In this document: positions 1 to 64,000 of the stretch, piece by piece
Layout: every line of letters starts with the position of its first letter
How positions within the stretch are numbered: the first letter of the stretch is position 1
From: Apophysomyces variabilis
Lineage: Eukaryota > Mucoromycota > Mucoromycetes > Mucorales > Mucoraceae
NCBI GenBank assembly: GCA_002749535.1
Contig: MZZL01000054.1
Location: forward strand, 5,580-69,579
Length of the DNA stretch: 64,000 bases
Reading direction: 5' to 3'
Notes under the pieces: model-generated
The model's database searches: none
What the model was told of the DNA's origin: nothing
Seen by the model: only the letters and a program-made list of their open reading frames with translations
Translations under genes and position numbers: made by a program

Positions 1-2449
1 AAAAAAAAAAAAAAGAAAAATGGAATAGAACGAGGAGAACCAATACATCCATCAATGTCACTAAATTCTCGTAATTTACTGACTGAAGCATGATCAGTTA
101 AGGACAATACATAAGCTGGTGGATGATGACTTACTACGGTAATAGGGACAGATAACGAATGAAAACGACATAGCTTTCGATTATTGATCGACTGACCAAA
201 AATACCGGTCAGTCCATGCGAGTAACGCTTGTCAGTTCAGGCATATAATGATTCCATCGATAGGTGGCATCATCATTGGACATGGCTGCGTTTTCCATAT
301 TGTTCTTTCAGCGCCTCTTAGATTCTTTCAGGACGCTTGTTTCATGACATTCATCGACACCAATTTCCCTATCTGCACGACTACCCGGACATTCACACGT
401 TATACCATGACGCATCCCTCCATTGATAAGGCGACGTGTTGTCTTCATTCATTGTTTCTTTAAACTCTATCTATTACTTCATCTTGATCTACGTGATCTA
501 TTGACCCATATACCAGTCAAATGTGTGACAAAACTATTTCACAAGTCCAAGTCCACAGACATAAGAAGGCTTATCTAACCACATGATCCCAGTGTAGTAA
601 CAATCTTCGAAGTATGAAATCCTAACAATACGGAATGACATGTTGGACCCTTAGTCAAGGTATTTTTCCTATTATTACAACAATTCTCTTTTAACGTGAT
701 TTCTTTCGAGAAATGCACACAACCTTGAATAAAAAGGTATGCACAGGGTAACTTTACAGAGAAGCATTGGACGAAACAAGGTACCACAAATTGGATGTTG
801 TTACTGTCATACAGCCATTTAACCTCAATGACACAATAGATTTTGAACAACATACTTAAGACGTCTTTCTTTGGCACAACTCTATCTTGTTCAATTGCAG
901 CAAGTTTAAGCCTTTGAAAGCAAGGATAACATATGCTTCCGGACATTCAAGGCAACCTGAAATGTCGATGATTTCAGAGATAATCAAAATCTAACAAACC
1001 GGTAAAACAAGAAGATAGACAAAATAGCATCACTATTCCTAACTTTGCTACTTCCAAAGTCTAACGGCACTGGCAAGCAAAACATTACCAGGTGGGTGGG
1101 TGGGTGGGTTTCAAACAATCTTGGGTCTCCCTGGGTATTCTTGTCCTCTCCAACGCCCAGACTACCGCTAGGATACCGTCCTGTTAAGCAAAAAGGTAGT
1201 ATGTCATTGTAATTTACTTATGATGGATTATATTTCACGCTATTAGAATAATTTGATGTCTATTTGTACGATCAAGTTGATATAAGTAAAATATACTTTG
1301 CTGCATGACTCATTTACTAATGACGCATATAATTTTTTTTCTCCTTTAGCTTGAAGAGGGGTCGCAGCAGCATGATGCAAAAAATAATATAACAGAATCT
1401 CCTTTATTTTACTCTTAGTTAGAGTAGATTATTGTTAGAATGCTGATAAAAAGGTATGATTAAAGTAATGTCATCAAAGCAAGCATCATCAGAGCGGCAG
1501 AAGTATTTAGAGTATAGAATATCGCCGTCAAAAGGTTCTAATCTAGCTTGACAACTTTGTTTCTTTGTTCATCTTCCTTTCGTCACCTTTATGCTCCCTT
1601 TAGTTTTTGTAATGGGATGAAAAAGAGCAGCGCAGTTTGATAATGATCGTCCCAGAGAGACGGCGGCTTTGGCATATCCTGTGCAGAAGCCAAAGCATGC
1701 TTTGGAAGATGGAATCAGGTGATTCATCACTGCTCAAACGCCGAAAGATACCGGACCATGGCAATGTCAAGACGGATCTCCTGGAACGTAATCGCCTGCA
1801 TGAAGTGTAGCAGTGCAGGTTACAGATAGGTCTTTATGGCCTTCTGTGCAGATTAGCTTGTGTAGGCGACTGTTTGACTTCATCCATTTGTACATTTGCT
1901 TTTCGCGCATAGACATGTACATGACCATATCTTGTTGGCCGCTTGGCCAATGAAATTTGCGATTAAAAGAGGTGAGCACCGACCAGTAAGTGAGCTAGCT
2001 CAAACAAAATACCTTGAAAGGCATGCCAACAGCAATATAGCCAGGAGCTCAATCAAACGGGACAATAAGACCTAGTTGTAAGACAGTTTCTATTTCAGCT
2101 TCTATTACAAAATAAGTTGAAAGAAGGTAATCAAAAGTCATTAACTGCCTTCTTTCAAAGCTAGCTGTAAGTAATTGCGTGAAGCCATTTACACGAAAAA
2201 CGCATCAGGAACACTGAATGCACTCGTAGTAGAACAGCAAGATACGAGTTTTTAAGTATATAGTACAAGATCCTCAAGCAGCAGTAAACTCGTACTTGGA
2301 AAAACTGCAAAAAACTATGATAAAGCAACTCAATGCTCGGTGCAAGCCTGACTGCTATGCGCATAATTCTTTTTGTATCCATCCAGCGTGCCTTTACCTT
2401 TGACGGATTCACAGTTACGCTTGAATTCGGTGCCATTATACTAGCCTTG
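1..2449. other. Gene-poor AT-rich stretch with no recognisable gene
   Basis: The window opens in an A-run. I see no convincing coding exon here. A 123-codon open frame on the minus strand (575-946) has no family I recognise and no clear splice partners. A short GGGT tandem repeat lies near 1092-1110. The stretch probably belongs to the decayed repeat block that continues to 12.6 kb. Confidence 0.5.
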
Positions 2450-5400
2450 CGTTTTTGTTTTGGATTGTCCAGTTCTTTGTCCAAGAAGTAGTCTACAGCT
2501 GTGAAGGACCCGCTAGGAAATCCGGATCGCCCGATCAGCCTGTGGCCAGAAGGGTTAGAGACATAGAAGATGATTTTTATGTGACAAACACTCATCACCA
2601 GTGCAGGTTATATGGGCGAATTTATAGTGGAATGACCGAGATATTTTGAGGCAGCTCCTCCAGGTTTAGCTAAAGAATATCCTGCCATCCACACAACTGA
2701 GAGTGCTGTATCATCCCGCATTATAAATCCCATGCGGTCATTTTCCATTCCGGGATGGGACCAGCCCCATTCGCCCGCATGCTGAGCAAGCATCATCATC
2801 TACAACACAATATTTTAGAGTTTCAATTTCTCGCATTTCTCCAGCAAAAAGATCTGAGGGATGTCACAGTACCAGCATTTAGTACCTTTGATGATCCGCT
2901 CGGATATGCTTGTTTTACACCAAGTGCAAAATAATTAGCAAAATTCCATAATGACCATGTTGAAGAGAAGACCGTTTATCATCGTCAACATACTAGCTCA
3001 CTAGCAGCGAACATTGTACACATCGACCATAGCCACAAGGTAAATGGCATAGTTTCCCTTGCTGTTCCTGTAGCTAATATGCATTAAGATCATTTCGGTC
3101 ATCAAGCATTTGCGTAAGCTTGCTGGATTAAAGATTTTCAAAGCACTCTTCACTAGGATCAAGAAGATGGAGGGACCCGTATTCATTGCTTTTTTCCCTC
3201 CACTTCAATGGATTATGTGAAGAAACCTTTGGATGATACGAAGTTGAGCCTAACGTCTTTTGGACATTCCATCTAAATGTCCTTTTCACAGACAAAGTAG
3301 AGGCCGATATGCAATTTTTGGAAACGTGATTTGAACCCTCGAAGGAAGATATCCAAGCAGTGAGGTTAACTTAACCTTACAGAGATCTGCTCGTACTCAC
3401 TCTTCCGGAGAGCGTGACAAATACCGTACATTCTATGCAACCCAGATCAACAACGCGTTAACACCATTTGCTTGAGCAGCTGGATGATACGGCCTACAAC
3501 ACGACCGTTGGGATTCGATGCGGACTGCGCTTTTAATGCTGATAGTCATAGCATGTGGCATCCGGTTGCTGTTCTTCAAGTAGCTCATCCGTCATTTGGC
3601 GTCAGGATCCTAAGGCTGTCAAAGCTGATGATCGTAACACATGCTTTCCTGCAACTTATTGCTTGTGAACGCATTAAGAAGGCAGGAAGAAATATCAGTC
3701 AAGATATAGCTCGCGTGTAGCGCAGTCTCCCGAAAGATTAGTTCCAAAAAGAAGCCATGCAGAAATAGTTGCACTGACAAAGCAACGTGCTTTTATACCC
3801 ACGACAACAATAAATCTTGCCGATATCTGCGCCATGGTTGTGGAGAAACGTCTCCCAAACGAGAAAAGCATCCGTGAAAGTAACCAGGAAGGAAATCTGT
3901 TCTTGGATCAGCTTAAATATGTTGCTTTTTATGCTTGGATGTGTTTGGAGCGCTCCACCCGAATGTCGACAGTCCCGGCAGCGACTCGAATATCAGATTG
4001 TGATTACGTTTTGTGACATGGCTTACCCGTAACGTTGCTTAGCGATGATTGTATCAGACCGGTAGCATACGTAAAACCATACAGGAAGCATAGCCAAGGC
4101 AAGCAAGCATAGATACCATGCATTAACATGTTCATGATGTTTCCGACAGAATATTCAATGGGAGAACCGTAACAAATTCGCGTATGGGCCATAGATATCG
4201 AATGGATTCTTGTTCTCGGTGTCATGCTTCAACTGACGTCCGAAAGCCCCTGCCAACTTTTGAACTGACTCATTACCGTATGATTTGCATGTTACACTGT
4301 TTGCGATATAGACGCCATGCAAACGAACAACTACCCGAGCGCGAACACATACCTGAAATTACTACGACACCTTCACTGATAGCCCCTCATCGAAACGATA
4401 CCTCTATAGAGCGCGATAGCAATCACTATTGCGCGCTAAGTTATGGCATTGACAGGACATTATCAGAAGAGCTTGAAGAAGACAAGTACGTATCAAGCGG
4501 ACTTGCTGCTCAAGAAGTGGACACTTCGTATATTGACATTGACGGCCAGAGGCTGAGCTGTAGCCTTCTAGATCCCGTTTATACGAAAGCACGAGATATC
4601 TTGCGTGATATGAAAGTTTATAATGTCCATAAGAGAGTGCTACAAGATGCTTGATATGTGTTAAAGCGCATTTCTCGCAAAGAAAACATGGTTTGCTCAG
4701 CAATTCCAAAGGAAACTTAGTGACACAGCGTTTGTTACGGACAAAAACGACTACGACAAAGTTAAACAAGTTTTAAAACCTCAAAGCGATTTGTTTGACT
4801 ACGGCATGTATAAACAAATGACGAAACGTTAAATAAGTAGTCTAACGATATCGTAATCCAGCGCGATCGCAAAAAGTTGCTGCAGGCCAGAAGCCGAAGG
4901 ATAATACCAACTTCGCAGAAAATGTTATACTCGGCTACAACGTCTTTATCACACTATGACTATTGCGATGCGCACATACGGGAGACCTGGTTTCGATAAC
5001 TGTGGCTAAAGGATACCTCAGTGGAACTAAAGGAATACTGAGCCTATAGCATTAGACATTTAAGGACAAACATGACTTATGGCTTTATGGCTGTTCTAGA
5101 GGAACGAAGACCTTCGAAGGAGGAATTCATCAGAGCGTGATACAACGATTTGGCGCATTGAATGCGAGTCCAATGTTTGCACCTAATTTACTTGTAGTAT
5201 ACAGGACTTAGGCACAATCTTAGCCAAAATATCTACTTGCATGTATATGCTAGTGTACTGACACTTACCTTAGGTAGGGCTTGAGAACCGTTATGGATGT
5301 CGATACAGGAGCCATTTTGATCTGTGGTTGATGAATGACATCCAACGGCTATACCTGTCCTTAGATGACACTATCCCAAAACATTAGGAAGGATGATCCA

Positions 5401-5850
5401 ATACCTCTTTCTTTAAGCAGGCAACGGAGCAATTCGATATAGCACAAGTTCCCTTTTCCCATTACACCAGTCTTGATTTGAAAGCATACCAGACGGTGGA
5501 TAGCAACCGAGAAAAGCCTAATACGCTTTACAAGTATCTGGCCCACAAGCAAAATACCCTTTTGTTATCGTTCTGGTCCATATTAAAGAGGGGAAACAAA
5601 ACATTTTCCAGACTCATCGCCCATTACTAGCAGAGCAGACTAACTTTCCACAAGTGGTCTGAATTTGCGAAGAAATGGAATGAATGCGAGGCAAATTGGC
5701 ATTACTATATTCTTTAAATACCCACAGAGCTTGCAGTCATGCCACCAGATCTGGCAACAGGATCAAGTTGTTCAAAGTATCAAGACCTACAACAACTTCA
5801 GGAATTGCACGCGCTTTTTGGATTGCTGCCTCGCGGCTGAAGATTGGTTA
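2450..5850 (+). pseudogene. Decayed protein with WRN/RNase D-like 3'-5' exonuclease block
   Basis: Traces of one long plus-strand protein appear in all three frames, interrupted by many stops and shifts. The clearest block is at 3480-3965. It begins with a motif I-like GFDADCAF (families have GFDxEW), continues with HPVAVLQVAHPS and GRNISQDIAR (motif II-like), and ends with LDQLKYVAFYAWMCLE, where families have Y(A)xxDAW. The motif I glutamate and the motif III aspartate are therefore lost. Upstream at about 2830-3150 there are weaker traces (SLAANIVHIDHSHKVNG) of the kind of domain that precedes such exonucleases in repeated fungal genes, which I recall as DUF6729-type. Downstream traces run to about 5850 (for example the stretch containing FHKWSEFAKKWNE near 5650). 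It is dead as a gene. Whether it was mobile is inference. Confidence 0.5.
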
Positions 5851-7529
5851 TCATTAATCGTTTTAGATTGCAAAATTCCATATAAATGACATCGCTTTTG
5901 CAGTGATCACACAAGAATTGCATTAGATTATATAGGACTTTCCTTGTCACTAGACGCTGTCCAGCATCATCAATAATCTATTTAATGTATATTTGTCGGC
6001 TTGTTTGAGTTTTCTCGTCATAGATATCATGTGTTCAACTGTCGTCATTGCTGGCTTGCGGAGTTGATGATAGTGTATGGGATCAGCATCGAGTGGATGA
6101 TTCTACTCGCTTAAAGGAGAAACGTCGATAACTGTCCACTTTTCGGTTCCTAACTTTCATAGACTCATACAAAAATGCGCTTACAGGAAACCCTGGAATG
6201 GGGCTCTCCAGCCTAAAGCACTGTCCGTAGTAATTTTCGTCTGATTCATGGGTGTGACTAAGAATTGGACGTTTATCCATTTACTATTATATTAGCAGCT
6301 CTAAAAGTCGACGTTTCCAAACTGGTTTACTTGGCGTTTTCCGTTTTTCTTGGGACAGGGAGTTAAAGAGGTTCCCAATCTTTTTCTGAAGTGTGCAGCA
6401 CAATCCGAAGTTCTCGGAGGGCTTGTCTACGCGCATCAGTTACGTCACTACTTTCCCAAGCGCACTTACCAGCCTAACCCGACGAAGGGCTATATGCTTT
6501 GTTCTTCTAAGCCTTGTTGCTTGCAAGGACGTTTTAATCCGGTCGGACGGGAGTCAAGGTCATTTATCTTCATATATTCAATAGGGATTCTTCGTATATT
6601 GAGACTAGCGTGAACGTCTCTATTCCAATACTAATATATATGGTCACCACGAAGAACATCTTTTAGGAGCAGAAGCCCTTACCATTGGACGATTCGAGCT
6701 GAACGTGTCTTCCGATAAATGATTGTTGCAAATTTTTATCGGATAGACAATCGTTCGGCTATCGTTTAATGCTGGAAATGCTAGTCAGATTGCAAGATAC
6801 TGAAGCTGAAAGGTATTGTCATACCAAGTTTCTTTTTATCACGACATTGAGATGTTCTGTGCAGTATCTTTCTGTTATCATCGAGGCAGAGGCGCCGTAG
6901 CTAGCGATCATTGTCCTGACGTGTTAACTTTATTCAAAGCAATAAAGTTAATCGGATGATGATCATACAGGTAAATATCCTACTTGTGTTTACAGCGGAA
7001 AGTTTCAGGATTACGCATGAGTTCGGTATTTTTGTCACACCAAGAGCAAATCTGACTGGTTAAATATTCATTTACAAGGATCACTAGGCATTTTCTAGCC
7101 AGAAACCTGCGAAAAGTATTCGCAAATCACGACATGAATCAACCGAATTAAAAAAAAATTAAAGATGCAACCTTTACCGGCAGTGGGGCGTCGCCTTTCA
7201 CGCTTGGTTTAAGATCTGCATCTCCATAAGCTACTATGACTCGTCACCTATCTGTTAGGTATTTGACTTTTCTTTGTTGTTGCATTCTGTCTTTTTTGTT
7301 GGTTTTATGAGCCATCGGTATCTCTTTCTGTTAAGATCTAAAGTTAGGAGAAATAATTAATAGCCGTCTTACCGATCACCCTCCTAGAAAAATTCGATTT
7401 GTCAGTCGATGAAATATGATATTTCTCGCTCGAAATAACAACATTCTGTTTTCACGGTGTCTGTAATGACAGCTACCGTCGTGTATTCTATAAACAAAGT
7501 AAGGATCCAATATGATTTAAAATTGTATC
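5851..7529. other. Non-coding or fully decayed stretch
   Basis: Only short open frames occur (for example 65 codons at 6083-6280 minus and 87 codons at 6350-6613 plus). None resembles a known family or has consistent splice sites. I see no RNA gene or repeat. Confidence 0.4.
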
Positions 7530-9430
7530 TTACTTGTCATTAACTTCGCTAAGTGTCTTCAGATATTTCTGAAAGCCTTGTACACTGGCGGTTTTCGGTG
7601 ATGCTTCATTTAACTTGTCATACACCTGTGCTTGCATGTCGGCTTTCTTACAAATTCTTGGTTGTATCTGCTTACACCACGTAAACATCGAACCAGATCT
7701 AGGTAGTTGGGTTATTTCTATTGTTGTCATCTTTTGCCTATTTCAAATATGATCTTACTAGTACTCCTCATTGGATACAGAGAATGTGTGTGCAGGCCAT
7801 CCGCCGAGTCAACCGCACTAGCGACATCCCGAATGCCTAGTTTTGCACGTAAGAAGACGCAGCTTCATAAATAGGACTCTTAATCTCACCAGGATCAATT
7901 TCTATGATCCTTGTAATCCTGGGATCCCCAATCGAAGTTGGTTTCTTTCGTAGATGATATATGCCGCGATTCTGTTGGCTCAGATCTCGCTCTTTTTCCA
8001 GTCGGTTGAAGTCCCGTTTGGAGCTTAGGTATTGTTCTAAGAAAAATTCAGTTACTAAGGTCAATTGTATTTGGTAAGACTCTTACCAAAGCCGGTGCAC
8101 TCAAATAACATGGAACCGGATACTCCATCAGTTTCCAAATAGTAGTGGAAAGCTATGGCTTTGTCGGCTATCAATAAAAGACTGGCAAGTTAGGGTAACT
8201 GCAAAAATGAGAGTACGTATCTTTCTATATAATAGAAGACACATACGTTTTTCTGGGTTGTTGTCCTTTTTTCGCCTTTCTTTGATTTGGCTGCAATCTG
8301 TCCAGGTCAAATATAGATTCCCAAATAATTCTCTCCATTCAACATCTCTACGGTTACGGTCATATGCTTGTTTAGAGATCAAACGCCGGCTATGGTTCTA
8401 TTATCAATAGATGAGCGTTATTATCGAAGCAACTTATCCTTATTACTATGCCATAGCGACTACGAATCCTTCCAATCATCTCCTGAGGTACAGCTTTTCC
8501 TTTGTAGTGACAATCGGTGAGGAAACGCCAAAGCACGAATGCCGTCACTGGCATATGTATAACTTGATGGCTTGCCAAAGACATGATCGACTAACATTAT
8601 GACTCTAGGGCTTCTGCATCCCGATCAAGAAAAGAGGAAAACTCAATATACTGTTGTAGGACATCGATTGGTATGGATATATCATCGTCATTCTGATTAG
8701 TCATGATTTCTTCACGAACTTCTTGCTCATATTTTTCATCCTTTGCTTCAGTATCTTTATCCATCGGCAGCTCCTGTTGTCAAGCTGGCGCAGGTATGGT
8801 AAGCTCAGGTATTTTTCCAAGTGCCTCCTAAATGTCAGAAAAAAATCCAATACATGCAAATCCTTGCAGTAACCTATAACATTTACTTGTACAAGGCTTT
8901 TGCTTCTTTTTCATGGGAAAGCGTCAGAGATTCCCAGTCCATTTCTTCTACTGACTTTTCTTGCAGACACACGGTGCCATTTTCTTAGCTAAAAAATAGT
9001 ACCCGTGTTTAAAGTAGGAAAGTTCTCGCGAAATGGCAATTTTTGAGCATTACCACGAGTGGCTGGACCACTAGATTCATTCCTTGAAAAAAAAAGCCTT
9101 CCACACGTAGATTAGGTATGTTTTTACATTATTGACGATATGTAGTTTCGCGTCTATAGCAAAGGCGATATCAGTCAATCGACAATTCCGTTTCATTGCT
9201 TGTCAGAGACATACTGGCAATAGCTTTGGGAGCATATACGGATGCCAGTTCTTTGGTCGTGGCTGTCAATTTTGGAGGGATGTGGTGAACTATTCCACAT
9301 GTTAAAGCTGTGATCCATGGTAAGTTTTTGGGCTACCTGTGCAAGGAACGAAGTATTCAGTATACATCTTAACCAAATCTTTTTCCCATTCCTTCAAGTT
9401 ACCTCTTGGCTATGTCAACTGAGTGCTTGT
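7530..9430 (-). pseudogene. Decayed multi-exon gene of unknown family
   Basis: On the minus strand several protein-like segments follow one another from about 9430 downwards. One, near 9400-9180, contains the run PWITALTCGIVHHIPPKL and needs a one-base shift after a five-A run at about 9330. The next ends in HEKEAKALYK at about 8888 and has a textbook 59-bp intron (GTAAAT...TTTAG) leading to EALGKIPELTIPAPA. That exon has an in-frame TGA at about 8781 before continuing into an acidic segment (8595-8762). Further weak segments lie at 8390-8584, 8128-8382, 7837-8064 and 7530-7730. The combination of good splice sites with stops and shifts suggests a gene or element copy that died fairly recently. 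I do not recognise the family. Confidence 0.35.
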
Positions 9431-10839
9431 TCGAAGTTTAAATCGTTGCATTTACCTCTTTCTCTTCTATGAAGCTAGCTAACACGAGTTTGTAGACCCG
9501 AAGCCATAAACTTACACTATCAAGCGGAGGGAAAGGGAAAGTCTCGGGATCGTCAAGTTGCGCTCACCTGCGGACATGAAGATTGATTTAATTCATGGCG
9601 TCATGGTGAAGAGCCTGATGATCTTTCGCTTTTTCACGGAATTCTTGCTAAACAAGATATTAGCCTATGCCGGCATATGTGAACAATATATATACTCTCA
9701 TATACTTTATTTTAGTTTAAGGATATTGGTCAGCTTTGTCTTATGAATTACCCCACTTCTCGGGCCGTTGCCCTTCGTCAACAGCGACTTTTTCTTACTT
9801 GATCTTCTTTTTTTTATGGGGTTGGTGCTCTTCTGGGGATTCCATAAAAAAAAATTACAACAGTGTCTCTGGCAGTTGGTAAGAAGGGAATACGCGTAAA
9901 AGAAATTAAAAGAGAAGAAAATTTAAGAGGAGAGCGAAGGAAGAGGAAAGAAGAACAGAAAGCGCAAAAATGATTGTTTGAAACTACTTCAAGTGATCTT
10001 ATGAAATCGACTCTTTCCGTTGAAAGTCTCTTGGCAATACTGTAGTCTCACTCAAATCATCAAGGCATAAACTTAGTTAACCCGTCGAGAAAGACCCATT
10101 ATATATCATTGTACATCATAGTCCAGCAAGTTTTATCAGCTTATTCATAACGTCTGAACGATACACTCTGAGGATTCTCCAAGTGTCTTACCAAGGAAGG
10201 AAAGATGTAAGGTGTTGTCAAATTTTGTGTATGTTGTCTGTTTTCTCTTGATTCCAAACGTGCGTTTCATGATGATGCGCTGTTTGCCACGTGGTCCATG
10301 GATCCTATCTATGTCTATACACATTAATAATGGATACACTGTGCAAAACATACAATGAACAGATGCAATACTTATTGCTTCTTGTTCACTTTACACCAGC
10401 TGACCTGTGGATAGCGCTGCATAATCAAGGTAATGAGCTTATACAACTTGCAAATTGTCGATTATCCTTTGAGCATGAAGTGCACCATGAGCTGTTATGA
10501 TATGACAGATGCTATGGAATATATGCGCTCTGTTTGCGTCGTGTCATTAGAGCACGAGCACTTTAAATTGTGTTATGTACGCGTTTGAGATATGCTGTTC
10601 TTTAAGGAGGGATTGAGCTGCTTCGGCTGCAATCTGATAGATAAACTGTTCCCCACTGGAAGCACTAATCCCTGAAAAGCTTCTTCTTCTCATCAGTTAC
10701 GTCCGTTTGTCGAATCTTGTTATACAGTATCCGATATTTCTTTCTGTTTTGGAACACGTGCTAATTCTCTTACATTGACGTCTCATTGTTCTGCTTCAGA
10801 CAATCGGATCGGGCTTTACTATGAGTGGCTGCATAAACT
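9431..10839. other. Intergenic/decayed DNA
   Basis: A purine-rich patch (about 9895-9965) follows a T/A-rich run. Open frames are all under 70 codons with no recognisable content. Nothing else is supported. Confidence 0.4.
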
Positions 10840-12598
10840 CATTGCAGCTCATTACCTTCATCTGTAGGATCAAAATGCCAACTTTGGTAATAAGTAATAG
10901 CGGTATATCCAGTACACGGAAATAAATGACGGCAAGAAAAGCCGAAATTAACTCTCATAGAACATAAGCATTGGGCATATGTACTATGAGCAAATATAAG
11001 ATCCAGTTCTGCTTTGAATTTGTCGATTACGAAGCGTGAAAGTTTGCCTTGTATATCTTGGAGGCGTATAATATGATCCGTAGATAAAAGTTGATCGCGG
11101 CCAAAGTGCCCCTTATCAAGCTGAATTCGTAGCTCAGCGTCCTAGTACCCGACATTTATTATATAATCATATTCTATGCTTTCAGTCAATCGTTAAGTAC
11201 CTGCACACGATATCATCGATCCATGATTCGGAAAGCTGTTGGAAGTTTGCCGGAAGCAAGATCTAAAGCGCGTTTGATTGTTGAATGGGGCACCTTCTAC
11301 CCGGTGGGTAGACGTTTGTTCAAAAATGCATAAGACGGTATGTATAAACGCCAACCCATTTCTCTTTTTGTTTGAGTTTGCTTATAACAAATATTAGTCT
11401 GTGTGTCAACCAACTGTCTGCAGACTTACGTTTCTAGGTATTCGACTGCTTTTTCTGGACTACTGCTTTTCTTAGCTGCAGCTTTATATGCAGCTATTGC
11501 ACTATCATACTCTTGATAAGTCCAGCAATTGAATAACTGGTCGATAGACTTTTCGAGCTCCTCATGCTCGTCTTTAACTTGGAGCCACTTGCGTAAATTA
11601 ACCTGAAGTTTCGCTTGACGTGTGCTATGCATAGGATCTTGCGAGAATCAGGAAAAAAGATGTCCAATGCTGTCATAAGTGCTTGCTCGTTATCAGTAAC
11701 AAATACACCCGGTTACTGAACGTTTGATGGCCAAATGATGTCGCGTAACATTTTTATGACCCATTGATACATATCTCCCTTTTCATCAGCAATCCAAGCA
11801 CATGCAACTGAAGTCGTCTTTAACGATTTGTACCCGAGGTTGTTTACTGCAGTAACATTAACAAAGGGCATTTTATGCCGGTTGGTTTTGTAAATGGCGT
11901 CAATAAGAACCAGTTCAGAAAATCTTTCTTGCCAACAGCATTGTATTTTTATGCGAGAAATAAATTCCTCGTAAAATTTTAGACTCATTATTTACTATCC
12001 AATCTACAACGTATTCTTGCTTTTCAAGCTCTGTAATGAAGTCGTAGATAACATGGTCTGAGTCATTTTTGAACAATTGCTGTCTTAAGTTGGCCATATC
12101 CTTGATCATAACGCTATGAATGCCAGTTTCTTGTAAAGGATTGTAGACAATTCTGTTACTTGCACCAGCATTTTACATGTTTCGCACATTCTTTCTATTC
12201 TCTTCGCCCAAAATTCTATGCTAATGATATATCTTAACATCGTAGGCCATAGCATGGTTGTGCTCTTCGTTCATAAACCATATTGTCTAGCTGTCTTCTT
12301 TCCGTTCCACTTTCATAATGAAAGGACGATCGAAACGTTGTGTATCTTTCATGCTTAATCTTTTGAGCCCTTCTGCTGTTTTTCGTTGAAGACAATGAAT
12401 TGACTTTTATTCATAATACTGTTATACCTGCTTATTGCCTTTGGCAGCACGATACTTTCCGGAACGCTTACAGACAAAACTAATTTGACAATTGTTGTTA
12501 CAGAGAGTACAAATAATAAATCCTTTTTCTCTTGCATAAGTGATGGCAGCAAGACGCAGATCAACTTCTGATCTAAAAGTAGAATTAAGCATGATTGC
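10840..12598 (-). pseudogene. MULE (Mutator-like) transposase relic with FAR1-like N-terminus and SWIM-like tail
   Basis: Reading the minus strand from 12598: an N-terminal FAR1/WRKY-like segment (YAREKGFIICTL...CKRSGKYRAAKGN) is followed, after stops, by a MULE core at 11990-11430. The core contains LVLIDAIYKTNRHKMPFVNV (the DxTYkTN motif), then SVACAWIADEKGD, then VTDNEQALMTALDIFFPD with CIAHVKRNFR. Further down are a HRVEGA/HSTIKRALDLASGKL motif (about 11250-11300) and a C-terminal CLCSM...CRHLFPC...YQSWHFDP segment (about 10850-11000) like the SWIM zinc-finger tail of FAR1/MULE proteins. At least five frame changes or stops separate these blocks, so the transposase is dead. Terminal inverted repeats were not located. 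The head lies only 265 bp from the ARS2 start codon. Confidence 0.8.
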
Positions 12599-12862
12599 AG
12601 TAAGTGAAAACGGGGACAGGATTCAGGAACAAAGTAATGAAGTGCGCCAATCGTTTGGGGGATTGAAGTGCGCGAGTGAAGTGCGCGAAGACAATCCGGA
12701 TTTTGCTGACGTCATTTTCGTACAAATTTCGGTGTCCGTAAGAGTTGCCTAAATTCCAATTGAGAGAGTGTATACTCAGTATCCCTTGCTCCTCTCCGTT
12801 GACATCTGTGCCCAGCTGCAGTAACAAAGACTGAAATAGCTACATAACTTGATTACTCAGAC
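12599..12862 (+). promoter_or_regulatory. ARS2 upstream region, squeezed against a MULE relic
   Basis: Only about 264 bp separate the head of the MULE relic from the ARS2 ATG at 12863, so this must hold the ARS2 5' UTR and core promoter, or the promoter extends into the transposon. A duplicated GTGCGC/GAAGTGCGCG-like pair is visible at about 12642-12691. No TATA box is obvious. The role is inferred from position. Confidence 0.4.
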
Positions 12863-15643
12863 ATGTCGGAGCGAAGAGCTTACTCACCAGCCGGTCGCGG
12901 AGGGATTGCTTTTGGAGATTGGTCAGATGACGATTTTGCCCCTCGTTCGCACGGTCGCGAGAAGTTTCGTCGGGAACGCAGTGTAGAACGAGATCGCGGT
13001 GCGTACGGCGACACGTATAATCCAAACGCTGAAGAATATGACAGATATGAACGAAAAAAGCGATCACGACGAGCTGAAACACCACCAGAAGGTAAAAAAA
13101 GATCGCAGATCGCAGCAAAAAAAGTAAACTTGCCAGATTAGAACGTAGACATAAGCGACATGCTTCATTTGCTTCACCACCCCATTCTTCACGTCCGTAT
13201 GGTGCAAGCAGAGGTCCCCGTGGCTCTCGGGAACGAGACTCAAGAGAGTCAGACTACCACCATCAAGAAGGTGATCATTATATTCCAAACTACGAACGTG
13301 ATGGCTATGTACCGGGGCCAAGATATAGCAGCATCCCAGAGCCTCCCAATGGTGGATCTGCATTTGGATACCCGGTGATGGGTAAGTTAGCTTAGACATG
13401 TTGGCGTTCTTATGCATCGACATTAAACCGCTAATGCTGGATAGATGTCATGAACCCACAGTTGGTAGGAGGACGATGGCCATCAGTAGGAAGGTAAAAG
13501 ATTTTCTTTATGCGATTTTTATCTCAAATGCTATTTGCTTGTCTTGGGAAGAGTACCTCCTATCGATCCAAACCAGTTCGATTTCCTGATGCCATACAAA
13601 CAGTTTTGCGAGTATCTACGGCAGACGTACCCAAGGTCTCAATTTGATGACAGTGAGCTTCAGAGTCGTTATGGAAAATACAAGGCGAAATATGCAGCAC
13701 GGCAGCTGAGCCTGTTCTTTAACAGCAATAAGGATAAGCAGTGGTTTCAAGAAAAATATCATCCAACGGTATCACTTCCTCGAATTCAGGAAATGAAACA
13801 GCGACGACGGAAATATCAGAAAGAGTTTTTAATTGCACTTGAGGAAGGGAAATACGATGATATCCGATATGATGAGCAGGTCTCTCCTGACCAAGCTACG
13901 TCAAGTGACCATAAAGAAGACGGAGAGGTGGAAAAAGATAACGAAAACGAAACAGAGGTTCAGAATGAAGAGAATTTGGAGTATGAACCGCATCTCATCA
14001 TAAAGACAGTACCACCAACAATTCCAAGGCAAAGGATTATCGAGGTAGAGGTCTTTTTGTCAGCCAACCAGATCATTTTTTAAAGTTATTGCGTAGATGT
14101 GTCAGGAAGTCGAAGGATTTGAGTATCTTGCACTTTCAGAACCGAGCCCGAATAAGAAATTCCACCGAATTGGATGGATTCGCTTCAAAGAGGGCACCGA
14201 TATTCAGAAAGCCTTCGATCAACTGCAAAATCTTAAGGTACGCGAGAAATTCTCTGATCATGTTGCATCCTGCTAAATTCTTGTTAAAGATCGATGATTT
14301 TATATTTCATTTGGCAATGAATCGCAAAAATCAAATCCAGTCCAGAGCTACGAAAACAGCACCGGAAATAGCAAATACCACGGAGCGACTAAAAGCAGAT
14401 CTTCAAAATGCATTGGACTTGAGTAGAGAAATGGACAGTGACTTAGGTGACGACATCAAAGGAGCGCAGAGCGTGATTAGCAGAGCAGAACATGTCATTT
14501 CTGAGCACAGTAAAGATACAGCACCAGAAGAGAACGAGGGCGATCCGTCGAATGAAGGCGACTCCAATAACAGTAGCGAGATTTATGAATTGAAGAAAAA
14601 GCTTGACATGCTACTTCTTTACCTTCGCAGCGTACATATGTACTGTTATTACTGTGGTATGGAGACCGACTCGTTGGAAGAACTGAACCGGAGATGTGTG
14701 GATCCTCATTGCCGTAAGGAGGTGGGATCCTCCGCTAATAATACGAGCGATAACAAACAGGCTGCAAAGAACGATAAGAGTGGTAGGGACCGATCCGAAG
14801 TAAACAAAGTATTTACCGCTTTTATCTCAGCGGCGCAGTGGGTGAAGAATTTGGACCAAAGAGTTGCCATGAAGATCGATAAGCCTGACGGGCGGAAACT
14901 GGAAAAGATGGGTGGCCGATCACTGGAAAGGTAATTTGTGTCCCAAATTCATGATAGAGCTTGCTTTTTTTCAAGTTTTAACCTATGATTCAGTGAGACC
15001 GACGCGTTTGTACAAGAACATGTGTTAAAAGAGCATGAGGCTAAATACAAGTGTAAGGTTGGTGAATGCGCCAAGGCGTTTAAAGGATTTGATTTTGTCG
15101 AGAAACATATCTTGACGAAGCATCGAGAAGAAATCACCCGTCTCAGCGAAGAAATTGAATTCTATAACAACTACGTGCGTGATCCAAACCATCTGCTACC
15201 TGTTTCCCCAACAAGCCATATGAACGTTCCCATGGGTATGGCAGGTTCAGCAATAGGCGGAAATGTAGGATTTGGTGGTGCACCATCACCGTTTATGTTA
15301 CCAGCCATGAGCAACGGTATGCGACCGCCTCCGGGTCTGCCAGTGCAAGCTGCGGCGGTTGGGACACCATGGGATCAAATACCTAGAATTGGTTTCGGTG
15401 ATGTTAGTTGGGCCAACACTTCAGGTTCGAACAGAAGGGATCCATACAAGGCATCAGCAGGTGGTGCTCGCCGAGATACTAGGTTAGTGGTAGCGTTACA
15501 GTTCAAAATAACAGCTCATTAACGACTATGTTTATTGAAGCATGGATATCGATGAATTGATGCCACGCGATCCAAGACAAGTCAAGTCGTATGTCGATCT
15601 AGATGCGCCGGCAGAAGGAGACGCGGATGTTTCATTTTACTAA
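12863..15643 (+). CDS. ars2: ARS2/SERRATE RNA effector protein
   Basis: The product is the nuclear partner of the cap-binding complex that routes capped transcripts to processing or decay. The model has eight exons: 12863-13091, 13142-13381, 13445-13493, 13552-14044, 14097-14237, 14290-14930, 14994-15482, 15541-15643, giving 794 residues. The N-terminus is Arg/Ser/Asp-rich. Residues from about 175 match the SERRATE/Ars2 N-terminal domain (FDFLMPYKQFCEYL, then SLFFNSNKDKQWFQEKYHP). An RRM-like strand (RIGWIRFKEG) and the mid domain follow. The C2H2 finger (CKVGECAKAFKGFDFVEKHILTKH) lies near residue 620. The C-terminus ends in DLDAPAEGDADVSFY, like the conserved acidic ARS2 tail that docks effectors. 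All exon phases close and no lesion is visible. The family assignment is firm. Confidence 0.93.
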
Positions 15644-16428
15644 TGAGAGCAGGCTGAAAAACCTGGACGTCACTCTGTCTTTGATTTTATGCACCGGTTC
15701 TCAAGGCATTAAAAAACAAAGCAGCTGAAAGCATATTATGAATTTTTAAAGGATGAAAATAGCGAGACATGGGTTAAATAGCATGTTCTGTTGAGCAGTG
15801 TTTGCTTTTTGTGCCGATGTTTGAACTACATCAGAAAGTCAAGGAAAGGAATTGTGCAGAATTTTGGATATCGGCTTGCAGCGCTCATAAGCGTCTTGAA
15901 CAAGTAGAACAAACTCCTCGTCGGTCGGGAATAAAAAGAGAATTCGAGTCAATGTATAGCAATGATTTGCTTGTTGGAGTAGCAGAAATCTAATAATTTT
16001 TCTTGATCCAACCGCGTGTACGAAGATATATAACAAAACTTCACCAGGAGTAAAACAACGAGAGGCCATAGAGAAGAAGATCTTTGTCAAATAGTTTGCT
16101 TACGCAAAGGGCAGGGACCTGCAATGTACATTTACATTTTTGTGCGTGTGGAATAGTTATTGTGCTGCTATGCGTCATCCTATGCCAGGTTGAATAATTA
16201 CGGTATAGCAGTAGGACTATAGCGAGCGCTCGTTTGCTTCGATCAGAGCGCAAATGCCACTATCAGGCGTTGCGGAGCGAAGCGATTAAACAGTGGAAAG
16301 AGCCATTGATTTAGGCGTCACAGCTCCACTCTTGTCAACAAGCTGGAGGGACTGTCTGACCGTCTGTATCAAGCGCGGTACAATTTTTTTCAGCACTTTG
16401 CTTTCGAAAAAAGAGTGCGATCGTCATC
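15644..16428. other. Intergenic region between ARS2 and the INTS5-like gene
   Basis: This 785-bp stretch lies between two plus-strand genes and should hold the ARS2 3' UTR and the next promoter. Short open frames at 15802-15993 (+) and 15839-16253 (-) overlap each other and show no family content. Around 16255-16290 a short run with the arms GCG...CGC (GCGTTGCGGAGCGAAGCG) could fold but has no assigned role. Confidence 0.4.
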
Positions 16429-19400
16429 ATGCTCACTCGCTGCTCAGATGCTGATCTCGACCAGTTATCCAAAGTCATTTTTCAATGTGCTATTAGCAAT
16501 GGAAAAGCCGGATTAAATGACGATCAGCGCACTCTAGTGTTATGTATTAAGACAATGAAGTGTTTCTTGACTGATGACGGGGTGAAGTTAATAAAGGTAC
16601 CAAAACAAAGCCTTTTTCAAGTGTTGTATTGAGATATAACCATCTCTATTGTGGTATACAGTGGGCTTACAAGACTTTAAGAGAAAGAGTTCCAGACCAT
16701 GGTACAATTCTTTGGACCATGCATTTGTTTTTTCTGCTTGAACTGACGCTTTGGAATATTGGATTTTAGGGATTGGAAAAATTCCGCAGATATTAAGTGA
16801 CCCTGTCAATGGCGCCTTGATTGATTTAATCTCTGACACTGTTGCATTTCATGAGGCAGTGGATACAAGGTATACCATACGAATGATGACTTTATCAGCT
16901 CGCAATCTAAACCATTTGAGGCAGCAAAGTGAAGATCTTATTAGACGTGAGTTTCGATCTTGGCTATTAGCCCAGTTGTCTGACTAACAGGCGGAAATCT
17001 TAGCTTGGAAGACAGTCTGTGCATGAGCCAAAATGCATGATTTGGTTGCTATGTATTATTTGCGAACGACTACCTCATTTCATGACACCAAGGCTCCACG
17101 AATACTTGATACTCGGTTTATCCCAATTCGGGAACCCATACATAGATGCATCAAAGTAAATTGAGCAGGGATATGCGCATGCTTTTATCTAATGCTCTTC
17201 ATCTACCTGTTGTCGTCCAGTCCAAATCAAGAACAAATCAAGTTAATGATAGTTGGATCCAAGCTCTTCGGAAATCTGTTGCAGAAGCAGGACGCTTTGG
17301 TGAGCAAATCTGTACTCGATTTATTCAGCGGATATTTTCTCAGTATCTCCGACGAAACAAAGGATCCAATGGATCTAGATCAAAATAGCACTGGTAAGCT
17401 AAAAAGAGAACTAGAAGTCGTTGGATAAGAAATCTTTTGTAGAACGCCACAGATATACTCTAAGCTACATTCTAGCCCTTCCACGCATGATTCCAGCTAT
17501 CGTAGAGAGTAAAGTGAAGGGGACTCTGAAAATCCAATACTGATAGATGAACTAATAGAAAGCTGGATCGAAATCTTCGATCGGCTGTTCCGCGATATAA
17601 CTGCTGGTACTATATTCCTACACGAACGATGTAAAGAAACTTCGCTAGTAAAACTGGGGTCAGGGTAATACATGATAGGATAATGCGAGAAATTCTCACA
17701 TTTACACGTAAAACAGGGATACTGTAAGCGTAGCTAGTATCTTTCCTCGTTGGCTTTCTTCTGTGGCCTTTGACCGTAACGGAACAGTGATGAAACATGC
17801 TTTGGATGTAGCTGTGTTACTTGACACAATGGCCTACGACCCACGGCTAAACCTTCAGTATCTTATTCCGGTAATCGTAGTAATGCTGTGTTCGCTTTCC
17901 TATATCTTACAAGAACAACATAGACCGGTGATAGATCTATGTTAGATTCTATTCGTCCATCGTTTGAGCAGCTGGACCTTGCGCCTGCATCTTTAGACCT
18001 CATCAAATGGGCTGCGTCTCTGCTCGATCCTGCCAATCGCAGCGTTGATAATCTAAAAATCCCTCTGTTTCTAGTTCAACTTGTCGTTATAAAGTGTGAA
18101 ACGATGGATAGTTCTACTGACGTACTTGTTCGTTTGATTACTGAACTTGGCCAGCCAAAACCAGTGCCTGAAGCAAATGCAGGAACAAGATACCTGGTGC
18201 TGAATCTGGTGGAAGCAGCAGAATCAAAATGGCCTGGCGCTTTTCAGTACGTATTTAACTTGCCATTCTCGGATAATAACCAATGTTGTTTTGGTTAGGA
18301 TGGTACTGGAAAAAGTGTTCTCCAAAGCCATTGCTGTGCATATTGCTGACAGCGAAGGCTCAGTTAATATCGAAAAGATTCTTGCGAACCTCGCTATGTT
18401 ATACGAGAAAGACGTACATGGAAAAGATCGGTTCAACGCTAGGCCAGGGTTTTCTATCTTCAAGTCATACATGGCCAGTCATTGGAAGCAAGTATTACTA
18501 CTCTTTGTAAACCATCCTTCGGTAGAATGTCAAGTAATGGGCTACAATCTCTTATCGAACGCGAGATTTTGGGAGCATGAGCCCGGAAACGTAGAGGCAG
18601 TCGATCCGCAAGTCCTTTCAAAATTTTTGATGGATTCCTGGTTTCGACACATGAAGAATCAATACATTCATTGTCGGGAAGAGACAGATCATACAGTATT
18701 GGATAAAATCCAACACCTAAGTACGTCGGGAGCTATGGTAAATGATTGTTCCTGATGGATTTCCTTTATTTGTAGTTGAGCAGTGCTGTCTTCAAACGAC
18801 ACTAGCTAAAGCTATCTTGGGTGCTGCTCTTGATGGAATTTTAGATGGTGCGTTGGAAATCTTTCCCAAGACAGATGCTAGACTTCTGAGTCAAGCTAAA
18901 ATCAGTATTTTGGACAAAATACGTCGAAGCGATACATCAAAGAGGAATGAAGCCTTTGGAAAGCAGCCTCGGCCGCCACAATTCGTAACCATGATAGACA
19001 TCTTGATTCCAGAATTGTGAGTATCGTGATGTGATGTCATTTTTGTAAAATGTCTTTGATTCATCAACAATATTAGAGATATCCGTGATAAGATATATAT
19101 CGATAATATACAACGAACAGCCTCCTTATTTTATAAGTCAGCGCTCGCTTCCTTAGGTAAAATGAAAGGCAATCGTAACACGCATGGAGGCTAAGCTTAT
19201 GTATTTTCTTCTTTTTTTTTTTTTTTTACTTTAGAGGATAGCAAACACATTAGTTTGCATATCTTGTCGCACCTAACATCTAAATGGCCGCGTGATATTG
19301 TCTCGTTCGATGTATACGATGAGGTGCTTCCTAAAAATATCCCTTATGTCAGGTATGCGAAGATAGACTTTATCATCATAACTCAAGATCTTTGATAGCG

Positions 19401-19979
19401 ATATCACAATAGGGAATTCCTTTAAAGATCACCCTGTGTTGTTCCTCATCTTTGAAAAGTGTCTACTCAGCACACCATTGCCAACGAGTGATATCATTCG
19501 TAGCGTTCTTGTGTACTTCATAGCGTTTTGGCATATGGCAGAAGTTTCCACGGTTTCGACTGCGCTGCAATATTCTACGCAATTAGAAGAAACGATTCGC
19601 ATTATTGGATTGTTAGAGGCGGTGAGTAGATGATGTTCTGTTATTTGATTTTGAGAGCTAAACAATGTAAACACAGATACTACCAGAGTCGTTATTTGAT
19701 TCACGACGTCTTTTGCCCTTCATGTCCGGCAAAGATGTTGGGGATATCCTGTATCAAGTTATCTGGCCCTGTGTACGGTCCCATTACGCGTCAGGTATAC
19801 CTGGTCTATCCGCTCGAGCACAAGAAATATCACGAACAGACATTGAGCTCGAAGCGAAATGTTTACGAAGCTTGACCATAATCTACGAACGACGATTAAA
19901 AACGCTAGAGATTGCACCCTCATGGGGAAATGCCCTGAAACAAGTGGGAGATGAACTTAATCTAGGAAGAGCATCGTGA
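16429..19979 (+). CDS. Large helical-repeat protein, probable Integrator subunit 5 (INTS5) homologue
   Basis: A chain of about a dozen exons encodes roughly 1000 mostly alpha-helical residues. Early exons are 16429-16596, 16662-16701 and one from 16770; the last exon ends at TGA 19977-19979. Most joins are clean (for example 17152 to 17219, 17502 to 17542, 18242 to 18298). The join between about 16985 and 17005 could not be closed in frame and may hide a sequencing error. From memory, the C-terminal third follows the layout of animal INTS5: a PPQFV segment, then HPVLFLIFEKCL, a LEETIRIIGLLEAILPESL block and ILYQVIWPCVRSH. The middle (VLSKFLMDSWFRHM...LVEQCCLQTTLAKAILGAALDGILDG) also aligns in order. 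INTS5 is a scaffold of the Integrator complex, which cleaves snRNA and promoter-proximal transcripts. The alternative is another HEAT-type scaffold. Confidence 0.6.
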
Positions 19980-20289
19980 AAGTTTTGTACATATTATATA
20001 TCAGGTATCAAGTATTACATTCTCCCTCTTGCTAAGCATTCGATACATTTATAGACTGTAACAAGCCTCGTTTTCGTAGCAACGATGGCGGTTTTTGGTT
20101 ACGTAACGCTGCGAGACGCTTATTGTTTGTTTGTACCATTTATATAAGGGAAGCAAGTACCGTCGTCATATTTCTTGCTTTCCCTCGGTCAGCGATAAGA
20201 ATTAATTATGTCTTTGCTGTTGTTATTCTAAGATTTCCTTGGTTTGGACTTCTTCTTGTTCCAAATCGTGATAAACGTAATGATCCTTT
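19980..20289. other. 3' flank of the INTS5-like gene
   Basis: AT-rich sequence after the stop codon. No gene is visible. It is probably the 3' UTR/terminator of the INTS5-like gene running into the transposase fragment that follows on the other strand. Confidence 0.35.
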
Positions 20290-20575
20290 CGTCAGTCCTT
20301 ACTAACCTTATCCTGGAAGGTATAACGCACATATTCTCGTTTTACGTTGGCCTTCTTCATTCGAATGTCGTTCGGATTTTGTACCATCATTAAGCGAGCT
20401 GGTAAAGATTCAGTAAAGGTCGTATTTCTCAAGTATTAACTATGAGTTGCAATCGCTTCAACGACAAATTCATCCTGATCAACAATATACTCCATCGGCT
20501 TAGGGCCGCCATTCTCATCAACGACATTTCCATGTCCATTTTTTAAATGGAAATATTGTACTCATGTTAAGATGT
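20290..20575 (-). pseudogene. N-terminal fragment of a Tc1/mariner-like (DDE_3) transposase
   Basis: Minus-strand frames give GPKPMEYIVDQDEFVVEAI, a stop and a shift, then TFTESLPARLMMVQNPNDIR followed by KREYVRYTFQDKV. From memory this order (an acidic leader, a TESLPARLMMVQNPN block, a YVRYTxxxK segment just before the helix-turn-helix) is the N-terminus of a repeated DDE-superfamily transposase in Mucorales genomes. The frame ends in a TGA at about 20282. No helix-turn-helix or catalytic core follows in the next few hundred bases, so only the first roughly 90 codons survive. Confidence 0.45.
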
Positions 20576-22327
20576 AAAGAATTTAAGAAAAACACCTGGC
20601 AAACAAGAAATGGCTGGTTTTTTATTTTATTTTATTTTATTTGTTTTTTTGAGTGTCAAGGAATCAACCTGATACGACATCATTTTGAACAGCAGGCGAC
20701 ATGGTTCTTAAAAATACGACTTTCCTTTCTGAGAATGGGGAACTGATTTTCACCAGCCAATGACATCAATCCTGGATTAACCATTGATGTTATTTATGTG
20801 TCCTGTTATGCGCAAAGTAATACAAGTGTCCACCCGGACTAGATCAATCCTTGAGGAGGTATAACAGTAGACAAACAAAACCCTTTCGGGACAAGGGTAA
20901 AAAAGGTAGAAAGAAAACTAAAAAAAAGGTATGTGTCAAAAAGCTATGAAATTAGAAGAAATGCTTAAGGCAAGTGACAAGGCTTTGGTCAAGAGGCCTG
21001 TCAGTGACATCGATCTTGATTGGTCAACGACATCAATTTTGACTGCACGCGACATTGCTTGTTTGGAGGCACTGTATGCTGGAACTGTATGAGCGGGGCC
21101 TGTTCCCCGATCTGCACGGGTTCCTCTAACAATGTTTTCTTCAGCCAGTCACCCAAATGCCAGGGTTGAAGCTATCCTTCCCTTTCTTTCAGGCAGGGCA
21201 GCAACTATTTGCAGTCATTCTACTGATACTCTGGCTAGCCTTGTGATGGTGGACGCAAAGCACAAATAGAAGCAAACAATATGAACAATTAGCTTTCCTT
21301 CATTCCATTGCTCCAACTATACTGTTTATTGAACAATTTTTCACGCTACTCTAAATAAATTTCGCGTCCATGCAAGGATCAAGTTAGCGCTGAAAGGGAT
21401 AGAAATATGCGTCATTAGTAAATGGATTATGCGGGAAATATATTTTACTTACGTGAACTTGTCCCTTCCATGGACACAAAATTCATTCGAGCAGGGTAAA
21501 AGAATGTTCATGGTTAGTAAATGGAAGGATAGCTTGACATATTCTTTTTACTTACCCTCCAAGGGTAATCCTACCCAAAGGTAGGGGCCAGCGCCGCACC
21601 TGTATCGGTGGGGGCGGGCGAAAGAGAGACACGGCATCTGGGAGTGGTCGGTTGAAGGTAACGCACAGCAGAGGACTTGAAGCGATGCAACACCTGGCGA
21701 GGACTTGGAAGCAGAAGATAATGAATGACACCGTGCATATACAGACAGCATTTCTTTTTCACTTACCTAGTGGAGTGCAGGGAGCTTACTCACACAACCA
21801 AGGTGGTTCGGGACAGAGGTCATGCAGACTAAAGGTTACAGAAGAGGGACATCAGTCATTCTGTTCATATAATCAATGCGAAGTACATACCGGGAATGTT
21901 TTGGAGAACAGAGCCAAAGAATTGAAAAGGTGTTGTTCCTTCGCGTTTATATTGCTCGGGTCACTGAAACCAAAAATCACAGTCATGGATAAGAAATCGA
22001 TGGATGTCTTATGGATGACAACAATTCAGAGATAAGACGACAATTCTCCCAAGACTAAAAATGGACTCAGTCTGATAGAAGGTCTTGAACAGAATGGAAC
22101 ATCTGTAGAGGAAATAAACCCTCTTCGTTCGTTTCTGTACGTCATTGATACTATCATATCAGTTTCTGTCAGTTATGGTATCAGAAGCTGTCAGGGCAAT
22201 GTGCCCCAATTTCGGTTCTTCTCAATTGTATTGCTTTACTTTCCACTTTTATTTTCCCTGCATGTAGTTATGTTCTCCTTTTCTTCTATTATATCTTAAA
22301 CTTTGTCTATCAGGCAATCACAAAAGA
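20576..22327. other. Repeat-like gene-free stretch
   Basis: It contains a TTTTA tandem repeat (about 20622-20645), a locally GC-richer patch around 21545-21700 and an open frame of 127 codons at 21652-22035 with no recognisable content. It is probably decayed transposon sequence between the two transposase fragments. I found no terminal repeats. Confidence 0.35.
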
Positions 22328-22635
22328 TTGGATCACCACGGAATGAACGCTTAGAATCTTGTCATAGATAATGCACCCATCTATACACCAGTCAAGGTTA
22401 AGCAGTTGGTCGAAGAAAGAGGATGCAAATGTCTCTATCTTCCTCTCTACTCTCCCTTTCTCAACCCAATAGAAGAGTTTTGGGCCAAAGTGAAAGATGG
22501 GTAAGAAGGGAGCCCTTACGACTTGACGATAACCTTCAAGAGCGTATTGTTCAAGCAGCGCGAAAAGTAAAGCGCTCAGACTGTCAAGAATGGATCAGAC
22601 ACGCTGAGAGCTTTTTCGTTAGATGCAAAAAATAG
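22328..22635 (+). pseudogene. C-terminal fragment of a Tc1/mariner-like (DDE_3) transposase
   Basis: The frame reads LDHHGMNA, an in-frame TAG at 22352-22354, then NLVIDNAPIYTPVKVKQLVEE, YLPLYSPFLNPIEEFWAKVK, a frameshift near 22500, and VRREPLRLDD...SDCQEWIRHAESFFVRC to a stop at 22635. DNAPI carries the second catalytic aspartate and NPIEEFW the third acidic residue of the DDE/D triad. The first aspartate and the DNA-binding half are absent, so it cannot be active. It lies on the opposite strand from the N-terminal fragment at 20.3 kb, so the two are separate insertions or the product of a rearrangement. Confidence 0.8.
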
Positions 22636-23501
22636 AGAACCACTTCTTTAAATAAACTCGTCTTGCTGTGGTTTGAAATAAACTATCTCAGTAAATAGTG
22701 AACATGGACACGACTGTACGCAAAGTAGGGTAGTCTGACCGCAAATATTTTCATCCAATCATGCAGAAGTATTTTTGGATTCCGCAAAAACTTGAATCCC
22801 AGTCGGCAAATAAAAAATAGAAACACGCAGACAAATAGCAAAAACACAGTAAATACTATCAAGGAAGACAAACTGCTCTATTGGTATCTGATGAACTGAT
22901 GAAAGTCAGTATAGACCAAAGAGAAAGTATCATCGGACGGTATTGCTGTTTTTGTCCGCTCAGTATCCAATTTACATTGGCTATAGTGCTGGTCAATTAA
23001 TGGGTGGATCTGCCATTGTTTCGATCAATAAAAGACTGGACCATGTGCCTTTAATCACGATAATGCATGGTTAGTCCGTTTCTAAATCTCTTTTTAAGTC
23101 TCAACGAGTTATCCCTGGTGAAGAGTGGAAAGGACATAGCAAGATCAAGAATACTCGAAAGGACTGGTCAATGTTTACATTAGATGTTATATTTTGTGAT
23201 CCGCCAGGTACCATCCGACGCCATAAGGATCCACTGCGGAGATGGCCACACCCGTTTTCATTTCGTGTGACGATCATATGAAGGAATCTTTTTTGAGTCA
23301 AACGGGTTGTTTAAAGAAGCTGACAAGCCGTTTGTTTACGGAGAAAAGGACTCGTACTGGATGACTTTGCACATAGCGAACCGCCGGACCTGCCGGGATT
23401 CCGCAAACGGATGAATGTCCATTTAAAAGAGTCACGCACTTCTTATTGCTCTTACGTTGTTAAAGTGTACAACTAGACGTCGGACATCTTTCTTTTCGGT
23501 C
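22636..23501. other. Intergenic region upstream of the Zn2Cys6 gene
   Basis: AT-rich sequence with short frames only. It includes the presumed promoter of the regulator starting at 23502. Nothing further could be recognised. Confidence 0.4.
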
Positions 23502-25637
23502 ATGATAACATTACAAAGGCAACGGCCATGTAAAAGTAAAGTACACCTTAAAAAGACTTCACAAACCTGTTCGTCTTAACGAGAGTTAGAGAAGACTGTA
23601 GGAAACATAGACGAAAGTGCGTAAAACCCAGCCGGGACGAACCTTGTGTGCGATGCGCACGGCTACAATACCCCTGTGTCTCGGCATCCGATACAGAATC
23701 CGAGGAAACATTCGAGGAAGACTCATTAGACGGCAATAACGAAGTGAATGCTATGTGGGATCAAGTTCAGCAGATGCGAGAGATAATGAGTCAACTGGAA
23801 TTACAAATGCAACAAACTAAATTAATCGGTTCAAACAACTTGCTGCCTCCCAGCCCAGCATCAGACGTCGATACCGACACTGAGACTGAGACCGATTCAG
23901 ATTCTATGAGCTGGTCATACATGAGTGCTCACCCAGATTATCAATGGGAGATATCCGTTGTCGATGGCAAGTTTCGGCTCGAGACACCTATTCAAAGCGT
24001 CCATGAAATGTTGGCCTACGGTCGCGCAGCAATCCGATATCTTTCTCCTTTTAGGGATCTATTTCAGGGTACAAATCTAGTGTTTGAAGTGTCACAGACA
24101 CAGGGCCAGTTCATGGCTCTTCTGCTGAAGATGATTGCCCAAAGCGCTCGAGCAGTAGCAGCATTGCCACCTCCGCCTCGTCCAAAGAACCTCCTTGAAT
24201 CACCTCGTATTGTTATTGATACACTAGTGGATATCTACTTCAGCTGCCAAAACCAAGTACTACCTTGCATTGACGAGACTTCATACATGGCCCACTATGC
24301 CAAGGTGCGAGATCCTACAACATGTCCTATCACGATGGCTATTTGTGTCAATGTAGCCACGAGTGTATGTAAACACGTCCCATTTAATACTGCAGAGCGA
24401 CGTCGCATAGCTGAGTACTTTTTCGAAATCGCTGAAAATCTTTTGTACGACATAATGGATGATCCCGATCGCCGCTTAGAGAGCGTCATCAGCATTCATT
24501 TACTATGTTCATTTTTACGAAATACCTTACGAACCGCAAAATCCCGAAAAATTAGTAGTATGGCGTTGATGATATGCGAGGACTTGAGTCGAACCGGCAA
24601 CTTTGCATCAGAGACAGAAAAAGTGCTGCATGCCCGGCATTACTTTGCCGCAATACTTATCCACCGATTTCTGGAGCTTGTACTGGAGCGGACAGACGAT
24701 GAACGTCGTACTTATATTTTGACAGAGATAGCTCCTGTCGCTGCGCAACCTTTGCCCGGAGACTCTCCAATGGCAGCAAAATGGTTAAAAATTATTCGTC
24801 TTACGCTCGACTTGATGATGACGCCCTGTATCACAACGGCTTTCGTAAGTTTAACGACGTACTTCATGTTATGGAGATCTGACGTTTTCTGCTGCATTCC
24901 TTTTAACAGCGCCAAATATGTTACATGCATTTAGGCCATCCTGGAGAATTCAGCCTGGAACTGCTCTTACAGTGTGAGGAGACATCAAAAAAATGGTGGG
25001 AAAGTCTGCCAGAAGAATTACGTATCTGTGAAGATCCGTGTGCTTCTGTTGAAACGCTGACGCCAAAGATCATGACATGCAAGGATGAAACAGCACTGGT
25101 CCTTTTCACTCTCTATCAGTCGGCGCTCGTGGGTGCCAATGGATGCCTCATTCAACCGAAAGCCACGCCCGCAAATGCAGATATTTTACCTATATTTCAG
25201 GAACGGTTATTCGACGCATCGTTGCGATGTACGGAACTGGTAATGATTGCGATCAAGAGACTAGATGAAATGGAAACTGTTTGTCATGGTAACTGCCCAT
25301 TAGTATTCCTGTGAACATTTGTATGCTAACTATCCATTGCATAGCCAACAATGAGTTTCTCTTTTCCGTGATCGAAACGATGAATTCCCTAGCTACATCA
25401 TCTAATCCAAATTACGTTCCCAGAGCACGAGACATGCTTCAACAATGCATAGCAGAACTGGATCGGGCCCATTTTATGGATGGCCATCGGATACCATTGT
25501 CCGCTTCGCCTCTTAAATCATCGCTCGGCACGGCGGCAGCATTCAAGGTCTATTCAGAGTATCCCTCCCCACGATACGCAATGGTCTACGATATTTTGCT
25601 GAACGTCATAGAAGGAACCTATATTACCGAAATTTGA
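23502..25637 (+). CDS. Zn2Cys6 (Gal4-type) fungal transcription factor
   Basis: The binuclear zinc cluster is only complete after splicing a 59-bp intron. Exon 1 (23502-23535) encodes MITLQRQRPCK, and exon 2 begins with NCRKHRRKC, giving CX2CX6CX8CX2CX6C, the canonical Gal4-type spacing. Exons are 23502-23535, 23595-24844, 24910-25288 and 25345-25637, total 651 residues. After the cluster comes an acidic linker, a helix likely to act as the dimerising coil (QVQQMREIMSQLELQMQQT), a Ser/Asp/Thr-rich stretch, then the long helical middle region typical of fungal-specific factors. The nuclear regulator role follows from the family. Target genes cannot be read from the sequence. Its 3' end is 332 bp from the 3' end of HAT1 (convergent). 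Confidence 0.9.
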
Positions 25638-25969
25638 TCATCTAGCACTTCAACAAATATCCCCCGTCATAATTGGCTGTACTATGTCCTCATATTGTAT
25701 GTATGTATGATATGTTGGGTTGTCCCTGAAATAATTCGGCATTTAGCGTAACCTTCGTTTTTTCTTGTTTTATCATTTCTTGCCATCTGTTTTCTGTTTC
25801 TGTAGAGCAATACATTATGTCGATCAATACATTCCGTTAATAATATGTTGTAACCAAGTGTGAAAATATGAAAAAAGAGAGAGAAATGAGATTATTTAAT
25901 GTGGTAATACCAATTCATAGTAATGCTTTTTTTTGGAAACGCAGTATGGAAGCGTTGATTTTGCAATGG

Positions 25970-27710
25970 CTAAATGAGTTCAAGGATTCTATGGTAATCT
26001 TCCTCCACGCTCTTGTAAGCGTCGTGTAATTTATCTTTCCTCTCATCTGGTGAAAGTTCTTTCATGGCGTCCTAATATATAAAGCAAACAGAGCATGAGA
26101 CAAAAGGAACGAAAGACACTTAAGCACTTACGGCATAGGGAACATAAAGGCGCCGTTTGACTTGAAGTCGGTACTCCTTATACGCTTTTGCATCCATCTT
26201 ATTTAATTTGGATAGCAAGTGCATTTCAACGCATTGCTGTGTTTGACGCTGGAGAAAAGTGAAACCAACATTATTAATGTCCTTCCTACCAATTAAATGC
26301 AAGATATTGAACCTACCTCTGTTAGTTTGAATTTCTTTTTTATCTTGCGAATATCTTCTCGTGAAACAGGTGCAGCCTTGAGCTCATCAAACGCATGATG
26401 TTCCAGCAAGTATCGCATGTCACATTTATCACGCATATCGCTAAATTCCTGATTGGGATCTTCCACTGAAAACGCCCTTGGTCTGAGTACATGCCCTTTT
26501 TTTCTTTTACTTTTGTCGAGTTAAGATTATACCTGTGATCTCGATCACATCTTTTCTTGCAGCAAATATATCAAATATCGTTCGATAGAGCTTGCTTCCA
26601 TGGCCTTGATTTTGAAATGGTGGTAAAATTAAGAACTGACTACACTCATTTCATGCTTTAGCCAAATACTTAAAAGTAAGAGATATTAATTGTTAAGTAC
26701 CTAATGCGCATCCGTGTGTGCTCAGGATAACAGTAGAAGGCATAGGCAGTTGTATAACCCATAAAACGATAGCTAGCCAATTCGCCTCTGCCTTCTCGCT
26801 TGAACCTAATGAAGACAAAATTAATCCATGAGCAAATGCCAAATCAACCATGGTGCACAAAAGACTTACAAAGTATAAATCTCCCATTTCTCATCGTCAA
26901 CATCAATCAAACTTGTGCCTTCCACGAACAAAAACATAAAAAATCGCATTCGTTTGTGATAATCCACAAATTTCGGATTTCTGAACGATGACTATCATAA
27001 TGCATACATTAATCCCGTTCGTTGTCAATTTCAAAGCTGAAGCTACCTTATATATTTCATAATACTCCTCCTCCCCATTTTCCCCTTCACGGCAATACTC
27101 ATTCACTTTCTCGCCGATAGGACGAAATTTTTCAGGATCTTCTCTGACGATTCGTATAAATTCGTCGTAGTTGGTTATGTAGCCTATTAAAAGTTCAGAA
27201 AAAGCTGGTCTTTGGGTGCAACGATCATATTCACCTTCCACCGCTTCTTTTAATTTCTCTTCAATGTTGTCCACTTTTGCTGATTTCTCTTCCGTGTCTG
27301 GTTCGTATTGGGCAAGGTAGCTGACAGAAAAAAAAGGCTGAAGAGAACCTGCGGAATGGTGGATCTGTATGTTTTCGAATACGCGTCGCCTGTCAATATG
27401 GAGTAAAATACATCATCGCTCTTCATCCACGGAGACATACAGACCTTTATGCTAAGGCCTTGATATCCAAAAACAGCCTCATGCTCTCCAAAGATAGGGT
27501 AAGTAAACGTTGGCTTATATGTAGTGTAGAGCGTCGGTTCCGATGCTGAATTCTCTCCCAACTGTGGTTGAACTAGCCAAATACAGAAAAGAAGTAAGAA
27601 CGATGCACCTATTACTACGGATTTTTACAGTTTTTACCTAATCGTAGTTCTGTACACTCGGTTGTATTACAGACCCACTTGGCCAATTCACTCGTAAGGG
27701 CCGATTCCAT
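25970..27710 (-). CDS. hat1: Type B histone acetyltransferase catalytic subunit HAT1
   Basis: HAT1 acetylates newly made histone H4, with a WD40 partner, before nuclear import. Nine exons on the minus strand: 27638-27710, 27445-27572, 27047-27364, 26870-26991, 26701-26805, 26533-26639, 26317-26465, 26132-26248, 25970-26071; 406 residues, normal for the family. The N-terminal WVCNTTECTELRL and FTYPIFGEHEAVFGYQGL blocks are typical. The splice into IHHSAGSLQPF restores the family SAGSLKP motif, which supports the 80-bp intron there. The acetyl-CoA loop is ILPPFQNQGHGSKL (Q/R-x-x-G-x-G/A type), followed by VEDPNQEFSDMRDKCD. The start ATG lies in exon 1, just before the WVCN block. It shares a 247-bp divergent promoter with FCF2. 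Confidence 0.95.
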
Positions 27711-27957
27711 TGGATGTTCTTGATGAGTATCCTAGTCAGTCCAAGGCAGGAACAAAAGTGACTCTTACTGTGTTCCTGTCTTCCAGGTTTCTTCCGGACG
27801 TGGTGCGGACCGGCCAAAGCAGCTTTTGTAGCTCTCGGTGATTGTGTGTACCACTTATTGTGACGTGCGGCACTAAATAGGCTCGGAGCTGAGCCATAAC
27901 AAAAAAAAAGTTTGAAGAAACTGTGCCTTGGAACCCTTCTATTGCCCTTACATAATA
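27711..27957. promoter_or_regulatory. Shared divergent promoter of HAT1 and FCF2
   Basis: The two start codons (27710 minus, 27958 plus) face away from each other with 247 bp between them, so this must contain both 5' UTRs and core promoters. A nine-A run at 27900-27910 and a CCGGACGTGGTGCGGACCGG-type GC-rich core around 27792-27811 stand out from the AT-rich surroundings. An in-frame upstream ATG for FCF2 at 27928 would shorten it to 217 bp. Confidence 0.55.
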
Positions 27958-29166
27958 ATGCTGACACGATCGCGACGGAAACAGTTGAACAATGACAGTG
28001 CAGCCTCGCTACAAAGCGAACAAACCGAAATTGTCAATAAAAAGACCACCAAACAGCGGAGAACAAAAGAACCTGTTATTGTTATCGCAAACAATGAGGC
28101 GAAACTCTCTCATGACGATAAATCGGAAGTGATGCCTCAAAATGGCGGGTCGGAGCCTACCTTGGATGATAAAGCTAGAGAAATTGTGGCTGACATGGTT
28201 ACCGAGAAAGACAGCGAAACCGAGAGCGACACTGAAAGTGAAAATGAGGATGACGATGGCACTGACGTTGACGATAGCAGCGAGGACAGTGATAGCGAAG
28301 ACGAAGAAGAAGACGATCTTGCCGAACTATTAAAGAATGCAGAATCTGCGCTACGTGCACAGCAGGAAGGACAAAAAGCAGAGGAAGACAATGATAGGTA
28401 AAAGTGGGATACGGGCACCAAGGGTTGATCTGTTGCTAACGTTATGCTGATCGTAGTAATGGGGAAAAGAAAGAAATAGTGTAGGTTATCTAATCTTTGA
28501 ATGTGTGGTAGCTAGAGGAACTGAAAATTTTTATTTAAGGTTTACCAAGATGGACGCCGGTATTTCCATAGAAGATCAATTATATATCAAAACGGAGAAG
28601 AAAAAGGCGCAGCTCATTCAGAACAGCGTCGCGGTTACGGATGGGAAGGAAGCCACTGATAAGAAGGCTTTGGTGACTTTGAAAACATCGATTGATGCAA
28701 GTAAGCCACCGTCAAGGAAAGAACGACAGCAGGTAAATGTCGGGCGAGATCATAAACATTCAATTATTGGTTCCTAACTTCGATGTAACAGGAAAGAGAA
28801 AAAACATCAGGAAAAGGATGGTTTGATATGCCGCGGACAGAGATTACTCCTGAGATCAGACGAGACCTGGATATCTTAAAAATGCGACATGTGATTGATC
28901 GAAAGAGACATTACAAAAAGACGGGAAAAGCAGCAGATCCGAAGTATTTCCAAGTAGGAACCATCGTCGAAGGACCTACTGAATATTTCTCATCACGTAT
29001 GTCGAAACGCGAGAGGAAAGGAACCATTTTGGGCGAGTTACTGGCAGACGAAGAATCCAAGAATTACTACAAACGTAAATTTAACGAAACTCAGGAAAGA
29101 ACAAATAGTGGGAACAAAAAGTACTATAAGAAGCTTAAGCAAAAGCGACAGCAATGGGCAAAATAA
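27958..29166 (+). CDS. fcf2: Fcf2-family pre-rRNA processing factor (DNTTIP2/TDIF2-like)
   Basis: Fcf2 is a nucleolar protein of the 90S/SSU processome needed for early pre-rRNA cleavages that give 18S rRNA. Exons are 27958-28397, 28457-28480 (24 nt), 28540-28732 and 28792-29166, 343 residues, separated by three introns of exactly 59 bp. The N-terminal half is basic and then very acidic (Asp/Glu/Ser run, residues about 85-125). The Fcf2 domain is in the last exon: GWFDMPRTEITPEIRRDL, LKMRHVIDRKRHYKK, PKYFQVGTIVEGPTEYFSSR and a lysine-rich end. The tiny second exon is supported because it joins in frame to FTKMDAGI. An upstream in-frame ATG (27928) would add 10 residues; MLTRSRRKQ at 27958 looks more like the family start. 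Confidence 0.92.
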
Positions 29167-29280
29167 TAAAATCATAGCATTCCTTTGGCATAAAGCAGAT
29201 AATCTTTATACCGACGGAGTATCTGCAAAAAATCAGTCACCGATATAGAGCAGTGCTTGTACTTACTAGGTAATTGCCTT
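29167..29280. other. Convergent 114-bp gap between FCF2 and the Fanzor gene
   Basis: This short AT-rich stretch holds the 3' ends of FCF2 (+) and the Fanzor (-). In Fanzor and TnpB systems the guide (omega) RNA usually lies just downstream of, and overlapping, the nuclease 3' end. Here that means the minus-strand sequence running from inside the last Fanzor exon towards FCF2. I cannot see a transposon end or a confirmed RNA fold. Confidence 0.4.
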
Positions 29281-32200
29281 TCACGGGCCATGCAGAAGTC
29301 GAACCGGAGTTGGTTGACTAGCAAATTGTTGTGCAAGCTTGTAATTGCTTGAGTATTGAGAGTTGAACACCGGGATTGGACTTCCATCACTTGAGACAAT
29401 CATGGATACGCCTTTGAGTGCAATGTTCTTCGACGCATTGCCATCCCGGTTCATCGTGCTACAGCCGTTGACGACGGTAACACAGTTGGGGTTGACGCAG
29501 CAGACAGCTCCATTACACTTCCTGACCTTGCCGTCCTTCCCTCGGTATTTCTGTAACTGTAGAGGCTTGAGACACCAGTGGCATGTCTTACTAGTGTTGT
29601 ACTCGTTCACAATAACTACCAAGCCTTTTCGTCGTTGTACTCCACGTAACCGTTTGAGTCCCCTGCGAGCATGTCCTCGAATGCGAGAATTGGTGGGCTG
29701 CCAATGGCCGTAAAAATGAACAGCTTTTTGAAAAATCATGTCTGGGGGGAAGTGCATACGTTCGATGTCAGCATACTTGTGGTATGCTTTCTGGGTAAAC
29801 ACCTCTCTAGTACGCTTTTCACGTTCAATTCTCCTGTTCTCAGCTTCGGTTCCCTCTTTCTCGGCATTCTTGGCTCGTTCTCTGCGCAAACGATGTCTGC
29901 TCGAGCGCGAGTGATGGTTGACAGCTGATGCTCGGAAACTCCAGGTATTATAAATATCGTGCCGTAGCTCTGTCGTTGTGTTACTGGTAAAGTCCCGTAT
30001 CCGTTGTATCATCCATGCAGATGTCGTACTTGTTGACACACCGATGGTCCGGATACCGGGATCAACGCCGCAAACAGGGATCGAATTCTTCTCAAAAAGT
30101 GGCTTCAGGAGAGACAGCATCTAAAATCGTTATCAATCTTTCATGATCTCTTCAGATTAAAGTGTACTTACCTGTGGCATATACCCTTCGGTGATCTTTG
30201 CTTTGGCAGATGACGTTGCTTGGCTACTGCGCTTTTGCTTTTTGCGCTTTCGCTTTCGGGAGCGACTTGTTGAAGCGCTTCTTTTCTCTTTGCCCTTCCC
30301 TTTTCTGCTTACTTCTCTCATCGCTTTGTTAAGGACGTAACGATCCCGTCGAGCTTGCTTGAGCTTTTCTTGTAGGACAATGGCAGTATTTTGTTTAGAT
30401 CGGATTTGTTGCCGGGTTTGTTTCAGTTTTCGGTATGCCGTGCTATTTGTACGTCCATGAGCTGATGTGCTGTGATTCATCCGCTCTTTTTCCAAGGCAC
30501 CTATTTCCTTTTGTATTGGCTTCAATTGTTGCTCCAAACCGAGTATGCTTGCTTGTGTGCGATCAATTCTCTCCTGCAACTGAGCTTTGCTGAGCGTGAG
30601 TTCTATCTCGGGTTCCACGAATCTTTGATTATTTCGACGTTCTTGAAGTGCAGATACCTAAAGTTTGTATCAATTAACAATGCCTTCGACTCGTATTATT
30701 CACTTACTTGATGTGGTGTGTTTCGGTTGATAGTCCCTACGACTCGTACAGTCCACTCGTTCACAAAGACAAGTCTCCAACGGAAAAATAAATGACGCCG
30801 ATTCATCATGCGATGTATTTTGTCCATCTGGAAAAATGCTTTAAAGACGGTTTCTTTTTCAGTCCTCGCTTGAAGCCCACTAGTGATGAATTCCCCTTGT
30901 CTGTTTGTAGGTATATCAAATGCATCAATCATGATTTTGTAAATGCCGTCTGCTTTCACTGGCAAAGCCCATTTGTTACTTGTTTCGATCGTCAGCTTGT
31001 TGACACGATCTTGCATGCCCAAGATAGTACTGACTACGTTCGATAATGCCGCAATAGGCAATACGGTAAGTATATGCTTTGCTGGAGGTTCATCAGGTTC
31101 ATTTCTGCGTGGTGTGTATGGTTTCAGGAAGTTGGCAACTTTGGCAGCCACTTGTTGCTCGGTTATGGTCAATATAGTACCCGTATGGACAGCGTCTGCG
31201 ACGTCTTTTGCACTTATAGTACGTTTGATCAGGGGGGATTCGACCAGCATACGAACAATTGCAACTAGTGTACGAATAGTACGAGCACTGGTTTCCTTAC
31301 TGGTTATTGGAGCTTGGCTACTAGTAGTAGCTGCCGTATCTTCGTCATCTTCAGAATCATTGACCAGGTCATCCTCTGCTTGATCAAGCCTAAAAGCTTC
31401 GTACTCATCGTCAGCTTTTTGACTTTTAATTTCCTCTTCATTCGATTTCTTCTGGTCCTCTGTTCGATCTTTTCGAGGTAAATTATCAGCAATCTTGCGT
31501 TGAATAGTTTCGACCACATTATCGGGACGACCATTCATGTATGCTTTCTTCAGTTCCTTGGTCCAGTACGATCGATTGCGCCGTCTTTGTACATTAGACC
31601 TTAAATCTTGTCGCTGTTCTTGGCGATCCTTCTTTTCTTCGGCTTTTTCCTTCACAAGCTGCATGTATTTGGACATGCGACGTGGCGCTAAATTTACACG
31701 GAGCAACAGACGGATGACATTGGCAAGAGATCTTGGATATAAGGAACCACTGTAGAGATTGTTCGCCGCAGTATACAACGCCCTTAAAGAATCGGCTTGA
31801 AACTGTGACGCTACAGCATCATCGTTGGGATCGACCAGGGAGGATAGCACACCATTTATGCTAAACCATGGTTTAGGTCTGCAGCCGAAAAAAGAATTAG
31901 CAAGATTACTATAAAATGTAAAACGTACATCTGCTCTGTGTATATACCGCCAACTGTGCTGTAGAACATGTTTTGGAACTGAGCAAAAGTGAATATGTTT
32001 GAATCGACAGCGGCGTCTGCATTAATAAAAGGCAGAGAGACTATACTGTGTTTAGCTTTATGATCGCCAAAGTCGTAATCAGCAGGGAAAACGTCTGCTA
32101 GGTTGATTTGAGTACTGTAATTGTCATATCCAATGAATTGGTACACGTCGCCGCGAAGTACCTAACGAGGAGATGTTTAACTTCCCGGTAGTAAACATGT

Positions 32201-33469
32201 CAAACGACAAACCATATCCGTAAAATGAGATAAAACAGTTTCCATATTGCTTATCACTCTCGAATTTGATTCCTGTGTCATCACCAAGCGGGATCTTACA
32301 GTATCAAGATCGATATCTGGGCGAACAAGTTTTCGCAAAGTTGTGGTAGCCACACGAACGTACTCTTGATGGTTATCGTCTTCGTCATCGCTTTGCTCCT
32401 CGTCTTCACTTGGCTCGTCACCACTTCTGTTATCACCTTCACTATCATCACCGTGTATATCACTTGCTTTTCTCTTGGAATCCTTGACTGATGCAGCTTG
32501 TATTTCGTGATCAGTGATCTTTTTCAACTGATTGCGATAAAAAAATCTTGCCATATCGTTCCAGAGCAACACAGGTTTATCCGGGCCTTTGAAATGTTGT
32601 TCAAGAGCAGATGGAGAAGCCTTTGTACCGTATTTCTCTTTCAAGGTTTTGAAAAGATGATCCGAGCTTCCGCTGCTAGTTATCAAACCTTTAGGCGTCT
32701 TGTTTCGGTTCATGAATTTCTCTTTGAATTTTTCTAAAGCAGCTCGAGTTGGATTTTTGTTTCTTGTAATTCTGGAAAATTCCAAATGTATCCTCTTATT
32801 GCTGTGATATTATGTATTTAGATGATGTTCAAGTAAAAACAATGATCATGCTTACATTTCTTTTCGTAACTCATCCTTAATAACTTCTTCTGTCACACCA
32901 AGTGGTGCACGTTGTTTTTTCTTCCTTCGCTCTCCCACGACATTTTTCATGGTCGCAGCAGGTGATATAAAAGGTGATTTTTCGATTGTGGTTTCAGGAC
33001 CCGGTAGCTTCGGAGAGGTAAACCTTGCGATATATAAAGGAACCCAACGACTGGTTCCCGTATGAGAGTCCACTTCATGAAGAAGCGACATGTTATAGAC
33101 TGACTGATTGTTTCCAATCACTTTAGGTTTGCTCTGCGTGGAGAACAGGTACACCCGAATGTTGTACATTTTGGCAATAGCAATCAGACGTAGAAGGCCA
33201 TTTGCGGGAATGGTTTGGTTATCAGATAATCGTAGGGATACAGCATGCTGCTTGTCGCCTAAGCATCGCACTACAGCTACAGACAAGGCAGCCTCTAATG
33301 GAGAGGTGTTGAAAAGCTTAGACACGGTTTGTATACCCCTTGCTTGCAACCATTGTAGCGCCTTGCTTCGGTTCTCTTTTGATATTGGTCGCCCTCTAGC
33401 CCCAGCAATCACTGTTTGCATGCACTGCTCATAGTTTTTAGTGGGGCTACGGCTGATGGCATCGCCCAT
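29281..33469 (-). CDS. Fanzor-type RNA-guided nuclease (eukaryotic TnpB homologue), apparently intact
   Basis: Six exons on the minus strand: 32856-33469, 32213-32771, 31929-32161, 30708-31878, 30172-30657, 29281-30120; introns 50-84 bp; 1300 residues with all phases closed. The last exon carries a split RuvC nuclease as in IS605 OrfB/TnpB: RuvC-I CGVDPGIRTIGVST (Asp about 1041), RuvC-II VVIVNEYNTSKTC (Glu about 1194), a zinc ribbon (CHWC...CCVNPNC), then RuvC-III MNRDGNASKNI (Asp about 1247). All three acidic residues are present. Exon 5 is a coiled coil followed by a strongly basic patch (KRKRKKQKR), a likely nuclear signal. The about 1000 residues before RuvC contain an N-terminal region I do not recognise, an acidic linker and a probable recognition lobe. 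Spliced, long copies like this are Fanzor1-like. It is either a live or recently live mobile gene, or domesticated. The start ATG at 33469 is the first good one; a further 5' exon is possible because GTAG precedes the reading frame at about 33483. Confidence 0.9.
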
Positions 33470-35134
33470 ATTAAGACCTGGGTTTCCTACAAAGTTCAAA
33501 TTTGGCAGCTACCATATTTTTAACGTTAGTGTGCAGTGCTTGTTTTCTGTCTTTTACTTTACCATATAACAAAAAAAAATAGTACAATAAAAAGGATAAG
33601 TAAATAAGTACTTGAGAGTGCGTAGACAGTGAAGTGTTAAGAATAAGAATCAACTGCTGAAATATGACGTATTTAAACAAATCATTTCATTGTGAATACT
33701 TCTCCTTGGATTGTGTAACAGTACAGTATAGTTCAAGACAATGAATCATTCTGCAGTCGGCGTGTCAAATACTGAAGATGATCACTGATAAAACAATCAT
33801 TATATTCGATGGCGTAATTGATGTTTTTCCTTATGCAAACATCAAAAGGGGTTATCGTAAATCTCCATAATACTGTAGTTTATACAATAAGTACATATCC
33901 GATTTCTTAGCACTACGAAAAGTGCCCTTAAACGAAACTTCTATGGTTTATCTATATTCACTTTAATATATACACTCAGTGAATAAAGAAACGAACCAAT
34001 AAAAGGTTCCTGCAAGAAAGAAACAGAAGTGAGACATTGAAATTCTTTGTGTAATTTATCTTTGATGTGTAGAACGAGCTTTTTCTTTTTATTTTCTATG
34101 TGTGTAGTCTATTGCTTTCATTATATATACCTTTATATTTTAGCTACCAATGTTTTAAGAGAAATAAAAGAAGATTGACAGTATCGTTACAGCAAATAAA
34201 CAAAGTTCTCTGTTGTCATTTGTAGTTCTTTTGTTCCTGTTTAGTTTTAGTTAAAGGTGGACCGTAGATGATGTAATAGCATGGCCTATGGCCAACTTCG
34301 CTATCTACTTGCGAAGAGCGAATGCATAAGTATAGTGGGTGTGGGCGAGGAAGCGCTGTAGAAAGATGCGTGTAAGGAATGGTAGGAACCGTTTTGAGGA
34401 TATCAGAAACGCGAGGATCCTGAGATTTTAGGATCTGTTTTTATATACAACGTCTGTGCGTGGAGAGTAAATGTACAAACAAATGAAGTACAAAAGATCG
34501 CTATCTTACTCGTCGCCTATACAGGCCAATCCGCACACAAGGTCATAAAGATCTATCTGTAACATGCACTTCTACAGATAAAGTGTGTATATAATGTATG
34601 GTTAGCATGTATTTTTCGATATCCGTCTAGGGAAAAAAAAAGATTAGTGCTTCGGCTAGCGAGTGACAGAGATTGCGATATTTCTGAGCTATCTGAGCGT
34701 CTGCCAATGCAAAAATTGAAATAGCTTGAGAAAAGTATCAAAAGCTGCGACTCAGCTTGGTGACAGAGCCAAAAATTCAGCAGGCGGGCTGTGACTCTTG
34801 TCACAAATTCAGTGACTCCGGCTGATGATACCGTAATGAAACGAGCCTTATTGACCACGTTGCTCTGGTAACACGAAGAATAGCGGCGACTGAACCGAAC
34901 TTTGGGAGAAGCCGTAGTACCGGCACCTCATGATTTATTTTTGGACGAGAAAAGAAAGAAAACGAGATGTAAAAGTAACGTTCAATAATTAATAATTACG
35001 TATGCTCTGCGTTTTTATTTGAAAGTAACACGACCTATATGAAGATGATAGACAATTACTAGTATGCAAGCCAAGAATTCAAACAAAGAAAATTGTGATC
35101 GGGTACCGAGCCTTGTCATTTTGTTTCAGACAGT
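33470..35134. other. AT-rich region upstream of the Fanzor gene
   Basis: This 1.67-kb stretch lies between the Fanzor start and the 3' end of the membrane-protein gene. It holds the Fanzor promoter and, if the element is mobile, its left end. A minus-strand frame at 33471-33680 could contain a 5' leader exon. No terminal inverted repeat or target-site duplication could be picked out by eye. A 101-codon minus-strand frame (34553-34858) has no family content. Confidence 0.4.
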
Positions 35135-36778
35135 TCATTTTCCGTCGATCAGCTCAATCTGCGAAGATATGGTCCCAGCTTCATTGGACAGTTTGCGCGT
35201 GTATGGATCAAGGTCATCTAATGGTATTCCAATAGGTGATACGTTCATGCTGGTTATATCTATCGAGCCTAAAGCAGTGGCTGGAACACTGTCTTTCGGA
35301 TGTCGGATATGCTGCTCTTGTTGTTTCTTCATATTGTCCATTGCATTGTAACTAAGTGTACCACTGGTGGTCGTTCTATTTGCTGTAGTGGTAAACGGTG
35401 ATAAGGGTGAATTATCATCGGAACTTCGAAGTCCTAGATTAGGACTCTCGTTTATCTTCGGACTAGAAAGAAGAAAGCATTGTTATTATTTGCTACTCAT
35501 CTGTATCCGGTATGCCTACTTGACAATGATGGCTATTTCAACAAAGAAAGTAGTAACAGGACCCAAAAGATTCCATATGGCTCCTAGTGTGACACTTCCG
35601 ATGGTGTGTGTCAAAATCCTAATACGCAGAAAGGCATATACCATCGATTGGATGCCAAACAACATCATACAGATACAAATAGCCGTCATTACACAGTTGA
35701 TCTTCCAAAACAAAATAAGGCTGAGAAAAATACGATCTACATTTTTGGAAATTGGACTTACTTTGAATATGCCTGTTTTGATGGACTTATATCGGGGTCC
35801 GGACGCATTGCATTTCTCAAGATGCGTATTCAATAAACGGACCAGGCGTATTCCAGCATACATCACTGCAACGCTGATGTTGACACAATGAACAAACCAC
35901 ATAACATAATGAATTCGAACAAGATATTCTGCAGCAATCAAGTCTTCATTGGCTATGGCGCCCGATAATATACTCAATACGGTATTGGTAACAACCGGAA
36001 GAAGGATATATAACCATCCCATCCAGTTGACAATGCGAGGTTGGGGTAGCCACCCGGTAGAAATAGCACGATGGCTCTATTTTTTTTTTTTTTTGAGAGA
36101 GAGAGAGGAACAGAAAATAAAAGATTGGTGAGATCATTGTTATCCTGAGATCAATGAATGATCCCTTACATCAGTTAATGTCTGAGCAATTCCGACTAGA
36201 TACAAGGCAAATGCAGCAAACCCAAGTTGCCATGCCACTTCGTGAAGATCTATAATGGAAACTTTCAGGATTAGCAAGAGAGAGCTTTTGAAGGTGCTTA
36301 CATGACCGAGATATAAGATCTTTGCAAGCATCTGCAATAGTTATTACGCAAAAGATGAGACGGACTGAAAGAAGAAAATGGTAAGTTATAACAGTACGAT
36401 TCCCCAAAAACAATGATACAAACGAAAGTTGAAAACCATCAAGAATAATAACATGCAGTCAATTGGTTTAGGCCTAAGTGTTCCGTGCATAGGGCTCGTT
36501 TCAAACAATCGATGTCCTTTGGCGCCAAGACGGTAAAACAACAATTCTAGACCTGCAATTGAAGTTTTGTTTCCATGTAAATCAGATACGATGGTGGAAG
36601 TCGATGTAAACGGCCTACCGATAATTAAAACAAGTGCAGAAGAACCGATCGTTGCGTAATAAATGTAGGTCATAGGTTCTGTCTCCGCGCAGTCTCTTAT
36701 TGTCAGTCGCCAGTCGCAATGACAAATTCCGTCTGTACAGATGCGTTGCAAGCTTCTGGATGTAAAAGCATTCTCCAT
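35135..36778 (-). CDS. Multipass (about seven-span) membrane protein, unknown function
   Basis: From ATG 36778 the N-terminus is Cys-rich (CTDGICHC...C) and probably faces outside. It is followed by about seven hydrophobic spans: YIYYATIGSSALVLIIG; MLLFLMVFNF; LGFAAFALYLVGIA; MGWLYILLPVVTNTVLSIL; YVMWFVHCVNISVAVMYAG; FLSLILFWKINCVMTAICIC; and IWNLLGPVTTFFVEIAII. A Ser/Thr/Pro-rich hydrophilic tail of about 100 residues ends at TAA about 35135. Main introns are near 36345-36411, 36067-36170 (its acceptor is preceded by a run of A) and 35463-35521. The layout would fit a receptor-like or transporter-like protein, but I recognise no family motif. An additional intron near 36260-36300 cannot be excluded. 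Confidence 0.7.
36071..36108. repeat. T-run plus GA microsatellite inside an intron
   Basis: On the plus strand a 16-17-T run is followed by (GA) repeats. On the coding (minus) strand this reads CT repeats, an A-run and then TAG, the predicted intron acceptor. Confidence 0.8.
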
Positions 36779-39700
36779 TTCAAGATAATGAACGGCGTCG
36801 TGTATAGTATGTATATAATAGATGAAAAATCGGGTTTGCTATGTATAAATGAGAAAATGAGAAAAATGTAGGATGTATGTATACAAAAAGGAGGGATGAA
36901 TGTGCACGAAAGATCAACTTCCGTGTCAGTAAAACAAAAAGAAAAATGAGTGAAAAAGAAAGGGAAAGAGCAAGAAAGGCCGACTTAACCTGGGAACATT
37001 CTTTCTATCTGCCGACTTCTTTTTTTATTTCCTTGCTACACTGACGCCCTTAATCCGAGGGGAGCTATTCACTCCGTCGGTATTTCCACAGATCTCATTG
37101 GTCAGTAACCTATCGTTGGTGAAACACGAAGCTGGATATATTCAACGACACGTTAATGGGTGATACTACCCTTCACTGCCGTCTTATATCGGTGTCACGT
37201 TGCCAACAATCATGAAGTAAACATACTTGATCTAACCTTTTTTGTGCCTTGGTAGTGCTACTTTTTGACGGAGTGCTACATTCAGCTGACAACAGTGTAG
37301 CCATCCCAACAAACTCCTCTCCAATTAGGTTGTACAGTCTCAAGATGGGAGATTCCCTGGATAGGATCCAAGTCAAGATTCCATACGCCCTTTTTTCAGA
37401 TGTAGTGTTTTCTCGTAGGCTAAAGGGTTCACACAGCGGTCTGAATTTTTGGATAAACTTAATGATTCAATGAAGAACAAAGGAGTTGAGGCTCAATGAG
37501 AATATTCAAAGCACGTTTAACTTTAACTACGGCAAAAGTGATCGGCGAAGAAATGGTTCTCTCTCTTCACTTTCTAAACGAAGTAGATTTTATAGTTCAT
37601 CCTATGTTAAATGCACCAAAGAAAAACCATAAAATGCCTTTTGCAACTATTATGTATTTTCTCCCAATGACAACCTATGCAGTTTTGCATAATAGGATAC
37701 GCAATTGTCTTTTGTAATGTAGGGGCCCATCAATCCTTTAAGGTAAGCAGTTGATGACTGATTTCCTCTGTGTACCGAAAAAGAAAAGTAACTCGGTTCC
37801 TTAAATAAGAAACTGCCACGCTAAACCTTCTTTGCTTTACAAATTGAAGTCAATTCCGGTCGAGTGCAAAAAAGTAAAAACACTCTAGAGCCAATAACTG
37901 CTATTATATTACATGAACAAAGATAAAGAAACCTATGTTTCTCACTTGCAGATGGACGTCGCATTACCAAAGATATAGAGATAATAGCGCATCTGTTTGA
38001 TCTCGATCTGCATCATCTCTAAAAATGAGGCATTTACCCCCCCCCCCTTTTCTTTGTTTATCTTACACTGTGTTGCGCAGTTAACACCAGTGGTTGGTAC
38101 ATCTGACAAAAGAGCGACAACCTATGTCTGCCTCTACGAAGGAAGAAAAGCCTCGAGTCCAATCTCACGCAAAGGATAGCCATGGATTTTACCATAAAAA
38201 AAAACTATGTGCTGAACTGGCTGGGTAATATTGAGCGTTCCCGGCTTTACAAGACAAAATTTTCACCCTTACGGTAAAAAAAAAAGTCGAATCTGCATTG
38301 ACACGATTTGCTATCATGAACGAACACTGACGCTTCAACCTCTTCCGGGACCAAGTTATATCCATTACTCCCATTAGTTCGTCCTGCGCTCTAAGTTATG
38401 CTATCCAAGTTATGCTCCACAATCGTCTCCGTTGAACATTTCATAAGGTGTGATACAAACATGAAAAAGGACATGGTGTGTTTNGCCATGGATTTTACCA
38501 TAAAAAAAAACTATGTGCTGAACTGGCTGGGTAATATTGAGCGTTCCCGGCTTTACAAGACAAAATTTTCACCCTTACGGTAAAAAAAAAAGTCGAATCT
38601 GCATTGACACGATTTGCTATCATGAACGAACACTGACGCTTCAACCTCTTCCGGGACCAAGTTATATCCATTACTCCCATTAGTTCGTCCTGCGCTCTAA
38701 GTTATGCTATCCAAGTTATGCTCCACAATCGTCTCCGTTGAACATTTCATAAGGTGTGATACAAACATGAAAAAGGACATGGTGTGTTTTTACTCTTTTT
38801 ACGTTATAACCATAGAAAAACATGGATGTATGTGGCTCGTTTGGAGCAATGAATGGAGCCGGCTGTTTTAGAACAAACGTGGAGCCAACGATAACGCCTT
38901 CAACCGGAGCTGAACTAGACAGGGGACTTTTTGTAACCCCAGGCTGCTAGCTTTACGAAAAAATTTGAAGTTACACCAAATCGTGGGTTTGCTTGTCAAA
39001 GTGAGAACGACAGAATTGATTGTCATTAATCTGAAAGAAAAATCATATCTATTAACCTCAATAACCTCTTCTCGAAAGCAGTAGAGATAGTTTAGATGAC
39101 ATGGCCGCCGAGCTTATAGGTTCCTGACATTTCTGATGAGATACCCTTGCTCTCAAGATAAACAAAAGGTGGGCGGATTTTCCTTGCCTCATCTTTAATG
39201 GTTACTCCGATGGGTTGATAGGCAACTATGGTCAACACGTGAGAAAAGTAAAGAGCTCAAAAGGAACCTAAAGATATTCCTTTTTGGGATATGTAGATCT
39301 CCACTGCTTGTATCTTGAATAGTGGATTGGAAAGAAAAGGGCCTTTGCTTCTTCTTTTTTTCTTCCGTAATATATGTCTACGCGTAAGCCTATTGACGAC
39401 CATACATATAGCTTTCCAGTTGTAGCTTCTGCTAACGATCTAACCAAGGCGAAGGAACATGTCAACAAAATATCTAACAGTGGGCAGCTAAATCGCTGTT
39501 AGATAGCACCAGAATGTGAAAATCCCAAGGGTTCGGTACCCTTTCGCACCCGTTCCATGTGTGAGGTCTGTGCGCTCATGGGCAGGATACCCTTATTAAG
39601 TGGAGCTGCAATTCAAACTCCACCGGTTAAATGAATATGTCTGCAAACCCTACTCCCACCTTAGAGACAGAGTCATATTCTTGCTTAAAATAGAAATTAT

Positions 39701-40621
39701 TTACATTAAACAAGACCTGCCTTCCGTTACAGCTAACCGTAAAGCTCTCTTGTGGCGTATCTTCGTCTAAGAGGACCACAGTTATTATAGTTCAAACAGC
39801 GATGAGCGGTACGATCCCTGCCACCTCTATAACTGTGTCATGTAGTAAACAAGTAATTAAATGGTAGAGATATGCAAAGAAAATTAGAAGGCTAAATTTA
39901 TAGATTGGTCAGAAAAGCAAGCGGGCCAGCATTGGTTAATTGATACAAAAACGCTTACGACAAAGGTATTCTCCGCTTGTGTCCAAGCAATCTCCGCTTC
40001 GTGCACGACACGGTGCCTGTAGGCTGCAGTAACTTTACGAGAAATCGAGATATCTAACAAACTTAGTAGCCTCTGAGAGTGCCTACTAGACAAAACTGGC
40101 TATGCACACACTTATAAAAGCTCTACTCGCAGAAAACCTTCTTCATACGTAAGGGAAATCTATCACGTATTTTCCGCTTAATTCGTCACTCGGAGAATTA
40201 TTTGGAGGATGGTGGTGCACGTTGGGGAAGTTTCTCTGTATTGATCGAATCGAGAAATAGGACAGAAAAGGATCGATAAAGCAAGAGCTTGCCACAAAAT
40301 TTGTACAAATGTGGCAATCAGCAAAGTATGGAAATAAGCTGTCGGAAGCATGAAAATTTGCTCGAATAAAGTCTCCTTTAGGCAAGATTTCGTCATACCC
40401 CATGGTTTTTATTCTGCGTTTTTCTAAACTACTGATATAGAGGTCTCTGATGAAACGATATTAAAGTTCATACTGTGGAATGCATGTTGCAGGAATAAGA
40501 TCTTGCAACTTAAGGATGATTGTAATAACTATGATGTTCGAAGCATGAAGCAATTCAACCAGGAAAATGCGATATTTATTATGAGTATTACATAAAAATT
40601 ACACTTCTGAACGCTGTAATT
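36779..40621. other. 3.8-kb gene-free region with an assembly gap marker
   Basis: No exon chain is recognisable in either strand; frames are all under 90 codons. It includes a C-run (about 38036-38048), a single N at 38484 and a 305-bp exact duplication around it. The sequence around 39525-39640 has short inverted motifs (GGTACC, GGAGCTGC...ACTCC) but no clear element. The promoter of the membrane-protein gene must lie at its left end. Confidence 0.45.
38179..38789. repeat. Exact 305-bp tandem duplication separated by one N
   Basis: Bases 38179-38483 and 38485-38789 appear identical, offset 306, with a single undetermined base at 38484 between them. The two copies give the same 61-codon minus-strand frame (38189-38374 and 38495-38680). 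The pattern is what results when two contigs with overlapping ends are joined with a one-base gap without merging the overlap, so the duplication is probably artificial. Confidence 0.9.
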
Positions 40622-42661
40622 CTATTTGAATGAAGCATGTACTTCTTCTAAAGACTTACGTGCAGTCTGGATAATAAAATGAGCAATGTTTTATGCATCG
40701 GCTTAGAACTCTTACCTCAGGTACCAAAAAGAAAATAAGAACCCAGAATACCAAGGATATGCCTGCATAAAACCAAAAGGTTCCCGCGGTTGTCATAGCG
40801 TCAGTCATGGATAGAAAGGTAGTGGAAATAATCAGGTTGCAGATCCAGTTCACCGCCGTGGAGATACCGTTGGCCTTTCCACGAAGAGCCATACTGAATA
40901 TCTCGCTCTGAATCAGCCATGGGGCATAGCCCAAGCCAAGAGCATAGCTTCCGACATAGACAATGAGCGATGTGAGTAACACACCGGTAATTGCCTTGTC
41001 GTTGCTTCTTGGTGGACACCCAGTCGGACTTTGGTATAGATCGGTCTCATGACCAAGAATGGGAACACAAGTATCCAGCGAGACGGACCATCCGCATTGG
41101 TCGTCGAGAACGCAGCGGGAGCAATGGGAGGCGTACGCAGAACACGTTGGTTGTTTTGGGATAAAGCCTTGTTGTGCCGCAAACGTTGCACCAAGGGCAA
41201 TAAGACCGACAATCATGGTCAGCATGGTCACGACCAACATACGACGGCGTCCTGCGCGGTCGATAACTACGACTGCCACGGCCGTGAACACCATGTTTGT
41301 TAATGCAACAATAATTGCTACGCTTGTGGAGTTGGAATTATCTCTGAAGCCCGCCATATGTAGAATGGTAGCAGCATAATACATAGCAGTGTTAAACCCG
41401 GAGAGTTGTTGGGCTGCTTGTAATATGCAGGCTAAAATAATGGTGTATCAGTGACAGATGATCATCTATCTTTACCTTACCAATGATCAGTGGCTTCAGG
41501 TTGTCTCGTTGCAAGAAATCTCTGAAGCTGCCCGATCGGCTTAAGTTAATCTCTTCTTGAATAACCGCCACTTCCTTGTCAATAAATGAATCGGACACAG
41601 AACTTCCATAGATCTTTCGGAGTGCATCTTTTGCCTGATCAATTTTCCCCACTACGATCAACCGACGCGGAGATTCAGGTAGAAATGGCATGACTTGGAA
41701 AAAAAGCCAGAATCAGTGACAGAATGCCAGAATTTTCTATACATACTCAGAAACTGAAGTAGGGCAGGAATGCCAGCAATGCCAAACATATATCGCCAGC
41801 CATCTTGAACGTTAGCAAACGCAATATTCATTACATATGCGATCACTTGTCCAAAAGTGATCACCAACGTATTTAGCGTCGTAAGTCTCCCACGTATACG
41901 CTTCGGGGAGAGTTCACCTAAATGAATTGTGCAACATGAGTTGTGTATTTCCCTGTAGCTTTCAGGTCATAGGACTTGGTACATACTGACGTAAACAGGA
42001 ACGATCATAGATGCCATGCCAACACCCAAACCGACAACCAGACGACCGACCAGAAGCACTGCGAAGTTTCGTGCTAAAGCCATGAGAAGGGCTCCAGCAA
42101 TGAAAATGAGCGATGACAAGATGACAAGCAACTATTTAAGTTGTAAGATGCTAACTGCAAAGAGAAGTTAAACCAGCTCACCTTTCTTCCAATCCTATCA
42201 GACAGCTAAAATGAAATGGAACATAAGTATTCATAAAAGAAATATGGGGCAAGGTCAATAGTACGTACCAGCCCGGCAAAGAATCCGCCAAAGATGGCCC
42301 CAAAGGTTGTACCACCTACTACGAGCTCTTTATTCGTGGTACTCAGGTGGAAATCATTTTGAAGAGGCTGAAGCGCGCCGGAAATAACTGTATAACTGGT
42401 TTAATAAGAAAAAGCCATTGGTCTTGGTAGGTCTACTTTACCGCCAGTGTCATAGCCAAAGAGGAATCCACCAATGCAGACACATACAACTAAGGTATAT
42501 ACAAAAACGGTTGCTTTTTCTTGTGGTTCTTCCTCATGGGTAACCAGATCTTCGATCGTTTCGGTGCTTGCTATGTCTTTGGTCGTGCGCATGTTGCGCA
42601 ATGTCTCTGAAGATGCACTTGGATCAGTTGGTATGACTGTGTATTGGACTGATTTGTACAT
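40622..42661 (-). CDS. H+/myo-inositol symporter of the MFS sugar-porter family (ITR/HMIT-like)
   Basis: Imports an inositol-like polyol with protons across a membrane; the substrate is inferred. Eight exons; start ATG 42661, stop 40622-40624. Family motifs in order: GFLFGYDTGGVISGAL (TM1), LSDRIGRK (loop 2-3), [55 protein letters not shown] (TM7, QQxxGxN), DRAGRRRML, and after TM12 VPE joined by the last intron to SLEEVHASFK. A large loop between TM9 and TM10 contains CSAYASHCSRC, CGWSVSLDTC and a further Cys, the cysteine-rich extracellular loop known from animal HMIT and plant INT carriers. Exon 3 is only 24 nt (42182-42205) and encodes LSDRIGRK. No lesion is visible. It diverges from the SSXT gene. 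Confidence 0.9.
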
Positions 42662-43276
42662 GGTGGAAGACAACTTACAGATATGGAAATAGCCTAGGCT
42701 TAGGAGAAAGTAAATAAAGAGGTCTCGCGAATCCCACGACTTGCTAGAAACTGTGGGCTTTTATCTCTGGAAAAGTTAAAGCGGGGTTATGGTGGCAGTG
42801 ACTTGAGTTCACCTTATGTTTCCATGAATCTTTGTCCCACCTGGGATGAGGACAGGAGCCAGACAGAATTTCATCGAATCTTTCCATTTTTGTTAAATCA
42901 AAGCAGTTGTTGCATTTCGCGAACCGCATGTAAAAGATGACTGCACTCAAAAAATTGATATTTGTCATAGTAAAAAGGTACTCTATCAACTGGTTCTTTT
43001 CCCATACAGATGTAACTTTGGATTAGTTTGGTACCTTAAAATAACAGCGTGGGTATTCATTGCGAAGCTTGTGTCAGAACGCACAGCTAACCTGCCCAAT
43101 AAGATTCGATTCTCTCTTCGTCAAAAAATCACATACGACCATTTCGAATCTTGCAGAAAGCCTCTCAACGTCGGCGATTTAATGTAATTCCGGCCCGGAA
43201 GATCTGCGCGCCCATTATTTTTTTTCCCCTTCGTGGCGATGACAGCGCTCAGAGCCTCCACGTTAATAACGTCATT
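42662..43276. promoter_or_regulatory. Divergent intergenic promoter region (inositol transporter / SSXT gene)
   Basis: These 615 bp separate the start codons of the transporter (minus) and the SSXT gene (plus). Both promoters must lie here. A T8-C4 run sits at 43218-43229, just upstream of the SSXT ATG. No specific binding site is claimed. Confidence 0.45.
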
Positions 43277-45338
43277 ATGAACCAGTTTACAGGTGCGAAT
43301 CCTCAGAGCAATGCGTATCTGCAAGCACCTTACATCGGTGGTGCCCAGAACTTCATGGCCGGAGTGTCCCCTGACATGCAATCGGTCATGAACGGATTCC
43401 CTCCTCAAGCTCAGCAACAGCAAGTAAGTCAAGTTTTATTTTGTTTACTTCGCTATTGACCGATGCACTCAAGCTTTTGTCTCAGAATAACTTCAACGGT
43501 GCATTGGCTTCCAATCATGCCAGTATGGATTCCCCTGCCATGACCATGGCTGCCATGCAACAAGCTGCTCAACGACAGGCCACTCCTATTATGATGCCAA
43601 ATCAGCAGCAAGCTCTTGCCTATCGGCCGGCTATTTTGGCTCAACAACAAGCTTGGCTTGCAAAACAACAACAACAACAGCAGCAGCAACAGCAGCAACA
43701 ACAGCAACAACAGCAACAGCAGCAGCAGCAGGGAGCACAGCAATTAATGAATCAAAGGATGGATGATCAGCAGCGAAGACAACTTCTGATGATGCAACAA
43801 CAGCAAATGCAGAATTCACTCGGGAACATATCCTCACCAGCCGTCTCATTTCCTGGCCCGAGTCCATTAAATGCCACAGATACTTTGTCTGCGACCAGCA
43901 CCGTCCCGTCAGAAGGAAAGGCGATAGCCAGACAGAACGAAAACGAGCTGAATGCGAAGCGAGTGAGAACAGTAAGCTGTAGGAGAGTTATCGTTGCAAA
44001 TGTTAATGAATGTACTATAGATTCTAGCCATGAACCAAGAATTGATTCGTATGTGCATTGAGCATCAGCAGAACGGTTCACCGCCAGATCCTGACATGGA
44101 AATGTATGTAGCGAAAACGTTTTACAGGGTGCGCGCTGATCGCTTGATAGATACCAAAAACGATTACAGTCCAATCTGACATACCTTGCAACTATGGCTG
44201 ATATATCGATGGTTAAGCCGGGAGAGGTAAACGTGAATGTATAGCTTTGGGAGCATGTCTTTGTAATACAGTTATATAGGAATATAAGACACCTGTTCCG
44301 CCACAGCTTGATCCTCTTCCACCAGCGAAATCCGAGATTGCGCAGAAAGTCCATATGTTATTGAACACAGCACAATCGCTATTTAACTATGAGCAAGATA
44401 CCAACTTGAATAACGGAAATTCGAGAGAACTAAGTTCATCGCCATTCATGCAGCAGCAAGCTCAGTCTTCACCTGTTTCGCGCGCAACACAATCACAGCC
44501 TCAAACACCGCAACAACAATCACAAACTTCCCAATCTTCCCAACAACAACAACCGCAGACATCTCAACAACAAACACAGCAACCACAACCACAACCTCAG
44601 CAGATACACACACAGCAAGCCCAGCAACAACTACATCAGATGCAACAGCAGCTATTAAGGCAGCAAGCTTCAGCTATGCGACAACAGCAACAACAGCAAT
44701 TCTTGAATAATGCGAAAATGTCAGCTAATTTGCCTGGCCAAGGTGCTAATTCTGCAGTGGGGATGGATCCTCAGGCGGTATTTCGGCAGACACAGCAAGC
44801 TCAACAGATGATGTTAAGGCAACGGCAACAACAGCAACAGCAACAGCAACAGCAACAACAGGCGCGGCAACAATCACAACAACCACATCAAGCACAACAA
44901 GCACAACAGCAATCACAACCGCAGCAAATACAGCATCCACAAGCCCTGGCACTTAACAATATGGCGATGACAATGGGCGGCGGGGATGTCATGATCAATA
45001 ACGGTTTCAGTGCTGCCAACCCGTTGATTCAATCCGGCTCTCCTATGTCTCAACACATTGATACCCTCTCACCTAGCATGACATCTACTCCTATGAGCAT
45101 GTCGGGATCTATCAATCCGAATGATTTAGTAACTAGTAGTATGATTACTCCAGCCATGATGATGAACGCTCCTGCGAATATGAGCATGATGGCAAATATG
45201 AACATGTATGGTGGCGGAGGAGATGACGGCAACAACTATCAAAATGTGATGATGATGATGCAAAGGTTACAACAGCAACAACAGCAGCAGCAGCAGCAAC
45301 AAAAAGAATTTGAAGACGCCTTTATAAATCGATCTTGA
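43277..45338 (+). CDS. Glutamine-rich SSXT (SS18/AN3-type) coactivator
   Basis: SSXT proteins join SWI/SNF remodellers and bridge to transcription factors. Exons are 43277-43423, 43486-43971, 44021-44103, 44151-44226 and 44280-45338; 616 residues. The SSXT core is split by introns: ILAMNQELIRMCIEHQQNG, then YQKRLQSNLTYLATMADI, residues about 212-258. It matches the family pattern N-x-x-LI-x-x-C...Q-x-x-L-x-x-NL-x-YLA-x-xAD. Unlike animal SS18, the core is internal, preceded by about 210 Gln/Met/Ala-rich residues with a pure Gln run of about 22 and followed by about 350 more with several Gln runs. These low-complexity flanks are typical of activation domains. Fungal Snf11-like proteins are an alternative name for the same role. 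Confidence 0.88.
43669..43731 (+). repeat. CAA/CAG polyglutamine repeat in the SSXT gene
   Basis: About 22 consecutive CAA/CAG codons encode a pure Gln tract. Shorter tracts of the same kind occur at about 44825-44862 and 45270-45303. The mixed CAA/CAG use makes it less prone to slippage than a pure CAG run. Large antisense Leu/Val frames across it are artefacts. Confidence 0.95.
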
Positions 45339-46157
45339 TATTAGCGGTATAAAGTTAAATTCCTACAACAGTGACCAAGTCCTGGCATTTATAAACATTA
45401 ATAGTGATATTCTGCGAAAGCTCATTGAAAATGCTTGCCTTCGGTTACAGACATAAACGTGTAACTGACATTTGTTCGGTTAGTAGGTTACTTGTTTGTT
45501 CTTAGCGTAAAAAAAAAGGCCTAAGCTTAATGCCGCCAACGACAGGTTCGTTGATAAACCAAAGGACAAAGAAATAACAAAGCAAACAGACGTAAACATC
45601 TACGCACAATAGTGTGTATCTTCTTCAGACCATGTTACAATTCCAAACCCTAGAATGCTGTGTGCCTGTAAGGCCATGATGGTAAATAAGCGTTATATTA
45701 TAGATACAGTTTTTCCGGAAAGTAAAGTCGCAGCAAGGTGGGCATACATGTTGCACATATCGAGAAGAGAATGTCCCTGCAGTAAGAAATAGGATGTGGC
45801 ATTTCCAGGGTGGCTATCGCACAAGCCTTGATGGTCTTTTTGGAGTCTATGAAGTGCAATTTTGGTTGGCCCAGGTCATAGATCATTCTGAATGCTGGCC
45901 ATTCAAAGGCAAAATGGGTTTGTTCAGCGAGATTAAGCCATCTAAATGATAAGGGACCATTTAACATGAAAATGAGCCAACCGAAGAGCACGACTGTTTT
46001 GGAGCTCGTTCCAAACATTAAGGCTGTTTACTTATCTCCATCGTCTACTCTTCCCAGGATAATATTTTCTTCAACGCAAAAGCTTGTCCCAAAATGACCT
46101 ATTCACCTAGTCGACTGGATTTTTTTTATTTGCCTATTTGCATTAAATCAAAATGCT
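45339..46157. other. Intergenic region after the SSXT gene
   Basis: Contains the SSXT 3' UTR. A minus-strand frame of 106 codons (45698-46018) begins with ATG but shows no family motif and no splice partners, so I do not call it a gene. Confidence 0.4.
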
Positions 46158-46800
46158 ATGATTGAATGCTCATCGATATCCAGGAACCCACTGCATCGAA
46201 TCACTTGTGGCATATGCTCTCGATCCTGCGCAAAGGGTTTCGACCTTTATGCTGAGCCTGCAAAATGGTTCTTGTCTCTGTTTTCCTTTCTATTCGGCTT
46301 TTCATCGACACTTGCGGCTATGGCCGTCTCTGCTTTTCCCTATGGTAAACTCACGCCCAACATTCATTATAATGAACCGTTAACCAAAAACTCAAGGCTA
46401 CATCTCCTCTTCCCTGACGGGCATGATATCATTGGTCATAGACACATCTTACCACAACAGCGAGTTATCTGTTCCCACTATGCTGCTGTTATGTGGCAAT
46501 GGGAAAAGTCTTCAAAATCTACAGGTGATAGGTCTCTTTTCCCTTTCTATTGCCTACAGGGCAAGATAAGATTTCCTCTCTTAACTCCTCCTTCAAAACC
46601 TCTACGTCAATTGCTTACAGATGATGCTGAGGAAGCAAAACAATTTAGACTGAACATTAGGGTATACAATAATGTCTTTGCATTTTCATCCATGAATGTT
46701 TAGCTTGACAAGTCACTCGCTAGGGCTGTAGCAGGTTCCTATACTTTCATATTTATGCCAGAGCTATTCTTTTGAATAGGGCCATTTTGTTTTCCAGATT
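46158..46800 (+). pseudogene. Fragment of a Helitron Rep/helicase N-terminal region
   Basis: A 181-codon frame (46158-46703) ends with a block typical of the Helitron-like N-terminal domain: MWQWEKSSKSTGDRSLFPFYCLQGKIRFPLLTP is followed by PLRQLLTDDAEEAKQFRLNI and YNNVFAFSSMNV. After the TAG at 46701-46703 the same frame continues with LDKSLARAVAGSYTF, as live Helitrons do, so the stop is a lesion. Nothing of the Rep HUH motif or helicase core is found in the following 600 bp. The family matching is from memory of fungal Helitrons. Confidence 0.65.
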
Positions 46801-47288
46801 GGATATTGTCTTGCCTTTATGCAGATGTGTATCCGCGGTCTTCCCCGGTGATGAAAACAATGCATAGGAAAATTTACGTGACATCATTTATATTGTAAAG
46901 CATGGGCAGTTGATTAGGATCAATGAGATTCATGACCATGTGTTCTTTAGGCGAGCTAGAATAGACAATTGATATATCTCAGGCTGATTGCGTCGTTTGC
47001 AATGATAGAGCAATGCACCGTTGATGTTAATGGGTTGCCCTCCTCATAAGCTGTTTCTCAAACTTCAGTCAACCTCACTATGCTTACTTGTAGTTTGGAT
47101 ACGGATTTCTACGATAGCATTGTCGTGAAATAGGTCTTACGGGAATGTACTGAACTATTGTCCTCACATCGATCATTAAAGACGAGTTAAATAATGTCAT
47201 CATCATAATGCAATTTTATTCTAATCCTCCAAAGGTATTAATGAACCGGACAGAACTCTATCAGTGAGATGCAATGTCGTGCTTCATT
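46801..47288. other. Decayed tail of the Helitron fragment and 3' flank of the GNAT copy
   Basis: No open frame of note. Weak protein-like snippets on the plus strand (about 46915-47040) may be further Helitron remains but are too short to assign. Confidence 0.3.
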
Positions 47289-48051
47289 CTAAAGTTCCAA
47301 ATGCATAATGCAAGTAACTCTCTTGTACATAGTATGTTCGCCTCGATGGGTTATTTTGAACCCATATTTCTCGTAAAGTGATACGGCTTTTACAAGGTTG
47401 ATATCGGTAAGAAGGGTAATGTCAGCGCGGCCCTCTTTTCTAGCCCAAATAATTCCTTCCATCATCAACGGATGAGCAAAACCTCTTCCTTGGTAGGCCT
47501 TGGAGACAGCCATCTTGCCAAGTTCACATTTGCCATGTTCAATCATCATCGCCACTGTGCCAGCAACCTTGTCTCCATCCAAAAGCATAAAGGTCTGTCC
47601 GCCAGGCTTAATAATGCTTTCTTCAGGGTATTCAACCTGGCGAATATCAGATTCTTCGACCTCATAGAACTCTTCTACCCATGCCAAACTCAGTTCTTTG
47701 AATGACTGCTTGAACTCATAAGACCATATAACCACATGTAACTTGTTGATGATGATCTACACATTGCCATAGTAGGTTACTTCAACAGGGACACTTTTAT
47801 GTCAAAGTTTATCTATACCTTTTTTTCCTTATCAACTACATAATATACTGCAACACAACGTTGAGACAGGCTGCTGTCTTCCCAGGATGTACTTGCCAAG
47901 GCATCCTTTGCCCACTCGTTCTAGCAGTATCAATCGATCAACTACAAAGTTATTTACAAACATAATTGCTGCCTTATAGTTGTTGCAAATTCAGTCCATT
48001 CGACTGCTTGACCACGAGTATTGCGTACTTTCTTGGTTCAAAGGAGGCCAT
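47289..48051 (-). pseudogene. GNAT acetyltransferase paralogue, copy A, probably decaying
   Basis: This is the sister of the gene at 49555-50349. Exon 3 (47289-47756, 468 nt) and exon 2 (47819-47920, 102 nt) have exactly the same lengths as in copy B and stay open. They encode NEWAKDALASTSWED...VAVYYVVDKE and the GNAT core CELGKMAVSKAYQGRGFAHPLM (acetyl-CoA loop Q-G-R-G-F-A) and AVSLYEKYGFKI. The first exon (47978-48051) is 74 nt instead of 75: one base is missing around 48020, which shifts the frame. The intron 1 donor reads ATAAGG where copy B has GTAAGA. Both lesions would break the N-terminal 25 residues. A shorter product from another start is possible, so loss of function is inferred. 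Confidence 0.75.
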
Positions 48052-49554
48052 CGTTTTGGTTATTTGATAGGGTAGTCCGGTCTTGCTTGACAACAGTAAC
48101 CAAGAAAGAAGAGTGGTTTATATAGAAGAACTCAAGAGCCTTAAATTAGTGACCCACTAGAGCTGATCCAATCAAAACTATTTCCATTAGGTTTTTTGAT
48201 CTGTTTTCTACTGTTTTTTCCTGTAAGCTGCATTATGGTCAAAGCAAAAAAAAACCTATATTTTCCCGCTGCCGTTGAATTGTCCAATTTCCGCTTTCAG
48301 TTCGCTGCATAGACTAGTTGGAGTGTTGTGGGTTATATGCCACTTTCGCGAAACAATTGTGCTGACCAGCTATTTAAAAGTAGTTAGGTTCATGCTTGCT
48401 ATATAGCCGATTGTTTTCTCTACTGCTGCCATCAATCGAGAGATGATCACATTCTGAACTTGACATGCACTGAAATTCGATCATTTCTTGTTAAGGTAAT
48501 TACTACGCCACTTTATCTGGTCCGGCTGCTTTTGAGGCACATAGCGCTGATTCCATTTTTGGATGGACAATGACGAGCAATAAACAAGTTCCTGCCCGAT
48601 TCAGCGGTGAAACAGACTTGTTAGGACCACTTACTGTGAGCCATAGTCGTATACTAGTTATTGTACAGGTTCTATATGTTGTTCGTCATCAAATATTGTC
48701 CATTTATGAACAAGGGTTCTTTGGTAATTAAAAAGTTATTGGCTTTACGTACATTGAAGTTAAATGAGTGTGCAGAAGGATTAATAAGCAATGGTGGGCT
48801 TCAGAAACTGTCAAAATCGTAAGCACAGCTTCGTATTGTAGGTTTTGCATATGCATCCTGTCTTTGGTCCCCTTCGTATACGGACAAATGTGCTAGCTTC
48901 AAGACTTACGCGTTCATGGAAGGATTCCGATATCAAGGGATTAGGTCCAAGTCCAAGCGCTAGGTAATGTAGGTAACAGACGCCTTCTTACTCCAGGTTA
49001 GGGCAATGGTAGTATTCTAACTACCGAGTCATTCTTAATATGGTGACTTTTTCCTGAGTTTGGCTTCCGCATACAACGAACCACATTCTGTTTAAACAAC
49101 CAAAGTCCCGTACAAACGAATGAAACGTTTATCAGTCAACTCGTTGATTGCACTGAACTGATGAGAGCGCGGATAGGCATCATAAGCTATTGGATATATT
49201 CTATTCAGTTAAAGCTTTCTCTTTATTATGATTTTTGATCTTCTAAACTCCCTAAGGATTGGCACGTAGTCAACGTGCTTCTAGGTATGATACTAGATAT
49301 TGCATGCAAACGCAACACGCTTTTTCAATTAGGCTTGGTTAACTTGTTAACGTAGAGATGCAGTATGGGTTGTATTTTGATGCAGAAGAGTTCGCTGCAG
49401 ATCTGAGATACCGCCGCAGGAATTGCCATTGGCATCGATGAGTGATGGCGTTGTGTCTATTGGAAAGATAACATATATTTATTGTCAACTCTGACAAAGT
49501 ATCGATGAATGCAAAAAAAACTGCCAGATGAACATAATAGTTGCCTTTTCGTAT
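48052..49554. other. 1.5-kb spacer between the GNAT paralogues
   Basis: AT-rich, no open frame above background and no recognised element. It carries the promoter remnant of copy A and the 3' end of copy B. Confidence 0.4.
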
Positions 49555-50349
49555 TTAGAATTCTAAACGCATGATAGTATTTACTCGTTTGTATTTTGGA
49601 TGTTCTCCGCGCTGAATTATCTTGAACCCGTATTTCTCGTAAAGAGATACGGCTTTCGCAAGGTTGTAGTCGGTGAGGATGGTAACCTCGGGGAAACCTA
49701 GCTTTTTAGCCCAAGCAACGAACTCGATCATCAATGGATGAGCGAAACCTTTTCCTTGGTATTCCTTGGAGATTGCCATTTTGCCGAGTTCACAATGGCC
49801 GTGCTCGACCACCAAAGCCACGGATCCAACTACTTTGTCGCCGTCCAGAAGAAGGAAGATCTGTCCACCGGGTTTGATAATGCTCTCTTCGGGATTTTCA
49901 ACCTGTCGACGATCGGATTCCTCAACCACATACAACTCCTTCACCCATCCCAAGCTCAGTTCTTGAAAGACTTCCTTAAACTCGGGAGACCAGGTAACGA
50001 CATGCAGCTTGTTGGTGATAGTCTAAATATGCCGGCAACGGAGGAAAATCAAAGAGAAGGAGTCAGCTTTCATCGGAAATCTTTTGCTTGGGCTTATATT
50101 CACCTTTAGTTCTTTGTCGACCACATAATACACGGCAATGCAACGTTCATGTAGATTAGAGTCTTCCAGGGATGCGTTTCGCAGAGCGTCATCGGCCCAT
50201 TCATTCTTTGCACAGCAAATGAAAAACGTCAGTAAGCGGCCATAAGTTTACAAGTAGGTTCCGTTAATTCTTACGGTTGCTGTAAATTCTTTCCATTCTA
50301 CTGCTTGGCTACGGATCAATGCAAATTGTCTCAGTTCGGTAGATGTCAT
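49555..50349 (-). CDS. GNAT-family N-acetyltransferase, copy B (intact)
   Basis: Three exons, 50275-50349, 50104-50205 and 49555-50022; 214 residues. The C-terminal half is a compact GNAT fold: FLLLDGDKVVGSVALVVEHG (strands 2-4), CELGKMAISKEYQGKGFAHPLM (acetyl-CoA pyrophosphate loop, Q-G-K-G-F-A), VTILTDYNLAKAVSLYEKYGFKII (strand 5/helix 4). The arrangement LGKMxVxxxYQGxGxGxxL is close to small-molecule and MarR-linked GNATs. The N-terminal about 75 residues (QAVEWKEFTAT, WADDALRN, AVYYVVDKE) are unfamiliar and shared only with copy A here. The acceptor substrate is unknown. About 60-65% of residues are identical to copy A by eye. Confidence 0.85.
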
Positions 50350-51507
50350 ATTGATAGAGAGATTTGATGTGTTCTGTCGAGATCAAAGTTGGGGAAATTA
50401 GTGGGTTTATATATGCGTTCCTTAAGAACCTTCATCAAACCTGTGAGTCATTTCATCGGGACCCAATCATGACCTTTTCGCAGCCAAACTTTTTCTTTTT
50501 TTTTTTTTTTGTGCATGGTAAAAAGCTGAGATCAGACAAACCTAAATACTTTTTCCGCTGATTATAGCGATGATCTGTTCGGTTTCCACACTTCCTAATC
50601 CGATCACTACTGTATATTGGCAAAACTATGGTGTGATGCTTGCATATAACCATATATCTAGAATAAAGAGCATTAATACTCGCAAGTTCTCTTTGTTTTT
50701 TACTCAGAGCGCGAATGAGCAACTATGCAAGACTGAGATACTTCTCGTACTGTCTCCTTATGTATCCTCTTTTCCCTTATTATAAATCATATCCTTGAAT
50801 AGCTGTAGTTCTAACTTGAATAAATTAATCTACTAACAGAATCGCTTTCGATTTTTATGGTAGAGCACCATCTCTTGCTTTGATCAAACAAGACCAACTT
50901 CCCTTTGGAAACATACCGAATGCGATGCATTCATGGTTTCAGAACATCCGTCAAAAAAGGAAAAATGGGACAGAATTTACCCGGTCGAGGCGGCATGGGA
51001 TAAACAGTCGCATCCCGATATTGGGATCGTCCTAATAACTTCCAATGGGAGATCGGCCGATGCTCGGCCAGGGGAGAAGAAATCCAGATTTGGATTCCTC
51101 CGATACAGCCATCGACGGGAAGCCCTTTAACTTCTTTTCCTCCTTTTCCACTCCATCAAATCTCCGAACATTGGACCAATAAAATAAGAGAACACATCGT
51201 GCTTGCAGTGCCTACAAGTTTTGCCTTAAGCATCTAATAGCCAAACCATATATTGCATCAGCATACTCGTCGTACGATAACTCCCTCGCGCTATCCGCGG
51301 AAAGCAAAGTCTTCTGTCGTCATAAGCAAAGAGTATCAGGATCGTAATGGATATCCTTGGGAAAAGCGAGCTTATAATAGCAGCGCGCTGTTAAATGCTT
51401 TATTAATGAGAGAATGCAATGTTTTTTATTTTCTTTATAAGAAAAATGGGAATTGTTGCTTAGTGCAACCCAAATCTTTCCAGGGAGCAACCAAAAATTA
51501 TGCAGTT
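50350..51507. other. Intergenic region upstream of GNAT copy B
   Basis: Includes a 14-T run (about 50497-50511) and a GC-richer patch at 50975-51090. Short frames at 50933-51130 and 51253-51513 lack family content. The last exon of the dehydrogenase begins at its right edge. Confidence 0.4.
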
Positions 51508-53819
<2,312 letters not shown>

Positions 53820-54700
53820 GACAAGAATATCTGGAGAAAAGGGAAAGAGAAATGGCAGAGCGGAAGTAGGAATAAGCGAAAAAAAAAAAAGGAGATCGGC
53901 TGATGTGACGTGTCTCGCGTCAACGGTGCCAATTTGGCTTAACTCATCCTGATTTAGGAGCTTTGAACAACGTTATCTTGTTCGACCATTAAAAATACGA
54001 AAAGCAAATGGGGAAGAAATGGCTCTAAAGGGAAAAGCAAAGGGAAACAGTGTCTACATTTTATTAAGCTGATTGCCAGGATGGGATTACATTTCGCTTC
54101 GCTACCATCAGATGGATACTGCGGAGGCTCAATTTATAGATCGCTTTCTCTCGAAACGAAACAATGCAATTGTTGACTCGTATTTACCATATGCATGTAG
54201 TACGTCAATAGCTTGTACTATGCATAAGTTCAGCTGTCCTATGACTAAAACTTGGAACTGGTTTCCTGAATTAGATAAGTAATAATCTAAAGGAAAAGCT
54301 TAGACTGTCTAAGTGTAACGGTAGAGGGCAAATGGACTTGACGTAGCGGAAATTAGAATTGTCTATACCATTCAGTATGCCAAGGTTCAAGTTATGGAAA
54401 AAGATTGTATTTAACGGTGCGCAATCTGCTCGAAACAGCCCCGTGATATTATTATTATTCAAAGCAATACAAAGACAGCACGAGGTTACCGGTCTATCGC
54501 GAACGGCTCATGCAAGAAAACGAGATTGGTTTCTCTAGTTCTCTAAGACAGTGGCAAGCAGTGAGACCTGGAAAACCGTACATATGACGTTCACTGATCT
54601 CGGCCTTAGATTTGCTATTCGACGAAATTCCGTTCCTCCAGACAGCCTAGATAGCCAGATATTTATCGGGCTCTGTACAAGAAAGTCGTTTATTCTATAT
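53820..54700. other. Intergenic region between the dehydrogenase and the b5 reductase
   Basis: Two minus-strand genes flank it, so the dehydrogenase promoter is at its left end; an 11-A run is at 53880-53891. A 69-codon plus-strand frame at 54073-54282 has no support. Confidence 0.4.
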
Positions 54701-56023
<1,323 letters not shown>

Positions 56024-59000
56024 TGTTCAGGTTGGATGATTAAGGAAAATGGGGCGAAGAAGAGATGAATAAAAACTCCCCTCCAAAAGTTGGGCCATAT
56101 TGGCGGGGAAAAGTGCACAGGAAATTCACGTTATCACGGATGAATTCACACTAATCAAGATTCCAAGCGACCTTCTTTACGCATCAAATTCCAGTGCGCT
56201 GCTCCTTATTAAAGCGCAACATGAATGAATGGGCGCATGAATATATTAGAAGACATCAAACTTTCTTGAAGCTCAAATTAACGAATAAAAAGCGTCTTTT
56301 TTCCAATTCATCTATCGTATGATCACGAATACTAATTAAAAGCGTGTTCGCATATTAACTTCGATTCACATCAACCGAAGCTGATAAGATAAATAACAAT
56401 GAAAACACCGACGTGCAGAAATTAAAAAAACCAGGTTGATCGATCTAAACACTCGATCGTGTGAGATAAAACTCATAAAAAAGGGTTTAAGAAATTCTTG
56501 GTCTAATTCTCATATACATATGAAAGAATAAATAACAGGATTGGTAATAAGAATATTTATGACAACAATATTTGCACCGATCTGGATCGACAATTAAATT
56601 TCTCTCTGTAGCTTTCATCTTCTGGAAACTGTTGGCGGTCGTATCGTTGTACTTCGTCTCAAATTGGCAGGTGCTTTATAAGATCTAATCGACGTTTTCG
56701 TAATTTCTGAGAAATAAGTCAACAACCTTCAGATAACACTAGAACACAGCATTAATTTTTGAAGTATACCTAAGAAAAAGAGGTTTACTAGATGTCGTTC
56801 CATCCGTATCTTTCATCGCCATGACTTTATTGTAGCCCCGATTAAAAATTGTTTCTGAAGCTCGGCAGGACAAGCGATACGAACACATTTTCAACCATAC
56901 GGTCAGATCGGGACTGCGTCAGTATGGTCCCAGTGATAGTTCTGCCTGGCGGTTTCCTACCATATCGGAGAAAAAGCACGCCTGCAGCGTTTTTACCGGT
57001 AATGAGCTCGCACGTAAACGATGAAGCGTAGTTTCTAATGATTATAAGTGCCACAAACCGCTGAAGCAAATGCTCCATCAACTGCTCTAGGATATTCCAT
57101 GGATTTTCATTGAACACGTTACAAAATGAAGCTTGCATTTTCATCCTTGAGAATACACGGACGATCAGTGCTTGTACGCTTTTTAAGAAGGCATTCAGGC
57201 TTACTTTTCATATTGCGATGCCCATCTTTGTGCTGTATGGACAGAAAATTGCAAGCTGCTTTGCAGCAGCTGATACACTCAAAACCTTCTTAAATATTAG
57301 TTTCAAAAATCTTAACTTATCTTAGTTTATCTCAATACTATCGACATGCTTGTGTTCCGCTTCTTCCATACGAATATCTATGTCTTTTGGCTATTGAACT
57401 AATGTTATGCTGACAACAGTATATTACGCAGGTAGTCCGTGCGAGAATGGACGGTTTCAAGAGCGTACATTTACCCATCAGCAAAATCAGTCCATAGGTT
57501 CAAGACAACCACGCTCATCAGCAACATGACCCTGTCCAACTTCACAGAAACTGAATTGCTCATTCCGAAATGTAAAAGTGAAGAAATTAAAGATTTCCAT
57601 GTCCCAAAAACGTGATGTGCTTAAATAGGGAATGAATCAGCGAAACTTTCTGCTATGGATATGACATATAGAGCGCAAAATATGCTTATTACATACGAAA
57701 TACAATTCTGTCGACGCACGATTTCAGAATTGCGTGAGGGCGATATTGATTCTGGAAAATAGTGTACTATTTTGACATCCTTTCTTTGTGTTACCATTGA
57801 TCACATTGGATGCATGATGATAAAAGCTTGCATGTCTACTGAAGAGATTGTCTTGTAAAAGCCAACAAAGAATTCATAAAATAAAGCAAGTTTGCTATGG
57901 AAGATTTGTTTCTGGCATTATGTATGTTTATGCCACAAGGAGGTTACTCCCTCCTCACTTCTCCTTTTACTATATCGGAATTTAAAAATTATCTCACTCG
58001 ACCAAGCCCTAATAATCTATGCATGTTGGACATTTATATCATAAAGATTTGCATTTTTGATTTGCAATCAATCCCCTTGTGTACATTACTTCAATTAGCT
58101 TTGCAATCCGATTTCGTCAACAAACAATGTTATTCTTGTCTAGCAATTGTTAGGCATAAGGCGTTACATATAAATCTGTCTATGAAGCATAAGATATGGC
58201 GATCCTGTTGTCCATTTTCCCTCAGATATATGGCATTGTCGGTCACTAGCAAAGAGTAATAGATACAAAAAAATCGGTATTCATTGCAGCCCTAAACTTT
58301 TAAGATAAGCTTGTCTAGGATGCACTTGAAATGTTATTAAGTGGTAAGGTTGTTCTGATAAAGTATGGCAAGTGTCAAATAATCGATCAGTTCTTCAAGT
58401 TCTGAATACGGTTCCATCTATAAGCTATTCTTCAAAGTACCATACTAAGCCATTCCCCTAAATAGGTGGCTTATTTTCTTTGGGCTGTGGAAAAAAAGGG
58501 GTTGTCTGCTAGTCAATCATGATTTCAGTAACCCAAGCCCACTGATATAGTGAAGAAATACATTTTTATTGCACATACGGCATATTCGTTAAAAAGGAAT
58601 GGTATTAGTCATTTTGACCCCTTGCTTTAAGCCTTTCAATAAAAAGTTTCATTTCAAGGATTCGATCTGTTAGTTTACCATAGATATACGGGTGTGAGGG
58701 GCAATAAACTTTAATCGTCTGTCTGTTTCGCATGAATACTGTGGCAACAGGATAAAATGCGATTGTGAAGCTTAAGATGGAACAAAAAGATGAGTTTTTT
58801 TTTATCAAGGGGTTGATAACGTTTCATGTAGGACAAAGATTAAAAAAGTGATGTAAGGGTTAATGATGACAGGAGTTGTATTGTCCGGTTAGCTGTGGCA
58901 AGCCTGATTATGGGTTGGCTTACCATCCCGAATAGCAGGAATGCACTGATAAGATTTAGCTTCCATGCGATTCTACCTGAACTCCCACCCCTTGTCCTTG

Positions 59001-59789
59001 ATACTCTTTTCTTTTAAGGTGCAAAGAAAGAGAGGAGGCGCGATGAATATTGCTGCAGGTTCATGTTCCTTCTGGATCTCTTTCCTTTTTTTTTTCTTGG
59101 TTCCCGGACTTTGCAGTTTTATGTAAGAAATTCGCGAACGCTCCATAGAGTGCCCGGTTCTAGAGTAGATGTGTCACAAAGAAACTTGGCATTCCGTCCC
59201 CAAGTTTGGTCTCTCGATGGAAACAAGCAAAACGAAGTACGCTATTTCATCGAACTCTGGGTGTGCAACCTTAAGCCAAAACTATCCGCATTTTTTAAAG
59301 AGGAAAGCATAAAAGGGATCTCGTTTATTCTTATTTGTCAAACGTCAACCATAAATGTGTGATCATCGGATAAGATGAGGAGGAATTTCAAGACATCCGA
59401 TTCGTCCAAGAAACAAAGCTAACTACTTCTTTGAAGTATTGATAAGATCTTTGAAATGCAAAAGTTAAGATAGAAGACAATGAAAGGGAAGATTCGAGAC
59501 TCTGCGGAAAGAACTTTTTTTCAAACAAGGGCCCAACAACACGTACGAGTCGCATGTTGGTGTGTGCAACCATATGTAGGATCGGGGATGTTGAGTTTGA
59601 ACACTGCTTCCTCCTTGTATATATTCCTTCCGATCTCTTTCTTTTTCTTGCTTCTACAACTTCTTTCTTTTTTTTCTCTCCCTGTCCTTCTTTGACTTAT
59701 CGTGCTGGTTCACGAAAATAAAAACTGAACAATACACACACATACAAGCCAACAAAATCCCAACCTTTCATTTTACATAGTCGTTTCAC
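56024..59789. other. 3.8-kb gene-free region
   Basis: AT-rich with no recognisable exon chain. The largest frames are a 100-codon minus frame (56842-57144) and a 120-codon plus frame (57897-58259); neither has family content or good splice sites. The right end (about 59600-59700) is strongly pyrimidine-rich, a common feature of fungal promoters, and precedes the homeobox gene. Confidence 0.45.
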
Positions 59790-60941
59790 ATGATCATCAA
59801 ACAAAGTACACCATTCCCTTCTACTTGCGCCTCTCGATTATCAGCCCATGTATCGCCACGTAAAAGAACTCACCTAAAAACCGATCAAGTGGCTACCTTG
59901 CAAGCATCTTTCAATGTCAATCCTCTACCCGATGCAAGTACTCGTAGTCGTCTTGCCATCGAACTGGGCGTAACCGAACGTACTGTCCAAATTTGGTTCC
60001 AGAACCGTCGTGCCAAGGCTCGCAAAATGCTATCCGATCCATCCTGTAACGCTTCGACGTTTCCTTCTGACCGACCACGAACCACTCAACCTCGTTACCA
60101 AGCGACATTCCGTACCATGATGACTCCTGAACTTTTTGAAGAATTGAACCAGGATACAACCGAACAACCTAAACGACGACCTCGTTCCAGCTCAAAACCT
60201 GAACGTAAACCATCAGACTTGTACTTGCATCCACCACCAGTGCCTCCTCGTGCTATGTCGGAAGGAACGGACCGAATGGCAAATATGTATTCTCAAGGTA
60301 AGCTTTAGTTTTCCCTTTTTCTGTTCTTGCAGTCCCCCCTTTTTTGGTTTTTGGCATAGAAACAAACCCACTCCCTAAATGCGTTGTCTCATGACATTCT
60401 AATTTCAGGAACCTTTTATACTCCGCCTCCATTGGTGTCACTTCCGGTCCATGCACTTCATATTGGCTCCTGGTCTCGATTTGCTCAAATGATGCCTGAT
60501 CAAGCTGAATGGGATTTGACGTGCTCTGGTAGCCCTTCTGATCGTGAGTTGATCTGGCAGGTCCGGGTTGATCAACAATATTTCCGTATTCAGATTCCTT
60601 TCGATCGTATCCAGCAATTACGTTTAAGTCAACAAGTCCAAATGGGTACTGGTGACCTGGTGGGCCAACTGGAAGTCGAAGTCGATCCATCGGATCTTAT
60701 GTTTTCTATGTGGCGACTTGGCCTTGACCTTGGCTGGGTTCGCTGTGATGACTTTTCAGAAGACACCCAAGCGAGTTGCGAACGAGTTCATGTATTGCTG
60801 GGCAATCTTGATGCTTTCCAACAATCCCTTCTTGATCTGATTGCGCTGGCGCCTGAATTAGCTTCCAAACTGTTAATTGTCAAACCATTGTCGTATCTGC
60901 CAGTTTTCCTTCCAGATAAAATCTTTTCGATCGGAATATAA
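59790..60941 (+). CDS. Homeodomain transcription factor
   Basis: Two exons, 59790-60297 and 60409-60941, 346 residues; the 111-bp intron joins GG to ACCTTT in frame (SQG-TFYTPPP). The homeodomain lies at residues about 23-80: RKRTHLKTDQVATLQASFNV, then PDASTRSRLAIELGVTERTV and QIWFQNRRAKARK. The WFxNxRxK recognition helix is complete, and the loop is of normal 60-residue type rather than TALE type. The C-terminal about 150 residues form a well-structured hydrophobic domain (LVSLPVHALHIGSWSRFA, WQVRVDQQYFRIQIPFDRI, VDPSDLMFSMW) that I recognise only loosely from other fungal homeodomain regulators. A nuclear DNA-binding role is firm; targets are unknown. Confidence 0.92.
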
Positions 60942-61980
60942 ATATACTTCCCATGCCAGTTAACAGATCTATAGATATGTTGAATGTACAAAGAAATAGA
61001 GTGTTTCTGTTACAATTTGCTTTTGCACTCTTTTATGTCAATACACTACCTCTTCACTTGCATTTTCTCTCTTGCGAGATGTCAATAACAAGAATATACA
61101 GAATTTGGGATTTCTGCTCATCAACAACCTTCGACTTCCCATTTCATACATTAGAAAACAGACTAGACCTAAAAAGAGGTGCATCTGTTTTTGTTCTTTG
61201 TACTACCTTCGCTCGGGACATCCGCGCATGCGAACGGGATTCATTGTCTAATAAACACTGTTTCCGGAAAGTAAAACAATCGTCCCCATCTTGCAATGGG
61301 TTATCATTTAGAAGTCGAATAAGTACGGAAAGAACTAGAAGGAAGGAAAGGTACGTAAACGCAGCAAAAAGTAACTCAACAGCTCATACACATGGCCCCG
61401 AAAAAATTATCAAGAATACGAAGATGCCAGACAATGTAAGGGAAACCGTAGCTTGTTTTGCTCGCAAAGGTGTCACAATAAACGGAAACTTGTGCTGACC
61501 AAAAATGACTGTAGTCTCGTACGCCTTTCTAAGAAAGTAACGCCACACTTCGCACAATCATAAAATACAGTTTAAGCACGTTGACGCCAATTACGAGGGA
61601 AAACGCTGGGTTATCCCAACCCAAATTCAAGCCTTTGTCGCTGTATTTGATTGTCGCATTGTCTCATGACGTCGCAACGGCTGTAGCAGTGTATATAGGT
61701 GCGCGCAAAGACATCAAGTAGTTACAGATGACTTTGCCTCATAGGATCAAACCAAACAATCATCATCTCAAGATAACATTGTCAATTAAGTCCAATAGAC
61801 TGATCCATCTTTTGTTTTGATCTCCATCAGCGATGGCTACTGTATTCCCCTCCTGTGTCCCCATGTATTCATTTGTGTTCTTAAGCTTTGGTAATGTCAC
61901 GTGGAAGCTGTTCATCTACACGAGCGCTTCATGAAATTGATCGGTCTTACGGACCTTTTCTCTCTTTCCGTTTCTGACCA
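60942..61980. other. Intergenic region between the homeobox gene and NSE1
   Basis: Holds the homeobox 3' UTR and the NSE1 promoter. The 181-codon plus frame (60953-61498) directly after the homeobox stop is compositionally non-coding and has no family match. Confidence 0.45.
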
Positions 61981-63000
61981 ATGTCCGTGTCCCAAAATAG
62001 TGAAGAACCCTATGGGGATATGGATCGCTTGTTTGTCCAAGCCATGCTATCTTATCGGATCCTTTACAAAGAAGGTGCAAACCAATTATATGAACGTCTT
62101 TGTGACATAACACAAAGTAAATGTAAGATGTACACAAACATGCACAGAAAACTCACACGAACCCATACTGTGTCACCCTAACCCTTCCTGTCTCCTTTAT
62201 TGGTGCAGCACAGACACACGACTTTATGAGCTTTGTGTCCCGTATAAACCAAGCACTGATCGAATTTGACATGATACTGAAGTTTGCTCATAATGAACGC
62301 GATGGGCAGGTGATGATAGGCCTTGTAAGCTGCAAATCCATCTGAAGCCTGGAAAATGCAATGACCCATGGGAAACACACTTTTTTTCCTCCCCATTTCC
62401 CACCAGATTAACTTGTCCGAAGATATTGCCTCACGTGAAGCGACTCAATATTCTAGCAATGACATTAACCATATCAAGAAACTGGTAATTTCTGTCCAGC
62501 ATTTGTTGTCCTTGATCCATAATAGGCCGTCTCTTCAGATAGATTTGATATTACAAAGTGAAGGATTTTCCATTCGTGCCATCAAGGCTTTTCAGGAATT
62601 AAGACTATCTGCTCGTAAAGTGGAAGCCTTGCTTGAGAAGTTGGTGATAGACCAATGGTTCATTTTCGTGAATGGTCAATATGCTTTGGGTATGCGTGCT
62701 TTGATGGAGTTGGGAGAATATCTCTCTAGCCATTACTCGGAAACAATCAAGTCATGCCATGTTTGCTCAGAGATGGTTACAACCGGCGAACGCTGTCAGA
62801 ACAAGACATGTGAAGTCCATTTCCACCATCATTGTGCCACGTCCTACTTCCGCTCTTCTGGCATCACTCACTGCCCGACATGTAGAACAGTCTGGTCCAA
62901 TGTAAATACGTTTGGTCTTATGGAAGCTGATGAAATCGGGACGGACGAATGGACCGAGGATGATGACAAAGATAGCGATGATGATGAGTACGTGGAATGA
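61981..63000 (+). CDS. nse1: NSE1, RING-like E3 subunit of the SMC5/6 complex
   Basis: NSE1 partners NSE3 and NSE4 in the SMC5-SMC6 complex for recombinational repair and carries a variant RING. Exons are 61981-62116, 62209-62324 and 62407-63000; 281 residues. The N-terminal winged-helix part includes QAMLSYRILYKEGANQLYERLCDI (typical NSE1 start), FMSFVSRINQALIEFDM and HNERDGQVMIGLINL. The second winged helix (EALLEKLVIDQWFIFVNGQYALGMRALMEL) precedes the zinc domain CHVC...CQNKTCEVHFHHHC...CPTC (residues about 209-255). The tail is very acidic (DEWTEDDDKDSDDDE). Length is normal for the family. All joins are in frame. Confidence 0.93.
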
Positions 63001-63745
63001 TTTCCTCCTAAAGACCAAGCACAATGTAGCTGTCATAACAACACTTGTACTGTGTTCTTAAACAAACAACAAGGAAGCGTGCATAAAAGTGTTCCCCATA
63101 AATTCCCAAGAACTGCTATATAACCTCGGCTCTTTCGGCAGCAAAATATGTCTATCGGGAATGAGCATCTAATAACCAATTGGGAGATCGGAAGAAATAG
63201 ATAATCTTAAGCGGGCATACGATCATCCATGCCATCATGTTTTCATATAGTTGCATTAATTAACAGGATACATACCTTGCCTGGCCTTTATTTTCAATGG
63301 AATCCAGATGACGAATGGGATGCAGTTGTTACACAGCATGATTTTAATGGCCGCATAGTCTTATGCAACCCTTTTCCGTCTTTCTTTGGCTGATCTAACA
63401 AAACTGGAGAAACAACAAAAACAACAGCAAAGGAGCCAAAGGAAAACAAAATTCCTTTTTGGTATAATGACTGATTATGTCGATCTAGTGAATGGATGGG
63501 AGTTCAAGAGGGATCCACCAATGGCAAGGTTTAGTTAAAGTCAGCCATGTTTTGATATGTACCATAAAAGACAAGATGGTGGGTTTGACTTCCAGAGAAA
63601 GAGAGAGAAGCGAAAACGATGCCCTGTCACGTGTAGACATGTAAAATTGTAGAGGGAAAGGGAAAAAAAACAATAACAGAAAAGAAGGCCCTTTTTTTTC
63701 TCTTTCTTACTCATTTCATTCTTCTTGTCATTTAAACTCTGCATC
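63001..63745. other. Intergenic region upstream of the alpha-actinin-like gene
   Basis: NSE1 3' flank followed by the promoter of the next gene. A purine/pyrimidine-biased patch (63590-63720, with TC-rich runs) lies just upstream of the ATG at 63746. No other gene is visible. Confidence 0.45.
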
Positions 63746-64000
63746 ATGACACGACGTTACTCCGCTTACCGAAGATCACCTCCATTGCCCGACGATGCCG
63801 GTACATGTCATGTCTATGATTTAGTTTGAACAGTTTGACTTACCATGAAATAGCCCAAAGGATGGACAAAGCGTGGGAATCAATCCAGCAAAAAAGTAAG
63901 CTGCACGGACCCCAAATAGGGGGTTCGGCAATTTTTTCTATATGTATTCACAAATGCTCTCAAATGAAACGTTTTTCTTACAGCCTTCACGAAATGGTAA
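63746..64000 (+). CDS. N-terminus of an alpha-actinin-like actin cross-linker (partial, runs off the window)
   Basis: Three short exons, 63746-63800, 63854-63895 and 63984-63996, with a GTAA donor at the window edge. They encode MTRRYSAYRRSPPLPDDA, then AQRMDKAWESIQQK and TFTKW. The W-E-x-x-Q-x-K-TFT-x-W signature is the start of the first calponin-homology domain of alpha-actinin and spectrin-family actin-binding proteins, where TFT.W.N follows. Only about 35 residues are visible, so alpha-actinin is favoured because the signature sits so close to the N-terminus, but beta-spectrin or fimbrin-like proteins are not excluded. Confidence 0.7.

Follow-up and report, generated by a model that had tools for sequence, protein, structure and literature searches.

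Fanzor proteins are relatives of the RNA-guided DNA cutters behind CRISPR. In TnpB and Fanzor systems, an RNA from the 3' end carries the flanking sequence as guide, and for TnpB there exists the idea of copy retention.

Several described systems are close to the locus reported here. The Fanzor1 protein of Spizellomyces punctatus (SpuFz1, PDB 8gkh) has a RuvC domain with an alternative glutamate and a zinc ribbon, and is encoded by a single ORF; its element has terminal inverted repeats and ends a short distance past the stop codon. Its first catalytic aspartate is residue 383 of 638, and the RNA of SpuFz1 loci lies within an 80-nt region past the stop codon (PMC10432273). Fanzor1 proteins mostly have 600-700 amino acids (PMC11423790). 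In the Mucorales, the element MCi-2 of Mucor circinelloides carries a Fanzor1 and lacks terminal inverted repeats; its duplications measure 11-12 bp (ATAATTNNNN(N)), its 5' ends are unclear, and one subfamily contains a partial Crypton transposase gene. MCi-2 was left unclassified there, the link to Cryptons being uncertain (PMC3627910). CryptonF elements have 6-bp terminal direct repeats and no terminal inverted repeats (PMC3212892). In bacterial IS607 elements, the RNA-guided nuclease TnpB stands beside a serine recombinase with a short, 2-bp core, and a fixed base beside the element belongs to the RNA scaffold; the same source names Crypton recombinases among the partners of Fanzor1 (PMC10711439). 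With this Crypton-Fanzor1 link and with MCi-2, the kind of element described below is already known. Neither a Fanzor of the length reported here nor a single family for which matched ends, empty sites and selection are described together was found in the portions of the Fanzor and Crypton literature available to us.

The locus lies in a window of 64,000 nucleotides of the Mucorales fungus Apophysomyces variabilis (contig MZZL01000054.1). We read it as a non-autonomous Crypton-like element whose one large gene encodes a Fanzor1-type nuclease about twice as long as usual, and give this reading, with the mechanism proposed further below included, a probability of roughly 0.7.

The gene is on the minus strand (33469-29281) and its six exons splice into a single open frame of 3933 nt with stop, encoding 1310 amino acids; all five introns have 50-54 nt and GT..AG borders, while SpuFz1 has one uninterrupted ORF. 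Exon 1 (32856..33469) encodes residues 1-204 plus two bases of the following codon. Exon 2 (32213..32801), exon 3 (31929..32161) and exon 4 (30708..31878) were placed by the gene model and by copy comparison; exon 5 (30172..30657, residues 870-1031) is, by eye, strongly basic and coiled-coil-like, and exon 6 (29281..30120, residues 1032-1310 and stop) carries RuvC and zinc ribbon. The preliminary description of this DNA had reported an intact, spliced Fanzor frame at the same position, and this observation is confirmed: position, number of exons and closed phases were correct, but the length given, 3903 nt, was not, owing to a 30-nt difference in splice choice.

All motifs named in that description are present in exon 6: VDPG with the catalytic aspartate D1051 (codon at 30061..30063, minus strand), VNEYNTSKTC with the alternative catalytic glutamate E1204 (29602..29604, minus), the zinc ligands C1211, C1214, C1239 and C1244 (in CHWC and CVNPNC) and NRDGNASKN with the catalytic aspartate D1257 (29443..29445, minus). 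DPG together with a glutamate six residues ahead of the zinc finger has been called the molecular fingerprint of Fanzors (PMC10711439); here, the VDPG of RuvC-I starts at residue 1050 and E1204 stands six residues ahead of the zinc ribbon (C1211). The Fanzor pattern D-X(125,275)-[TS]-[TS]-X-X-[C4]-X(5,50)-RD is matched as well, with D1051, TS at 1207-1208, the four cysteines at 1211/1214/1239/1244 and RD at 1256-1257. The spacing between the three acidic residues is 153 and 53, versus 158 and 65 in SpuFz1 (residues from PMC10432273).

Beyond the motifs, database and PDB matches give the Fanzor label weak backing. PF07282 is the sole Pfam match of the full-length protein at E <=1, with 27.1 bits versus a cut-off of 26.3; exon 6 alone scores 24.5 bits and stays under the cut-off. 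For exon 6, SpuFz1 is the single PDB match at E <=1 (E 0.0058). A profile of three sequences has SpuFz1 (E 0.016) and mimivirus L79 (E 0.048) as the top two of eight PDB matches, the other six being unrelated proteins with E values of 0.87 to 10; the two scores are weak, but both proteins are Fanzor or Fanzor-like and the alignment falls on the motifs. Pfam and PDB searches returned no sequence match for REC or WED domains, and the predicted RuvC structure is poor (pLDDT 33.6). Regarding Fanzor1 versus Fanzor2, the gene has no serine-recombinase match in Pfam and the element has no other large frame: judged by its content, the element would not be of the IS607 type and the protein would be Fanzor1-type. 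The interpretation of the preliminary description, a Fanzor, is supported.

Other Fanzors are present in the window and in the genome. On its minus strand, at 6490-7126 and 7837-8082, the window has the broken remains of a second Fanzor, from another family (VNEYLTSQICSWC, NRDVHASLNIRR, EIDPGE), whose zinc ribbon scores 27.2 bits with PF07282. Further Fanzor families with other zinc-ribbon signatures are represented by L001-L008, and the genome has at least 73 PF07282 matches at E 0.001.

A further difference to SpuFz1 is length: 1310 versus 638 amino acids, with 1050 rather than 382 residues before the first catalytic aspartate. The long pre-RuvC part noted earlier is real and exceeds that of SpuFz1 by about 670 residues; by its predicted sequence, the nuclease is about twice as long as a usual Fanzor1. 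Exon 1 gave no Pfam match (E <=10), no PDB match and no homologue beyond the family, and its predicted model, of low confidence, gave no convincing structural match. Pfam matches of exons 2, 4 and 5 are all under the cut-off and exon 4 is without PDB match.

The borders of the element were defined by comparison of copies: flanks diverge beyond 29208 and 34834, so that the element has 5627 bp (29208..34834, minus strand), with edges common to copies in unrelated surroundings. Read along the gene, it begins with ACGGTATCATCAGCC at 34834 and finishes with ACTCCGTCGGTAT at 29208, and the stop codon is 73 nt from the 3' end; a similarly short distance is also a property of SpuFz1. The Fanzor is the one large gene of the element, as no other listed frame exceeds 146 amino acids, apart from the frames that hold the exons. 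Next to the element, on the plus strand at 28552-29166, there is a gene that by eye resembles Fcf2-type rRNA-processing genes and ends 41 bp before the element.

A search of the genome (38.7 Mb, 126 contigs) with the DNA of the element returned at least 54 matching stretches; its 260 bp at the 5' end were matched 31 times and its 213 bp at the 3' end 26 times, these being counts of ends rather than of full copies, and at least two of the 31 5'-end matches belong to recombinase elements. Twelve other copies were aligned to the gene of the window. Three of them (L010, L011 and L012) are intact, with GT..AG at all 15 introns, bringing the number of intact copies to four. The three are 99.6-99.8% identical to the window copy over the whole element, figures that come from an assembly of Illumina reads, while near-identical long repeats need long reads; in the coding sequence they differ from the window copy by 3, 6 and 14 substitutions, respectively, and none of the four intact copies has a substitution at a catalytic or zinc residue. 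Seven older copies (L013-L018, L020) are broken by stops and frameshifts, with 31 of their 35 introns still GT..AG; L019 is truncated in exon 5 and L021 is gapped (991 N, small indels). The gene is a member of a recently mobile transposon family. It is neither a lone gene nor a sole survivor, as it belongs to a multi-copy element with three other intact copies.

The copies also bear on the idea that a Fanzor has been tamed to a host gene and is retained here for a host function. An intact frame under purifying selection (see below) is what this idea would predict, but three further intact copies have unrelated flanks, many copies are broken, and selection on moving copies explains the pattern; we consider domestication highly improbable.

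Several further observations concern the copies. Differences of L010-L012 cluster in exon 6 (in L012 also in exon 1); L011 has one in exon 4 and the other exons have none, which could be caused by gene conversion or by mixing in the assembly. Four fragments of about 89% likeness (L032:1501, C116:316067, C91:1251329 and C29:10073) all start at window position 32766, pointing to a deletion subfamily or to an element that contains another one. L040 represents an older related element, with 41-62% likeness in the exon-1 protein; it is interrupted by other sequence, and its frame 5131-5940 is, by eye, similar to a DDE transposase. Three relatives from Apophysomyces ossiformis are 86-91% alike.

Selection was studied with the seven broken copies (L019, L021 and the fragments L022-L038 were excluded). 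Changes private to one copy comprise 465 non-silent or stop versus 168 silent, a ratio of 2.77 that is near the values expected under neutrality (3.0 to 2.6 at transition weights of 2 to 4). Changes common to at least two copies comprise 83 non-silent versus 72 silent (ratio of about 1.1), and changes specific to the window lineage 13 versus 16. Shared and window-lineage changes together differ from the private ones with p 1.2e-7 (p 5.4e-7 with CpG sites removed), under tests that treat changes as independent although the copies have common ancestry. The difference is found along the entire protein: the shared ratio is 1.11 versus a private ratio of 3.2 for residues 1-480, 1.10 versus 3.14 for residues 481-869, 1.14 versus 2.0 for residues 870-1031 (few changes) and 1.04 versus 2.41 for residues 1032-1310. 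By codon position (1/2/3), shared changes number 48/43/93 and private ones 219/211/206 (p 1.2e-5), with an excess of shared changes at third positions in all six exons, albeit with small numbers per exon. The preference of shared changes for silent sites, seen throughout the protein, supports the spliced model independently of transcripts. The pattern of substitutions shows that the spliced frame, including its long N-terminal part, has been under purifying selection while the family moved; the earlier suggestion that this copy may be under selection is supported by the four intact copies and by these shared changes.

The same data allow an evaluation of whether exons 1-3 and exons 4-6 are two genes, with the real Fanzor being of ordinary length. 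The fusion is seen in no homologue, which speaks for two genes, but the phases close over five introns, the GT..AG borders of 31 of 35 introns persist in broken copies, selection is similar in residues 1-480 and the rest, and the third-position excess extends to all exons. Phase and selection evidence shows that each exon is coding in frame and is not a proof of one protein; two genes are, in our judgement, very unlikely.

The ends of the element point to its mode of movement. Along the gene, it starts with A-CGGTAT-CATCAGCC and ends with ACTCCGT-CGGTAT and thus has a 6-bp terminal direct repeat, CGGTAT, without mismatch at 15 of 18 5' ends and at 9 of 18 3' ends (compared by eye). Terminal inverted repeats, which distinguish SpuFz1 from this element, were absent by eye at the element ends, with CGGAGT occurring inverted a few bases inside both. 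Short terminal direct repeats without terminal inverted repeats are a feature of Cryptons, and CryptonF is alike in both. The 5' 260 bp (34575..34834, minus strand) are 79-80% like the 5' ends of two recombinase elements of the same genome, L039 and L041, which in addition to this 5' end share a further stretch of 72% likeness within an element of about 3.15 kb, and whose 3' ends are also like those of the Fanzor element. L039 ends with CAGTAT on both sides and L041 with CAGTAT and CAATAT, similar to C(A/G)GTAT. The protein of L041 matches NDC10_II (7.5e-39) and GCR1_C (2.2e-11), and L039 matches both in pieces; a recombinase-type protein with GCR1_C is a further likeness to CryptonF (PMC3212892). 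In L041 the frame consists of two open blocks, of 336 and 273 codons, with the intervening stop in an intron-like stretch, and the L039 copy has three stops in its first block. From these comparisons, the ends are Crypton-like, and the 5' end is common to this element and a tyrosine-recombinase element of the same genome.

The Fanzor element itself, unlike CryptonF, encodes no tyrosine recombinase (frame list and Pfam scan) and has the Fanzor as its only gene: it is not a Crypton itself but at most a non-autonomous derivative. MCi-2, compared by description only, is alike in being a Fanzor1 element of the Mucorales without terminal inverted repeats but differs from this element, which has sharp ends with CGGTAT (PMC3627910). 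The table of PMC5604411 lists no Crypton for Apophysomyces variabilis, and Crypton-type recombinase genes were found here. On the minus strand of L041, at 4243-6000, a second, different frame that adjoins the first is labelled as a Crypton-type recombinase by likeness, and the 3' side of the Fanzor copy L017 adjoins a Crypton recombinase gene, with a run of N in the flank. The outermost 100 bp of the 5' end (34735-34834) fold better than shuffled sequences (z -2.77) and are rich in GTCAC/GTGAC, words that also occur at Crypton ends and that are perhaps binding sites of the recombinase.

To see the state before insertion, the flanks of ten copies were searched for empty sites and seven regions were examined; the core was readable by eye in three (L045, L046 and L048), doubtful in L044 and unreadable in L047, L049 and L050. 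The empty sites are paralogous, with 76-87% likeness where they align. Two belong to the site of L011: L048, with flanks 13/15 and 12/12 alike around the core ACGAATT, and L046, with 14/15 and 10/12 around ACCATTT. L045, a paralogue of the L013 site, has 13/15 and 13/15 around ATGCTAT, and the doubtful L044 (L010 site, core AGGCAAT) has 9/15 on one side and 6 or 10/15 on the other; L045 and L044 have about 240 and 75 extra bases, respectively, further out between aligned stretches. Filled sites read ACGGTAT, element and then TCGGTAT (L011) or TTGGTAT (L013). Compared with ACGGTAT, the empty cores L048, L046, L045 and L044 agree in 4, 4, 5 and 4 of 7 positions and none is identical; simulation gave p 1e-4 for the four cores, a value that includes the doubtful L044 and two paralogues of one site and depends on placement by eye. 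A T directly precedes the core at 13 of the 18 insertions (p 2.7e-4 versus a background of 0.30). In two clear cases, L011 and L013, insertion has thus, as read by eye from paralogous sites, apparently turned one 7-bp core into two at core-like sites.

Such a doubled 7-bp core resembles a short target duplication, and the element is without a recombinase; another enzyme, a DDE transposase or other, could therefore target CGGTAT-like sites and duplicate 6-7 bp, with the likeness to Crypton ends reflecting nothing but shared ancestry of flanking DNA. Both junctions moreover have the core of the element, whereas after a simple exchange by a recombinase one of them should have the core of the target. 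The insertions are compatible with a recombinase core as well as with a short duplication specific to the target, but the shared ends speak for the recombinase; in addition, almost every time it is the same word that is duplicated (see the counts above), a like word is found at both ends of the recombinase element, and inverted repeats are lacking. We therefore regard movement by another enzyme as unlikely.

Under the preferred reading, a Crypton-like element moved by a tyrosine recombinase, the recombinase of the partner would excise the Fanzor element and reinsert it in trans. The nuclease would be directed to the freshly emptied site by an RNA that originates at the 3' end of the gene and extends through the 73-nt tail (29208..29280, minus strand), the expected place of the guide RNA, and through CGGTAT into the flank. 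If a copy still containing the element served as template for repair of the cut, a conservative recombination would end in a gain of copies. The closest analogy is IS607, where nuclease and short-core recombination likewise stand side by side, albeit in bacteria and with a serine recombinase of 2-bp core (PMC10711439); by this analogy, CGGTAT may belong to the RNA scaffold, and T(A) may be the motif. In the full extension of this idea, the Fanzor would have become the partner through which a tyrosine-recombinase transposon of eukaryotes gains copies, the 3' CGGTAT would be scaffold, the T(A) ahead of the core would serve as recognition motif, and the 670 additional residues would form a new module linking the nuclease to the recombinase or to repair; this extension is tentative and rather doubtful.

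The 3' end does not fold better than shuffled sequences (z 0.03 to 1.07), and the 73-nt tail is not conserved above the rest of the element. This absence of a guide-RNA signal in folding and conservation is what would be expected if the protein were a passenger, its frame kept but its nuclease no longer an RNA-guided cutter and serving, for example, in DNA binding or regulation; the catalytic triad and the zinc ligands are, however, unchanged in the four intact copies and also in P0002 and P0005, relatives of 58% likeness, and we consider such a passenger improbable.

That a Fanzor has 1310 amino acids and that selection acts on its long extension suggests a function not yet described. Together, the matched ends and the paralogous empty sites allow the carriage of a Fanzor by Crypton-type recombination to be put to the test and, if the nuclease cuts the emptied site, the idea of copy retention put forward for TnpB would extend to the tyrosine recombinases of eukaryotes.
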